The translations under genes and the position numbers were made by a program. The notes beneath the pieces were generated by a model. The model made no database searches and was not told where the DNA came from. It worked only from the letters and a program-made list of their open reading frames with translations. Of a stretch of 64,000 nucleotides of DNA, positions 1-64,000 are shown piece by piece (position 1 is the stretch's first letter; every line of letters begins with the position of its first letter). The DNA is from Euryodendron excelsum. Taxonomy: Eukaryota > Streptophyta > Magnoliopsida > Ericales > Pentaphylacaceae. The DNA lies in assembly GCA_033060915.1 (NCBI GenBank), contig CM065389.1, positions 24,698,501 to 24,762,500 on the forward strand, written 5' to 3'.

Positions 1-341
1 CTTTTTCAGACAGCCATTAACCAACGGCTTGCAACAACAATAGGGGTGACTATACCGTTGGAGGAATTTTAAACAGTCTAGAAGTAATATGCTCATTTGT
101 GCTACTGGTCTATGTTGTTGGAAGCTGGTGTATGTGGAAATTTTGTAAAGGAAGGGGGAGAAACCAATATTATCACTTATACGAATTGAGATGTTTTTAT
201 GAGTTTCTAAGTGTTGATGGATTTTTTTGGTCCACAATAAAGAGTGTTTATGGTTGTGGAGATTGTGGGTACACATGTCAACCTCACCTATATGGCTCGC
301 TAGGTTGTCACCATGTCATTATTATTTAGATGAGCCTCGTC

Positions 342-372
342 CCAGGTGTCAGCCTTATGGGGTGACACCTGG
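342..372. repeat. Perfect 10-bp inverted repeat (hairpin)
   Basis: CCAGGTGTCA at 342-351 is followed by TGACACCTGG at 363-372, its exact reverse complement, with an 11-base loop. No gene or transposon end was recognised beside it, so its role is unknown. Confidence 0.6.
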
Positions 373-1316
373 ACCAATGGCATGCATCCATGTGTTCCCC
401 TCTAGGTCAAGCCTGGCCAGCTGAGGTTAACCCATGTGGTGCCTTAATTTTGTGTTCAGGCATTGAGGGACACCAAGAGGTTTCCTCGCCCGATTGCGTG
501 GGGGTGCTTTAAGCACCCCCTTGGATCAGTTGAAGGAATCTCTGCTTCAGTGTGACATACCTTTCAGTCGGGGACATACGATCAGTACCCCTTGTTTCGA
601 CCAAGGGATCCTCCACCCGAGGGTGTCTCTCTCAACTATATTCCCTCACTTCCAAAGTTCTCTATAAGGGTTATCTCCAGGGTTTTCATTAAGCTTATGT
701 CCAAGGTTATCTCCAGTTACCACTTTGAAGGTACCTCGACAATCATGATAGCCTAAGTGGGGAATATGGCGTAGGGACCCCCTCAGGGTTGGTGCCAAGG
801 TCATGGGGTGTTAGAGCAATCTTGACCCTCGCTCAGGACGGAAGTGTGGCTTGGCAACTAGAGTTGAGTGTTTGTTAAGGTGCCTTGTCCCATCCTCGCT
901 CGAGTGACTTGCACCTTAATTGGTCTAGAGAGAGATATTTCACACGAAGACATGACAAAAACATGTGGTGTGCTCTGTACCTCCTTGTACTTGAGTAGCA
1001 AGCCTGATCCTCAGCGTAGCCGCTGCTTTGTAACCTTTGAGAATTCGGTATAGCCGTTGGAACTTTTGATAATTTGGCACAACTGTTGCAGCCTTTGAAA
1101 ATTTGATGCCTAACATTGTCGCGAATGATGTGTTGCAGCGGTCAAGAATTTGGCACCACTGCCAGCAGTAGTTACTACCTCCAAGATGTCAGGTCAATTA
1201 GATGGAGTCACGTCTTTTTATCATCATTCGGGCAACTGAGACTGTTTATTTAGTTGAGCTAACTCTAAGGCGGCAAGGCCTGATGCTCTTATAATTAGCA
1301 AGTCTCCACCGCCATG

Positions 1317-1364
1317 CATAAAAGAAAACAACCAATGCAACATAAAAGAAAACAACCAATGCAA
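1317..1364. repeat. 24-bp perfect tandem duplication
   Basis: Two identical 24-bp units lie head to tail (1317-1340 and 1341-1364). The perfect match means a recent slippage or duplication event in non-coding DNA. Confidence 0.8.
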
Positions 1365-2631
1365 CAGTAACCTCCTTTGGTGAACTTTAAGGTGCTAGTT
1401 CTCTATTGCCACTCTCTCCTTCTCTCTTTCTCTCCCCCTCCGTCTAAAACCGTCTCACCTCTTGCCCTTTGCATCTTGAGTGGTCACTACCTACCATAAC
1501 TTCTCAGAGAGCTCCACAACTTGCTCACTCACCATAGTCCGTCTGTATTGATCAGTTTAAAATATTGCAAAAGGCTATAGTTAGGCTACTTGGACATGTA
1601 TGAGGTTGGAAAAAGGACATAATTTTTTGTAAAAGGGGTTGAAAAAAGGACAAACTCTTTGTGGAAGGAATTATTCGCTTCTATTTACTCTCATGTTTAA
1701 ACTAAGGACATGATTGTTGATATATTGGAATTACAAGCTGATATATATGTTTCCATTTTTTGGTAAGTGAGAATATTATAGAATGTCAGCACCAAGGGGG
1801 TGAGACCGAAAAATAAAACAAAAGACCTACTACTACTATACATAAACCCTATAGTCAAAGGTTTGCACAAAGTTTGAGTTAGTATTTATATTTCCATTTG
1901 GTTTAAAGGATATAATTATTGTGGAAGTAGTCATTGGCTTTATTTTGGTCTTATGTTTAAATTGTGTAAATGATTGTCGACACATTTGAATTATAAGCCA
2001 GCATATATGTTTCCATCTAGTCGAGAATGTTATGTTGAAATTAGTTATTTGGACTCGTGCTTATGAGTTTATTTATCTTACTTTTGCTTGTGGATCTTAT
2101 TTATCTTTCTTTGAGATGAGGTTTAAGGATTCCCAATTTTGGATTGTACTTCTGTTCCTTGCTATAGAAAAAAAGGAGATGTGCTTTAAGGAAACAAAAG
2201 AGAAGAAAGAGAAAAAACCATGATTGGGGATTATGTTCTCATGAAATTTTTTTTGAACTAGGTCTCCCAAGCTGCAATAAAACGTATCTTCAGAAAGGAG
2301 GCTATATAAAAAATGACCCTAAAAATTCAAATAGATGAAAGAACTCGTAAGTTGCATCCTTGATACATTTTAGCTTGACAAATTGGAAATAAGCTATTTG
2401 ACTTCCTCCACTTAGAAAAAAAAATGTGTGACTTCCTCAATAATGCGTGTGCATAACTTGTAAGGAGAGGGAAACCCCACTTGAGTTATTCTGAATTTTG
2501 TGAGATCCATTTGAGACCTATAGTGTTTTTGAGGCCCCCTAATTGGAAGTCTTCCACCTTGCTTGAGTTAGTTTTCAAGCAGACATAAGCAGTGTTATTG
2601 GAATACGCTACTATCCTAGTGATTTATGTTT

Positions 2632-2790
2632 TTTGAATGGCGTTGCAAAATATGGTACACTTCTATTTCAAAATGGTGAATTTACTAATCTAATGCGATC
2701 CCAAACTTTTTTTGCTCTTTATTCTTTAAAGGTAACCTAATGAGGAAAAAATTAAATACAATGAACGAAAATTTAGTGAGAATGGAGTGT
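2632..2790 (+). repeat. Dispersed repeat, copy 1
   Basis: This segment shares a diverged but collinear series of blocks with 37035-37215. Both contain ATGGTACACTT, then a TTTCAAAAT..GTGAATTTA block, then ATGCGAT, then CTTTAAAGGT or CTTAAAGGTT. The common sequence has no recognisable coding content. It is probably a piece of an unclassified repeat family. Confidence 0.5.
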
Positions 2791-3405
2791 TGATAGAATA
2801 ATATGTAAAAAAAAAAAAGGACCATAATACTCCTAAGAATGTGTTTTTAGATGATTAAATTGAAAAAAAATAGTATAATTTATTAAATGCTTAATTGTTA
2901 AAGAAAATTACTCTAGAATCACCTTAAATTTTAATAGTTTTATTTATACACGTATACCCTGTAGTGTACCACATCCACATTCCTATGCCTGTTCTCGTTC
3001 CTTGTACTTAAACGATTTGCATTGTAGGTAATATAGGGCTTAACAAACTTAATTGGGTCTTTTTAGTGAGTGACTCTCCATCAGGCGTTGTTATCCTTAC
3101 TTATTCATTCTTTCATTTTTTTCATTATTGTTTTTCATTGCCCACATTGTTTTTGTCCTCTTCATTTCTTTTAAAGTTCCTATTTTATGTTAAGTTATAC
3201 TCGAGCATCGCCCACTCAAGAGCCAGCTAAAGTAATTTTTTCCTTTATTGGAATTTGATCTGAGTTGGATCTCTAGTGAATTTTATCTCACATAGTCCCA
3301 TCTGGAGTGATTAAAGTGCAACAACTTGTTATTTGTTGAATTAAGCTTGATGTTAGTGGCATGCTAGGGCAGATTAGGCTTCTATGGTGAAGCTTTTTGA
3401 ACGAA

Positions 3406-3498
3406 GCGCTGTTGAAGTTCCTAAAGCAACCATATTAGGCAGCGCTGTTGAATTACCTAAAGCAACCATATTAAGCAGCGCTGTTGAATTACCTAAGG
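3406..3498 (+). repeat. 36-bp tandem repeat, about 2.6 copies
   Basis: Units start at 3406, 3442 and 3478, each opening with GCGCTGTTGAA. The third unit is cut short by the solo LTR that begins at 3503, so the LTR inserted at the edge of the array. Confidence 0.8.
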
Positions 3499-3502
3499 TT
3501 CC

Positions 3503-4976
3503 TGTAATGACCCCAATTTTCCCGGACTGTTAATAAATAAAATAAACGGATAAGATGACCTCAAATTATATTTCTAATTCACATTGCGTCTCCAAAGGCA
3601 CAATTGTAATCAACTCCTAGTGGATTAATCTGTTAATGGTTAATAATCTTTGTACTCCTATAAAATCCAAACTATGTCGTATAAATAATACATAATTCTC
3701 AACAAATCAAAATGTCAAGTCTATCTATTATAAAATCTCAAGAAAAATGTGTTCTAACTCCCGACACGGGCTCCTACTTCGCCTGAACTGGAAAAATAAA
3801 TTAACCCATGAAGTATACAATATAGTAGGAGTACAAATGCTCAGGACAATTAAAATCAGTTCAACAAATCAGATTAACAAAAGGATATTTAACTTAAAAA
3901 AAAAAAAACCGTGGCAAACCACGCTGGTATTAATCATTCCAAACGCCACCCATGCCACATAATAATTTCAACTTCCAATAACCAATATCTCGTAGCGTCA
4001 CCCTTTCATACCAAGCTTGGAAGTAAGGCCTAACCATTTCCAACAATAATAATGTTTTGGCTAATAGGTGCATTTGTACATGTAGCAATCCGTTTCATGT
4101 CACATTAACCATAACAAAATCTAATAGTTTAAAAAATCATATAATTATGTACGAATATAGGAAAGGAATACAATTCAAAAATGATAGGAAGATTTAGGAA
4201 GGAGCATATTGTATAAAATCGGTTTACCTCGAAACGTTTTCTATAATTTTTGTAGAGATCACTAGAGATCACTACATAACCCCAAATTATTTTGTTAAAT
4301 TCCAAAATTACCAAAGTAGTAATCCACTTACATAAATTCAAGCTAAGTTGTATAGTTTCTCCTCAATTTTTTGTATTTTCCCTCTCTTTTCTTCCTATTC
4401 AGCTAACACCTCTCTCTCTTCCTTTTTCTTCTCGCTCTTTCTTTTTCCTATTCAGCTATCACTCATGGCTCACCCGAACTCTTTGTCTAGTCTTTTCTTC
4501 TTTCTTTCTCTCTATCTCTCTCTCTCTCTCTCTCGGCTCATTCCTCTGAAGCTAGCGGACCACCTAACACTCGTCATTGTTCTCTTTTTCTCTCTCACAC
4601 TCACTTTCTTTGACTCTCTTGGTTGTTCTTCTCATTCTTTCTTTTGGTTTGTTTTCTTTTCCTTCCTTAGTCTGGTTTATAGATATGTTAGCCCAGCAGA
4701 CACCTTCATTACTCACAGACCACATCTTAGATGGTTGTTAAATGCATGTAGTGAGTGAATATGAGTGTGACACCACTTGTTCAAGTTTGGGTATTTACGA
4801 TATCTTGCCCAAGGGTTTTGTTGAAATATTAATTCAACCTGATATATTAAATCTTACTTGCATTCTAATACAATTTTATTTATATTTTTGCCCCAAAATC
4901 ATTTGAAACGGAATATTCTTATATTTAACTAGAAATGAAAAATTTTAAAGTCATCAAAAAATTTCAGGGTGTTACA
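3503..4976. mobile_element. Solo LTR of a Ty3/gypsy-like retrotransposon, 5-bp TSD
   Basis: The element opens with TGTAATGACCCC and closes with GGGTGTTACA, the TG...CA ends expected of an LTR. It is flanked by a perfect 5-bp direct repeat GTTCC (3498-3502 and 4977-4981), as integrase leaves. No gag or pol follows, so this is a solo LTR of 1474 bp made by recombination between two LTRs. It holds a pyrimidine-rich tract with a (CT)n run near 4507-4535; the open frames there reflect that base bias and are not taken as genes. Assignment to gypsy is inferred from the end sequences. Perfect target repeats suggest a fairly recent insertion. Confidence 0.85.
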
Positions 4977-4981
4977 GTTCC

Positions 4982-6548
4982 ACCACATACAGTGGCTTCA
5001 CAACTGAAAAATATGAGCATCACGAATTTTAAAGGGAAACTGAAAACAGAGCTGGTAATGTTTGTCTGGTGAGGATTGGGGACCCCCAACATCTAGGACT
5101 GAGAGAAAGGGTGAGCTAATTTTAAGTATGGAGGAACAAAGGGAGTCATTAAAATGATTAGCACTAACCTCCTTAGGTTTGAACTAGAAAACAAAAAGCG
5201 GCCGTTGAAATGTCAATAGAGCCCTTATTTGAGTTCATTGGAATTTGAGGACTTGGAAGTGTACTCCAGAGCCAAGTTATCATTACTTGGATTCCAGTTG
5301 TTTACTGCTTTCAATAACCATTACCTCTTTCATAATCCTTTTATTATGTTTTCACTTTTTTTTATTTAATTATTTAATGGAATTAGGAACTTGAATACTC
5401 ATTATGCAGTCTTATAATTTGCTTGACCACAATCAATTGTCGCTAAAGCCTTTTTTAGTAAAAAGTAAAAACATATTGATTTCTCGACCCTTCGATATCT
5501 GTTAGAGGTTAAGTTAACTAGATACGAACAAATTGGTTTATAGAATTTTACTATAGGCGAGGGTAAACTAGGTCAAATTAGGTCCCCTAGTTTAACTTGT
5601 CCAAGGTAGTTGCCAGCTTGCATTGCCTGCCCCTTGTAATTTTTGTCTGGTATTGCTGCTGCATGAGTAGAAGTGATATTTGTGCCTTCAGTTCCCAACT
5701 TCCTTTGTTGCTCACTTGTTCCACTGCTGGCGCTTCATTTGCTACAATAAGGTTGCCACTAGGTCCCATGGTCAAGTGAAAGTGCTTGGCGGTTAATATA
5801 TACGAGCCAACGTGATATTTGAAACTTTGCACTTTATACCTTTCAAGAAGCTTTGGTTTCTGTTCATATGGAAATTGCTTTTTTTGATAAGTAATGTTCA
5901 TTTGGAAATTACATAATACTTATTTCCATATTTTAGTTGGAAATATTTATATTATATGCCTGAATATCAACAACAATTGAATATCAACGACAATTGCAAG
6001 GGTAAAGATAATATATTGTTTTGGTGTTTGTAGAATCAAGACAACTTTACTTTCAACATTTTACATTTCCTCGAATATTGACTTGTGAAAAAGTCTCCAT
6101 TTCCCTAGTATATCACCTTAGCCCTTTTTCTTGCTAATTCTTGTTTTGACTTAATCATGCTGCTTATCTGAGTTTATCCAAAGACTGCTCTTTTTGCGTC
6201 TTTTGTTGCATCTTATACGTTCTATATGAATCGGACATGATCGGGCAATTTTGTAGTTATGTTGCATTTTAGTTTAATTGAGATGACAGTATGAAATACC
6301 ATGTAAGCCTGTAGAAAATGATGTCCTGTAGGCATGCTTTTGAAAATATATTCTGAATCTTTTCAACGATGCCATACATGATTAGTACTATGCAAGGCTG
6401 CCAATTGAATTCTCTTCCCCCCTCTCTCTGCGAAAGAGCTTTTGTATGCCACAACTGATTTCAACAGAATTTTCTACGTGCCTTTTTCTTTGTAAACTAT
6501 TGAGGTCTTATTCTATGTCTTTTTGTTTAATTTGTTTTTATTGTGCAG
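4982..6548. other. Non-coding stretch with one unrecognised ORF
   Basis: The DNA is AT-rich and contains no recognised exon. The only coding-like frame is the 104-codon one on the minus strand listed separately. Exons of the APC5-like gene upstream of 6549 were looked for here and not found. Confidence 0.5.
5587..5901 (-). other. Unrecognised 104-codon ORF
   Basis: An uninterrupted minus-strand frame of 104 codons with a balanced, protein-like composition, including motifs such as KGSWELKAQ and a run of three glutamines. I do not recognise the family. There is no TATA box, intron or neighbour that gives context, and the frame could be chance or the remnant of a retroelement. It is the only open frame of the first 6 kb that looks more protein-like than base-biased. 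Confidence 0.2.
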
Positions 6549-6797
6549 CACAGTGACGATACATGCCTTGCATATACATTGGCCGCTATCTGTAACTTTT
6601 TGTCTGAAGTAGGAATCTCAGGCACATCTGGAATTCTTGGAACATGATTCTCACCTATGGCTTGTGTTGGGACTTCTCTGTCCATTCGGCAACAATTATT
6701 TGTGCTATTGAGAAGGTCCCTAAAGAGGGCTGAAAGTTTAAAGCTAAAAAGTCTGGTGGCTTCCAATCATATTGCAATGGCTAAATTTGATTTAACG
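6549..6797 (+). pseudogene. APC5: APC5-like internal exon with in-frame stop
   Basis: The 249-bp segment is bounded by a GCAG acceptor and a GGTAAGA donor and is exactly 83 codons long. Its translation matches the plant anaphase-promoting complex subunit 5 region that includes DDTCLAYTLAAIC and the block LLRRSLKRAESLKLK. APC5 is a TPR-rich scaffold subunit of the APC/C ubiquitin ligase, which drives mitotic exit. An in-frame TGA at 6645-6647 breaks the exon after its 32nd codon. The next recognisable APC5 exon is 7.6 kb downstream (14383), and the roughly 150 residues that should lie between were not found. The simplest reading is a damaged gene copy. Alternatives are a base error at the stop, or missing exons too diverged to see by eye. 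Confidence 0.8.
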
Positions 6798-7231
6798 GTA
6801 AGAATTGAATTACTGTGTTTTTCTTTTTTTGGGTTTTTTTGGTTAGGAAACTCCCCTACTGCCCCTCTGCCCCCCAGCCATGCAGAGGGTGTGGTGAATG
6901 TCTTAATCTGCAAATTCTTCTCCTGAAGAAACTATTTCTTGTGGCTTGCAACTTGTCATAATGGCAGCATTAGTAAATCATACTACTCGGTCCTTGGAGT
7001 AATTATTTAGAATTAGTCAATGAAATGGAGTATCTTCATATTTACACCAACTGTTATGTGCATCGAAGCTGATTTGTTAAGTGGGATGTTTAATGCAACC
7101 TAATCTGATCATCTGCGGGACCTTCCTTCAATCCGAATTCAAGTCTTCTAGTTATCATATGTTCAACTGATAATATACTGTTTTAAAGAAGTTGCTTAGT
7201 TCATAAGAACTTTGAAGATTTTTACCGATGA
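6798..7231. other. Non-coding gap between APC5-like exon and gypsy remnant
   Basis: This begins with the GTAAGA donor of the APC5-like exon and is intron-like AT-rich sequence. No coding or repeat structure was recognised. Confidence 0.5.
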
Positions 7232-7576
7232 TGCAGAACGGAACCACGAATATGAGATATGACAAACGTTAATAACCTAAGAATAACTTGGCACACCAAG
7301 AACAAGATAAAAATCTCCAAAAGCCTGAAATTTTATTGATCAAAAGTTATCTATTACATCAAAAGAGCCTCTATATATAGGCTAAAGAGGATTGGTGATC
7401 AAATAATACCAAATAGTAAACTAAACGCATAAGGAAACTAGCTAAACATATGAGGAAACTAACTAACCGGGAAACCATAGAACTAGGAAACCATAGAACT
7501 AGGAAACTATAGAATTAGGAAACTAAACTTATCTGCCAAAAACTTAAAAGTAGAAACAAATAAGTAGAAAATATTG

Positions 7577-8085
7577 CTAAATAAAATGTAGCATTTTGGA
7601 TGCAAAATTTTTGCAATTGTCGTTGTCTATGATCAAGTCACAGACCTTTTGATTAATGGTACAATAAGGTCGAAAAATGTTGTTGCATTGATCTGACTCA
7701 GTTTGCTTTGGTGCATAAAGAACACGCTGCACCACGCAATTTACTCTTTCCTCGTCTTCGTCATATTCCAAGTCATCTCCACATGTAAGGTGTTGTTGTC
7801 AAAGATGCCTTTTTGGAATATGAATGAGTCTTGGGAAACTCCTCTGGCTCCATGCCTGTTGTTTAATGGATTTTTGTTGCCATTGAGTTCGAGCCTCAAC
7901 AGTGCTTCACGAATCTCCATGAGTTGCTGTTGTTGTGTCTCTATCGTTGTCCACACATTGTCAATTCGACGACCAACGTCGGTAGGATTATTGGTCTCAT
8001 CTCCACTGGTTGCCGTCAAGCCAGGAAAATTAACGCTCTTGTACCAATTGATGTAGAACGGAACCGTGAATAAGGGATATGACAA
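7577..8085 (-). pseudogene. Ty3/gypsy gag and protease-linker fragment
   Basis: Two overlapping minus-strand frames (8085-7741 and 7771-7577) together resemble the N-terminal gag and the segment before the retropepsin of plant gypsy polyproteins. Recognisable pieces are GDETNNPTDVGRR, a glutamine-rich WTTIETQQQQ stretch, and then NIFRPYCTINQKVCDLIIDN, which normally leads into the protease active site. The aspartic protease core, RT and integrase are absent. The frame change between the pieces and the short length show a deletion derivative. Confidence 0.6.
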
Positions 8086-8215
8086 ACGTCAATAACCCAA
8101 AAATAACTTGGCACACCAAGAACAATAGAAAAATCTCTAGAAGCCTGAAATCTTATTGATCAAAAGTTATCTATTACATCAAAAGAGCCTCTATATATAG
8201 GCTAAAGAGGAGTGA

Positions 8216-8637
8216 TGAGCAAGGAATACCTCCTAAGATATATTATTTTCTTATTTCTCTTGTATTATTTTTCTGGGTTCATTAAGGGTAGAATAGTCAT
8301 TTTTTTTCTTTTTAGAGTTTTGTCTTGTTTTTATATTACTTTGGTTGTATTCTTCTATCATTAATTGAATACAGCTGTATGTTTTCTCTCTCTCTTCTTC
8401 TATTGTTTTGTTTTCTCTCTCTCGTCTTCTATTGTTTGATTAAGATTAACATGGTATAAGAGTTTTGATTGGGAAGAGGTTTTGGGTTCAAATCTCTCTG
8501 TCTGCATATTTGTTCCATGATTTTATTATGTTTCTCTCTATCTCTGTATGTTACAACTCCAAGTGCAAGGCGGGAATGCATGTGAGAAAGGGTGTTGTAG
8601 AGCTTGATATGCATTGTTGGGGTTCTTACTTAACACA
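8216..8637 (+). mobile_element. Small copia/TRIM-like LTR nested in gypsy LTR
   Basis: This 420-bp segment interrupts an LTR whose other copy (7232-7593) lacks it. It opens with TGATGAGCAAGGAATACC and has a 236-bp LTR-like body ending ATTAACA at 8451. A primer-site-like TGGTATAAGAG follows immediately at 8452, close to the initiator-Met tRNA site used by copia elements. The rest of the element is missing, so this is a truncated short LTR element. The exact right edge is uncertain by a few bases. Confidence 0.6.
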
Positions 8638-8776
8638 TAAGGAAACTAGCTAATTAGGAAACCATAGAACTAGGAAACTATAAAATTAGCAAACTAAACT
8701 AATCTGCCAAAACAGGTGGCTTAAAAATGGAAACAAATAAGTAGAAAATATTACTAAATCAAACGTAGTAGTTTTA

Positions 8777-9729
8777 GACTTTTCCAGCGTAGGCACGATT
8801 TAGCGTGCCCGTGCCTTGTCAAGCTGTTCCATGAATTTCTCTGTAATCTTGTCCTACGTCAACCAATTTTGGACAACTCTCAATAAATATATAACCATCT
8901 ATAAAGGACTAAAAGCGGACAGCTGGCTTTGGTAAGTGAAGCCTTTTATGGATAGAATTCTAATATTAAATGGACTTAACTAACCATTGGAGTCTTTTAG
9001 TTGGTGGGAATAGTGGGTGGAATGGGCACACGTGTGCCTCCATTTCTAGAAAAACCGAGTTTTTAATTTCAATATATAAGGTAATGAATGGCATGGAAAA
9101 AAAAATTTAGATTTCAGGTGAAGAAATAGGTGCGCCACATAATCAATAAAAAAGGAGAGAGAGAGAGAGATTGAATCTAAGCTTGAAGACACATCCCAAC
9201 TTGGCAATTGATTCGCTGCCATCAATAAAACTTGGTCTACACATATCTCTGCGTTTGTATGTGTGGAGAGACTGGGAGAGAGAGAGAGAACCCCAACTGG
9301 CTGCAATGCATATTAGCCTCTATTGCACTAGGCAAGAGCTCCTATTCTTAAAAAACTTTTTGTGAAGTTTCCTACAAAATTTTGATGTTTTATTAGCAAC
9401 ATTTGTGGTACTCTCAAACCAATTTTTGGTATTTTATATCTTTTTTTGTTCGGGTGATATTCTATAGTTGTTGATATCTCTGTTCTTAGAATCCCTGATT
9501 TCTCATTATGGACAAGCATAATAGTACTGACATGCTTGTAAATACTAACATTTTTTCATTTGCCCTAAGGATCACATTATTACCCTTCTCTCTCTCTCTC
9601 TCTCTCTCCTGGGATCTAGGATTTGTAGCAACAAGTTTTTTGTCTCCTTTATATTTATTTAGTATTTGTTTGTTTTTAGTTCTCCTTGGTGGTAATAAAG
9701 AACATAAGATTGTGGTAGGCTAAATCTCA
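8777..9729. other. Non-coding stretch with GA/CT microsatellites
   Basis: No gene was recognised. Short (GA)n runs lie at about 9154-9171 and 9275-9290 and a (CT)n run at about 9585-9608. The open frames over these runs are low-complexity artefacts. Confidence 0.55.
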
Positions 9730-10850
9730 TCAAGAGTACCTTATCTAGTTTCCCAACTTATTATGTCTCTTTTCCAAATTCCTTGTTGGTTGCTAGAAGG
9801 CTAGAAAAGTTGTAGCGATACTTTCTATGGAGTGGGATTGGGGAGGAATTCAAATATCATCTGGTGGACTGGAGACAGTGTGTTCTCCAATTAAACATGG
9901 TGCTTGGAGATTCATAATACTTTGTATTTTCAATAAGGCTCCCTTGGGGAAGTCGTTGTGAAGATTTGCTTCTGACAGGGGGTGGTATTGGAGGAAGATG
10001 GTTGTTGCGAAGCATGGTTCTTTTGGGCGTGGTTGGGCCACTTTGGAGATCTTTTTATCCATGGAAAGGGTCTATGGAAGCGGATTCGCTTGATTTGGGA
10101 TGACTTTGTGGGTAACATTTCAGTGAAGATTGCGGATGGGGAGAGGGCGAAATTCTAGAGACAGGTGGTACGTGGATCGCAGGTTGGAGGAGGCTTTTCT
10201 GGTTTTGTTTGCTATAGACTTGGATCCTAAAGCATCTGTTGCAGATTATATTCGGGTGGCCAATAATTAGGTGCCTTGGGAAATTCTGATCCGTAGAAAT
10301 TTGCAAGATTAGGAAATGGTTAAGTTTGAAGATTTGCTTCAGTTACTTTATGCCATGAAAGGATTGGGTAAGGCTAGGATTCGCTTGGGTGGAAGGAGAC
10401 CAAGAATGTTGAGTTTGGGGTGAAGTCCTTTTACTAGGCTCTCCTAGGATTTGCTCATTTTCTTCTAGGCTTTGATTTTGATAGTTTTTGGGCATGATGT
10501 GTTTTCTCTTGGGAGAGGTCACCATGGCTTTGAATAGCTAGTGGGGAGCGCGGGTGGATAAGAGGAGAATGGCATAGCGGCTTGCTTCTATTTGTTTGTG
10601 TGGTTGATTTGGGGAGAATGCAATAGAAGAACTTTCCAAGGCGTTGAGTTTCTGGTGTATAGGCTGAAAAGTATTTCTTTGTCAATTTTGTATTGTTGGC
10701 TTCAGGAAAGGTGGTTCCTGGAGGTGTAAGGAGTGCATAGATCAGCTAGCTGAACACTTTCCTTTTCCTTTGCTTTTGTATATGGCTGGCGTCCCCTTGA
10801 TGCTCTTTTAATACAACTCATTTTACTTGTTAAAGAAAAAAAAATCTGCC
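9730..10850 (+). mobile_element. 3' end of an L1-type LINE retrotransposon, decayed
   Basis: The plus strand carries broken frames matching the C-terminal part of plant L1-like ORF2, downstream of the reverse transcriptase. Read in order they show a FLWSG-like block, GEEFKYHLVDW, FNKAPLG, a WRKMVVAKHG block, WDDFVGNISVKIADGER, and near the end an IWGECNRRTF segment typical of the terminal domain. Frames shift and stop repeatedly, and the middle of the zinc-binding region looks deleted. The 3' untranslated tail ends in an A-rich run at about 10832-10850, as expected for target-primed reverse transcription. The 5' part, including RT and endonuclease, is missing, the usual 5' truncation. Confidence 0.7.
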
Positions 10851-10872
10851 ACCACCTACTGAAATCTGTCCT

Positions 10873-11133
10873 CTAATTGATTGAAGAGCGAAGTGCAATT
10901 AACATATCTGATGTGTAAAACTCCTTGTGTGTCTTGTTAGAATTTCCTCTTCTACAGTAAGTTGACAATACTGATTCAACAACATCCCCTTGAAAGCACT
11001 GTGATGCTAGAAATCTCTCCTTGTTGAATGAGAAGGTGCTCTCATCTAACTCATAAACATGAGAAACATTTTCTAAGGTGAAGCATATCATGAACTTTCT
11101 CGATCTCCTTTCTAGTATTGTAGAAAATGGCAT
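10873..11133 (-). other. Unrecognised 86-codon ORF, possible retroelement piece
   Basis: An open minus-strand frame with protein-like composition (segments FTLENVSHVYELDE and FYTSDMLIALRS). It sits just after the LINE tail and just before a copia gag-like fragment on the same strand, so it may be part of a decayed retroelement. I do not recognise the family. Confidence 0.2.
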
Positions 11134-11219
11134 TAAAACTGATGGAAGGCTCCCTAGTAGTCCGCAAGCAAGTCATTACAAGGCAATTCTTAGATTCCCA
11201 CTCATCATATTACTCAATA

Positions 11220-11411
11220 TTACTGGATGGTAGTGCATTTATGGTTTGACTTCCTAGTATCTATGGGTATTTGCATAGCCTGAGCCCAGAATAAGCAATT
11301 TTTACCACTCAACATGATTGGAATGATTTTTAGACTCTTGTTGTTTGTGGAAGAAACTAGTGTGGGTTTTACTTCACTGTTCTCTGCCATAAACACAAAA
11401 GAAAGGGCCAT
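11220..11411 (-). pseudogene. Ty1/copia gag N-terminal fragment
   Basis: The 63-codon minus-strand frame contains PIMLSGKNCLFWAQAMQIPI, which resembles the start of copia gag (a hydrophobic stretch, then N-x-x-x-W-x-x-A-M). It stops soon after, and no RT or integrase follows in this orientation. It is a short remnant. Confidence 0.45.
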
Positions 11412-11709
11412 TGATTACCTCACCCACCGTACCTCAGAAAACGTAAGCAGAACTTTGTCCACTTACAAACTCTGCCAAACTGCAAATAACCGTCACATAC
11501 CATCCACGACCCATTCCATTTTGTATAAAAAGCTACCCACATCACAAAAAATACTGAATCGATAGATAGAGTGCACGTAATATACTCATCAAACTGGTTA
11601 CAAATTTTCTTAAGTTAGAAACCTCATAAATGTACCACAAACTTGATAGCTGCAGCAGTGAAATGAAATATTCAACTATCCAGAAAAGCAGTAACCTGGA
11701 ATGTGACAA

Positions 11710-12216
11710 CCTAAGAAGCATGGATATAGACACGCAACACGGACATGACACGACAAAAACACGCCGACATGGCAATTTTCAAAAAATACAGAACATGACA
11801 TGACGGGGACATAGCAAAATTATATGCTATATTTATATGTCATATATAGAAATATGTTACTCCAAGGTAATAAAAAAATGCAAAATAACATCAATTAAAA
11901 TTGAAAACCATGTATTTTATAGTTTAAACATCGAATTAGGTATAAAATCACATTATTTTTATTTTACAAATGGGCTAGAAGTTATTTTTTTCAAATTTGC
12001 AACATGTTTCATATGTGCAAGTGCTGGACACGGGTGTCCAAGTGACGAACATATGAGTCCCCCAAGTGTCTGAAGTGTATTTGATTCTTAAATAATAAAT
12101 TATAGGACACGTTTAAATGCGTGTCCGACATGTGTAGGGGGAGTGTCCAACAAATGTCGTGTTCAATATGGACACAGTCACATAGCATTTTCTTAGAAGT
12201 GTCCGTGCTTCTTAGG
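11710..12216. mobile_element. Non-autonomous inverted-repeat element, TSD TGACAA
   Basis: The ends are exact inverted copies: CCTAAGAAGCA at 11710 and TGCTTCTTAGG ending at 12216. Both sides carry TGACAA (11704-11709 and 12217-12222). The subterminal regions are full of GACACG and CGTGTCC words in opposite orientations, so each end can fold on the other. There is no transposase. This is a MITE-type element of 507 bp. The superfamily is not decided: a 6-bp repeat does not match the usual 8 bp of hAT or 9 bp of Mutator, so the true duplication may be longer and decayed. Confidence 0.75.
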
Positions 12217-12222
12217 TGACAA

Positions 12223-14382
12223 CCACTTGAAGTGAAACACGTGAAAACAAGGGCTTTTCCATGTAGAATTGCTTTAAAACTGCAAGCCCACCATACAATA
12301 AGGCACACCATACAATAAGGCAGGTCCATAAAACAAGCTGTCCATGCACTGTATAGATTGGCCGTATGGGTGACTGCTTGGTTCATGTATGATTTGCATG
12401 TCTTTAACTTTTTGTAATGTATTCCTCTCGCTAAGTTATAGTACTGCCTCTGGGAAAAGAAAACTGAAGAAAACTATGAAGTAGGAGAAAGAAGAGAGAA
12501 GGAGAGAACAGGAGGAAAATCAACCAATTGATTTTGACGCGGCCTTGTTCAGATCACTACTCTGATATGATGATACAGAAGTGCGTATAAGCAAAAGAGA
12601 GCAAAGAGGGAGGGACTGGGGAAAACAGCAGATAGAGGACCCTTTGATGGGTTAGCATCCTGTAGATTTTATTTTCTGTTATTAATCATTATTAATAACA
12701 TATTTGATCTTCACTACAAAAAATATTCTCAGTACTTTTCTTGATGAATCGAATAGGAGCTCTGAATTCCCTTCTGAGTTCTAGATGAAACAGCTCATGA
12801 GCAGATATTAAAATTTGAATCCAACATTTTTTTGTACTTCAGAAAACTGTATGAAATGTTGCCTAATCAAATCAAACCTTATGGACCTCACCAAAGACTA
12901 GAGGATGAAACTCTTGTGGAGAACTCTGGCTAGTCAGATGCTGTTGTTAGCATCTCTTTGGCTGGCAACCTAGGAAACACAGACACTTTTAACAAGATGC
13001 CATGTCCGACGCGGACACACCCTAACATGTGTCAGACATGAATTTGGACGTGTCTTTGGACTCTTGGGGACACACATGTCCGTTAGTCGGACACAAGTGT
13101 TTGGCCAAGCAGGGGACATGACAACTTGCAAGTTTGAAGAAAATAACATGGAATTCAATTGTAAAATAAAAACAAAGTTGTTATATACCTGGTATGACGT
13201 TTAAGTTATGGAATACATGATTTTGAATTTTAGTTTTTTTTTTTTTTTTTTGCAATTTTTCATTATCTTTGAGTAAAATATTGCTATATTATAAAATATA
13301 AAAAATATATAGAACATAAAAAAATATATAGAATATATAGAATCTAATGACAATCATTCTAATTTAATATATATGTAGCGTACGGATATGCACTTGAAAT
13401 CTGGTTAAAAATTTATTACATGTTGAAAATTTACTAGATAATTCATTTGATATCAGGAATATACTAAAATCATTGATATGTGATTAAAAGCATGGCCTAT
13501 AATGTTGGTACCATTGGTTTAAGCAGTTTTCTCAAACTATATTTTGCTGCTTTTAGGTCTCCAAGGATCATTTTCATGTCTGCGAAATCTGAGTTTTCAT
13601 TTGATTTGATGGAGTATATGACACTATAGATAGGTGACGAAAGGAGGTTGTGCTGATTGGGATTCAATGGTTAGTTAAGTTGATTGGATCTCACTGAATC
13701 CTATGTAACAATAGTTTCTTCTTCCAAATCTGAGTGCATTTCCATTTGTGGTTATAATATGTATATTTTTTTTCTTCCTGTTTCATTCCACCATGTAGTC
13801 TATAAATGTGTGTCCTTTCTTCTTTTTCTGGAATACATGGACATGATACCTTAAACTATGGTATGCAATCAAGCTTTTCCATGTGTTTCTTGTTCTTGGT
13901 TCTCAGCTGTTGATCTCCAGATGATTGTTTAGTTTCTTGCTGTAAAAACTTACTCTGCTTCCATATTGGCTCTTTGACTATGTCAAATTGTGTGTGGATT
14001 TATGTGTCTTGGTGTATAGTAGGGGTAGTACTAGAGAGTTCAGAGTCCTTTGCATCAGATGTAATCTTCACTTGTATCCCACCTCTTGTATTCAATAGGT
14101 GGGCCCATTGTATGCAAGCGTGTTTTTTTTTTCAAATTTATAACATTGGCGATCATAAAAAATAGATTTATGATTTTCCAAGCAATTCTCAAATTAGAGA
14201 TTTCTAGTGAAGTTATGGTGAAGCAAAAATATCTTAATTACCGAAATTTTATTTCTAAAGAAATTAAAGTGAGAGTAACACTAGGGCTCTCTCTCTCTCT
14301 CTCTCACTCTCATATACCCATGGAGACATGTCTTCATTTTTATATCTTCTGATTGCTTAATAAGATATTATTGTATCTGCAG
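12223..14382. other. Non-coding stretch upstream of APC5 terminal exons
   Basis: No exon was recognised, although APC5 middle exons would be expected here. A related partial copy of the GACACG-rich element lies at about 12970-13160. A poly-T run lies near 13228-13250, AT-rich DNA spans 13255-13370, and a (CT)n run lies near 14287-14306. Confidence 0.5.
12970..13160. repeat. Partial relative of the GACACG-rich inverted-repeat element
   Basis: The segment carries the same CATGTCCGACGCGGACAC and GACACACATGTCC type of words in opposite orientations as the element at 11710-12216. It lacks a clear matching right end and looks truncated. Confidence 0.5.
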
Positions 14383-17300
14383 AAGCCTTCACTGCTCTTA
14401 AAATTGCAGAGGAGAAGTTTTTGTCTGTGTCAAAATCTCGAATACTGCTGCTAAAACTGCAGTTGCTACATGAGCGTGCTTTACATCGGTAAGTTATTAA
14501 CTGCGGCTTGGAATCTCTTTTTGTATACTAAATAAAATCATGGCATCGGCTTGTTTGAAAATTCTTTAAGATATTTTTGGTATGATGCTGAGAGTCTTGC
14601 AGGGGACATTTGAAACTGGCTCAGCAATTATGTGATGAGCTTGGAGTTTTGGCATCTTCTGTAACTGGTGTGGACATGGAACTGAAGACAGAAGCAAGCC
14701 TTCGCCATGCTCAAACATTGCTTGCTGCAAACCAGTTTAGTGAGGTCTACTATTTTTGTGTGCACTAAACTACTTAGCATATAGTTTATTCGTTTCATTT
14801 TAATGAAGAGTAAAGATGTAAATGAATGATGGTGCTATTGGTTATCCTTTGTCTCCTGCTATCGTATTTTTGTGGGTGTTGATGATGAAGAGGAGGATAA
14901 ATACTAGATTACTAGAAGGGGTTGTTAGTTCGGATATCTTGCTGCACTATTTTTTTCCGTCCAAATCTTGCCACACTATACATTGGGGTATATTGTGAAA
15001 TGCTGTAAGGAAAAACAATTTATGTATATTAATTGGTGGACAATAAGAAATTAATCTGTAGGCAGTGTTGTCAGCTGGTTTTTAGAGTTTTAGGTGGAGT
15101 TTTAACAGGTGAGAAATGCACACTTCAATTCAGAAAATTTAGGGTGGTGGACTAGCTTGCCCTTTTGACTTGTCATTACTTTGGCTTCATTATCTGTACC
15201 ACGGTTAGTTGCAAACTTGGTAGTCTCTGGAGATCAAAGAAACAATAGTTGCCAGGTTTACTTTAGATGCTGGTCTTCTTTTATTTAATTATTTGTAACC
15301 TTCCAAATTGGTGTTTCCCACTTACTGTTCAATGAACTTGTGTCCATTAAAACAAAGCTGGCAGCTTGAAGCATGTAAAGGTTGATTGACATTCATTGGA
15401 GAAATGCCATAGAAGAAGTTTATGTTCATTCTTTACAATTGAAACTTAGTTAGCAAAATAGTTACTTAACAGGTATCTGAAGCTTATCAGCAGTCAATGG
15501 GCTAGGTGCACATCACAAGAGGTTCCCCACTACCCCATGAGCCTATGTTACCCCCAACATTATGAACACTAAATGCCCTAGGCCGCCCGAAGAAGGCTTT
15601 TGATGTGACTAACCCAATTTGCTTCTTCCAGTTCCATAAGCTTTGTCGTTCATTCTGATGCATGATATTCTTTGCAGGCCGCAGCTGTTGCACACTCCCT
15701 CTTCTGCATGTGTTACAAATTCAATATGCAAGTTGAAAATGCAACCATTCTTTTGTTGCTTGCCAAGATCCGCAAGGTTCAACAAAATTCTAGATTTGGG
15801 GATTGTACTGAGAGTGTTTGAGCTAGCATTCTTGTTTGTCAATCAATAATATATCAGAGGTGGACTTTACAATATGAGTAGATAAATAAATCAGCATTCA
15901 TTTACATAAGTAACTTAAAATGTCCAAGGCCTATGGTGTTCAAGCTGATTGGTTGAATTGCAGAAGCACAGATGTTACACGATACGAATACGCAGATATG
16001 AATACGCAGATACGGTAATTTTAAAAAAGGTTCAAGAGATGACACTGAGGAGAGTACACAACAAATAAATTTATATTTTTATAGGGTAAATATTTATTGT
16101 CCCTTCAACTTTGCTTCCGATTTTAAGTCATTTCTCAACTTTGATTTTTTTTATTTAAATCCTCTAACTTTTGAAAGAAAGTCAATGTGGTGCAACTTTT
16201 CAAAATAAGAAAAAAAAAAATTAAAGATTAATTATATTTTGACCCTCTAAACTATAGCTTAATGTTACTTTATCCCTATTGAACTAAAAATAGTTACATT
16301 TTTACCATCATAAAATTTAAAATTAGGGGTTTATTTGGTCAAAATTCTATACTGATCTTTGAAGCAAAGAGCAAAAAAGCATAATTGGCCATCTCAAAAT
16401 GTCTAAAAAAAGGGCCAAAATGATCCATAAAATCTTGCTTTTGTAAACCACCAATTATTGGCCCTACCAATATCAAGGAGATTATTGAAACTATACATTT
16501 GTTAACCCAAGACAAAAATATTGTATTGTAGTGTTAAATTTGTTTGTTTTGTTTATAGTGCCAATACGAACTTAAATTCTAATAGTTTAGGGATAAAAAT
16601 GTAACAACTTTTAGTTTAGTGAAACTGAATCATAGTTGAAAGGATCAAACTGTAATTAATCTTTAATTTTTCTAACCTATTTTAAAATGTTGGACGACAT
16701 TGACTTCTTTTTAAAAGTTGGAGGGTTTAAATAGGTGAAATCAAAGTTAAGGGATGACATTGAAATCTAAGGTAAAATTAGAGGGACAAAATGATTGTTT
16801 ACCCATTTTTTTTTATGTATATGTGAAATAATAAGTATTTTTTTTCACATTACAAATACATTTATATTTTATTATATCCAAGGACAAAAAAACCATTTTG
16901 CACTTTTTATTTATTGGGAAGTGTGAACAAAAAAAAATCTGATATCTATTTTAAAAAGTTCTATTCATAAGCAAATTGGAAGTTTTGGGTTTTAGAATTT
17001 TTAAAATTAAAGAGTCTCAATTAGGGTTTAATAGGGGTATCAATCCACAAATTTTTTTTAATTTATCATTGGATCCCAAGTTACTTTTTTCAAACTTGCA
17101 ATGTGTTTCAAGTGTGCCAAACCGACGGAAACGTTTATCCTCCAAAAATGTCCAAAGCATTCTAGTTCTAAAAAATTTAAAAAATATTAGGACATTTTTT
17201 GATGCGTGTCCAATACTTGTTGGTAAGTTTCAGATGAGTGTCAGTGTCAACACTTGTCCAACATGGATAGGGCACCTTCTTAGATATATATGTACAACTT

Positions 17301-20300
17301 AGATTTGAATCTTGCTATATATTTTTTCACTTGAATTTTTTCTCATAATATGTCCCCATCATGAAATAACTCAACATTTAATTTGTATAGTTTCTATTGC
17401 TTGTTTAATGCTCTAAATTTTAAACAGCTGCATACTTGATTTATTTTGCTTTGGTTGCTTTTTGATTTGAAAAAATGTGGAGGCAAAACTTGTCTTACCC
17501 AAAAAAAAAAACAAGGTAAAACGTTTCTCATTTTTTGTTATCAGAGATCAGGCAATGCTGTTTTAGGAATTCCCTATGCCTTGGCAAGCCTCTCGTTTTG
17601 CCAATCATTTAACTTAGATCTTCTCAAAGCCTCAGCTACACTCACGTTGGCTGAACTGTGGCTGTCACTTGGATCAAACCATGCAAAACGGGCATCAACC
17701 CTTACACATCGTGCTCTTCCAATAATTCTTGGTCATGGAGGTTTGGAGCTGCATGCTCGGGCCTTTATTGCTGAAGCAAAATGCTATCTATCAGATCCAA
17801 GCTCTTCAGGTAGTGCATTGCCTTTTCTCGTCTCCGTTTGAACTTTTACATGTCTTGTTACTTGCTCACATATTTTGTTATATCAACAACATTAGATGTT
17901 GAATAAGTTGTGAAGTGTATGCCCACCCATATTTATTCAAAGAGTGAAGAGAGAGAATAGAATGAGAGGGAAGCATACGAGTCGGTCTCAAGATAGCTAA
18001 TTCTTTTATTTATTATAAAACCTTTAAATATATGAAAGCACAAAAACATTCCAACTACACAAGTCATATTTAACACTCCCCTCAAGTTGGAGCATAGATA
18101 TTCATCATGCCGAACTTGTTACGAAGATTTGAAAAATAACTATTATATAAGTTTTGGTGAGGACATGTCCTGTTTTTTCGCGAGATCGGACATATGAAGT
18201 TACAATTTGTTTCTCCACTACCATATCATCCACAAAGTGATAGTCCGCCTCAACATGTTTGATCCACTCATGAAACACTGGATTACTAGCGAGTGCATGG
18301 TGGCTTGATTATCAGAAAACATCTTCATAGGCTTACTACGAGTAACACTCATCTAAGGGTAGCCATCACTGCCCGGCCCAGGCCCGATGGGCTTTGACTG
18401 GTTGAAGGGCCTGGCTAGGCCTGCCCATAGCTAGTTTTTGAAGCCTATGCCCGGCTCACAAGCCTAGAAATTTGGGCTTGGGAGCCGCAGGTTGGGCTTG
18501 GCCCTTCCTGGCCTAAATATGGGCTCTTTCATTAGATTCAAAATTTGCTAAAAAATAAAAAAACTATAATACAAAGTTTGAAAGTTCATCATATCAATTA
18601 GAGTTGCACCATTTGAATTTAGATAATGAGACAAAAACTTTATTGATAAAAATTAATACATAGTTACATCCATTATGTCGTTATTGAAGGTGAGGAACTG
18701 CATCAAGACCAGGAAGTATGTCCCAACAAGGTTGGCACATATAAATCCATCAGTCATTTGGATTTCACTACCCAAAAAAAAAATATTTACATTGAAATAT
18801 AAAAATAGTACATCAATTAAATGTTCTTCATCAAGTGAACTATCTGCAATCTATGATGCTCTTCCTAATGATAAGTTCTGCATTTCTTCTGCAAGTGATC
18901 TGCTAACTCCCAATCTTTCAAGCAAATTAACACTTTAATAGTTTTTGGATTTAGGATGCTTCGCTTCCTGGAGAGGACATGAACTCCTGCAAGAATAGGT
19001 TGATCAAGAAAACATTGCAGTTCTAAAGAATTACTAGCAAATGTAGAATAACTCATTTTCATTGTTTTACTCTTAGAAATTTATAAAGCTCTAGTATGAA
19101 GGGCAAAGAGGATAAGCTCCTTTGCAGGCACTACTAGTTCAGAGAGCCTATTTTGACATATGATATTTTTATAATATTCGTATCATTTAAATAGTTTTGC
19201 TCTTACTGATTTTATCCATTTTTTTTTATCATTATCATTTTGTAAGTTACATCTAAACAGCTATCTAAAAGTTCAAATTTAAACATAGGGTCCATTACAA
19301 CGGCCATCTTTGCTTTCAAGGCATCTTCAAACTCATCTAAAATTTTGAAACTTTTAATGCCAAACAACCATTAGTCAATTGAATTAATAAAAGACAATAT
19401 GTTGGATAATAAATGTCACAAAAATTTTTGGTTGAACTGTCACAAACTTTTAATTTTTTTTCACAATTTCTATAATGGTCCAATCATATTCGTTATGTGG
19501 GAGTAGAGGGCAATGATGAATGTTTTGTAATTGTTCACTCAATATAATTCTAAAGCTTTTTATTTTTTATTTTTTATTGCTAATCTTGGAAGATCATTTG
19601 TCGAGTTCCACCTTTGAGGTAAGTCAAAGTTTATATTTTTTCTCCTCATTTTTTTTGTTGTACATCATTTTTTATACGGTTCATATATTATTCGGGAAGA
19701 ATTAATAGTATATACAACATTTTGTATATTTATAACCGAGTGATATAATACTTGTAAACCATCTTGTACAATTAAATTTAAAATATGTGCACAATAGCAC
19801 AATTGAAATAATTTTTCTATGTTTCAGCCAAATCATTATTTGTAGCATTATCTAATGTAGTTAAAAATATTTTATCTTTTGTACCCCATGCTTGAAGTTT
19901 GTCAATTATAACATTCCTATTTTAAAAAGTCGAAGTGAAAACTAGGGTTAAAAAGACAAACAAGAAGAAGAGGCAGAGAGAAGTTGAAGAGTAAGAAGAA
20001 AACGTTTAGGGTAACTTATCTGTATCCCTACTCATCATATATATAGAGAGATAACAAAGTAGACCAATAAGACGAAACTACCCCTTATACAAAATAACAC
20101 TCTACTCTCCCCCTCAAGCCGGAGCATACAAATCGAACATGCTCAGTTTGAAACTCAAAGACCGAAAAGGAGAGCGAGCTAGTGGCATCGTAAGGATATC
20201 AACCAATTGAGAGTTTGAACGAACATATCTATTTGCGTAGCGAAAGACCTTGATTGAAGTGACAATTAACTTCAATATGTTTAGTGCGTTCATGAAAAGA

Positions 20301-23300
20301 TAGATTATTGGTGATAAAGATAGTAGCTTGATTGTTACAAAACATGGACGTCGGAGTAGGAACAGAAATTCCAAAAGTCCTAAAGCAATGAGTGGACCCA
20401 TATCCTCTCAGAAGCAGTATGAGCTATAACTCAATACTTAGCTTTAGAACTAGAATGAATAACGATTTGTTTCTTATTTCGCCACGTAACAAGATTGTCA
20501 CCAACAAAGGTACAATAACCAGAAGTCGAGCGAGGATTAGTGTGTCTACTAGCCCAATCAGCATCACTAAACTCAATAATTGATAACGAAGTAGAGGGCC
20601 GATACAACAAACCACGACGTGGTGCACCCTTTAAATAGTGCAAAATTCGACAGACAACAGCTAAGTGTGGATCATGAGGAGCATGCATAAATTGACTCAA
20701 CGCTAACAGTATAAGTAATGTCTGGCCGAGTGACAGTCAAATAGATCAATTTACCAATCAAGCATCGATAACAACCAACATCAGAAAAGAGATTCCCATT
20801 TTCAACATCAAGCTTAACAGTTGGATCTATCGGAGTATTCGTTAGTCGAGAACTTAAGAAACCGGTCTCAGACAAGATATCAAGCACATGTTTTCATTGA
20901 GAAAGATAAATGCTTTGTGAGGAGCGGGCAACCTCAATCCCAAGAAAATATTGAAGAACGCCCAAATTTTTCGTATGAAATTGTGTACCCAAGTGACGCT
21001 TCAAGTCTGCAATACCAACAGAGTCACTCTTAGAAATGATAATATCATCCACATAAACGATCAAGACAATAGTGCCATCGAAAGAATGACGAATAAAGAC
21101 AGAATGATCAGAAGTAGATCATCGGAAATCATAATCAATCACAACAGCACTAAATCGATCAAACCAAGCACGAGGAGATTGCTTCAGATTGTATAAGGCC
21201 TTGTGTAGACAACAAACAAGATGGTCACTACTAGAAATAATGTAGCCGGAGATTGCTTTAGACCATATAAAGCCTTGCGTAGATGACAAATAAGATGGTC
21301 ACTACCAAAAATAATATAGCCAGGCGGCTAACCCATGTATACTACTTCTTGAAGATCGCTATGAAGAAATGCTTTCTTTATATCAAGCTAATATAAAGGC
21401 CAAGATCGAGTAACAACAACTGCCAAAAGGATGCAGACGGAATTAAGGTGAGCGATAAGAGAGAAGGTCTCAAGATAATCAACACCATACGTCTAAGTGT
21501 ATCCTTTAGCAACAGAGCTATCAAAAAGATATGTAACAGTATAAATCCAACGACAACCCATAGTATGTTTCCCAAAAGGAAGAGGAGTAAGTTCCCAAAT
21601 TTAATTAGAATGAATAGCACTTATTTCCTCATCTATAGCATGCTTCCAGCTATTCGAAGATAAAGCTTGTCGATAAGAAGAGGGAATGGAAACAAAAGAT
21701 AAGGCACAAACAAAGGAATGGAGACATGACGAGGCACGAGCATAAGATAAAAATTGGTGAATCTATATATCTTTTGCTAAAGTTTTCAGTTGGTTTTACA
21801 TTAGTTGGTTTTTTTTTCCTGGAGGCCAATCTTGATAACATTATCAGCAACTACCAGAGAGAGGCTAAATATGATATGAAGAATAATGGGAATGGCTATA
21901 TTAAACATTCATAGGAGCTCAATCTTGTCTGATAGGCTGGTCTATCAAGAGGGTACAAAAACTTGCAGACTTGCAATGTATTTTTTTAATTTCCTTAGGA
22001 GCATACGTAGCAACGGCTATATTAAACATTCATAGGAGCTCAATCTTGTCTGATGGGCTGGTCTATCAAGAGGGTACAACAACTTGCAGACTTGCAATGT
22101 ATTTTTTTTATTTCCTTAGGAGCATACGTAGCAACGGCTATATTAAACATTCATAGGAGCTCAATCTTGTCTGATAGGCTGGTCTATCAAGAGGGTACAA
22201 AAACTTGCAGACTTGCAATGTATTTTTTTTTATTTCCTTAGGAGCATACGTTGCTACCAAGCACATTGATTTTGCTTTATTTATTTATTTAGGTATCTTT
22301 GGCTTCTTTGAATTTTGGAACTATACGATTCTTTAGTGGGATTATATACTAGCAACTGGACTGTCTAGTAAAAGTTCTGTTTATCTGATTGTAATTTGAA
22401 ATTGGTAAGTTTGTTTAGCATAGTACCACTAGTAATTATAATGACATCAATCTAAGCAATATATCATAATTGAATTGCCGTAGAAGGAAGAATAAATCTT
22501 GTTGGTATTATGAGCTCACAATTCTTAATGTCACAGAGTTCATGTCTTATGTTCATCATTATAAGATTGGTAGCCATATCAAGCTCCAAAGTATTGGTTT
22601 AATATGCTTTGATCATGCTGATAACTAATCTTTTGGTCTTCACAATAGTAACTTACAGTAGAAAAATCTGGTGATCTCTGGTAGGAGTCAATAGATTCAA
22701 GTGAGGTGAGAGTTATTCTGCCTGGTTCTGGTATGTGGCTTGAAGGGTGTGGTCACTATTTGAAAACTGACATCCAAGACACACCATATATGCCTAGCTG
22801 ATTTTGATGGTTTTTGTATTTTATGATGTGTGTTCCACGAGTATAGCCAATTTTCACTCCTGATTTTTCTGGTAATAGCTTCTGATTTATACTGAGTTTG
22901 AAATGTTGGGTGTGGGCAAGTGTAAAAAGTCAAGACAATTATCACAACAACCATCAATAACCATCAAACACCCCACAACAACACCCCCCCCCCCCAAAGG
23001 TGCGCTTTCCTCCTCTCTCACACCCACCCACATTTCAGTACAAAAAGAACGATGATTTAACTTGTGCTGTAGTCATATTTCGCTCCTTTGTGCAAGCTTC
23101 TGAAATGGTTTTTTATTCTTCTTGTACGTTCTCCAGTTTTTGAAGATTCTAGGGTGGTGCTGGATCCCTTAAGGCAAGCTGCTGAAGAGCTTCAAAAATT
23201 AGAGGTCAGTTGATTTCTTAGTTTAAATATATGAATTTTCAGCGTTTGTATTTGCTAAAATGCGGCGTCATTCTGTGGAATTGGGAACAGCTCATCTCCA

Positions 23301-25047
23301 TTCTAAAAATCATTGCTCGGTGCATTCAGATTTGACCCAACCTTTGGTATGGGACTCACTTGAAGTGCACCAAAAACCATTGCACTGGAAGTGTATGGGA
23401 CGTCTGAAATGAAAAGGATCATTCGACATGCCTGATATTCTTGTCTGACATGAAAAGGATCAATTGACATGCCTGATATTCTTAAAGTAGGGGTTCAAAG
23501 CTTGTTTATAAGGACTCTGACTATGGTAATGGTGACACAAATCTGCTTCGTAAACATATGGTGCCTAACTGGGATTAATCACTGCTTAAATTTAGAAGAT
23601 GAAAAAAAGGTATTAAGGCATTTTGTTATTGGCATACATTTTTTTTGCTTCGCATGAGACGTTGCAACTATTGTAACATTCATGCTAAGCATTTGTTCAT
23701 GTTTTCATGTAATATTCTCTGTCAAAATATTATGAGTATCGCTGCTATTATAAATTTGTGGTAGCAACTGCTAAAAGTATGCACTGATTCTTCTCATTTG
23801 TTTAGTAAGACGTAATTCTTTTGGATATTTGATCAGAACAATATTAGCAGGGATGAGGTGGAGTTTTTCACATTCCAGTGTTTTGACATTGCAATGGTTA
23901 TGATCTTTGTTCGTGTGCCTTCTCACGTTAGGCTATCCTGCAGCAGTTGGAGACTTGGGTTATATTCTCTTAAATTTGCTTCTAGTCTTTTAGAAAGCTG
24001 TGAGGATGATTTTAGATTTAAAAACTGGATGAGGAGTTAGGCTGTCAATGGATATAATTTGATCTGATTTGGACTGAGTTCGATTATCAATGGGTCAAGT
24101 TATGATTTGAATCCAACTTTAGTTTGACCCAACTTAAATCTGATTGTAATGTTGATTTAGATCCACCAATTTTTTTTCTTCTTTTGGTACATTGGAGGGC
24201 TAAAGTCTTGGGGCAGGAAGAGGGCGTGGGTAAGTCAAACCCATGACCACATGGTATGGGTGGAGGTGCTACTACCAACCATGGGGCTAACCTTGCTCCT
24301 CTAGATCCACCATTTTGAAGTTGAGTCCGAATGAAGAAAATCAATTATAACCGGATCAAGATTTAGATCCATGTCTGATTGAATCTAATAAATGATTAGC
24401 CTAAAAATTTTTTAGTATAATTTGATAATTTCTTAAGTTATTATTTTGATGTGATATAGTGAATGTTAAGATCGTCAATTCCATACTTCGCTCAGAGTAG
24501 GATTGAATTTGAACACTTATGTCGGTGTGTCTGAAAATGCATCGAACTCATAAGCGAAGAAGGCACATCTACCAAATGCTACAACATACATGGTGGTTCT
24601 GAAGAACAACATTATAATAATAATAAAGATTACATCATAACCCTATGATCTTTCTTGATATATCCTGCTTACAACCTTGTCAGTACATATTTCCAGTGTA
24701 AGATGGCTTTTAGAATTTTCGATTCGAACATAGACCCCCTTTCCAATGCTACTGCAGACCTACCTTTGTTTCCTGTGCAGTTTTTAACAAATTCAATTTT
24801 CTTCTTGTTGTGTTCGTTGCTTTAGAGTTCCATTTTTTTTTATCATCACCAGTGAGATGACAATGATTCTTGTGATGCGCAGTATCATGAGTTGGGGGCT
24901 GAAGCTTACTATTTGATGGCTATGGTATTTGACAAGCTGGGGAAGCTTGAGCAAAGGGAAGAAGCTGCAACTTCATTCAAGAGGCATATGATCGCACTTG
25001 AAAATCCTCTAGACCACCAGGAAGATCCTCTCTTCATTGTGTTGTAA
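14383..25047 (+). CDS. APC5: APC5-like gene, six terminal exons (partial)
   Basis: Six exons join in phase into about 280 residues matching the C-terminal third of plant APC5, the TPR-containing scaffold subunit of the anaphase-promoting complex: 14383-14488, 14603-14744, 15678-15776, 17545-17809, 23137-23204 and 24883-25047. All have AG acceptors and GT donors. Blocks recognised in order are ALKIAEEKFLSVSKSRILLL, LKLAQQLCDELGVLASS, NMQVENATILLLLAKIRK, LGIPYALASLSFCQSFNLDL, LGHGGLELHARAFIAEAKCY and ELGAEAYYLMAMVFDKLGKL. The stop is TAA at 25045-25047. This 3' part shows no stop or frameshift, but upstream exons are missing apart from 6549-6797, which carries a stop. The locus is therefore either a recent pseudogene or a partial duplicate. 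Intron 4 is 5.3 kb and full of transposons. Confidence 0.85.
15955..17290. mobile_element. GACACG-family element in APC5 intron, split by foldback
   Basis: The left part (15955-16083) and right part (16805-17290) together resemble the 11710-12216 element. The left starts with AGAAGCACAGATG. The right contains GCGTGTCCAATACTTG and ends near GCACCTTCTTAG. Between them sits a separate 721-bp inverted-repeat element. The copy is diverged. Confidence 0.55.
16084..16804. mobile_element. 721-bp foldback element with long inverted arms
   Basis: The element opens GGGTAAATATTTATTGTCCC and closes with GGGACAAAATGATTGTTTACCC in reverse orientation. The arms stay roughly complementary for more than 200 bp on each side: TTTAAATCCTCTAACTTT pairs with AAAGTTGGAGGGTTTAAA, and the TTGACCCTCTAAACTATAG region pairs with the segment near 16620-16650. 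The loop is about 16370-16520. There is no transposase. AT-rich flanks (ATTTTTATA and ATTTTTTTT) could be a decayed 9-bp duplication, which would suggest a Mutator-like foldback, but that is inference. Confidence 0.75.
17935..18354 (-). mobile_element. Ty1/copia 3' fragment in APC5 intron 4
   Basis: An LTR-like AT-rich piece is followed at about 18073 by the polypurine-tract-type sequence ACTCCCCTCAAGTTGGAGCA (minus-strand purine-rich). Broken minus-strand coding from the copia RNase H C-terminus follows. It ends abruptly where hAT-like sequence begins. Confidence 0.6.
18355..19920 (-). mobile_element. Decayed hAT transposon
   Basis: The left end is rich in CCCGGCCC and GGGCTTGG words, common at hAT ends in plants. 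Minus-strand reading gives broken transposase. Near 19830-19860 a TLDNATNND segment matches the catalytic-region signature of hAT transposases. At 19320-19240 a block resembles the segment before the dimerisation domain. At 19062-18865 ILNPKTIKVLICLKDW resembles the hAT C-terminal dimerisation motif. Several stops and frameshifts are present and the N-terminal half is missing at the right, where copia sequence begins. Confidence 0.65.
19921..21860 (-). mobile_element. Truncated Ty1/copia element with one LTR
   Basis: An LTR-like segment (about 19921-20105, with TATATATAGAGAG) is followed at 20107 by TCTCCCCCTCAAGC, a polypurine tract on the minus strand. Minus-strand pol pieces then follow: RNase H (20700-20431, with FSDADWASRHTNPRSTSGYC), RT (around 21100-21050, including a YVDDII-type active site) and earlier RT near 21250-21500. 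Stops and frameshifts interrupt them. Integrase, gag and the second LTR are missing, so the element is truncated at the right. Confidence 0.7.
21894..22257 (+). repeat. 121-bp tandem repeat, three copies
   Basis: Units begin with GGCTATATTAAACATTCATA at 21894, 22015 and 22136. They are nearly identical and differ by single bases and by the length of a poly-T run. The array lies in intron 4 of the APC5-like gene and repeats a TTGCAGACTTGCAATG segment in each unit. The near identity points to recent expansion. Confidence 0.85.
22258..23136. other. Intronic sequence, last part of APC5 intron 4
   Basis: Intronic DNA with no recognised gene. It has a run of 14 C at about 22983-22996. The acceptor CTCCAG at 23131-23136 precedes the fifth terminal exon. 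Confidence 0.6.
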
Positions 25048-27175
25048 AGAAAACACAGATATAGTGCCTGTGATGTAGTAACAAGGCTCTTTGGAGCTCT
25101 CTCTCTATATATATGCATCCATAATGTTCTCTTCTGCGTTTTCTAGACGTAGCGTATGCTGATTCAGATCAGATCAGATCAGGTCAGATACTTGAAATAA
25201 CAATTGAAATTATAGAAGTTCATCAAGCTGTTTTGCATTACTGAACCCAGACAAAAAAAAAAATGGTAGTCTTGAATAGACATGGTGTTGGTTGCCTAGT
25301 TATATTTCCGGAAACTCTACTCTTCACCGTCTTTTTTTTTAATTTATTTATTTACTGCTGCTTTTTGTTGTTGAGAAAGAAAGAAACACTTCAAAATTCA
25401 CGATGCACTTCATATCTCTAGAAATGTTAGTTCAACTAGAGAAGCTGGAAACAATAAAGGAAAATGGAAGCTTAAAATTATGGAAAACCAGAAATGCTAG
25501 ATAATATAAAATTAAATAAGATCTTATTAAAAATATATTAAAAACACTAAAAAATAATATAAAGTACGTAGAATTCATTTATGATCAAATAAAATATTAA
25601 TGCTATATAATATCTATTGGTTTTTATTAAAAAATTATATATTGACCGTCAATAAGCTTTGGTAGTATAAAAAAAGATAAAAATTATGAGAAATGAGTTT
25701 TTAGAGAGTTTACATGATATGTTAGCATTTTGGAAAGTTTCGAAATTGTTTTCTATGAGTTGTTTTTGAATTTTACAAAGTTTTCTTTTGTAAGTGAATT
25801 TTTGAAAAAGCGGGTTTCTCCCCTTCCTCACCAAATTAGTTCAAAAGGTACGTTTTCTTATGAGAGCCATTTCACATGAAACTATTGCTTTTCTACTTCT
25901 GCGTCAGCTTCAACCACCACTTTCACAATACTCACTTATATGGGCACTTTCATACAAAAAGGTATCCAAATTCTCGAAGGAAACATTTGGAATGCGTTTG
26001 AAAGAATGGAAAGGAAAGTAAGGCAAACGCAATTAAAGGAAATGGAAGAAAAGGAAATAAATAAATAAATATATATATATATTTATAATCGAAGGAAGAA
26101 TAAAGGGACTGAGAATTATTTCCTTTCTTTTGTAGTTATAAAGCAGAAGGACTTGCTAATTCTCTTTTCATAAAAGAGGTGCTAATAGGTGCTTGTGGTG
26201 TGGTGTGTCGTGTGGTGGGGGGCTCATTTAGTGGCCAAAAAATCCCTATTTATTCATCTTGGATGTGTGTGGAAGAGCGACTTCTTTCATTGGTGGGACT
26301 GCGTGATTAAATGTATATGTAATATATATATATATATATATATGATAATATTTGACTCATGATGATTACCTGAATATCTTTGAGTGACGGTTCATGATAT
26401 CTTTTTTTCATCAAATATTAAAACGAAAGAATATCTTTTGAAAATTCAGAAACAAAAACCACAACTCATTGGATCTCAGATTTGAGATTCCTTATAAAAA
26501 AATGTCGACTCTTTGAATCACAAGTCTAGTGTCAGAAATTTTTGCTAACTCTCTTAATCTAACAGAATGGTTACGAACCATGCTCTTGTGTAACACTGAA
26601 AGCATGTTTTGTAACAGGACCGGCTGAACCAAAAGGCAACAAGCTCATTGGACTTTATGAAACCTTATATGCTATAGATATGACCTTACAGTTTCTACAT
26701 CATTTATAAAAAAAGTCCCAGTTCAGATGAGAAAAAAAAGCCTAATAGAAGAAGGTGCAAAATCAACTACAATAATTAACTTTCAAAAAAAAAAAAAAAT
26801 TGGTTTAACAAAATAATTTGTATAAAGTTTTTTTTTGTAGACTCCAAAATTTTAAAACCTTATGTACTATTAAAGCCCTATTGAATTTTTAAAAAATAAA
26901 AATAATAAGTTATAAAAAGAAAATCCAAAATCTATACACTAAATAACTTAAGGAAAAGAAAATATCAATTTACAAAATAAATTAAATAAAAATTTCATAA
27001 CAATATTAAAAATATAAAAAGCCTCATTTAAACTTGTTCCTTTATTTGTATCAAGCATTAGTAACCACACTTTTCAGTTTAGCTGGCTAAAACTGTGAAT
27101 CACTTTTATTTCTATAGTAAAAATTAACCACACCTTTAAATCAACAAATTTTTTTTTATTTTTTTATAATCAGTT
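25048..27175. other. 3' flank of APC5-like gene and AT-rich intergenic DNA
   Basis: No gene was recognised. AT microsatellites lie at about 26070-26082 and 26318-26343. The DNA from about 25490 onward is very AT-rich. The gene's polyadenylation site could not be placed with confidence. Confidence 0.55.
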
Positions 27176-27866
27176 TTCATTTGTGTAGCAGTTTGTGCCA
27201 AAAATCCCAATTGGGATTCCAATTGCCGCGATGTCTGGGCTTACAAGTCTTGTGTGCCCACATCGTATTGTCAATTTTGTGTCGTACAAAGGCTGTTTGG
27301 CCCTTTTGGAATCGCAAAACTGATACCGACGGTATCGATAATGTCTAAGTGTCCGGAAGTGCAATATGCCATAAGTTTCTAACCGGGACTCCAATGGCAG
27401 CGTTGTTTGGGCACATAAGTCTCATATGCCTCATTCTGCTGCGTGCTAAGTTTTATGTCATACAAAGTCCATTTGGACATTTGATATCGCGAAACCTTGA
27501 TACCAACTATATAAAAAATGTCTCAAGTGTCCAAAGGTGCAATATGCCATAAGTCACCAACCAGGACTTCCATGGCCGTGTCTTCTATACCCACAAGTCT
27601 AGTGTGCCAACACAGTGCTAGTCCCCAACCAGGACCCCCATGGCTGTGTTGTTTACACCCACAAGTCTTGGGTGCCTACACGGTGCTGCATGCTAAATTT
27701 AGTGTCATATGGAGTTCGTTGGCCAATTTGGCATCTCGAACCCTGATACCAACCATAATCGAAAACGTCTTAGTGTACATTGGCGCAATATGCCATAAGT
27801 CCCCGATCGATACTTTGATGCCCGTGTCGTTTAGTTACACAATTCTCATTTGCATACACCTGCACT
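27176..27866 (+). repeat. 178-bp satellite-like tandem repeat, about 3.5 copies
   Basis: The word GCAATATGCCATAAGT recurs at 27361 and 27539, 178 bp apart. It recurs at 27784 as GCAATATGCCATAAGTCC, 245 bp on, because a 67-bp internal segment (CCAACCAGGAC..CATGGC..GTGTTGTTTACACCCAC) is duplicated in that unit. A more diverged unit precedes from about 27185. Each unit contains CAAGTCT, GTGTCATA and GATACCAAC blocks in order. No coding content is evident. The unit length is nucleosome-sized, as in many plant satellites. Confidence 0.75.
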
Positions 27867-28790
27867 AAGATAAAATGCAACTTAAAAAAAAATGCTATAT
27901 ATTAAAACAACAATGATAAAATCACGACTTAAGACAAAATAAAAACTTCAATTTACCCAAATATCAAAAGTGTATTTACATATATATTGAAAATAAGTGA
28001 CCATATCCTGGCTATAGTAGGAGAAAATACAAAATAAGTCCCATAATAAAAATTTTTATATTAATAATTCGAAAGCCAGTTTTTTATTTCCACAAACAAA
28101 AGACAAGGACTAAAAGCCTGATCAAGAATCACGCTCCTAATCACGCTTTTCTTAAAAGCATGATTTCGAATCATGCCAAACTGGGTTTTGTAAATAACTT
28201 TAAAGTACTCCTGTTAAATAAATCAGTATTATTTTACTTTTGTCAGGAACGAACCTTACGTTAGTTGGGTCCATGACATCAACAACCCATCCAATTAATT
28301 GACTCTAGTTCAAACTAGCAAGTTACTAGGATGACGCCCAAGTTAGGAATAAAATTAATTAAACTTTCAAGAAATTAAATCTAGAAGGATTCCTTCACCA
28401 AGGAGTCAATAAGTGCAGTACTAGCTCAAATATTTCTCTCTTCCTTCACTTTGCAATTCTCTAGATTAAAAATATAAAGAAAGATAAAATATTCTTCTGT
28501 ACATGGCACAAGCAAATGGAGTGTGGCCATATAAAAAAAGAATAAATTGAAGCGTGTTATAAAACTAAAGAAATATTTAAGAAAATATAAAAAATTAATA
28601 AACACAAAATATAAAGAAATTAGTTCTTCTAGAATTCTTAAGAGTTCATCTTTCATATTGTAAGTACTTCATTTTTGTCTGCTCAGCAATCTCTGATTCA
28701 AAGTGATTCTCCAGTAAAGCATCACAACACTATTGAGCCCAAACCGGCTTTTCAAACTCCAAGTCAAGATAATTAGTCGCTTCTCGGGCC
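27867..28790. other. AT-rich intergenic DNA
   Basis: Nothing was recognised apart from AT-rich sequence and a short AATCACGCT repeat around 28120-28180. Confidence 0.5.
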
Positions 28791-31700
28791 TGTAATGCCC
28801 ACTGAAAGCCAAAATGACCAAAACGCCCTCGGGCACTTTAGGGAGCTTTCCGAGACCGGGCGGTCTCCAAAACCAACATGCTGCCATCGGAGTGATGGAC
28901 AGACTCACAAATCTTAAGCAGTTCACCTCTAGCGCCTGTTAGCCCACCAATGTAGAATGTCCGTTATGCCTCTTGCCATTCGGTAAGCTTCCTGAGATCA
29001 GGAAATATCTGGAACCAACACTAAAATTGTTGGAATGGTGGAAACACTCACAAACCATCAAATCGTTAGACCAACGGTAGACATGGGTACGCCGCTAAAC
29101 AACCTAATGTCACGAGACCGAAAGTGCCCCTTGGTCGTGGCACATTTTTCAAAGAAAAGAGAGATCTTCAAAAACCAACTTGTAACAACCATGGAGTGAC
29201 TGAAACACTCGTAAACCCAGGTTAACACCAGTGCTTGCTAGCCCGACATGGTGAAAAATAACCAAATTGCCCCTTGGGCACTTCGGCAGGCTTTTGAGAA
29301 AGTACAAAACCCTCCAAGTGATAAGTACACCCCTTTTCGATTGTCTCCTAAAAGTCAATCAAACCAACTCCAGGATAACTCTGGTGATACTAGGTACAAA
29401 ATGACCAAACTGTCCTTTGGACACTTTGACACATTCTTTGAGAAAGCACCAATCCCTCAAGGCGGTAAGGCTACCTTCCAAGACTGTCCCTAAATAGTTT
29501 GGCATGACCAAAATTCCATTCAATCTGGTCCCATTTCAGTTAACTCGGGTTAAAATGACCATTTTACCCTTGGTGATCTGAGCCCCCCATTCTAACCACA
29601 CTGACTGAGCGTCTTATGACGATTGCTACTTTTGAAATTGATAGAGAGTCTCACAGACGCTCCCGAAAGCTTAGTTTTATGCTTGCTTTCCGAGGTGATA
29701 TCTCTATCATCTGGAACCATCCAAGGCTCCCTGAGGGCACCCAGTTCAAGATAAACTATTGGAGAACGTCGTGAATGTGCTCGATTCCTCCAGATCTTTC
29801 CCGATTAGCATGAACATCGAGGTAAAGTTAGCATAAAAGTTTTTGGCAGTGGAGCATGTGTTACATGCGCCCAAAAAATGATCAAATCGTTGAATAACTT
29901 GCCTTATAGCCCAAGCTAGGGTAGTAAAAGGATGCCACATGGCATCCTGTGAGAGGTTAAGGATAGGCGCATGTGCTACATGTGCCTAATCAAATTTTGA
30001 CTTGGAGCATGTGCTACATGCACCAATGCCCAACCAGATTGTCCAACCAGACTTTTTATACATATTAGGCCACCCCCAGTTTATTTTGGAGACTAAAATA
30101 GTAGGGAAACTCTGTCAAAATCAATACAGAGCTTCGAAATTCAATATGAGTCTCCAAAATCCAAGAATCAAGAGTTCAAGAGGCCTTGAAGATCCATTCC
30201 TCCATTCAAGAGTCAAGCTATGGTGGATTGCAGACAAGGTAAAACTCTATTTATATTTATGTTATCCCCACTCCTCTTTTCTCCCTCCAAGTTCAATTGA
30301 ACTTTTCTTCACTTTTAACCCCCATGTTCTACCTCCATTTCTTACATGTTTGAAACAAGAGAGTTCTTTGGCCATGCTTAGAGGAAAGTTTGTGAGAACC
30401 ACCAGTTGGAGGATCTCTCACAAGCCTACTTGAGCATAGTATGACTTCCAGATTTTCTTGCTATATGGTGTAGTCTTGAACCTTGTATGATTCATGACCC
30501 TCTTGCATTATAATGATTATTACGTTCATGTATTATATGCGATGGTCTTGTTGTCATGCTTAAAATGGTTTTCAAAACCCCCACTAGTTCCATTTTCAAG
30601 TGGTTTACAAAGTTCATGTTCAAATGATTTCCAAAAAGTGCTTCTAAGTTGGAGTTTCTTGAAGTTTAAGCTAAGAACCCTAGTTTTCCAAGCCTTAGGA
30701 TGTTTTACCCTATACCCTACTCCCTACCTTGCATTCTTGTGGCTCTCTTGAGTTTTGCATAAAAAATGATTTTCAAAACCGCCCTCTCTAAAAGAGATTT
30801 TCAATGCCTTTATAAAAGTTTTCAAAACATCCCTCCTTGTTGGGGGGGGGGGGGTTCAATAATTGTGCTCTTTTGAGTTTTAGTGTTGGAATGGTCATAA
30901 GGAAGCTTTCTTTGGAATAGTTTTCATCAAATCAACCATATGAACCCTAGCTCACTAGAATGGTTTTGATGTCATAAAAGTGGTTTTCAAAACAACCCTC
31001 ACTTGAATGGTTTTCAAGTGGTTTCCAAAAGACTACCTATTCTATGTTGATTTTCAAAGTTTGGCTCTTTTAAGTTAGTGGTTGGGATGGTTTTAAAGGA
31101 ACCCTCCTTGAAGTGATTTCCAAGCATAAACAATGTAAACCCTACACTTACTCGAGTGGTTTTAGAAAAGTTGTTTTCAAAATCTACAACTCTCTTGAAT
31201 TGTTTTCCTAAAATGGCTTTACATGAAATGATAGTTTCCTTGCATAAAATAATGACTATCTTACATGAAATGACACTTTTCCAAACAATTCTTCAAAGTT
31301 TTTCACATAGAATGATAAAGTTTTTACATGAAATCATGATTTTCAAAACACATTTTCAAAGTTCTTGCATAAAACCACCCTTTCCAACTTACCACTAGGT
31401 TCAAAACACTAATCCAAAGCCACTTTCCAAAACTACTTTTCAAAACCATCGGTTAACTTGACCCTAGTTGTACAACCCTTGGTTAACTTAACCCTAATTA
31501 TCCAACCCTAGGTTAACTTGACCCTAGTTTCCTAACCTTAGGTTAACCTAACCTATGTTAGTCAACCATAGTTCATGTAACCTTAGTTAGCCAACCGTAG
31601 ATTAACCTAACCTAAGTTAGTTAAACATAGGTCAACCTAACCATGGTTAGTTGACTTCAAGACCCTTTTTGAAAACATTCTACTCTTTTGAGTTTTCAAA

Positions 31701-32270
31701 AATCATGATTCCAAAGCCCTTTCAAATGCTTTTATACTCCCCTTAAATGTGTTCAAGAGCTCTCTAAAACTTGTCCTAACAATATGGACATGCACTTAAC
31801 ATCTTTTAAAACTTGTTTTCTCAAATGTTTTTTCAAAACTCACAACCCTAAGGTGATCATAACCTTCTCATGGTCAGAGTTTTCAAAAAAAAAAAAAAGT
31901 GATACATCAAATACAACCTTCAAGGTTGTTCATATTAAGGTTTTAGAGCCTCAAGTGTTTGTCAAAATCCTTTTAAACAATGATTTACACGAGTCACCCC
32001 CTTGAAGTAATCTTAGGCCTTTTATGGTTAATGTTGTTCAAGGAAAGTGAGATATCAAGTAGGGTTCTAAAATCCTAAAGTTTTCAAAACCCTAAGGGAA
32101 GTGTCTAACCCCCCTTTTTTTTTAAAAAGATTTTCCAAAAATCATAACCCTGAAGGAGTCTATTTGATTGATAACTAGTCTCTCAAGGGTGATGAAACAT
32201 TTCAAAGTACTTTTCATAAGGTATACAAAAAAAAAAAAAAAAAAAATTTATAAGTGGACTTAATTTTGTC
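28791..32270 (+). mobile_element. Old diverged copy of the long Tat-like LTR
   Basis: The start TGTAATGCCC and several later blocks align in order with the long solo LTR at 38458-54868. A block AGGTTAACACCAGTGCTTGCTAG (29219) matches 39453, TGCTTGAAACAAG-type sequence near 30348 matches 40955, and CTTGAACCTTGTATG near 30474 matches 41081. The long TTTTCAAAAC-rich tract (30540-31450) matches 41130-41900. The conserved 3' end with GGGATACGTAGGCA, present in the long LTR at 54053, is absent here, so this copy is 3'-truncated. Repeated near-palindromes of the form CATGTGNTACATG lie at 29850-30020. A poly-A run closes the region near 32225-32247. Confidence 0.6.
31449..31661 (+). repeat. About 30-bp tandem repeat rich in GGTTAAC
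   Basis: At least six degenerate units follow the pattern GGTTAACTTGACCCTAGTT plus about ten bases. The units decay to the right (GGTTAACCTAACCTATGTTAG). The word CCCTA recurs, but the sequence is not a telomere repeat. Confidence 0.7.
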
Positions 32271-33668
32271 ATATAGCTATTTGGCTTGACTTGTATTCAT
32301 CTAGTATACAGATGTTGCGTCCTTTTTGCTTCCTTTACTGGATTTTATTTACCTATCAAATAAAAGATTTGCAAGATTTGGTAGATTGGAGAATTTTTGG
32401 GGCTCCTCTATTGTCAAATATGTTGTTGAGCATAAGTGAGGGACAAGATGATGATTACTAAAACACTTTCAAAGGGAGACAAGTTGAGATGCGGTCGACC
32501 ATGAATAAGAAAGTAATGTTTGATGTGATGTCTTTCTATGGTGCTTTGTTAAGGTTAGAGAATGTAATTTCCATGGAAAAGGATTTGGTCCATTGGGTGC
32601 CTTCTAAGGTGTCCTTTTTTTTAGGTGTATGAGAATACTTTCCACCTTGACAACTTGATTAGTGTTGTTTATGTAAGCTGTAAATTTGCGGCTTATCTTC
32701 TTATTCATTTTCATGTGAAAAATGGAGCTTTGGGGGATGATCCTTGTATTGTTTATTGTGGCTTGGGTTTTTCCTAGGATAGTTAGTTGTGGACGTGTGG
32801 CACTATTGTTGAGGTAGTAGGGTGGGATCGGGAAGGACGAAAGGTTGGGTCTTGGCCACTAAACGGATGATCTTTCGAGGGGTAAGAGGAGTCTTTACAT
32901 AGATTGAGAATCACCTTTTTTTTTTTGGGTACTAAGAAGGGCCTTTTTGTGTATTTTGTGTAGTTGCTTGTCGGGAAAGGTGAACGATAATGTTGATCAA
33001 TTTTTGAATTTTGTACTCTATGGAGATGTGACGTGTGTATAAGCTATATTTTTTTCCTTATTTTGTTTTTTGGTTGTAGATCCCTTTTGATGGTTTTTTT
33101 TTTTGTCCTTTCGCATATGTGAAGCATCCCCTTTCGATGCCCGCTTGATAAACTTTTGTTTATCAACAAAAAAGTGGGGTACTTTAGCATTCCTAGAATG
33201 GAGGCAATAGTGAGAATAGTATCCACTCTGCACTTGACTCAATGTAACAGCTATTTCAAGCCATTGGATAAAGCTTCAAAATCAAACTGTAGCCCAATAG
33301 GCCATTTTATTTAATTTATATTCAGTCTTCTTGTTCTCCATATGTCTATGATTTCTTGCCTTTAATAAGTTTGATAAGAATTTTGAATGGACTATTACTA
33401 AACTTGGTGATACCGGAATTTATTGCGAGTGTTGCTAGCATCTTGTGATTTTCACAAGTACTTGTCATGATCAACATGTCAAAGTAAATTATTATTATTT
33501 TAAATGCTTCACTACCTCTTATTTTTATTTCTCTGTGTATATATGCATATGTCTATATATTTAACTTTATATTGTTATGATTAATTTCTTTTATTCAAAA
33601 GAATTCATTATGGGTAGCATATAAAGGTTATTACACTATGATACTGATCATGAAATAATGTTTTGAAG
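32271..33668. other. Intergenic DNA without recognised gene
   Basis: Short broken frames occur but none was recognised. A first exon of cyclin H was looked for here and not found. Confidence 0.5.
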
Positions 33669-34035
33669 TGTGGAATGACAAGAATGGAAGCAGATGTTGA
33701 TGCGTCCTGGTCATTCCCTGAACCTCAAATTGATGCAAAAGACAAGGGTAAATATTTTGTTCAGACTTAAATTTGTAGGGTATAATTTATATGTCTTTCA
33801 CATTCTTGATTAGATGATTTTAATATATAGAATTTCTCTTTCTGTTGCCATTTTGTTTCTATTTTCACATTAGTCAAGAATCATTCTCGACCATTTTGTT
33901 TATACTTTCACATTAGTTGAGAAGCATTCTCAACCTAAATCACTTAAGACTGATGAAGAACTAGTTTTGTGGGAATTTTATGAGTTCAAAATTCAAGATG
34001 TATGTGATGCCTTTAAATTCCCACATAAAATTCAG
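33669..34035 (+). pseudogene. CYCH: Cyclin H gene fragment, two exons
   Basis: Two exons read in matching phase: 33669-33747 (ends with one base of a codon, donor GGTAAAT) and 33917-34035 (acceptor CATTAG, two bases complete the codon, donor GTATGTG). The translation matches plant cyclin H, the partner of CDK-activating kinase in TFIIH. Recognisable blocks are CGMTRMEADVDASWSFPEPQ, then EKHSQPKSLKTDEEL and KIQDVCDAFKFPHKIQ, the start of the first cyclin box. No earlier or later exon was found, and an LTR (34632) sits downstream. Retained introns rule out a processed pseudogene. It is a duplicated or broken gene piece, or part of a gene whose other exons lie far away beyond insertions. Confidence 0.7.
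33848..33933 (+). repeat. 43-bp tandem duplication spanning a splice acceptor
   Basis: Units 33848-33890 and 33891-33933 match at most positions. Each contains TTTCACATTAG followed by the start of the second cyclin H exon, so both the acceptor and 17 bases of exon are duplicated. The second unit gives the open frame. Confidence 0.8.
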
Positions 34036-34631
34036 GTATGTGGTTCTACATGGAAGGGAGAATTGTATATCATGATTTTGAAAAATTTTCCTTTCTAAAA
34101 GTGGTCCATTCCCTGTAGGTATATGGCTTGGACCAGTTGGATATAACCTTTTTGCATTTTAAAGTGCAACACTTAACCCTGCCGCATGATTCTGACTAAA
34201 GTGGAACGAAGGTAACAAAAAATTGGAAAAGAAGAAATTGACCTCTCTTTTTTTTTTTTTTTTCTCGTCTTTCTTTTCCTTTCTTTATTCTTCCACCATT
34301 TTTTGCCACTCACTCAGTAAACCTATTTTTTACCTTTTTTGTACCCCCCCCCCCCCTTCTATCTCTCTAAATTTGTCTTTGGCCATCTCATCCATTAAAA
34401 CCCTGATGAAACTTTAAAATCGTCAAAAAAGTTACAGAGGAAGAACATAGGCTCTCTCTCTAAATTTTTCTTTGGCCATCTTGTCCATTAAAACCTTGAT
34501 GAAACTTTGAAATCGCCAAAAGAGTTGCAGAGGAAGAACATAGGTTGAGGAAGGGGGGTCACTAATTTTCTTTTCGTTTATTTTCTTTTGCACTTTCCCA
34601 AAATAATATTTGAAAGAGTTTAAAGTGAAAC
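34036..34631. other. Intergenic or intronic DNA with a 91-bp duplication
   Basis: This follows the cyclin H donor. It holds a poly-T run (34249-34264), a run of 13 C (34345-34357) and a 91-bp tandem duplication (starts 34364 and 34455). No further cyclin H exon was recognised. Confidence 0.6.
34364..34545 (+). repeat. 91-bp tandem duplication
   Basis: Two units start with CTCTCTAAATTTNTCTTTGG at 34364 and 34455 and run collinearly to AGAGGAAGAACATAGG. There are a few mismatches. No coding content was recognised. Confidence 0.8.
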
Positions 34632-36380
34632 TGTCATGCCCACTCTTAATTAGGCATCATTAACGCTATCTTAGGATGAATGTGATCGCACAAGTCACCA
34701 ACTTGTAAGCGAAACCTCAACATATTCTCAAAGATAGAAATTTTATAGGAATAAACAACAACATTATATACATAAACTCATCTCATAATCCAACATACAT
34801 CATAAGAAGACTACCAAACTAATTCCTCAATAATTACAAACTACCTGCAAATAAACTTCAAACACTATCATCTCATATACAACATTGTCAAAGATCACCA
34901 ACACATTAATAAGAGCTTTTCGAAGCTCTCCAACTCAATATCAACCACAAGGATGAAAGCCACTACAGTCACAACGACAATTGCAGTGAACTGATACTCC
35001 ATCTCAATTTTACCTACCAAAACAAACTGTATGGGTAAAGATAATCAAAGTCGTCATGAATGAATGATAAATAAGCATTATATAATCGACCAATAGATAA
35101 ACCACCGCCAATGAAGTGTAATATCTCCTGTGATGAATGTATAATACACCACAAATGAGCGAGCGATTCAGATAACATTGGCCCAATATATCGATGACTT
35201 GTTATCAAGGAATATCCACTATGATACCCTATTAGGTTAGTCCACCATGAGTAAATCTTAGGTTGGTCCCACGTGACCGAACCTTCTCCCGTGCAATATA
35301 AGTCATGCACACAATATGAGTTGTATGCAAATATCACCTCATAATCCAACAATCACCATCAATATAGATAACAAGACATTCAATACAATATGAATAAGAA
35401 TATCATATATTCCCATCTGATACTGCTTACACACAAATGTGAGTTACTCTTTCGGTTGAACTGAGTAGTTTGCTTCATTTCCGAACCTATCACCCAAAAG
35501 CCACATTAAACTTAATGAAATAGATGTTATAATTCATAACCAATACATGATTATAGCTTATACTTCTTAAATATGTGATTGAGATTATCAATAAGGCATT
35601 AGAACTCAATGATGTATGTTAAACCCTTCCCCAATCCAATGTAAGAGTTTAAAAATACAACAATGTAATGACGCTGCCTGTTAGGACAGTTCTGAGCTCT
35701 ATCAGGACGACCAGAGAAGGAATAATAGTCATATGGAAAAAATGGTCTTACTACCAGGATGGTCCTGAGCCCCATCAGGAAGACCTGAGAACAAAATAAT
35801 ACTAATGAACTTATCGCCAGGACAGTCACAACCTCCGTCCTGATGACCAGAGCTTAAAATCTTACCATTACACTTATCGTCAGGACGACCCTTACCATCG
35901 TCCTGACGACTAGAGCATGCAATCTCCCAACTTGACTCTAAAGCTTCTTATGCCACCCCAACACAACCACAAACTCTCCAAAGAATTAAAATGAAACTCT
36001 AAGGCCACTAATAACAAATTAAACACAATACATGCACAATATGCAAGAATCAAGGCTTCTACTTAGAAACCCTAAACATTCCTCCACACCCCACTTCCAA
36101 TCCACTATTATGGCACGAAATGACATATAAACATGCAAGAATCCAAAGAAAGACAATGAAACAAGCATAAACATGTGATTCTCACCTCAAGAAATGATCA
36201 CACAAGCTTTTTCTTGCACTTCCTTCTTCCTTTTCTTCCTTTTCTTCCTCTCTCTCTCTCTCTGTCTCTCTCTATTTTCTCACACTTTCTTTCTCTACAC
36301 AAGCTTCTATCTTCTCTCTCACCCCTTGACTTGAAGCAACTATAGATACACCTCGGGTCCATAGATACACATGGCGCGCG

Positions 36381-36411
<31 letters not shown>

Positions 36412-36713
36412 TTACTAGCAACAAGAACACACTTTATGCACACGCCTCACTTAGTGAATCACGCACCTAGGTTGCACTTCCTTGCACCTCCTTGCTTCAC
36501 TAATCCATCACTAATTCACATGATTAACATAATTAATCACACTTAAGCTAATTAATCATGGATTAAGCCTACTAATCATGCTAAAAAATATGAAAATCCT
36601 CCCATGACATGCTCTCATTAAAACATGCTAATCAAGCTTCTCAATTAGTCTAATCATGCTTAACAATATATGCAATTATGATAAACATCTATTAAGCAAG
36701 TTAGGGTTTTACA
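34632..36713. mobile_element. LTR (probably solo), about 2.1 kb
   Basis: The segment opens TGTCATGCCCACTC and ends GGGTTTTACA. The flanks GAAAC (34627-34631) and AAAAC (36714-36718) differ at one base, consistent with a 5-bp target duplication that has mutated once. No retroelement coding follows. The first 500 bp aligns loosely with 37233-37768, so both belong to one family. Inside, about 35680-35920, short AGGAC and GTCCT words alternate, giving several small inverted repeats. Confidence 0.65.
36236..36412. repeat. CT and CA microsatellites within the LTR
   Basis: A (CT)n run occupies about 36247-36275, and a GC-alternating stretch running into (CA)n occupies about 36374-36410. The purine-pyrimidine alternation of the second (GCGCGCGTGCGCGCACACA) is of the kind able to adopt Z-DNA, which is inference. 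Confidence 0.8.
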
Positions 36714-37232
36714 AAAACAAATGTTATTGCTCTTTTTTTTTTTGTAATTTTTTTTAATGTGGCTTAACGTCACCGCTTAGGGATTTTAGCACCATAAAAG
36801 CTCAAAAAGCCAAGTTTGACAATTAAAAGTGCCCCCGAGTGAAAAAAATGTTCTAACCCCTAACCAAATTGTTATAGAAATATGCAAAATAGAAAGAAAA
36901 AATTCAGGTTTAAGTTATAATATGCAAAACCTTAAAACAGGTCAGTAAGTGAATATAAAAAACTTGAGAGCCTAGTCATTGATATGGAAAGTTTGAGCTG
37001 GGGCCTAACCAGTGTTACCAAAAATTACTATTACCCTAAAAATTTAAGATTTTGGAACAACGATCTGAAACATGGTACACTTAGGTTTCAAAATAGTGAA
37101 TTTAGGATCAAATGCGATTCTATTTATTTCCTTAAAGGTTACCCATGGAAGGGAAAAACAAAATATAACGAATGAGAATTTAGAGAGAGTAGAGTTTTGA
37201 CAAAACAATAGAAAAACAAAATGGGTCATAAT
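36714..37232. repeat. Dispersed repeat, copy 2, and flanking DNA
   Basis: The part 37035-37215 aligns with 2632-2790 (ATGGTACACTT, TTTCAAAAT, GTGAATTTA, ATGCGAT and TTAAAGGTTACC in order). The rest is AT-rich without recognised content. Confidence 0.5.
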
Positions 37233-37768
37233 TGTCACACTCCTAACCCAATTAGACATTAATTATATCAACTTAGGCGAGACGTGATTGCACATGTCAC
37301 TATTCCTGCAAATGACATCTTAACTCATATCCAAAAGAAAAGAGCACAACGGAATATAATAAATAAACAATACAACGAGAAAAATATAATGAACTCTTCA
37401 AGAAACATAAAAGAAAATCATAAATTATAGATACATTACCAACTAGAAAATTATTAACAACCTTCTACAATTCTCTATCATCGTTCCATGTTAATAAAAA
37501 ACATAACACGAAGACTCAATGTTCCATATAAAACACAACCAAGAAATCGAAAGTAAGACAATGGAGCTCTCCCAAGCCCCCATACTCAACATCCTGACAC
37601 CGGCACGAATGCCACCATGATAAGGACCAAGATTACAGTGAACCAAACTCCACTCTTTGCTCACCTGTCAAAAAAAATCTACGTGGGCGTGACTTAAAAG
37701 TCAACGTGCTCATGGTAGATAAACAAATTCATAAAGAATGATAATAAACACTCACAATGCACACCTAG
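37233..37768. mobile_element. 5' piece of an LTR, interrupted by the Tat element
   Basis: It opens TGTCACACTCC and stays loosely collinear with the first part of the 34632 LTR, sharing a block GTGATTGCACATGTCAC near the start and CAGTGAACC..ACTCCA further on. It stops where the Tat LTR begins at about 37769. Its other half should lie beyond the right end of the window. Confidence 0.55.
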
Positions 37769-38457
37769 TGATGGGGCCGACCATGAACACCATAATGGCC
37801 CGACTAGGAGAGAGCACACAAGTTGTCAGATTTAGCTGATGACGTACTGTGCATTACAATGGTTGAGACTTCCGCACCAAACATGTTGATACCTCGAAGG
37901 ACATAGATAGGATCGAAAGAAGGCAAAGCACCACGAAAAGAGGATTTGCCCTGAGAGGTCCAGCCGACCAGGGCCTGCCCAGAGAGTCATGACCAACCAG
38001 ACCGTGGCTGCACACTACCAAGCGGACTGCGCCCAAGCAAGACTGGTGAGATGGTGCCGATCATTCGTCCCACCAGCCACACCAGTGAAAGCCATCATTG
38101 GCAACCCAATCATGATAACATGCTCCTAACTCCAAGACTTCATGTGTAGGAGGAGGCAGTCACCTCACTCACTCTGACACACGCCTAAGGAAGCGCCACG
38201 TTTGAGGTTGGACAACCACGTCTCTCACTACCCTGCCACCAGTCAGGATCTCTAATGCCGTGCTGCTATATGGAAAGACAGCCATCTCCCACCCTCTCCA
38301 TGCATATAACGCCCCTCTAGGGCTACCAGGGGGCCTGCCAATATAAAAGGAAAAATCATCTTCTCTAACAAGGTACGCAAACATAAACCTTAGCTAAGAC
38401 TCTGTTGAAATATCTCCAGAAACCTAACTTAGGCATCGGAGTGCCCTTGGTAGGCAT
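37769..38457 (+). mobile_element. Tat element 5' LTR, left part
   Basis: This starts at TGATGGGGCCGACC and runs to GGTAGGCAT, where the long solo LTR entered. A TATA-like ATATAAAAGG lies at about 38340-38349. The right part resumes at 54874 after the second copy of GGCAT. Removing the insert gives an LTR of about 770 bp. Confidence 0.6.
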
Positions 38458-38639
38458 TGTAAGCACCCCATTTTTGACCGCTCGGCAGTTTACACTCCGT
38501 CCAGACTTGTTTTCAAGTCATTTTGGGCATATTCCTATCGAATCCAACCCTCTAGGTCCAAATTTTGTCTTTCCATTGCTTCGCGGGCTTGTCAGGCCCA
38601 AATAGAGGCAAAATGACATAAATGCCCTTAGGGGCATTG

Positions 38640-39446
38640 TCCTTTCTTATTCCAATTCCAATCCCTCTCTCGAGACAGTTTATTCCTCGAGACGGTCCGA
38701 GTAGCAAAACTACTCACAGAACCGTTGGAGTAGCGGAAATACTCACAGAACCGTTGGAGTAGCGGAAATACTCACAAAACCGTCAGAGTGGCAGAAACAC
38801 TCACAATCCAGGCATGTCTCCTCGGAGACGGTAAGACCCCTTTCCAATCCCTCTCTCGAGACAGTTTATTCCTCGAGACGGTTCCAATCCAGGCACGCCT
38901 CTTCGGAGACGGTAAGACCCCTTTCCAATCCCTCTCTCGAGACAATTTATTCCTCGAGACGGTCCGAGTAGCAAAAATACTCACAAAACCGTTAGAGTAG
39001 CGGAAATACTCAACAGAACTGTTAGAGTAGCGGAAATACTCACAGAACCGTTAGAGTAGCGGAAATACTCACAGAGCCGTTAGAGTAGCGAAAATACTCA
39101 ACCGTTAGAGTAGCGAAAATACTCACAGAACCGTTAGAGTAGCGGAAATACTCACAGACCCGTTAGAGTAGCGGAAATACTCAACCGTTAGAGTAGCGAA
39201 AATACTCACAGAACCGTTAGAGTAGCGGAAATACTCACAGACCCGTTAGAGTAGCGGAAATACTCGCAGACCCGTCAGAGTAGCAGAAATACTCACAAGA
39301 CCCGTTAGAGTAGCGGAAATACTCACAAAACCGTTAGAGTAGCGGAAATACTCACAAAACCGTTAGAGTAGCGGAAATACTCCCAAATCATCAACCCCGT
39401 CCGAGTAGTGGAAATACTCACACCGTTAGAGTGGCGGAAATACTCA
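38640..39446 (+). repeat. Array of GAGTAnnnnnnnTACTC hairpin units
   Basis: About twenty units of 24-31 bp have the core GAGTAGCGGAAATACTC, each with 5-bp inverted arms. They usually join through CACAGAACCGTTA. Near the left the units alternate with three copies of a CCTCTCTCGAGACA...TATTCCTCGAGACGG segment that is itself an inverted repeat. The array lies near the 5' end of the long LTR. Confidence 0.85.
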
Positions 39447-39519
39447 AAACCTAGGTCAACACCAGTGGTTGTTAGCTCACTTCGGTGAAAAAGGACCAGA
39501 CTACCTTTAGGACCTTTTC

Positions 39520-40110
39520 CGAGACTTTTCGGTCAAGATGACCATTTTGGCCCCTAAGCATCCGAATGCCCTGGGAACCACACCGGCTCTGGGTATCAAA
39601 CCGGTAATGTCCCGAGAATACTTTTTATAGTGTTCTCGACCTTCCTTTACCTTTCCGGACCATTCTGAGTTAGTTCTGGCCAACTCGGTACAAAATGACC
39701 GTTTTGCCCCCGGAGGGCCGGTCTCCTTCTTCGACCACACCGGCTTTGGGTATCAAACCGGTAACCTCTTGAGAATACTTTTTATAGTGTTCTCAACCTC
39801 CCCTTTACCTTTTCGGACCATTCTGAGTTAGTTCCGGCCAACCCGGTACAAGATGACCGTTTTGCCCCTGGAGGGCCGGTCTCCTTCTTCGACCACACCG
39901 GCTCTGGGTATCAAACCGGTAATGTCCCGAGAATACTTTTTATAGTGTTCTCGACCTTCCTTTACCTTTCCGGACCATTTCGAGTCAATTCCGGCAAACC
40001 CGGTACAAAATGACCGTTTTGCCCCTGGTGGGCCGGTTTCCATTTCCGACCACGCCGGCCCTGGGAATCAAACCGGCAACCTCTGGGAACATTCTAAATA
40101 ATGTTTCCAG
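39520..40110 (+). repeat. 157-158-bp tandem repeat, four copies
   Basis: The word ACCACACCGGCTCTGGG (or close variants) occurs at about 39577, 39734, 39892 and 40049, a spacing of 157-158 bp. Each unit carries AATGACCGTTTTGCCCC, TATCAAACCGGTAA and TACTTTTTATAGTGTTCTC. The fourth unit is the most diverged. Confidence 0.85.
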
Positions 40111-40434
40111 ATCCCAAGTCTTTTTCCGGGACAATCCGGGTTCGCCCCGGCAGTTTCCTAGTCCGATTGACCGTTTTGCTCCTAAAGGCCTGGTCAACCT
40201 TTCCGACTCACCTTATCTTCATTTTTCAAGTCAAATACCTCCAGGACACTATTTTGAGTGTTCTTGCTCCTTTCCGGCCTTCCGGTTCATTCCCGACTCC
40301 TTCAAATCATTCCCGGACTTTCCGGAGTCACTCCTAGTGAAGCCAGGCTAAAGTTTACATGGTAGTCACTAGTACAGGCACCCAAATCTAGTCAAAGATA
40401 CGTTGCTTGCTGACCTTAATTGTTTCCTAAATGG

Positions 40435-40560
40435 CTGGCCAGGCCATTTTTAGTGGCGCCAAGCCAAAAAATGGCCTGGCGCCACTCCTAGTGGCGCCAG
40501 TATAAATTTTGCCCTGGCGCCACTGCAACAGGCGCCAGGCTTGTCCTCCCTCTATAAATA
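40435..40560 (+). promoter_or_regulatory. Five GGCGCC palindromes upstream of a TATA box
   Basis: GGCGCC occurs at 40454, 40478, 40493, 40516 and 40531, mostly as TGGCGCCA. The TATA box CTATAAATA follows at 40552-40560. This is the likely promoter of the long LTR: the TATA spacing from the last palindrome is about 16 bp, and the sequence downstream is a CA- and CT-rich leader. Clustering of one palindrome suggests binding sites for a dimeric regulator, which is inference. Confidence 0.6.
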
Positions 40561-42077
40561 CAGAGCCTCGTTCAACGTGAAAGGGGTCTGCAAACTTAAC
40601 CTAAAAATCCTATATTTCGATATACAGAGCTCGAGCACCTCTAAAACCCTAGCCACTATACACAAACCCTAATCTCCTATACACTCATACACTCCCCCAT
40701 ACACTCATACACTAGCCTTCAACCACTCTCCGAAGACTTGAAGAATAGCCATTCAAAGCTTGAAGACAATCCTTGAAGACTGAGGGTGAAGATCAAGACC
40801 GAAGACCGAAGACTGCACGACGTGCAAAATAAACAAGATACAAGGTAGGCTCCCTCTTTAATTTTCTGCACTTTCCCCCTCTCTCTTCTCTCTCCAACCC
40901 ACTTGGGTTTTCTCTATTTTAATCCCCCATCTCTTTCCCCCCCTTTTCTTTGCATGCTTGAAACAAGGGGACTCCTGGTCCATGTGTAGGATTGGACTAT
41001 TGGAGAGTCACCGTGTCGGGGGCTTTCCTCTAGTCTAACCAAAGACCACGTGGGTCCGGCCCCCTTGATTATGTGGTGAAGCCTTAACCTTGTATGTTCA
41101 CGACCCTGAATTGCATTGTGCATATCATCGTCTTGCATATTCCAAAATTCGTTTTCAAAAAGTTGTTTTCAAAAATCGTTTCCAAACTTGTTTTCAAAAT
41201 TGCATCAAAAGCTCTTTTTCAAAAACATGTTTTCAAAATCACAATCCTAGGGTGATTCTAGCCTTTCCATGGCTAGGGTTGCTTTAGGAAAGTGTTACAT
41301 TAAAAGTGACCTTTTGGTCTATATTTTCAAGTCTTGTTGTTTTCAAAATCGCTTTCCTAAAGTGGTTCTAGCCTTCCTATGGTTAGAATTGCTTTAGGAA
41401 AGTGAGATGTTTTTACACCTTCTAAAAATTCTTTTTCCAAATCCCTCTTTCTAAAAATCTCTTTTTCAATATACTTTTCTAAAACTCTGCTCTTCAAAAT
41501 TGTTTTCAAAAACTCCCTTCCAAAATCTATTTTCTTCAAAACTCTTTCTTTCAACTCCTCTCCAAAACCTTTTCCTCAAAATTCACCCTCTAAAAACACT
41601 CCCTAGATTCGCCTTCCTAAGAACTCTCTCCAAAAATCTTTCTAAAAACTCTCTTCCCAAAATTTTTCTTCTAGAAACTCTCCTCTAGGATCTTCCTTCC
41701 AAAGTCTACGTTTCCAAAAACACACTTTCTAAAACTCCCTCTCTTTAAAATCTTTTTCCAAAAACTCTCTTTTCAAATTCACTTTCCAAAAACTCCTCCC
41801 TAGGATTTCCTTCCAAAAACTCGTTTCCAAAAGCGTATTTTTCAAAAATCTCTTTCCTTAGAGTCCAAGTCAAGCCCTATAGCTAACCATTAGGAAACCC
41901 TAATTTTCTTTCCAAAAACGTGATTTTTAAACTTTGCCCGAAACCTAGGTTTTCAAAACTTCTAGTTTTCACATCCAAATTATTCATGTTTTCCAAAACC
42001 TCTTTTCTACGTCAAAACTATAATTTTCCAAATCTAAGGTTTTTAGAATCTCCTTTTCCAAATCCTTGCCAAATCCT

Positions 42078-43747
42078 TGTTGGCCCAAGTAGGCAACCCA
42101 AGAGGGGGGGTGAATTGGGTTTTATAGAATTTTTAACAAGAGTTTCAACTAAAAAATCGTTTATGGATTTTAGTAACAAATAATCAAAGTATATGTATCA
42201 AGCAAATGAAGTGTACATTAGAGCAAGTATTTGCAAGCATGCATAATAAGCAAGTAAGCAAAACAGAGGCAGAAGAAATATGCACCAGATTTATAGAGGT
42301 TCGGCCAACCTTGCCTACGTCCTCTCTTCTTCGATCCTTTCGAAGGAATTCCACTATGCAATACACCTTACACAGCCGCTGGTTGTGCCACGAGTGCCCA
42401 GCTCACTCTTTACAAAAGCTTCTTCCCAAGCTTTCAAAACCCAAGAGATTTTGTCCAAGCTTCTCTTAAACTTACAAGTGTTTTTCCCAAGAACACTTAA
42501 ACTTACAAGGTTACAAACCCTCCCAAACAAGAATGAATGAAGATTATACAAAGAGTGACTCTCCTAGTGAGTATACAAATGAATACAACTCAATGGATAA
42601 CTTTAAACACTCAGCAAGAATATGTAACAGTTAGGTGCAGGTGATTTTTAGCTTTGAAGCACTTGATATGAATGGTATAATTGCTCTTTCTTTTTTCTTT
42701 GAAGCTGTATATATCTCATATATATAGGTATGGATCGATTCTAGCCGTTGGAGAAGTATGGGAGAAGATTTGGTTGTGTTTGTGCCCATACCGTCTGTCA
42801 GAAAACTAGCCGTTAGAGTCTAGGAGTCGACTCTTTTCTCAATGAGTCGACTCTTTTTGCATTTCAGCAGATTTTTCAAGTTTCTGTCCAAATGAGTCGA
42901 CTCTTTTGTCCTAGGAGTCGACTCTTTTCAGCAGTCTGCAGAATTGTTTGTTCTCTGTTGCAATGAGTCGACTCTTTTTGGCCAGGAGTCGACTCTTTTA
43001 AGCTTCCAGCAGAATTCCAAGGCTCTGTTCGAATGAGTCGGCTCTTTTAACTTGAGGAGTCGACCCTTTTTCCAAAAACCCATATTTTTGTAACTTTTCT
43101 TCATTCTTTTTCAAAGCTTCCAATCTCTTCAAGGATCATCTAAATAGGCTTTTTAAAGCTTGCAAACACTTCTTCAAGATTAGATGACTCCAAGAACATC
43201 TTCAATCCATTCAAGGTGAGTTTTCTTCATTTTCATCACTTGTAGAGCTCTTCCATTATCATAGCTTCATCTATTGATTCAAGTCTTCTTCAATATCTTC
43301 AAGAGAGCTTCCATGACTTAGAATCTTCATTTCTTCAAACAACATGGCTTTTCCATGGACTTCAACAACTCAAGAAAGCTTTACAAATCTTGTGATTCCT
43401 TCCATGTCTTCAAGACATCTTTACATCTTCTAAGAAAGCTTCCATATTTTGAGTTGGTATCTTTTTCTTCCATTCTTGCAAGATATCTTCAAGTACTCAA
43501 AGTCTTCAATCTTTTAAATCAATACTTTGATCATTTTCATTCTTCTTCTTTGATATCCATCATCTTCATTCTCTTGTAACATCACCATTGTAGAATACAT
43601 CACTCCATCATGCTTTTTATCATAAATCCTCTATTATGATAAGCTTCAAGTCAAGATCTAATTAATAATTCATCTGCACACTAAGTAGAATTATTAGATC
43701 ATTTAACCATGTTTTGTTATCATCAAAATCAAGGCATTGACTCAACA
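42078..43747 (-). repeat. Copia 3' LTR (1670 bp)
   Basis: Same sequence as 51043-52713, lacking one T of a homopolymer. The polypurine tract lies immediately to its right at 43750-43763, as expected for the 3' LTR of a minus-strand element. The region 43090-43600 is rich in the word CTTCAAG and its variants. Confidence 0.93.
42824..43071 (-). promoter_or_regulatory. Eight GAGTCGACTC-type palindromes in 3' LTR, upstream of TATA
   Basis: Eight near-identical 10-bp palindromes GAGTCGACTC, each followed by TTTT on the plus strand, fall in alternating pairs AATGAGTCGAC and AGGAGTCGAC. Spacers carry CAGCAGA and CTCTGTT words. Two units have one change each (GAGTCGGCTC and GAGTCGACCC). On the minus strand the cluster lies about 100 bp before the TATA-rich segment at 42709-42728, so in U3. 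Repeated palindromes before the TATA box have been reported in Sireviruses. Confidence 0.85.
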
Positions 43748-44410
43748 ATCTCCCCCTTTTTGATGATGACAAAACATTAAAAATATATGCAATTAAGCTC
43801 AATATAAAACATGAGGATGAATATGTATTTGAAGTATGGGACTTCAAAGTCTCAGTTTTCTTTCCATGTCAATATATATATATTTTTTATAAGTATTCTC
43901 CCCCCCTTTTTGTTAATCAATCAAAAAAAAAAAAAATGCAAATTTTGAATGAGAAGGTGGAGTCATAGTTCAGTTTTTTAAAAAAATCCTCCCCCTCAAT
44001 GAAGGAGTTTTCTTTGAAATGGCATACAAAGAAGCCTTTAAGAGTATAGACAATATGCTCAAAATTCTAAGAGGCTCAATAACTTGCAATATCAGAAAAA
44101 TTTAGATAAAGGAAGATTTTTATACCATGCCTTAGCTCCCCCTTGCTTTTGTATTCTGTGCCTTAGAGCAGTCTCAGATTCAGGGTAAAGCAAATTCTAA
44201 CTCAGAAGTGCAGGGTATGTAGGCAGCTGGTGATGTAAAAAATTCATGCTGCATTCATTGGATACTTCTTACTGCTTTAACTTCATCAAACCAATGCTCC
44301 CCCTTTCCTTTGCAGTTGATGCCTTATGATATAATTCCTGGTAGTGCATTGAGGAGTGTTTTCTCTCCTTTTGATCTTTTTGAGAAAAATTGCTCCCCCT
44401 TTTTGTCAAA
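43748..44410 (-). promoter_or_regulatory. Six polypurine-tract-like sequences in 3' region
   Basis: CTCCCCCTTTTT-type tracts (purine-rich on the minus strand) lie at about 43750, 43897, 43988, 44141, 44297 and 44391. The one at 43750-43763 touches the LTR and is the working polypurine tract. The others are spaced at roughly 90-160 bp. Multiple polypurine tracts are reported for Sireviruses. The remaining sequence to 44734 is non-coding. Confidence 0.75.
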
Positions 44411-44734
44411 TCCTCAAAAAGAGGAGTAATAGATGGAGAAAAACAGACAGGTACAATAGCAAAAAAAAAATAGTATACAATGATGTTTATGTGAAGATCA
44501 TTTACAAAGATAGTTAAAGCAATCATTCATTCAGTATTGTTAAAGCAATCATTCATTCAACCAAACACAAATGAGATAGCAATGTTAAGATAAAGAGATT
44601 CAAAACACACCATTCATTCATAAAGAAATATTGAAAGAGTTTAACAAAAAGAACCATCCACAAACATATTACATGATGCTTTAGAAAATGTCTTGTTCAA
44701 AAACAGAAAATAGAGAGTTCAGAGGCAGAGGTCT

Positions 44735-46348
44735 TCATTTTCTTTTGGGAGAAGGAGTTTGAGAGAGATCAACTGGATTATCAGCAGTGTTTGTAAATTT
44801 GCTGCTTGAAGGTCTTTGTCTCAGGCCATATTTGTGAGGAGCTACAGAAGACTTTGGAGGAGTTTGGTCAAGAGGATCAGAGGGGTCTGCAGGTGATGGC
44901 TGAGAAGAGGTATGCTCCCTTCCACTGGATCCTTCCAACTCATCAGTACTTGAGTCTTCTGCTACAAATTCTGCTGCTGAAGGGAAGAGTGGCTGGTATT
45001 GGTCTCCCACCAGCTTCTTCATATATTTGCCAATATGCTCAGTGGAAAGAGCAATGTCATTGGCAACTTTCTCTCTGATTTTGGTTCCTTCAGACACAAA
45101 GGCCTTGCTCAATTCTCTTACCTTCTTTTCAACAAAGAATAATCTAGTTGCCCCATTATCAATTTTCTTATCCAATTTAGTGAACATCTCTTCTTGATGC
45201 CTTTTCAAGTCTCTTACCATGCTCATCAAAATACTCATATCTACTGATTGGCCACCTGGAACAATGCTCATTGGAAAAAGTTCCCTTGGAGTAGGAGAAG
45301 AGGCAGGTCTAGAGGGTTCACCACTTTCTGGTATGGCACTGGAAGGTTCACCTCTTTCAGTGGATTCAATTCCAGGAGTCCCACTGTCAATATGTTTCTC
45401 TTTTCTAGGGGTCCAGGTCTTGCTCTGTGGGTTGAAGTGATAGCCCATCCTTGGCAAAGTTTTCTGATTATACTCATCTGAATTAGAATCAGGAGTTCTG
45501 TGCTTTTCACCCCTTAAATCTATCTTGAAGTGTTTAAAAATTTTGGTCAAGAGGATCCCATAGGGTAGGCTAACTTTGGTTCTTGAGGCTTTGACAATGT
45601 GCTCTAAAATAAACTCAGGCAAATCAATTTTAGTGTCTGTCAAATAAGCCCAGAGGAAAAACAATTCCCTTTCAGTGATATAGTCAAACTTTCCACCTTT
45701 AGGAATGAGAATGTGACAAATAAAGTGATGCACCAATCTCAGTTCCAAAGGCAAGTCATTGGCCATGGGTTGGAATGAATCATCAGTAATTTCCTTTCCC
45801 AGTAAAGCAGATAAAGCAGTCTTTCTACTAACATCTTTCTTGTCCATTTGCCCACCACTACCAATTTTTAAAATTTGACAAATCACTCCTTTAGTGAGGG
45901 TAATGGTTTCACCCTTCACATAACTAATCACATTTACTTCTCCAGTTTCCTTTTCTACATGGGCATAGAATTGTCCAACAATTTCAGGATATACATCATC
46001 CTTTAACAAAGTAATAGATTTCCAACCAAGAGCTTCAAATTTTGGTTCAAAAGCAAACTTCTCTTTAGCAAAGAAAGCATAATCTATCCATCTTCCATTT
46101 AAAATGACTCTAGAAGAGAAAATTTTCTCATACTTATCTTGATTTGATTTCTTCTCAAAGTAAATGGTGTTGTCGAGAAATACATCTTCCTCCTCCTCAG
46201 TTTGCTTCCCTTTTCTCCTCTTTGAAAGCTTAGAAGAGTCCCCTTTAGTCTTCCTCTTCGTTCCTCTCTTGGATATGGGAGTCGGCTCTTTTAGGGCTTT
46301 CTTGCCTTTCTTCGATGGAGCAGATTTAGGAGCCATGGAAGGTTGCAA
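44735..46348 (-). CDS. Extra ORF after pol: plant-transposon-protein-like, coiled coil
   Basis: A frame of 537 codons on the same strand as gag-pol, in the position where Sireviruses carry an env-like gene. The better start is the second Met (46336), in ATGG context. The N-terminus is highly basic (residues 8-50, several KR clusters, likely nuclear), followed by EEEED. Residues about 60-300 resemble the putative plant transposon protein domain (PF20167 type), with LGW, a VYPEIVGQFYA block and an ITLTKGVICQIL block. A Pro/Ser-rich linker (310-360) follows, then a helical, probably coiled-coil segment (370-455) and a Ser/Pro tail. No signal peptide or membrane segment is seen, so it is not an obvious envelope protein. 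Function unknown. Confidence 0.75.
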   Translation of the reverse strand: MQPSMAPKSAPSKKGKKALKEPTPISKRGTKRKTKGDSSKLSKRRKGKQTEEEEDVFLDNTIYFEKKSNQDKYEKIFSSRVILNGRWIDYAFFAKEKFAFEPKFEALGWKSITLLKDDVYPEIVGQFYAHVEKETGEVNVISYVKGETITLTKGVICQILKIGSGGQMDKKDVSRKTALSALLGKEITDDSFQPMANDLPLELRLVHHFICHILIPKGGKFDYITERELFFLWAYLTDTKIDLPEFILEHIVKASRTKVSLPYGILLTKIFKHFKIDLRGEKHRTPDSNSDEYNQKTLPRMGYHFNPQSKTWTPRKEKHIDSGTPGIESTERGEPSSAIPESGEPSRPASSPTPRELFPMSIVPGGQSVDMSILMSMVRDLKRHQEEMFTKLDKKIDNGATRLFFVEKKVRELSKAFVSEGTKIREKVANDIALSTEHIGKYMKKLVGDQYQPLFPSAAEFVAEDSSTDELEGSSGREHTSSQPSPADPSDPLDQTPPKSSVAPHKYGLRQRPSSSKFTNTADNPVDLSQTPSPKRK

Positions 46349-46535
46349 ATGACGGTTGAAGGAAGTTAGAAAGATTCTAGGATGATCAAATATAGGTTGG
46401 GTAAGGATTGAGGGAGAGTTTTTCGGTGGTTGGAAGTGGAGATGGCGGTTGATCGTGAAAGAAGAGAGAAATTTGAAACGTTGGAATGATTTGAATAAAA
46501 CAGGGATGTTACAGTTTTAAAGTGATTTTAACTTA

Positions 46536-46726
46536 AATGAGTCGACTCATGGTTAAAAAGGGTCGACTCTTTTTGAGCGAAGAAAGCTTCCTGAGCTCTC
46601 TGTTCAAATGAGTCGACTCTTTTGCTAGGAGGAGTCGACTCTTTTCGACAGAGGACATGTGAGGCTGATTCCAGAGTCCAGGAGTCGACTCTTTTGGAGC
46701 ATGAGTCGACTCTTTTTCTCCAGAAA
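46536..46726 (-). promoter_or_regulatory. Six further GAGTCGACTC motifs before the extra ORF
   Basis: Six GTCGAC-centred motifs, five with a full GAGTCGACTC core and one GGGTCGACTC, lie between the pol stop (46830) and the extra ORF start (46336). The flanks match those of the LTR: CTCTGTTCAAATGAGTCGAC here and CTCTGTTCGAATGAGTCGG there. The 190 bp downstream on the minus strand is a CT- and CA-rich leader ending CCTTCC ATGG. A TATATATG-like stretch lies upstream at about 46808-46818. This looks like a second promoter module, which is inference. Confidence 0.7.
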
Positions 46727-46829
46727 TGCAAAGATGTCTTTTTAAAAGCCATGAAATGCATCAAACAAGTTTGTAATCAATTTCAAGGATACTTATGCAT
46801 TTATCAAACATATATAAACATCTAAGCAT

Positions 46830-49800
46830 TCAAGATAAAGGGTTGCTCATTCCCAATTCTCTCCTAATCATACAAAACCTATCTTCATTCAAGGGTTTTG
46901 TGAATATATCTGCAAGTTGATGTTCAGTACTCACAAAATCAAGCAAAATGTCACCTTTTTGCACATGATCACGTATAAAATGATGTCTAATCTCAATGTG
47001 CTTTGTGCGAGAGTGTTGGATAGGGTTTTTAGTCAGATTGATGGCACTTGTGTTATCACATCTAACTGGAATATGTTCAAATGTTAAACCAAAGTCTTCT
47101 AATTGATGTTTTATCCAAAGCACTTGTGCACAACAACTTCCGGCTGCAATATACTCAGCCTCGGCTGTAGAAAGTGCAACAGAGTTTTGTTTCTTACTAG
47201 ACCATGAAACAAGCATATTTCCAAGAAATTGACAAGATCCACTAGTACTTTTTCTATCAACTTTGCTACCAGCATAATCAGCATCTGAATAGCCAATTAA
47301 GTTCAAAGATGTGTTTTTAGGATACCACAATCCAAGATTAGGTGTGTGCTTAAGGTATCTAAATATTCGTTTAACAGCAACAACATGTGATTCCTTTGGA
47401 TTAGATTGAAATCGAGCACACAAACATACACTAAACATAATATCAGGCCTACTAGCAGTCAAATAGAGCAATGAGCCTATCATACTTCTATATAGCTTGG
47501 TATCTACCGAAATACCTTTCTCATCACTGTCAAGTTTTGTTGAAGTATTCATAGGAGTGCCCAATGGTTTCGCATTTTCCAGCCCAAACTTCTTGAGTAG
47601 ATCTTTGATGTACTTAGCTTGGTTAATGAAAATTCCTTCCCTTGATTGTTTGATTTGAAGTCCAAGGAAGTAATTGAGCTCACCCATCATGCTCATCTCA
47701 AACTCACCCTGCATACACTTAGCAAATTCTTTGCAAAGCTTTTCATTAGTAGAGCCAAATATAATGTCATCAACATAAATTTGCACAAGCAACATGTTAT
47801 GATTTTTAACCTTTATAAAAAGAGTTGTATCAACCTTACCTCTCGTAAAATCATTTTCGGTTAAAAATTTGCTTAGCCTTTCATACCAGGCCCTTGGAGC
47901 TTGCTTTAAACCATATAATGCTTTAGTAAGTTTGAAAACATGTTCTGGAAATATAGGATTTTCAAAGCCAGGAGGTTGTTCAACATACACCTCTTCAGAA
48001 ATAAAACCATTCAAGAATGCACTCTTCACATCCATTTGATAGAGTTTGAAATTCTTGAAACATGAAAATGCAAGCAACATTCTAATAGCTTCTAATCTAG
48101 CTACAGGTGCATACGTCTCATCAAAATCAATACCTTCTTCTTGACTATAGCCTTGAGCTACAAGTCTAGCCTTGTTTCTAATAATGGTTCCAGATTCATC
48201 TATCTTGTTTCTAAACACCCATTTGGTTCCAATTACAGGATGATCTTTAGGTCTAGGAACAAGATTCCAAACCTTATTCCTTTCAAATTGGTTTAATTCT
48301 TCTTGCATGGCCATAATCCATGACTCATCATTTTCAGCATCTTGAAAACATTTTGGTTCTATTTGTGAAAGGAAAGCAAGATGATTACACACATTTCTAA
48401 GAGATGATCTTGTTCTTACCCCTTGTGATGGATCACCTAGTATTTGCTCTGTTGGATGGTTGTGGACAAATTTCCACTCCTTTGGCAATCCTTCATTCTC
48501 ATTTTGTTGGCTTGAGGAGTCATCTTGATTTCCTTTGTCATGTGGTGAAGCTTCATTTTGAGTTTGATCAATGTTCATCTTATCCAAGTTCTTCTCCACA
48601 TCATCTATATCATCATTCACAGCCTTTCTAGACAAAGAGTTTAGTTCATCAAAAGTAACATGAATTGATTCTTCAACAACTAAGGTTTTCTTATTGTAAA
48701 CTCTATAAGCCTTGCTATGTGAGGAATATCCTAGAAAGATAGCTTCATCAGATTTTGCATCAAATTTACCAAGGTTGTCCTTGTTATTATTTAACACAAA
48801 GCATTTACATCCAAAAGCTCTAAAATATGAAACACTTGGTTTCTTGTTTTTCCAAAGCTCGTATGGGGTTTTATTTAAAAATTTTCTTACCAAAACTCTG
48901 TTTAACACATAGCAAGCTGTGTTAACAGCTTCAGCCCAAAAATATTTTGGCAAATTGTTTTCACAAAGCATTGTTCTCCCCATTTCTTCCAAAGTCCTGT
49001 TTTTCCTTTCAACAACTCCATTTTGTTGAGGAGTTCTAGGTGCTGAAAAGTTATGTTCAAAACCATTTTCATCACAATATGTTTCAAAAGGTTTGCAATC
49101 AAACTCACCACCATGGTCAGTCCTAATTGCTGTGATTGTAAATCCTTTTTCGTTTTGAACCCTTTTACAAAATTTGGTAAAGAAAGCAATTGTTTCATCT
49201 TTGTGAGCTAGAAAGAATGTCCATGTAAACCTTGAGTAATCATCAACAATGACAAGAGCATATTGTTTGCCAGCTAAGCTTAGAGTTCTAGTTGGTCCAA
49301 ACAAATCCATATGCAATAGTTGAAGTGGTCTAGAAGTAGAGAGCATGTTGGTAGATTTAAAAGATACTCTGGTTTGTTTTCCCATTTGACATGCATCACA
49401 AGTTTTGTCTTTTTCAAAATTAAGTTTGGGAAGACCATTTACTAACTCATTTTTAGAAATTTTTGAAATAATACTCATACTAATATGGCCAAGCCTTCTA
49501 TGCCACAACCAACTATCCTCTTTGCTCACAGCAGCAAGGCATTTGATCTTACAAGAAGATAATTCATTTAAGTTGAAAGTGTAAATATTGCCTTGTCTTT
49601 GGCCAGTCAATATGATCTTGTTATCATTTATGTTTACTACATTACATTTAGATGATTCAAACACTACTTTGCAACCTTTGTCACACAATTGACTAATGCT
49701 TAACAGGTTGTGTTTAAGTCCTTTAACAAGTAGAACATTCTCAATAGAAGTTGAAGAATTTTTACCAATACTACCTATACCGATGATCTTGCCTTTGCTA

Positions 49801-50198
49801 TTATCTCCAAAAGTGACCAATCCTCCATCTTTTGGTGTGAGAGAAGTGAATTGAGTTTCATCTCCAGTCATATGTCTTGAACAGCCACTGTCCAAGTACC
49901 ATTGATCCTTTTTGGAGTTGGCTTGAAGACACACCTCTGTTTCTTCTTCATGTGCCATAAGACATAGGTTGGCTACTTCATGAGTTTCAGATTCATCTAA
50001 GCTTGAATCCTCACTGTCACTCCATGTTGCAGCTAGAGCCTTCTTCCCTCTTTCTTTCTTTCCTTTCTTTTTCAGCTGAGGACACTCATTTCTCATGTGT
50101 CCTGGCTTTTTGCATTCGTAGCATATGATGGTAGAATCCTTGTTGTTGGATTCACCTTTTGCTTCAATCTTCTTTCCTCCCTTCCACCTTCTTCTCAT
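46830..50198 (-). CDS. pol: Copia pol polyprotein (protease, integrase, RT, RNase H)
   Basis: One open frame of 1122 codons. In order: CCHC zinc knuckle with C26, C29, H34 and C39; aspartic protease with D103-S104-G105; integrase zinc finger H233, H238, C267 and C270; integrase core D298, D361 and E397 with 35 residues between the last two; reverse transcriptase with YVDD at 808-811; RNase H with D972, E1013 and D1048. All catalytic residues are present and no stop interrupts the frame. It copies the RNA into DNA and inserts it in the nucleus. The ORF opens mid-gag because of the frameshift at about 50333, so its own first Met is not the true start. After its stop, 480 bp separate it from the extra ORF. 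Confidence 0.95.
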
Positions 50199-50986
50199 GA
50201 ATCTCTTGAATTTTCTTGTGATGAGAGCAAGATCTTCCTCATCTTCTTCTTCACTTTCAGATTCATTTTCTGATGTGGTGGTCTTGAATGCAACCGACTT
50301 CTTTTTCTTGTCCTCTCCTTCTTGAGCATTCTGTTTCGGGTTAGCTCATAAGTCATAAGAGAGCCAAGAAGTTCTTCAAGAGGTAGAATGTTGAGGTCTT
50401 TAGCTTCTTGAATGGCTGTCACCTTTGCTTCCCATGTCTTTGGCAGTGATCTTAAGATTTTTCTCACCTGTTCACTGTTAGGATACACTTTTCCAAGAGA
50501 CTTTAAGCCATTTACAATGTCAGTAAATCTGGTGAACATCTCAGTTATAGACTCATCAGATTTCATTCTAAATAATTCATAGTTATGCACAAGAATGTTA
50601 ATTTTTGACTCCTTGACCTGATTTGTTCCTTCATGAGTTACTTCAAGTCTGTCCCAAATTTCTTTGGCAGATTCACAGGTAGAAATTCTATTGAACTCAT
50701 TTGGATCTAATGCACAATATAAGATATTCATAGCCTTAGCATTAGATTGCATAAGCTTCATGTCATTCTCATCCCATTCATTTTCAGGTTTGGGGATAAC
50801 TTCTCTTTCAATAACTTTGCTGGGAGTTTTAGGACCATTAACGATAATCATCCATAACTCATAATCAACGGATTGAATATAAATCCTCATTCTATTCTTC
50901 CAATAGTTGTAGTTTATACCATTAAACATTGGAGGTCTATTAGTGGATTGACCCTCACCTAGAGAGCTTCCAAACATGGTTGCCAT
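50195..50986 (-). CDS. gag: Copia gag polyprotein, N-terminal frame
   Basis: A frame of 263 codons starting ATGGCAACCATG at 50986. It has the retrotransposon gag domain of the copia type: [20 protein letters not shown] near residue 20-40, then [20 protein letters not shown] and [20 protein letters not shown]. It forms the virus-like particle that packages the RNA. The natural reading continues through an acidic linker and zinc knuckle in the pol frame. A one-base deletion in a short homopolymer around 50333-50335 throws this frame off, and the last 40 or so codons are out of frame. The gag and pol frames overlap by a few bases at 50195-50198. Since the LTRs are nearly identical the shift is very recent, or is a sequencing error. 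Confidence 0.88.
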
Positions 50987-51028
50987 GGATCAACTCTAAG
51001 GATGTTAAGCCTTTAAACTAGAGTACTA

Positions 51029-51040
51029 GCTCTGATACCA
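51029..51040 (-). promoter_or_regulatory. Primer-binding site, initiator methionine tRNA
   Basis: TGGTATCAGAGC on the minus strand begins two bases after the 5' LTR. It is the standard site complementary to the 3' end of plant initiator-Met tRNA used by copia elements. Confidence 0.92.
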
Positions 51041-51042
51041 AT

Positions 51043-52713
51043 TGTTGGCCCAAGTAGGCAACCCAAGAGGGGGGGTGAATTGGGTTTTATAGAATTTTTA
51101 ACAAGAGTTTCAACTAAAAAATCGTTTATGGATTTTAGTAACAAATAATCAAAGTATATGTATCAAGCAAATGAAGTGTACATTAGAGCAAGTATTTGCA
51201 AGCATGCATAATAAGCAAGTAAGCAAAACAGAGGCAGAAGAAATATGCACCAGATTTATAGAGGTTCGGCCAACCTTGCCTACGTCCTCTCTTCTTCGAT
51301 CCTTTCGAAGGAATTCCACTATGCAATACACCTTACACAGCCGCTGGTTGTGCCACGAGTGCCCAGCTCACTCTTTACAAAAGCTTCTTCCCAAGCTTTC
51401 AAAACCCAAGAGATTTTGTCCAAGCTTCTCTTAAACTTACAAGTGTTTTTCCCAAGAACACTTAAACTTACAAGGTTACAAACCCTCCCAAACAAGAATG
51501 AATGAAGATTATACAAAGAGTGACTCTCCTAGTGAGTATACAAATGAATACAACTCAATGGATAACTTTAAACACTCAGCAAGAATATGTAACAGTTAGG
51601 TGCAGGTGATTTTTAGCTTTGAAGCACTTGATATGAATGGTATAATTGCTCTTTCTTTTTTCTTTGAAGCTGTATATATCTCATATATATAGGTATGGAT
51701 CGATTCTAGCCGTTGGAGAAGTATGGGAGAAGATTTGGTTGTGTTTGTGCCCATACCGTCTGTCAGAAAACTAGCCGTTAGAGTCTAGGAGTCGACTCTT
51801 TTCTCAATGAGTCGACTCTTTTTGCATTTCAGCAGATTTTTCAAGTTTCTGTCCAAATGAGTCGACTCTTTTGTCCTAGGAGTCGACTCTTTTCAGCAGT
51901 CTGCAGAATTGTTTGTTCTCTGTTGCAATGAGTCGACTCTTTTTGGCCAGGAGTCGACTCTTTTAAGCTTCCAGCAGAATTCCAAGGCTCTGTTCGAATG
52001 AGTCGGCTCTTTTAACTTGAGGAGTCGACCCTTTTTTCCAAAAACCCATATTTTTGTAACTTTTCTTCATTCTTTTTCAAAGCTTCCAATCTCTTCAAGG
52101 ATCATCTAAATAGGCTTTTTAAAGCTTGCAAACACTTCTTCAAGATTAGATGACTCCAAGAACATCTTCAATCCATTCAAGGTGAGTTTTCTTCATTTTC
52201 ATCACTTGTAGAGCTCTTCCATTATCATAGCTTCATCTATTGATTCAAGTCTTCTTCAATATCTTCAAGAGAGCTTCCATGACTTAGAATCTTCATTTCT
52301 TCAAACAACATGGCTTTTCCATGGACTTCAACAACTCAAGAAAGCTTTACAAATCTTGTGATTCCTTCCATGTCTTCAAGACATCTTTACATCTTCTAAG
52401 AAAGCTTCCATATTTTGAGTTGGTATCTTTTTCTTCCATTCTTGCAAGATATCTTCAAGTACTCAAAGTCTTCAATCTTTTAAATCAATACTTTGATCAT
52501 TTTCATTCTTCTTCTTTGATATCCATCATCTTCATTCTCTTGTAACATCACCATTGTAGAATACATCACTCCATCATGCTTTTTATCATAAATCCTCTAT
52601 TATGATAAGCTTCAAGTCAAGATCTAATTAATAATTCATCTGCACACTAAGTAGAATTATTAGATCATTTAACCATGTTTTGTTATCATCAAAATCAAGG
52701 CATTGACTCAACA
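51043..52713 (-). repeat. Copia 5' LTR (1671 bp)
   Basis: On the minus strand it opens TGTTGAGTCAATGCC and closes TTGGGCCAACA. It contains the GAGTCGACTC cluster (51789-52037) and then, downstream on the minus strand, a TATA-rich segment at about 51674-51693. The sequence matches the other LTR over its length, with one extra T in a run near 52030-52036. Confidence 0.93.
51789..52037 (-). promoter_or_regulatory. Same eight-palindrome cluster in 5' LTR
   Basis: This copy matches 42824-43071 unit for unit, apart from the one extra T after the last motif. As part of the 5' LTR it is the copy placed to control transcription of the element. Confidence 0.85.
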
Positions 52714-54000
52714 ATCCTATCTTCCCTTTAGGAAACCGAATCAAATCTCCCCAATTAGGAAACTAGATCCTATCCTCCGTTTTTGGAAATAAAATCCAAC
52801 CTTTCTCTTTTAGAAACTAAATCCAATCCCCTCCTAATCCCAAACCTTTCCTAATTCAATTCCTTCCTAAACCATAAGTTTCCTAAACCTAAACTTCAAA
52901 TCTTTCCTTAAGTTTCAAAATCCAAATTTTTCCTAAATTCGAATCCTTCTTAGACTTTCACTTTCCTGAATCTTAAGTTTCCAAAACTTGAACATAAAAA
53001 TCTTTCCTAATTCAACCCTTTCCTAATTCTACCCTTTTCCAAAATCTTTTTCAAATCTAAGTTTTCAAACCTTTCCTAAACTCAAGCCTTTCCTAATTTG
53101 AAGATTTTCTAAAACTCTAAAACTTTCTAAATCCTAAACTTTCTAAATTTCAAATCTTTCTAAAATTCTAAGCTTCCTAAATTCAAAACTTTCTAAATTT
53201 GAAACTTTCTTAAGTTGAATCTTTCTAAACCTAAAACTTTCTAATTCTAAACTCTCTTAAACTTCAAATCTTTCCAAATCTAAGACTTTTCTAAACTCAA
53301 AACTTTCTTAATTTAAGACTTTCTTAAGTTGAAACTTTCTTAATTCAAACACTTCCTAAGTTGAAAACTTTCCTTTTTCGAACCTTTCCTAAAACGAAAT
53401 TTTTCTTATTTTCAAAACTTCCTTGTTTTCAAAACTTTCCAAATTCAAAACTTCCCTTTTTCAAACATTCCAAAATTCAAAACTTTCTTAATTTGAAACT
53501 TTCCAAATTCTAAACCTTTTTCAAACTAAACTTTTCTTAATTCAAAACATTTCTATATTCAGTATTTTCCTATTTCAAAACTTTCTAAATTTCAAACTTT
53601 CCAATTTTCAAAACTTTCCAATTTCCAAACTTTCTTAAATTCCAAACTTTCCAAAAATGAAACTTTCCTAATTTCAAAACTTTCCTAAAATGAAAACTTT
53701 CCTAATTTCGAAACCTTCCAAAAATGACACTTTCCTAAATCGAGCATTTCATAATTCAAACATTTCCTAAATCCAACCTTTCCTAATCTCCTAAACCTTC
53801 CTAGTCGAGTCAAGCTTTTCCTAAGTCTAGGTTTCCTAAACCTCCATCTTCCCAAAACCAAGTCTTTCCAAAATCTATCTTTTCAGATCAAAGTCCAATC
53901 TTTTCAATTTCAATTTTCAATCTCCTCTTCTAATCTCAAATCAAATTCAAATTTCAATTCAATCTCTATCTTCCAATCCAGTCTCTTTCTTCAAATCAAT
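52714..54000 (+). repeat. Degenerate TTTCCTAAATTCAAAAC-type tract
   Basis: A low-complexity tract of short degenerate units such as AACTTTCCTAAATTC, read within the right part of the long LTR. It holds no gene. A matching tract on the other side of the copia insertion is at 41140-42070. Confidence 0.7.
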
Positions 54001-54868
54001 CTATTTTCAATCGGACTCTTGTCCGAACTACGACTGACCTGATTCCCCCAAAGGGATACGTAGGCAACCTCCATAGGTGCGGTCACAATACTTTTCAAAC
54101 TTTCAATTCCACCCTCATGGGTGTGGTTTCCAAAATCTTTCCAAATTTCAAATTCCAATCAATTTTCAAATTTCAATTTCAAAATTTCTATTTTCAAATT
54201 CCTATTTCCAAGTTTTCAAAGTTTCCAATTTCAATTCCATCTTTTCAAATCTATTTTCAAATCAAATCAATTTCTTTTCAAATCAATTTCTATTTTCCAA
54301 TTCTTTCATCTTGCACTTGCATATCATGCATCATGTTTCTTTTCAAACATTATTTTTCTAAAGTGAATAGGGTTGAACATATGGTAATTAAAGACTCTCA
54401 TAGGTGAATCTAGGGTAGATTGACATGTAGGTACCGAAAGGGCGGGGTAGGGTGATAGCTTAGTGCGTCTTCCCTACACGTAACCAACCTCCGAACCTAG
54501 GATCATTGATTTCAAAGACCAAAAGGAGTCATTTTTCAAAAAAGGGCTAAATGTTTTCCAAAGGTTGCCAAACAACCTGTTTTCTTTAAAAACCCTCTCT
54601 CGAGGAGATATTTTCAAATTGTTTTTTTTTTTTTTTAAAACCCTAAGTGTAGTTTTCGGATTATGCTTAGTTTTTAGGTGACCTAACTCACCTTAATCAA
54701 GTTAGGTGGCGACTCCAAATCTTTTTCAAAAGCCCTTTATTCAAACCAATTTTTCAATTCAAACCTAGTCGCACTCATTCTTCTAGGAGGGTGAGTTCTA
54801 ACGAGAGAGTACAACATTTTTCCCGCTTGTGTGAGTATTTCTCGGGTGCGAAAAATCTGGGCGCGACA

Positions 54869-55039
54869 GGCATCACACCGGTGCCCTTCATTTTTTTCTC
54901 TTCTTAGATTATTGGAGCTGATCGTTGCTGGCTTGGGGACCGACTTACTGCATTATCAGTTGGCGCCGTCTGTGGGAAACGATTGTTTTCCATTTTCATG
55001 GTCATCACCAGGTCTGGCACTTCACGCATCCCCTTACCC
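54869..55039 (+). promoter_or_regulatory. Tat LTR right part, primer-binding region and leader
   Basis: GGCAT (54869-54873) is the second copy of the target duplication. LTR sequence then resumes to about 54952. TTGGCGCCGTCTGTGGGAA begins at 54960, a motif conserved at the start of the internal region of many plant gypsy elements and taken as the primer-binding area. Which tRNA primes was not decided. The gag start codon follows at 55040. Confidence 0.65.
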
Positions 55040-56173
55040 ATGGCAGATCAAAACACCAACAGGGTCGCTGGTGACCAAAACACTGACAGAGTTGCAGCCC
55101 TCGAAACTCGTATGGCCGATGTTATGGCCAATATGCAAATGCTTATTACCTAAAACCAGGGGTTGCTTCAACGACTCCCTGCTACCTCCGCAAGAGGACA
55201 ACCATCGAGAGCTCAACCGAAGAATGAAAGAAGTCACGCCAGCCAAGACGTGAACGAAGATCCCGTTTTACCTGGTGGCGGCATCCTGCCCCCTGGAGCT
55301 GTGTTACCACCCCGAAACGACCACACTCCATCGGACGAAGCACAAAGCTGGGCCCCTGGCCCGCCGCCTCGACGTCACCCCCAGCACACCGAAGAAGAAG
55401 GAAAAAGTGGGGACAATCCCCCGGCCTGGGACGAGCGTTTGAGAGCCCTCCAAGCCCAGACGATTGGGGTCATGGAGGTTGTGAAGACCAGAACTCCGAA
55501 CACCGTCGAGGAGATGGTAAACAAAACCGACTCCCAGTTCACCCAGGCAGTCATGCAGGTCCCCCTACCGCCTAAGTTCAAGATGCCCACCATAGAGATG
55601 TTTGATGGGACGAAGGACCCATTGGACCACCTAGAGACCTACAAGGCCTTGATGTAGCTCCAAGCCGTCCCCGACGAGATTATGTGCCGCTTTTTCCCTG
55701 TCACTCTCAAAGGAGCAGCTAGAGTGTGGTTCAACCGGATTCAACCCTCCATTGTTAGTTCCTTCGTTCAGCTCAGCAAACTGTTCGTCGGACACTACAT
55801 TGGAGCCTAGCGACAGAGTAAACGGGCGACCAGCCTACTTAATATGAAGCAGAAGAAAGATGAAACTCTTCGAGAGTTTGTCACCAGGTTTAACCTGGAA
55901 ACCTTGGAGGTGGACGATGTTGATGACAAGGTCGCAGTCACCGCTTTCATGAGTAGAGTCAGGACCCACAAGTTCATGTTTTCGTTGGCCAAGGAGCCTC
56001 TGAAGACTATGGCGGACCTCATGATCAAAGCCCAGAAGTATATAAATGCCGAGGATATGATGAATGCTAGACGGGAATGTGATGAGGGCACCATTTCCCA
56101 GTCTGAAAAAAAGAAGAGATCACCTGAAGGCAAGGACGACCGAGACAAGAAAGCCCGAGGAGTGAGCGGATAG
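55040..56173 (+). pseudogene. gag: Tat element gag, three internal stops
   Basis: Starting at ATG 55040, a single frame continues through stops at 55151 (TAA), 55655 (TAG) and 55808 (TAG) to 56171 (TAG). It encodes a short helical N-terminus (MADQ...RVAALETRMADVMANMQ), a Pro-rich linker, and the retrotransposon gag domain with FKMPTIEMFDGTKDPLDHLE and AARVWFNRIQP, ending in a basic KKKRSPEG segment. Removing the stops leaves a normal-length gag. The reading then shifts by one base between 56173 and 56182. Confidence 0.85.
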
Positions 56174-56181
56174 AAAAGGGG

Positions 56182-57500
56182 GACCGGCCGAGAAACTGTT
56201 TCACTGCCTTTGAGCGCAGTTTCACTCCGCTGACTATGTCGTTGGAGCACGTCCTAAACGAGATAAAAAATGACCCAGACCTAAAATGGCCTAGGAAGTT
56301 AAGGGGACTCCCAGAAGAAAGGAACCGAAGGAAGTACTGCTGATTCCATAGGGACCACGGCCACAACATAGACGATTGTTTCGACCTCAAGCAACAAGTA
56401 GAGAACCTAATCAAGGAAGGGCGTTTGGGGAGGTACGTTGCTGGCCAATGGCAAGACAGAGCACTACTGGCCGAGCAGAAGAGCTCGAAAAGAGCCCCAG
56501 CACACCAACACTTGATCAGAGAGATAAGGGTCATCTCTGGGGGCTTTGGAGGTGGCGGCGAGTCTTCGTCCTCCAGAAAGAACCATGTCAGGAGGGCAAA
56601 GCAAGCAGAAGTGTTCTCAGTAGACAAACCGAGCAAGAAGGCCCGACCAGACGTTCCGGACGTAGTATTCACCGAGGACGAAGCTATGGAGTTGAGTCAC
56701 CTGCATGATGATGCCCTGGTGGTCAGCGCCATCATCTCCAACTTCAGAACACGACGAATCCTCATTGACAGTGGCAGCTCGGCTGACATCCTGTTCTGGA
56801 GAGCCTTCAAGCAACTGCAGATACCGAGAGAGGCCTTGAAGCCTATGACATCCCCCCTTGTGGGGTTCACCGGTGACCGGGTCGTCCCCATAGGCTCCAT
56901 CGAGTTACCCGTCACCCTGGGGAATGACCCCCAACAAATCACGAAGTTGGTCAATTTCCTGGTCATGGACTGCCCTTCGGCCTACAATGTGATTATAGGG
57001 CGTACAACCCTGAATCAGTTTAAGGCAGTCATGTCCACATATCACCTAAGATTGAAGTTTCCAATTGAGCACAGGATGGAAACCGTAAAGGGTGATCAGG
57101 TGACCACGAGAGAATGCTACTTGGCATCTTTCAAGGGGGATGCCGCCACAGAGACCCTGGTGATAGAGGAGCTAGAAGTCAGAGGCGAGGAAGAACTTAG
57201 GCGGGGAGAACCAGTGGAAGAGTTGGAACAAGTCCCCATCCACCACCCAGCTCAGGACAACAGCACACGGTCACCCAAGGTTGTCATGGTTGGCACTAGA
57301 GCTCCAGAGCAGCTCAAGCAGGAGCTGCAACAATTCCTGAAGGAGAACGCTGATGTCTTCACTTGGACCCACGAAGATATGCCACGCATCGACCCCGAGA
57401 TCGCCGCTCACTACCTCAACATTTCACCGGAAGCCAGGCCGGTCAAGCAGAAAAGGAGAAGCTTTGCTCTCAACCTCAACGAGGCCGTCGCGGAAAAGTT
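56182..57500 (+). pseudogene. Tat element gag tail and protease region
   Basis: Frame 1 reads the end of gag (ERSFTPL.., then a zinc-knuckle-like YC.FHRDHGHNIDDC with an in-frame TGA at 56341). Protease follows: ILIDSGSSADILFWRAF (about 56758-56808) has the DSG active site in gypsy context. A connection segment runs to about 57500, where one missing base shifts to the RT frame. The 380-codon open stretch 56425-57567 covers most of this. Confidence 0.85.
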
Positions 57501-60434
57501 GACAAGCTCGTCAAAGCCCAGTTCATTAGAGAGGCACAGTACCCGACCTGGCTCTCAAACGTTGTAATGGTGAAGAAGGTGAACGGAAAATGGTAAATGT
57601 GCATAGACTTCACTGACCTCAACAAAGCCTGCCCTAAAGATAGTTTCCCACTGCCCACCATTGACCTTCTGGTCGATTTCACAGCCGGATACGAGATGCT
57701 CTCCTTTATGGACGCTTTTTCGGGGTACAACCAGATCAAAATGGTAGGATGCGATCATGAACACATCGCCTTCATTACCGACAGAGGATTATACTGCTAC
57801 CGCGTGATGCCCTTCGGCTTGAAAAATGCCGGGGCAACCTACCAAAGGCTGGTCAACAGAATGTTCAAGTCCCAGATAGGGCGAAACGTGGAAGTATATG
57901 TGGACGACATGCTGGTGAAGAGCAAGCAAGCTACCGACCATTTGGAAGATTTGAAAGAGACCTTCCACACCCTCAGGCACTACAATATGAAGTTAATCCC
58001 CGCCAAATGTGCATTCGGGGTGGCCTCGGGGAAGTTCCTTGGTTTTATGGTATAGCAGCGAGGCATCGAAGCAAACCCAGAGAAAGTCAGGGTAATACTG
58101 GATATGCAGGCCCTGAAGACGACCAAAGATGTTCAGCGACTAGCAGGACGAGTGGCCGCCCTAAATAGGTTCATCTCCAGGTCAACCGACAAATGCCTAT
58201 CCTTTTTTCGGACATTAAGAAACGCATTCCATTGGACGGGCGAATGCGAGGAAGCCTTTTAACAGCTAAAACACTACTTGGGTTCAGTTCCCCTGCTAAG
58301 TAGAACGGTCATAGGAGAGGAGCTCTACCTCTACTTGGCTGTCTCAGCAACGGCAGTTAGTTCAGCCCTTGTGCAGGAGAGTGAGGGAGTCCAGAAGCCA
58401 GTGTACTACACAAGCAGAGCACTCAGAGGAGTTGAGGAAAGATACCCGAAGATAGAGTTGTTAGCCTTCGCTTTGGTGAACTCAGCGCGGAGGCTCTGGC
58501 CGTACTTCCAAGCCCATACGATTGTGGTCCTAATAGATCAATCCATCAAGAAAGTCTTACACAAGCCTGAAACATCTGGTAGGCTCATGAAGTGGTCAGT
58601 AGAGCTTAGCCAGTTCGACATTCAGTATAGGCCCCGAACAACCGTTAAAGGACAAGCAGCAGCGGATTTCATTGCAGAGTTTACCGCCCAACCTCACACC
58701 CCACCCGATATGGAGGACGCCGAGAACAACTGGGTAGTAAACGTTGATGGCTCCTCCACCGACTAGTCCAGCGGGGCGGGCGTGGTCCTTGTTACCCCCG
58801 ATGGCCAGAAAGTGGAGTATGCTCTCCTGTTCAAATTCCCTGCCACCAAGAATGAGGCCGAGTATGAGGTGCTCATCGCCGGGCTCAGAATTACTCGGCG
58901 AATGGGGGTAGAGCAGATTACCGTCAGGGGAGATTTGCAGTTGGCGATAGAGCAGATCTAAGGAGAGTATGAAGCCAGAGGGGAGAAAATGAAGGAGTAC
59001 TGCCAGATGGCCAGAGACTTGGTTAGGAAATTCTCCAAAGTAGTATTGCAGAGGGTCCCCCGTTTAGAAAACGAAGAGGCAGACAGATTGGCCAGAATCG
59101 TGTCCTCCGACCAGCCTGATCCCGAAGTGCCCTTGGAAACTCTCGATTCGCCGAGCATCCAAACCCCAGAGGTCAATGCGCTGGAAACGGATGACTCATG
59201 GGCTAAGCCAATCAGGGATTACCTAGAGCGTAACATCCTCCCAGAAGATAAGCTAAAAGCAAGGAGAATCAAATTTTGGGCTAGTCGATATGTGATGTTT
59301 GACAGGGTCCTGTACAAGCGAGGGCACACTACTCCCCTCCTCAGATGCGCCACCGCAGAAGAGGTAACCTACATCACGAGGGAAGTCCACGAAGGTATTT
59401 GTGGTAACCATTCTGGAGGATGATCACTGGCTAACAAAATCCTTAAGACAGCATACTATTGGCCAACCATGAGTAAGGACTGCCAAGAGTTCGTGAAAAA
59501 GTGTGATAAGTACCAACGGTTTGCCAACGTCCTAAGACAACCCGCACAGGAGTTGACTCCCATTCTAAGCCCGTGGCCTTTCACCCAGTGGGGGATCGAC
59601 ATCGTGGGCCCATTGCCCCTGGGTAGGGGGCAGAACAAGTTCGCTATGGTAGCCATCAACTATTTCACCAAATGGGTTGAAGTAGAGGTCCTCACCACCA
59701 TCACTAAGCAGAAAATGACCAACTTCCTCTGGAAGAACATCGTGTGTCACTTTGGAATACCCAAAGTAGTCATCACTGACAATGGTAAGCAATTCAAAGG
59801 GAAGCAGTTTAGCGGGTTATGCTCAAACTTGCACATCAGCCACCACTTTTCTTCTCCGGAACATCCCTAAGCAAACGGGCTAGTGGAAGTTACCAACAGG
59901 TCCCTTCTCAAGATCATCAAGACCAAGCTCGAGAAAGCCAAGGGGCTATTGGTGGAGGAGCTCCCCAATGCCCTCTGGGCTTACCGAACCACCGAGCAGG
60001 TCTCAACCGGTCAAACCCCTTTCTCCCTCACCTTTGGCGCCGAAGTCATCGTACCAGTGGAGATTGACCTCCCCAATCCTAGGGCTTAGACCTACGATCC
60101 AGACACAAATAACGAGGCACTAACAGTTGACATGGACCTACTGGAGGAGAAAAGGCTCCAGGCAGCAATCAGAATGGCCTCATATCAGCAACAGATGAGC
60201 CAGTACCATAACAGCCGAGTGCGTTTGAGGCATTTCGAGACGGGGGACTTGGTGTTAAAAAAGGTCAACCAATCTACCAGAGTTGCACAGGACGGGAAGC
60301 TTGGCCCGAATTGGGAAGGACCTTACGAGGTAACGGGCTTCACCAGAAAGGGAACCTATAGACTGAAGGGTCCCAACAGCAAAGAACTGCCCCACCCTTG
60401 ACATGCTGAGCACCTGAGGAAGTACTATGTGTAA
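57500..60434 (+). pseudogene. pol: Tat element RT, RNase H and integrase, nine premature stops
   Basis: One frame (starting at position 57501 or close) covers the rest of pol to the natural TAA at 60432-60434. Premature stops lie at 57594, 58053, 58260, 58764, 58959, 59421, 59868, 60087 and 60399. Domains in order: RT with MDAFSGYNQIKM and YVDDMLVKS (57895-57921), an RNase H region with YTSRALRGVEERYPKIE, a second RNase H-like domain (NWVVNVDGSSTD, then NEAEYEVLIAGL), integrase zinc finger with H..H..C..C (59388-59510), and integrase core with WGIDIVGPLP, VITDNGKQF and GLVEVTNRSLLK. The tail reads TGDLVLKKV and KLGPNWEGPYEV. The two successive RNase H-like domains are the arrangement known for Tat elements. 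Confidence 0.88.
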
Positions 60435-60617
60435 GTGATATTTGGCTTGAATACGCAATTGTAGCAAGGAATCTTTTTGTCTATTAATTCCGTACAGGGA
60501 CCTGCCTAAGTTTATCAAACCTTATATCTACAGCTACAAGTTGATTCATGACGTATTGAGTATTTGCATAGTTCTCTTTGTTTGCAAACCCTCGAACATC
60601 TCCCTTGCAGCACAAAT

Positions 60618-61260
60618 AAAGCGACAAGCCCTGCTCGGGTATGGCTGGGCAGACATAAAGCGATGAAAGTCCTGCTCAGGCCATGGCCGAGCAGGCAAAG
60701 GCTTTATGCCCACAACTGAAGCGACAAAAGTCCTGTTCAGGCCATGGCCGAGCAGGTAAAGGCTTTATGCCCACAACTTAAGCGACAAGCCCTGCTCGCA
60801 CATAGCCGAGCAGGCATGAAGCAACAAAAGTCCTGCTTAGGCCATGGCCGAGCAGGCAAAGGCTTTATGCCCACAAGTTAAGCGACAAAAGTCCTGCTCA
60901 GGCTATGGCCGAGCAGGCAAAGGCTTTACGCCCACTAAAGCGACTAAGCCCTGCTCGGACATGGCGGACCAGGCACGAGGCGACCAAGTCCTGCTCAGGC
61001 CATGGGCGAGCAGGTAAAGGCTTTATGCCCACACAAGCGACTTAGCCCTGCTCGGATATGGTTGAGCAGGTACAAAGTGACGAAGTCCTGTTCATGCCAT
61101 GGCCGAGCAGGCAAAGGCTTTATGCCCACAGTTACAAAGCAACAAGATCCCCTGGTTGGGAATTTCCGAGTGGGCGAAGGCTTCATGCCCACAAATAAAA
61201 ACGACGAGGCCCAATTCCACAAATTCAAGCAACCATCTCTGATCGGGGCATGCCTGAGCA
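60618..61260 (+). repeat. Tandem array with CCTGCTC...GAGCAGG palindromes
   Basis: Eleven or so units alternate between about 60 bp and about 38 bp. Long units read AAGCGACAAAAGTCCTGCTC, then AGGCCATGGCCGAGCAGG, then CAAAGGCTTTATGCCCACAA. Short units lack the last part. Each contains CCTGCTC and GAGCAGG around GGCCATGGCC, so a nearly perfect 25-bp palindrome recurs in the long units. It follows integrase directly and precedes the antisense gene. Tandem repeats in this place are known in Tat elements and can seed satellites. Confidence 0.88.
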
Positions 61261-61537
61261 AGCAAATGCCATGAGTCTAAGCAATAATTCCTGCCCGAGT
61301 AGGCAAACTTGTTGGGATAGCCTAATGTTTTGTTTAATCTACTTTTACTATTGATAGCGACTACCGTTTACCCCTGGGCGGCAACAAAGCAAGCAGATTA
61401 AAACAGAAATGTCAACAATGAGGATGAACGAACCTTTTACATTCAAAACAAATAAAAACAGATTGCAAGGGCTAGAGCAGTGTTACAAAACTTAAACCAC
61501 TGCAAGGGCAAAACTGAAAAACTCCTATACAACAGAT
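61261..61537. other. Spacer between tandem array and antisense gene
   Basis: No gene or repeat was recognised. It contains the end of the array (GAGCAAGCAAATG) and a lone CCCGAGTAGGC. Confidence 0.5.
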
Positions 61538-61830
61538 CTACTTGGCCTTAAGCACTCTAGAAGGGGTCACAGCTTTAGACTGAGCTTCCCCCTTTTTTGG
61601 GGCCTTGGGAGGGACTACAGTCTTGGGCTGACCATCACCCTTCTCTGAGGGCTTGGAGGGGACCACAGCCTTAGGCTGACCCATTGCCCTTATTTGAGGG
61701 CTTGGAGGGGACAACAGCCTTGGGTTGCCCATCACCCTTCTCCAAGGGCTTGGAGGGGACTACAACCTTAGGCTGACCGTCACCCTTATCAGAAGACTTT
61801 AAGGGGACTGTAGGCTTCGGCTGACCGTCA
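61538..61830 (-). repeat. About 57-bp coding repeat, KGDGQPKxVVPSKP
   Basis: Five to six units of about 57 bp lie in the last exon of the antisense gene. Each encodes roughly KGDGQPKAVVPSKPSE, with variants QPKTVVPPKAPKK and AQSKAVTPSRVLK at the end. The variation is mostly substitution, with one frameshift near 61680. Confidence 0.8.
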
Positions 61831-63917
61831 CGCTCCTCTTGGGCTTTGGAAGAGGCCGCAGCTTTGGTAGCCTAGGACTGGGCATCATCCTTGTCCGCCT
61901 CCTCCTTGTCTTGCGCCCCGCCCCTTGACGTTACTTAGGAGACGGCATCATCCTCGTCCTCGGGTTCGATCTGGGAGAGCTCAAGACCAGGATAAGCCGG
62001 GGCAACAAGAGTTTTGGCTTCCCCGAAGCCATCCAGGTAAATCTTGGCAAAGACCATTTGGCACTCTGCCCCCTGTATATATGTCCGCTCCGCCCTCTTC
62101 TTGGCCTCCATTAGTTCGGCAGGAAACGCTGCAATCTGATCCTGGGCAACCTTCAGGGCAGCCTTCTCTGCGCCAGCTTTTCCCAGCAGGCCTCTTTCTG
62201 GCCCTTCTCCTTTTCAAGGTCAGCCCTCAGTCTGGCCTGCTCGTTCTCAAGCTCCTTCATCTTCTCCAGGGCCGTGCTCAGCTTAGCCCAGAGTTGGTCA
62301 AAAACCTTTGTCTCCTCTATAAAGGCCTTCTTAAAGTTCGCTGATCGAGCAGCCAGTGTTGCCACTCTAGCAGCAGCCTGAACATGAAACAGAACGATCA
62401 GGAAAACACTCAGCATTCTAAAACAACAGGGCAACAAAAATCAAAGTGTTAAGTCCAAGGCAGTATTTTCTTACCTTCAACAGGTCCTGGCATGCCTCCT
62501 TGGCTAACATTGAGGATGCCTGACCGCCCAGCTTATTGACATCCAAGGCAGGAATGACACTCTTGAGCCTCCTCATCGCCTCGTTGACATTGAAGAAAAT
62601 CGAGGTCGAGTTTGGCATATCCCCCAGCGAAAGGGTAGGGGGTAAGACACCAGCAGGAGGAGGAGTGCTGCCCCGCTGTGGAGCGTCGTCCTCCACGGTT
62701 ATCGCTTTCCCCCCGCCCCCTTTAGCAGCAGCTGGAGCAAAAGCCTTCTGACCAGATGCCAATTTGAATCTCTTGACTGGGGTTGGAGGGTCAGCCCCCA
62801 CGTTCAATTTAGCTCTCTTTTGGAAGCTTCGGTTTAGCGCCATCTCTTCCTCCTCATCCTCAAAAACGTCCACCCTTTGATCTGCAAAAGTCACAGAGCA
62901 TGAACATCAGAGCTTAACAGACCGCAGTTACCTATAAAATACCAAGTACTCACTCCTTGCTCGTTCTGCCTTTAGAGCGTAATCTGTAGGCTCAGGGCCC
63001 AATAAGAACATACCCAAGTTTTCCACATTCACCAAGGCACAGGCGTCAGTAATGCCATGCTTGACAGCTCGGTCCACCCTCCCCTTCAACTCCTTGCTTA
63101 ACATAGGGGCAGCTCGTGCTAAAAGCAAACAACCTACGTTAGTGCTCTACAGACTTACAAATCTAACGAGAAAATAAAGACAAAACACCAGGGTTGGAGA
63201 GCGTACCCTTCCTAGAAGGCCTCCCCCAACTGCGAGGAATTCGAATGAACTTCTCGTCCGCTGGCTCCCAGGGCTGGCTCTCCCTATAAAGAAAAACTTG
63301 TCTTTCCACCCTTTGTGGGATGAGGGCAAATCCTTCACTAATACCATGCCCTTATTCCTGGCGGAAAAGTACCACCACCCACTCTCGGGCTCTGACATCT
63401 TGTAGCAGTGTAGGAACTCACTCAATGTGAGGTTGTCCTTGCCACCACTACTCGCCTGCCACAACACGGCCAACCCCATCAAAATCCTCCATGCGTTCAG
63501 CATGAGCTGACTGAGCGCTAGCCCCAAAGTACCCAAGATCTCCCTGATGGGAGCAGGTATGGGGAACCTAAGGCCATTTGCCAAGGCTGCCTCGTACACA
63601 CAGATCACCCATGGCTGAGCAGAGTAGGCCCACTCTCCTTTCTTCGAAATCCTGTAATGTAGCGAAGAAGGCATCTACTACTCCTTCCAAATCCTCCTCA
63701 TCCTTTTTTCTATCATCACGGAAGATACCCCCTTCGCCGCGAAGTTCAACTCCCTTACTCCTACTACTACCATCGCCCCGGATCCTGGGTCCGTACCCCC
63801 TTCAGAGGCCCCAGAAAGACCCACTGATACACTATCAGGGGCCCCAACCCTAACCCTCACCAGATCTTGAGAGGGGGTATTCTCAGAATCTGACGATTGC
63901 ACCTCTCTCTCATCCAT
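61538..63917 (-). pseudogene. Antisense spliced extra ORF of Tat element (aORF), damaged
   Basis: The minus strand shows four exons: 63917-63207, 63118-62954, 62881-62475 and 62377-61538. All have AG and GT borders. Phases agree (1, 1, 0) once a 1-nt shift near 63280 is allowed, which lets FIRIPRSWGRPSRK read through. The start ATG at 63917 lies in ATGG context (MDEREV). Exon 1 carries the putative gypsy-type transposon domain: CVYEAALANGLRFP, then LHCYKMSEPESGWWYFSARN, then SSHKGWKDKFFF. Exon 4 has a coiled coil (KAFIEETKVFDQLWAKL...) and a Lys-rich repeat tail. Damage: TAG TAG at 63680-63675, a shift near 62175, stop TAA at 61937 and a later TAG, plus a shift near 61680. Function unknown; such ORFs are typical of the Tat lineage. 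Confidence 0.7.
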
Positions 63918-64000
63918 CGTCCCTATCACGTAACCCTTTCTCCTAAATTTATCCCCTACCTTAGCCAGTTCTTCAACCCCCCTTCGATAATTGCCCAAAC

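Follow-up and report, generated by a model that had tools for sequence, protein, structure and literature searches.

When we analysed a 64,000-nt stretch of the Euryodendron excelsum genome (GCA_033060915.1, contig CM065389.1, positions 24,698,501-24,762,500 of the forward strand; hereafter the window), we found a young Sirevirus (Ty1/copia; 52713-42078, minus strand) in which the array of palindromic boxes carried by each LTR has a homologous duplicate inside the element, between pol and an additional envelope-like ORF, the copying having run from the LTR to the inside or the reverse. In two Ty3/gypsy families of this genome, whose extra ORFs are of the same class (PF20167), the two-array layout recurs with other words, GTTCGAAC and CGATCGATCG. 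The LTRs of the window element (5' LTR, 51043-52713, minus strand, 1671 bp, TG...CA; 3' LTR, 42078-43747, minus strand, 1670 bp) differ by a single A, and the element is flanked immediately on both sides by AGGAT, a target duplication of 5 bp; on these grounds we regard the insertion as recent. Between the LTRs, all on the minus strand, lie a gag ORF of 263 aa (50195-50986; Retrotran_gag_2 domain), a pol ORF of 1122 aa (46830-50198) with CCHC, Pol_BBD, gag_pre-integrs, integrase and RVT_2 in Ty1/copia order, and the env-like ORF of 533 aa (44735-46336; PF20167 Transposase_32). The account in PMC2829016 gives as marks of Sireviruses clustered AGGGGGAG polypurine tracts near the 3' LTR, the last one 10 bp before the LTR with an AT/TG junction, as well as CA/ATTGG with the PBS TATCAGAGC and a poly-C near the LTR 3' end. 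The window element has a copia-type reverse transcriptase with gag_pre-integrs, rve and then RVT_2 in ORF 46830-50198, five AGGGGGAG tracts at 43750-44400 (minus strand; starts 44400, 44304, 44143, 43996 and 43757), the final one followed by AT, after which the 3' LTR opens with TG, a 5' junction of CA/ATTGG followed by TATCAGAGC, and the poly-C integrase signal CACCCCCCCTCTTG near 42110, by the 3' end of the LTR. A comparison of the pol ORF with viral contigs gave three pattern matches, none of them confirmed. The LTR-to-LTR offset is 8965 bp in the window element (42844-51818) versus 9474-9659 bp in eleven neighbouring LTR-match pairs picked by eye, so that the window element seems to be the shorter by ~0.5 kb. 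The window also holds a ~16.5-bp repeat array (27 register copies, 53101-53787) and, near the element, 29-bp repeats and three ~158-bp repeats (38618-40084).

The box word of this element, GAGTCGACTC, occurs 17 times exactly in the 64-kb window, all within three arrays (six in the 3' LTR, five in the spacer before the env-like ORF and six in the 5' LTR); at two or fewer mismatches there are 31 matches, whereas dinucleotide shuffles averaged 11.8 (sd 3.4) and 0 of 100 reached 31. When boxes with one mismatch are counted, the 5' LTR array has eight boxes (six exact; 51789-52031, minus strand), the 3' LTR array eight (six exact; 42824-43066, minus strand; spacings 22, 49, 21, 50, 21, 50 and 20) and the internal array six (five exact; 46539-46712, minus strand; spacings 21, 50, 22, 50 and 21). 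These counts agree with a preliminary description of this DNA, which had proposed eight palindromes per LTR ahead of the TATA box and six of the same type in the spacer, where it placed them within 46350-46830; the common flanking word that it noted was recovered in the spacer as CTCTGTTCAAATGAGTCG and, next to LTR box 2, as CTCTGTTCGAATGAGTCG, and the leader that it called CT-rich has a C+T content of 0.66-0.69 over stretches of 46337-46538. A feature additional to that description is the alternation of ~21- and ~50-bp spacings in the LTR and spacer arrays, the LTR repeat unit being ~71 bp with two boxes each. Spacings of 20-22 bp are enriched versus random placement in both the LTR (4/7, P 0.0005) and the spacer (3/5, P 0.003), P values which, like those given below for other spacings, overstate independence because the units within an array are related by duplication. 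In addition, CpG observed/expected ratios in 300-nt windows rise to 0.98 (46713-46414) and 0.90 (46563-46264) where these cover the internal array with the leader, and are 0.60-0.78 over the LTR arrays, with one more CpG-richer LTR stretch at 51363-51064 (0.62), versus mostly 0-0.4 in the rest of the element.

The likeness between the internal and LTR arrays extends beyond the boxes. An alignment of the two (boxes included) gave a score of 83, with no shuffle above 27, and the 40-nt linker between spacer boxes 4 and 5 matched all three long linkers of the LTR (fractions of 2000 shuffles as good: 0, 0.0005 and 0), which are also related to each other; the second long spacer linker did not match the LTR long linkers above shuffles (P 0.08-0.32). 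Spacer boxes 5-6 look as if a unit of the type of boxes 1-2 had been copied in inverted orientation. As both arrays alternate ~21 and ~50 bp, and the likeness of one internal unit to LTR units includes the sequence between the boxes, we conclude that an array was duplicated; as spacer and LTR show no likeness after the boxes (P 0.50), the duplication took in the presumed enhancer part and not the core promoter. The preliminary description had held that an LTR enhancer was copied inside the element to drive the extra ORF from its own promoter: the homology of the arrays upholds the copying, but an own promoter gained no comparable backing, the core not being copied and the spacer TATA being no better than chance. 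The LTR TATA box, CTATATATAT, was read in the sequence of the 5' LTR (51692-51683, minus strand) and scored against shuffles in the 3' LTR (42718-42727, minus strand), where the site at 42727 lies ~96 nt past the last box and 3% of shuffles hold an equal one; in the window spacer, the best TATA-like site after the internal boxes was equalled in 91% of shuffles (TATA scoring used hand-made weights from the consensus presented in PMC2829016). The leader from the last box to the ATG (46337-46538, minus strand) has no TATA above chance and is ATG-free; since an ATG is equally lacking in 35% of shuffles, we discarded this as a sign of a 5' UTR. The 60 open codons 5' of the env-like ATG were likewise discarded as a signal (found in 14% of shuffles), as was read-through from pol in the manner of SIRE1, because the env-like ORF is in another frame and the pol stop at 46830 is accompanied by two more in-frame stops within 100 codons. 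A second promoter in the window spacer is, in our reading of the sequence, a candidate.

The arrays recur throughout the window's family. Among env-like ORFs of this family in the 1.06-Gb assembly, the best 81 of 5543 candidates were scored; all are 97-100% identical and 63 of the 81 (the window's own counted) have no inner stop, and the family is very young. We read 50 spacers, comprising the 30 best matches (the window's own among them) and the 20 with the lowest scores among the 81, together with the 3' LTR arrays of the 20 lowest-scoring copies. A search for the motif in other Sirevirus copies, which the preliminary description had suggested, identified by a relaxed pattern at least four boxes in 50/50 spacers and at least six in 20/20 LTRs. 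Length changes of a box unit were found in the spacers of 7 of the 49 other copies (five losses of ~22 bp, one of 50 bp and one gain of 22 bp) and in 2 of the 20 LTRs (a 21-bp loss in one and a 21-bp gain in one), and such changes are a likely route by which arrays lengthen and shorten. Across the 49 other copies, non-CpG variants numbered 0 shared and 6 singleton in the spacer boxes and 28 shared and 52 singleton in the remaining spacer, and the LTR boxes of the 20 copies had 4 shared and 8 singleton; no clear constraint on the boxes is evident from polymorphism in the 49 copies.

A PF20167 search of the same genome, in which the best 150 of 5576 candidates were scored, led to the gypsy families. 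Upstream DNA was read at 12 of the 150 scored loci (just 1 kb each for L066-L069), and box clusters were present at six of them, consisting of CGATCGATCG at L058, L059 and L061 and of GTTCGAAC at L060, L068 and L069, the last being irregular and ambiguous in its position relative to the ORF. The other six (L055, L056, L057, L062, L066 and L067) had no convincing cluster in the DNA read; L057 has a copia pol end like that of the window element, and L062 and L067 have a few copies of GCGATCGC with 22-bp spacing. The GTTCGAAC element at C17:32272547 has, upstream, a reverse transcriptase and RNase H and then an integrase, which is the gypsy order. A 27-base pattern from its LTR recurs exactly 11,909 bp apart, flanking the element on both sides, and has 112 genome matches at three or fewer mismatches (control 0); 4 of 11 picked pairs of this pattern enclose a scored PF20167 hit. 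The 3' LTR of this element has eight exact boxes followed by CCCTATAAATAC, and its internal and LTR arrays are 74% identical over 111 bp (boxes included), with no clear TATA seen by eye after the internal array. As the integrase end of the CGATCGATCG family is 77% identical to that of the GTTCGAAC element, we took this family to be gypsy too, a Pfam search with the integrase-end fragment of L058 having returned no family; both families presumably belong to an Athila-like lineage. In the literature, PF20167 is tied to Athila ORF1 in the text of PMC11728184.

The internal array of the CGATCGATCG family ends with a box, ~14 nt, TATATAAAG, and then an ATG ~220 nt on. This box-TATA module was found at 84 places in the genome (36 forward and 48 reverse; control 0 and 1) with a gap of 13-14 nt in 83 of these, and a scored PF20167 hit lies downstream on the same strand in 35/84, always at one place: 454-470 nt from the 3' end of the matched pattern where the match is on the minus strand, and 494-502 nt from its 5' end where it is on the plus strand. 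The LTR version, a CGATCGATCG box then AGTATAAAAG, has 814 genome matches, some of them overlapping (control 1). A TATA box after the gypsy LTR array was seen directly in one LTR per family, and the CGATCGATCG-TATAAAAG LTR pattern and the 27-base GTTCGAAC pattern each recur ~11-12 kb apart; among 14 picked CGATCGATCG LTR pairs on contig C1, five enclose an exact internal box-TATA, five a scored PF20167 hit and four both. Judged from sequence, the CGATCGATCG module is the clearest sign that internal arrays may belong to promoters, although it stands outside the window's own family. Spacings of 20-22 bp make up 4/7 in the GTTCGAAC LTR (P 0.0005 versus random placement), 4/7 (P 0.0005) and 3/7 (P 0.008) in two GTTCGAAC internal arrays (one-mismatch boxes counted; the irregular L069 left out) and 3/10 in the CGATCGATCG internal array (P 0.03), versus 0/7 in the CGATCGATCG LTR array. 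The independent fact regarding geometry is that the ~21-bp format is common to two families of two superfamilies. An extra cluster of eight CGATCGATCG boxes was observed at L063 (1545-1750; G000:C4:8648826-8649031), ~2.2 kb before a gypsy LTR array. We also observed that a TCGA core is common to GAGTCGACTC, GTTCGAAC and CGATCGATCG, and to the words CGGTCGACCG of Vitis and ACAATCGATTGT of Tnd-1 as printed in PMC2829016; this could reflect one class of factor, or CpG-centred methylation sensing.

We propose that the boxes are paired binding sites, that the LTR array is an enhancer of the genomic-RNA promoter, and that the duplicated array serves a second start from which a short env-like mRNA is made, a reading to which we give about an even chance. 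A dimeric DNA-binding factor, probably one of the host's transcription factors, would bind the boxes, those of a pair, ~21 bp apart, being separated by about two helical turns; the LTR array would serve as an enhancer upstream of the TATA promoter from which genomic RNA is made, and its duplicate between pol and the env-like ORF would act on a second start, presumably TATA-less in the window's family, to give a short mRNA for this ORF. The enhancer reading draws support from the position of the LTR array ahead of a TATA box, from the internal array being its homologous copy, from the recurrence of 21-bp pairing in the unrelated GTTCGAAC gypsy family (P 0.0005-0.008 over both families), from the box-TATATAAAG module that precedes PF20167 in the CGATCGATCG family, from the gypsy LTR arrays preceding TATA boxes, and from the tracking of ENV by linker boxes (9/9 versus 0/4 in the table given in PMC2829016). 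Counting against it are the TATA of the window spacer, no better than in shuffles, the lack of a clear one in the GTTCGAAC family, the 0/7 spacings of 20-22 bp in the CGATCGATCG LTR array, the six ENV-bearing Sireviruses that PMC2829016 reports as without boxes, the polymorphism of the 49 other copies, which shows no clear box constraint, and the six of 12 sampled PF20167 loci at which no convincing cluster was present.

Expression of the env-like ORF from a 5'-LTR transcript that is spliced or processed in another way, in which case the internal boxes make no promoter, seems to us rather unlikely. Splicing is reported for barley Bagy2 in the text of PMC7264820 and splice acceptors were predicted in the gypsy elements BAGY2 and Athila according to PMC2829016, the pyrimidine-rich leader would also suit a 3' splice site, and the lack of a TATA above chance in the window spacer would be expected; however, this leaves unexplained why, in three families of this genome and in nine Sireviruses of PMC2829016, the element's LTR-type array stands 5' of the extra ORF, and in the CGATCGATCG gypsy family a box-TATA module is plain to see at that place. 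That the boxes act as foldback RNA or DNA, i.e., as hairpins feeding small RNAs or structuring the genomic RNA, we consider quite improbable. The spacer RNA is predicted to pair box 1 to 6, 2 to 5 and 3 to 4 (z -6.5), as the inverted look of boxes 5-6 would favour, the LTR array folds at z -5.0, and the antisense spacer beats all 150 versions in which the boxes were kept and the linkers shuffled (z -3.8); a 2016 paper is also said to have dealt with palindromes of maize Sirevirus LTRs and the host response. Against the same kind of control, however, the values were z -2.1 for the sense spacer, which 4.7% of the control versions equalled, z -1.4 for the antisense LTR and z +0.8 for the sense LTR. 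Since these controls fold similarly, most of the folding is due to the self-complementary boxes as such and we rejected an RNA fold as the main function; 21-bp pairing and a place ahead of TATA boxes would also go unexplained.

The box-sized length changes in 7/49 spacers and 2/20 LTRs would suit arrays that are functionless by-products of replication slippage, in which self-complementary words multiply and shrink, but slippage does not explain why unrelated families have arrays, of different words, at these two places, ahead of the LTR TATA and 5' of the env-like ORF, and we find this account highly improbable. The env-like protein itself has a very basic N-terminus (11 K/R in 20 residues) and, by a crude test, no transmembrane segment (best 19-residue Kyte-Doolittle mean 1.07, with 0 above 1.6), and its sequence looks more like that of a nuclear protein than of an envelope. 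Structure prediction gave a mean pLDDT of 42 and no usable fold; a long helix was predicted at residues 367-446 with low confidence. Such a protein might bind the boxes and control its own element, by analogy with VANC and the VANDAL transposons, and the box word is common within an element and different between families; VANC targets are short motifs in fast-changing tandem repeats (described in PMC5735166). This we hold to be very doubtful: the ENV-less Sireviruses OPIE-2, PREM-2, Osr8 and Tnd-1 keep their LTR boxes according to PMC2829016, and the VANC domain DUF1985 is absent among the best 25 of 27 Pfam families matched (E up to 10) by nine env-like proteins.

The question of own-promoter expression and of the role of plant 'envelope-like' genes, which dates from 2002 and was considered again in 2010 (as related in PMC2829016), could be approached in a single genome, where a very young Sirevirus family and a gypsy family with a clean box-TATA module form a side-by-side system. 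We further speculate, with little confidence, that PF20167 retrotransposons of both copia and gypsy type could have a common two-promoter scheme, in which each family has, at both promoters, a private 'address' of palindromes paired at 21 bp, read by an ORF protein that would be a nuclear DNA-binding regulator and not an envelope and that activates or de-silences its own family. If copia and gypsy elements truly have the layout in common, it would be a property of the extra gene and not of Sireviruses.

Foamy viruses are retroelements with LTR and internal promoters, the internal one lying inside env and driving accessory genes; the window element resembles them in its pairing of an LTR promoter with a putative internal one, and there is no known relation between the two. 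The maize gypsy element Grande is similar in that gene23 is an extra ORF between pol and the 3' LTR with a promoter just 5' of it (PMC7264820), but gene23 is an antisense ORF, and the description of Grande in PMC7264820 includes no array common with the LTR. VANDAL21 also has arrays of a short motif in non-coding regions of one transposon family, as VANC targets are described in PMC5735166; in contrast to the window element it is a DNA transposon, its motif YAGTATTAY is not a palindrome of the GAGTCGACTC kind, and binding by its own protein was demonstrated there. Much the closest are the palindromic RM boxes of Bousios et al. 2010 (PMC2829016), reported in 13/21 Sireviruses, where each family has its own word, repeated at least eight times in an element and concentrated in the LTR ahead of the TATA box. 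According to Table 3 of PMC2829016, linker boxes occur in 9/9 box-bearing Sireviruses with ENV and 0/4 without (the latter keeping their LTR boxes), the nine having 79 linker copies with 77 before ENV. Boxes are absent from six further ENV-bearing Sireviruses of PMC2829016. The preliminary description's view that the two-array layout had not been described in this form is thus not upheld, and the hypothesis of an internal promoter goes back to Peterson-Burch and Voytas 2002, as discussed by Bousios et al. 2010 (PMC2829016). The window element resembles the ENV-bearing elements with RM boxes of PMC2829016 in its palindrome, its at least eight copies, its LTR cluster before the TATA, its extra boxes 5' of the ENV-like gene (six, 46539-46712) and its CpG-rich boxes in a CpG-poor element. 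The RM word nearest to GAGTCGACTC among those in PMC2829016 is CGGTCGACCG of Vitis; GAGTCGACTC lacks the CGG-CCG core present in 12/13 of these words, as does Tnd-1, and we therefore regard it as a variant RM of the Tnd-1 kind. The letters of GAGTCGACTC in the retrotransposon paper PMC2582038 were, among the matches listed, those of a vector primer and were dismissed. RM was called Sirevirus-specific as judged against other Ty1/copia elements, being absent from 'classic' ones (PMC2829016); a term search of the main text of PMC2829016 found no rule of box spacing, no LTR-to-linker duplication and no gypsy boxes, and the papers listed by searches of an open-licence library included no gypsy precedent for such boxes. 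We therefore rate the window's case as a further RM-box Sirevirus whose word is a variant; what is new is the layout in gypsy elements.
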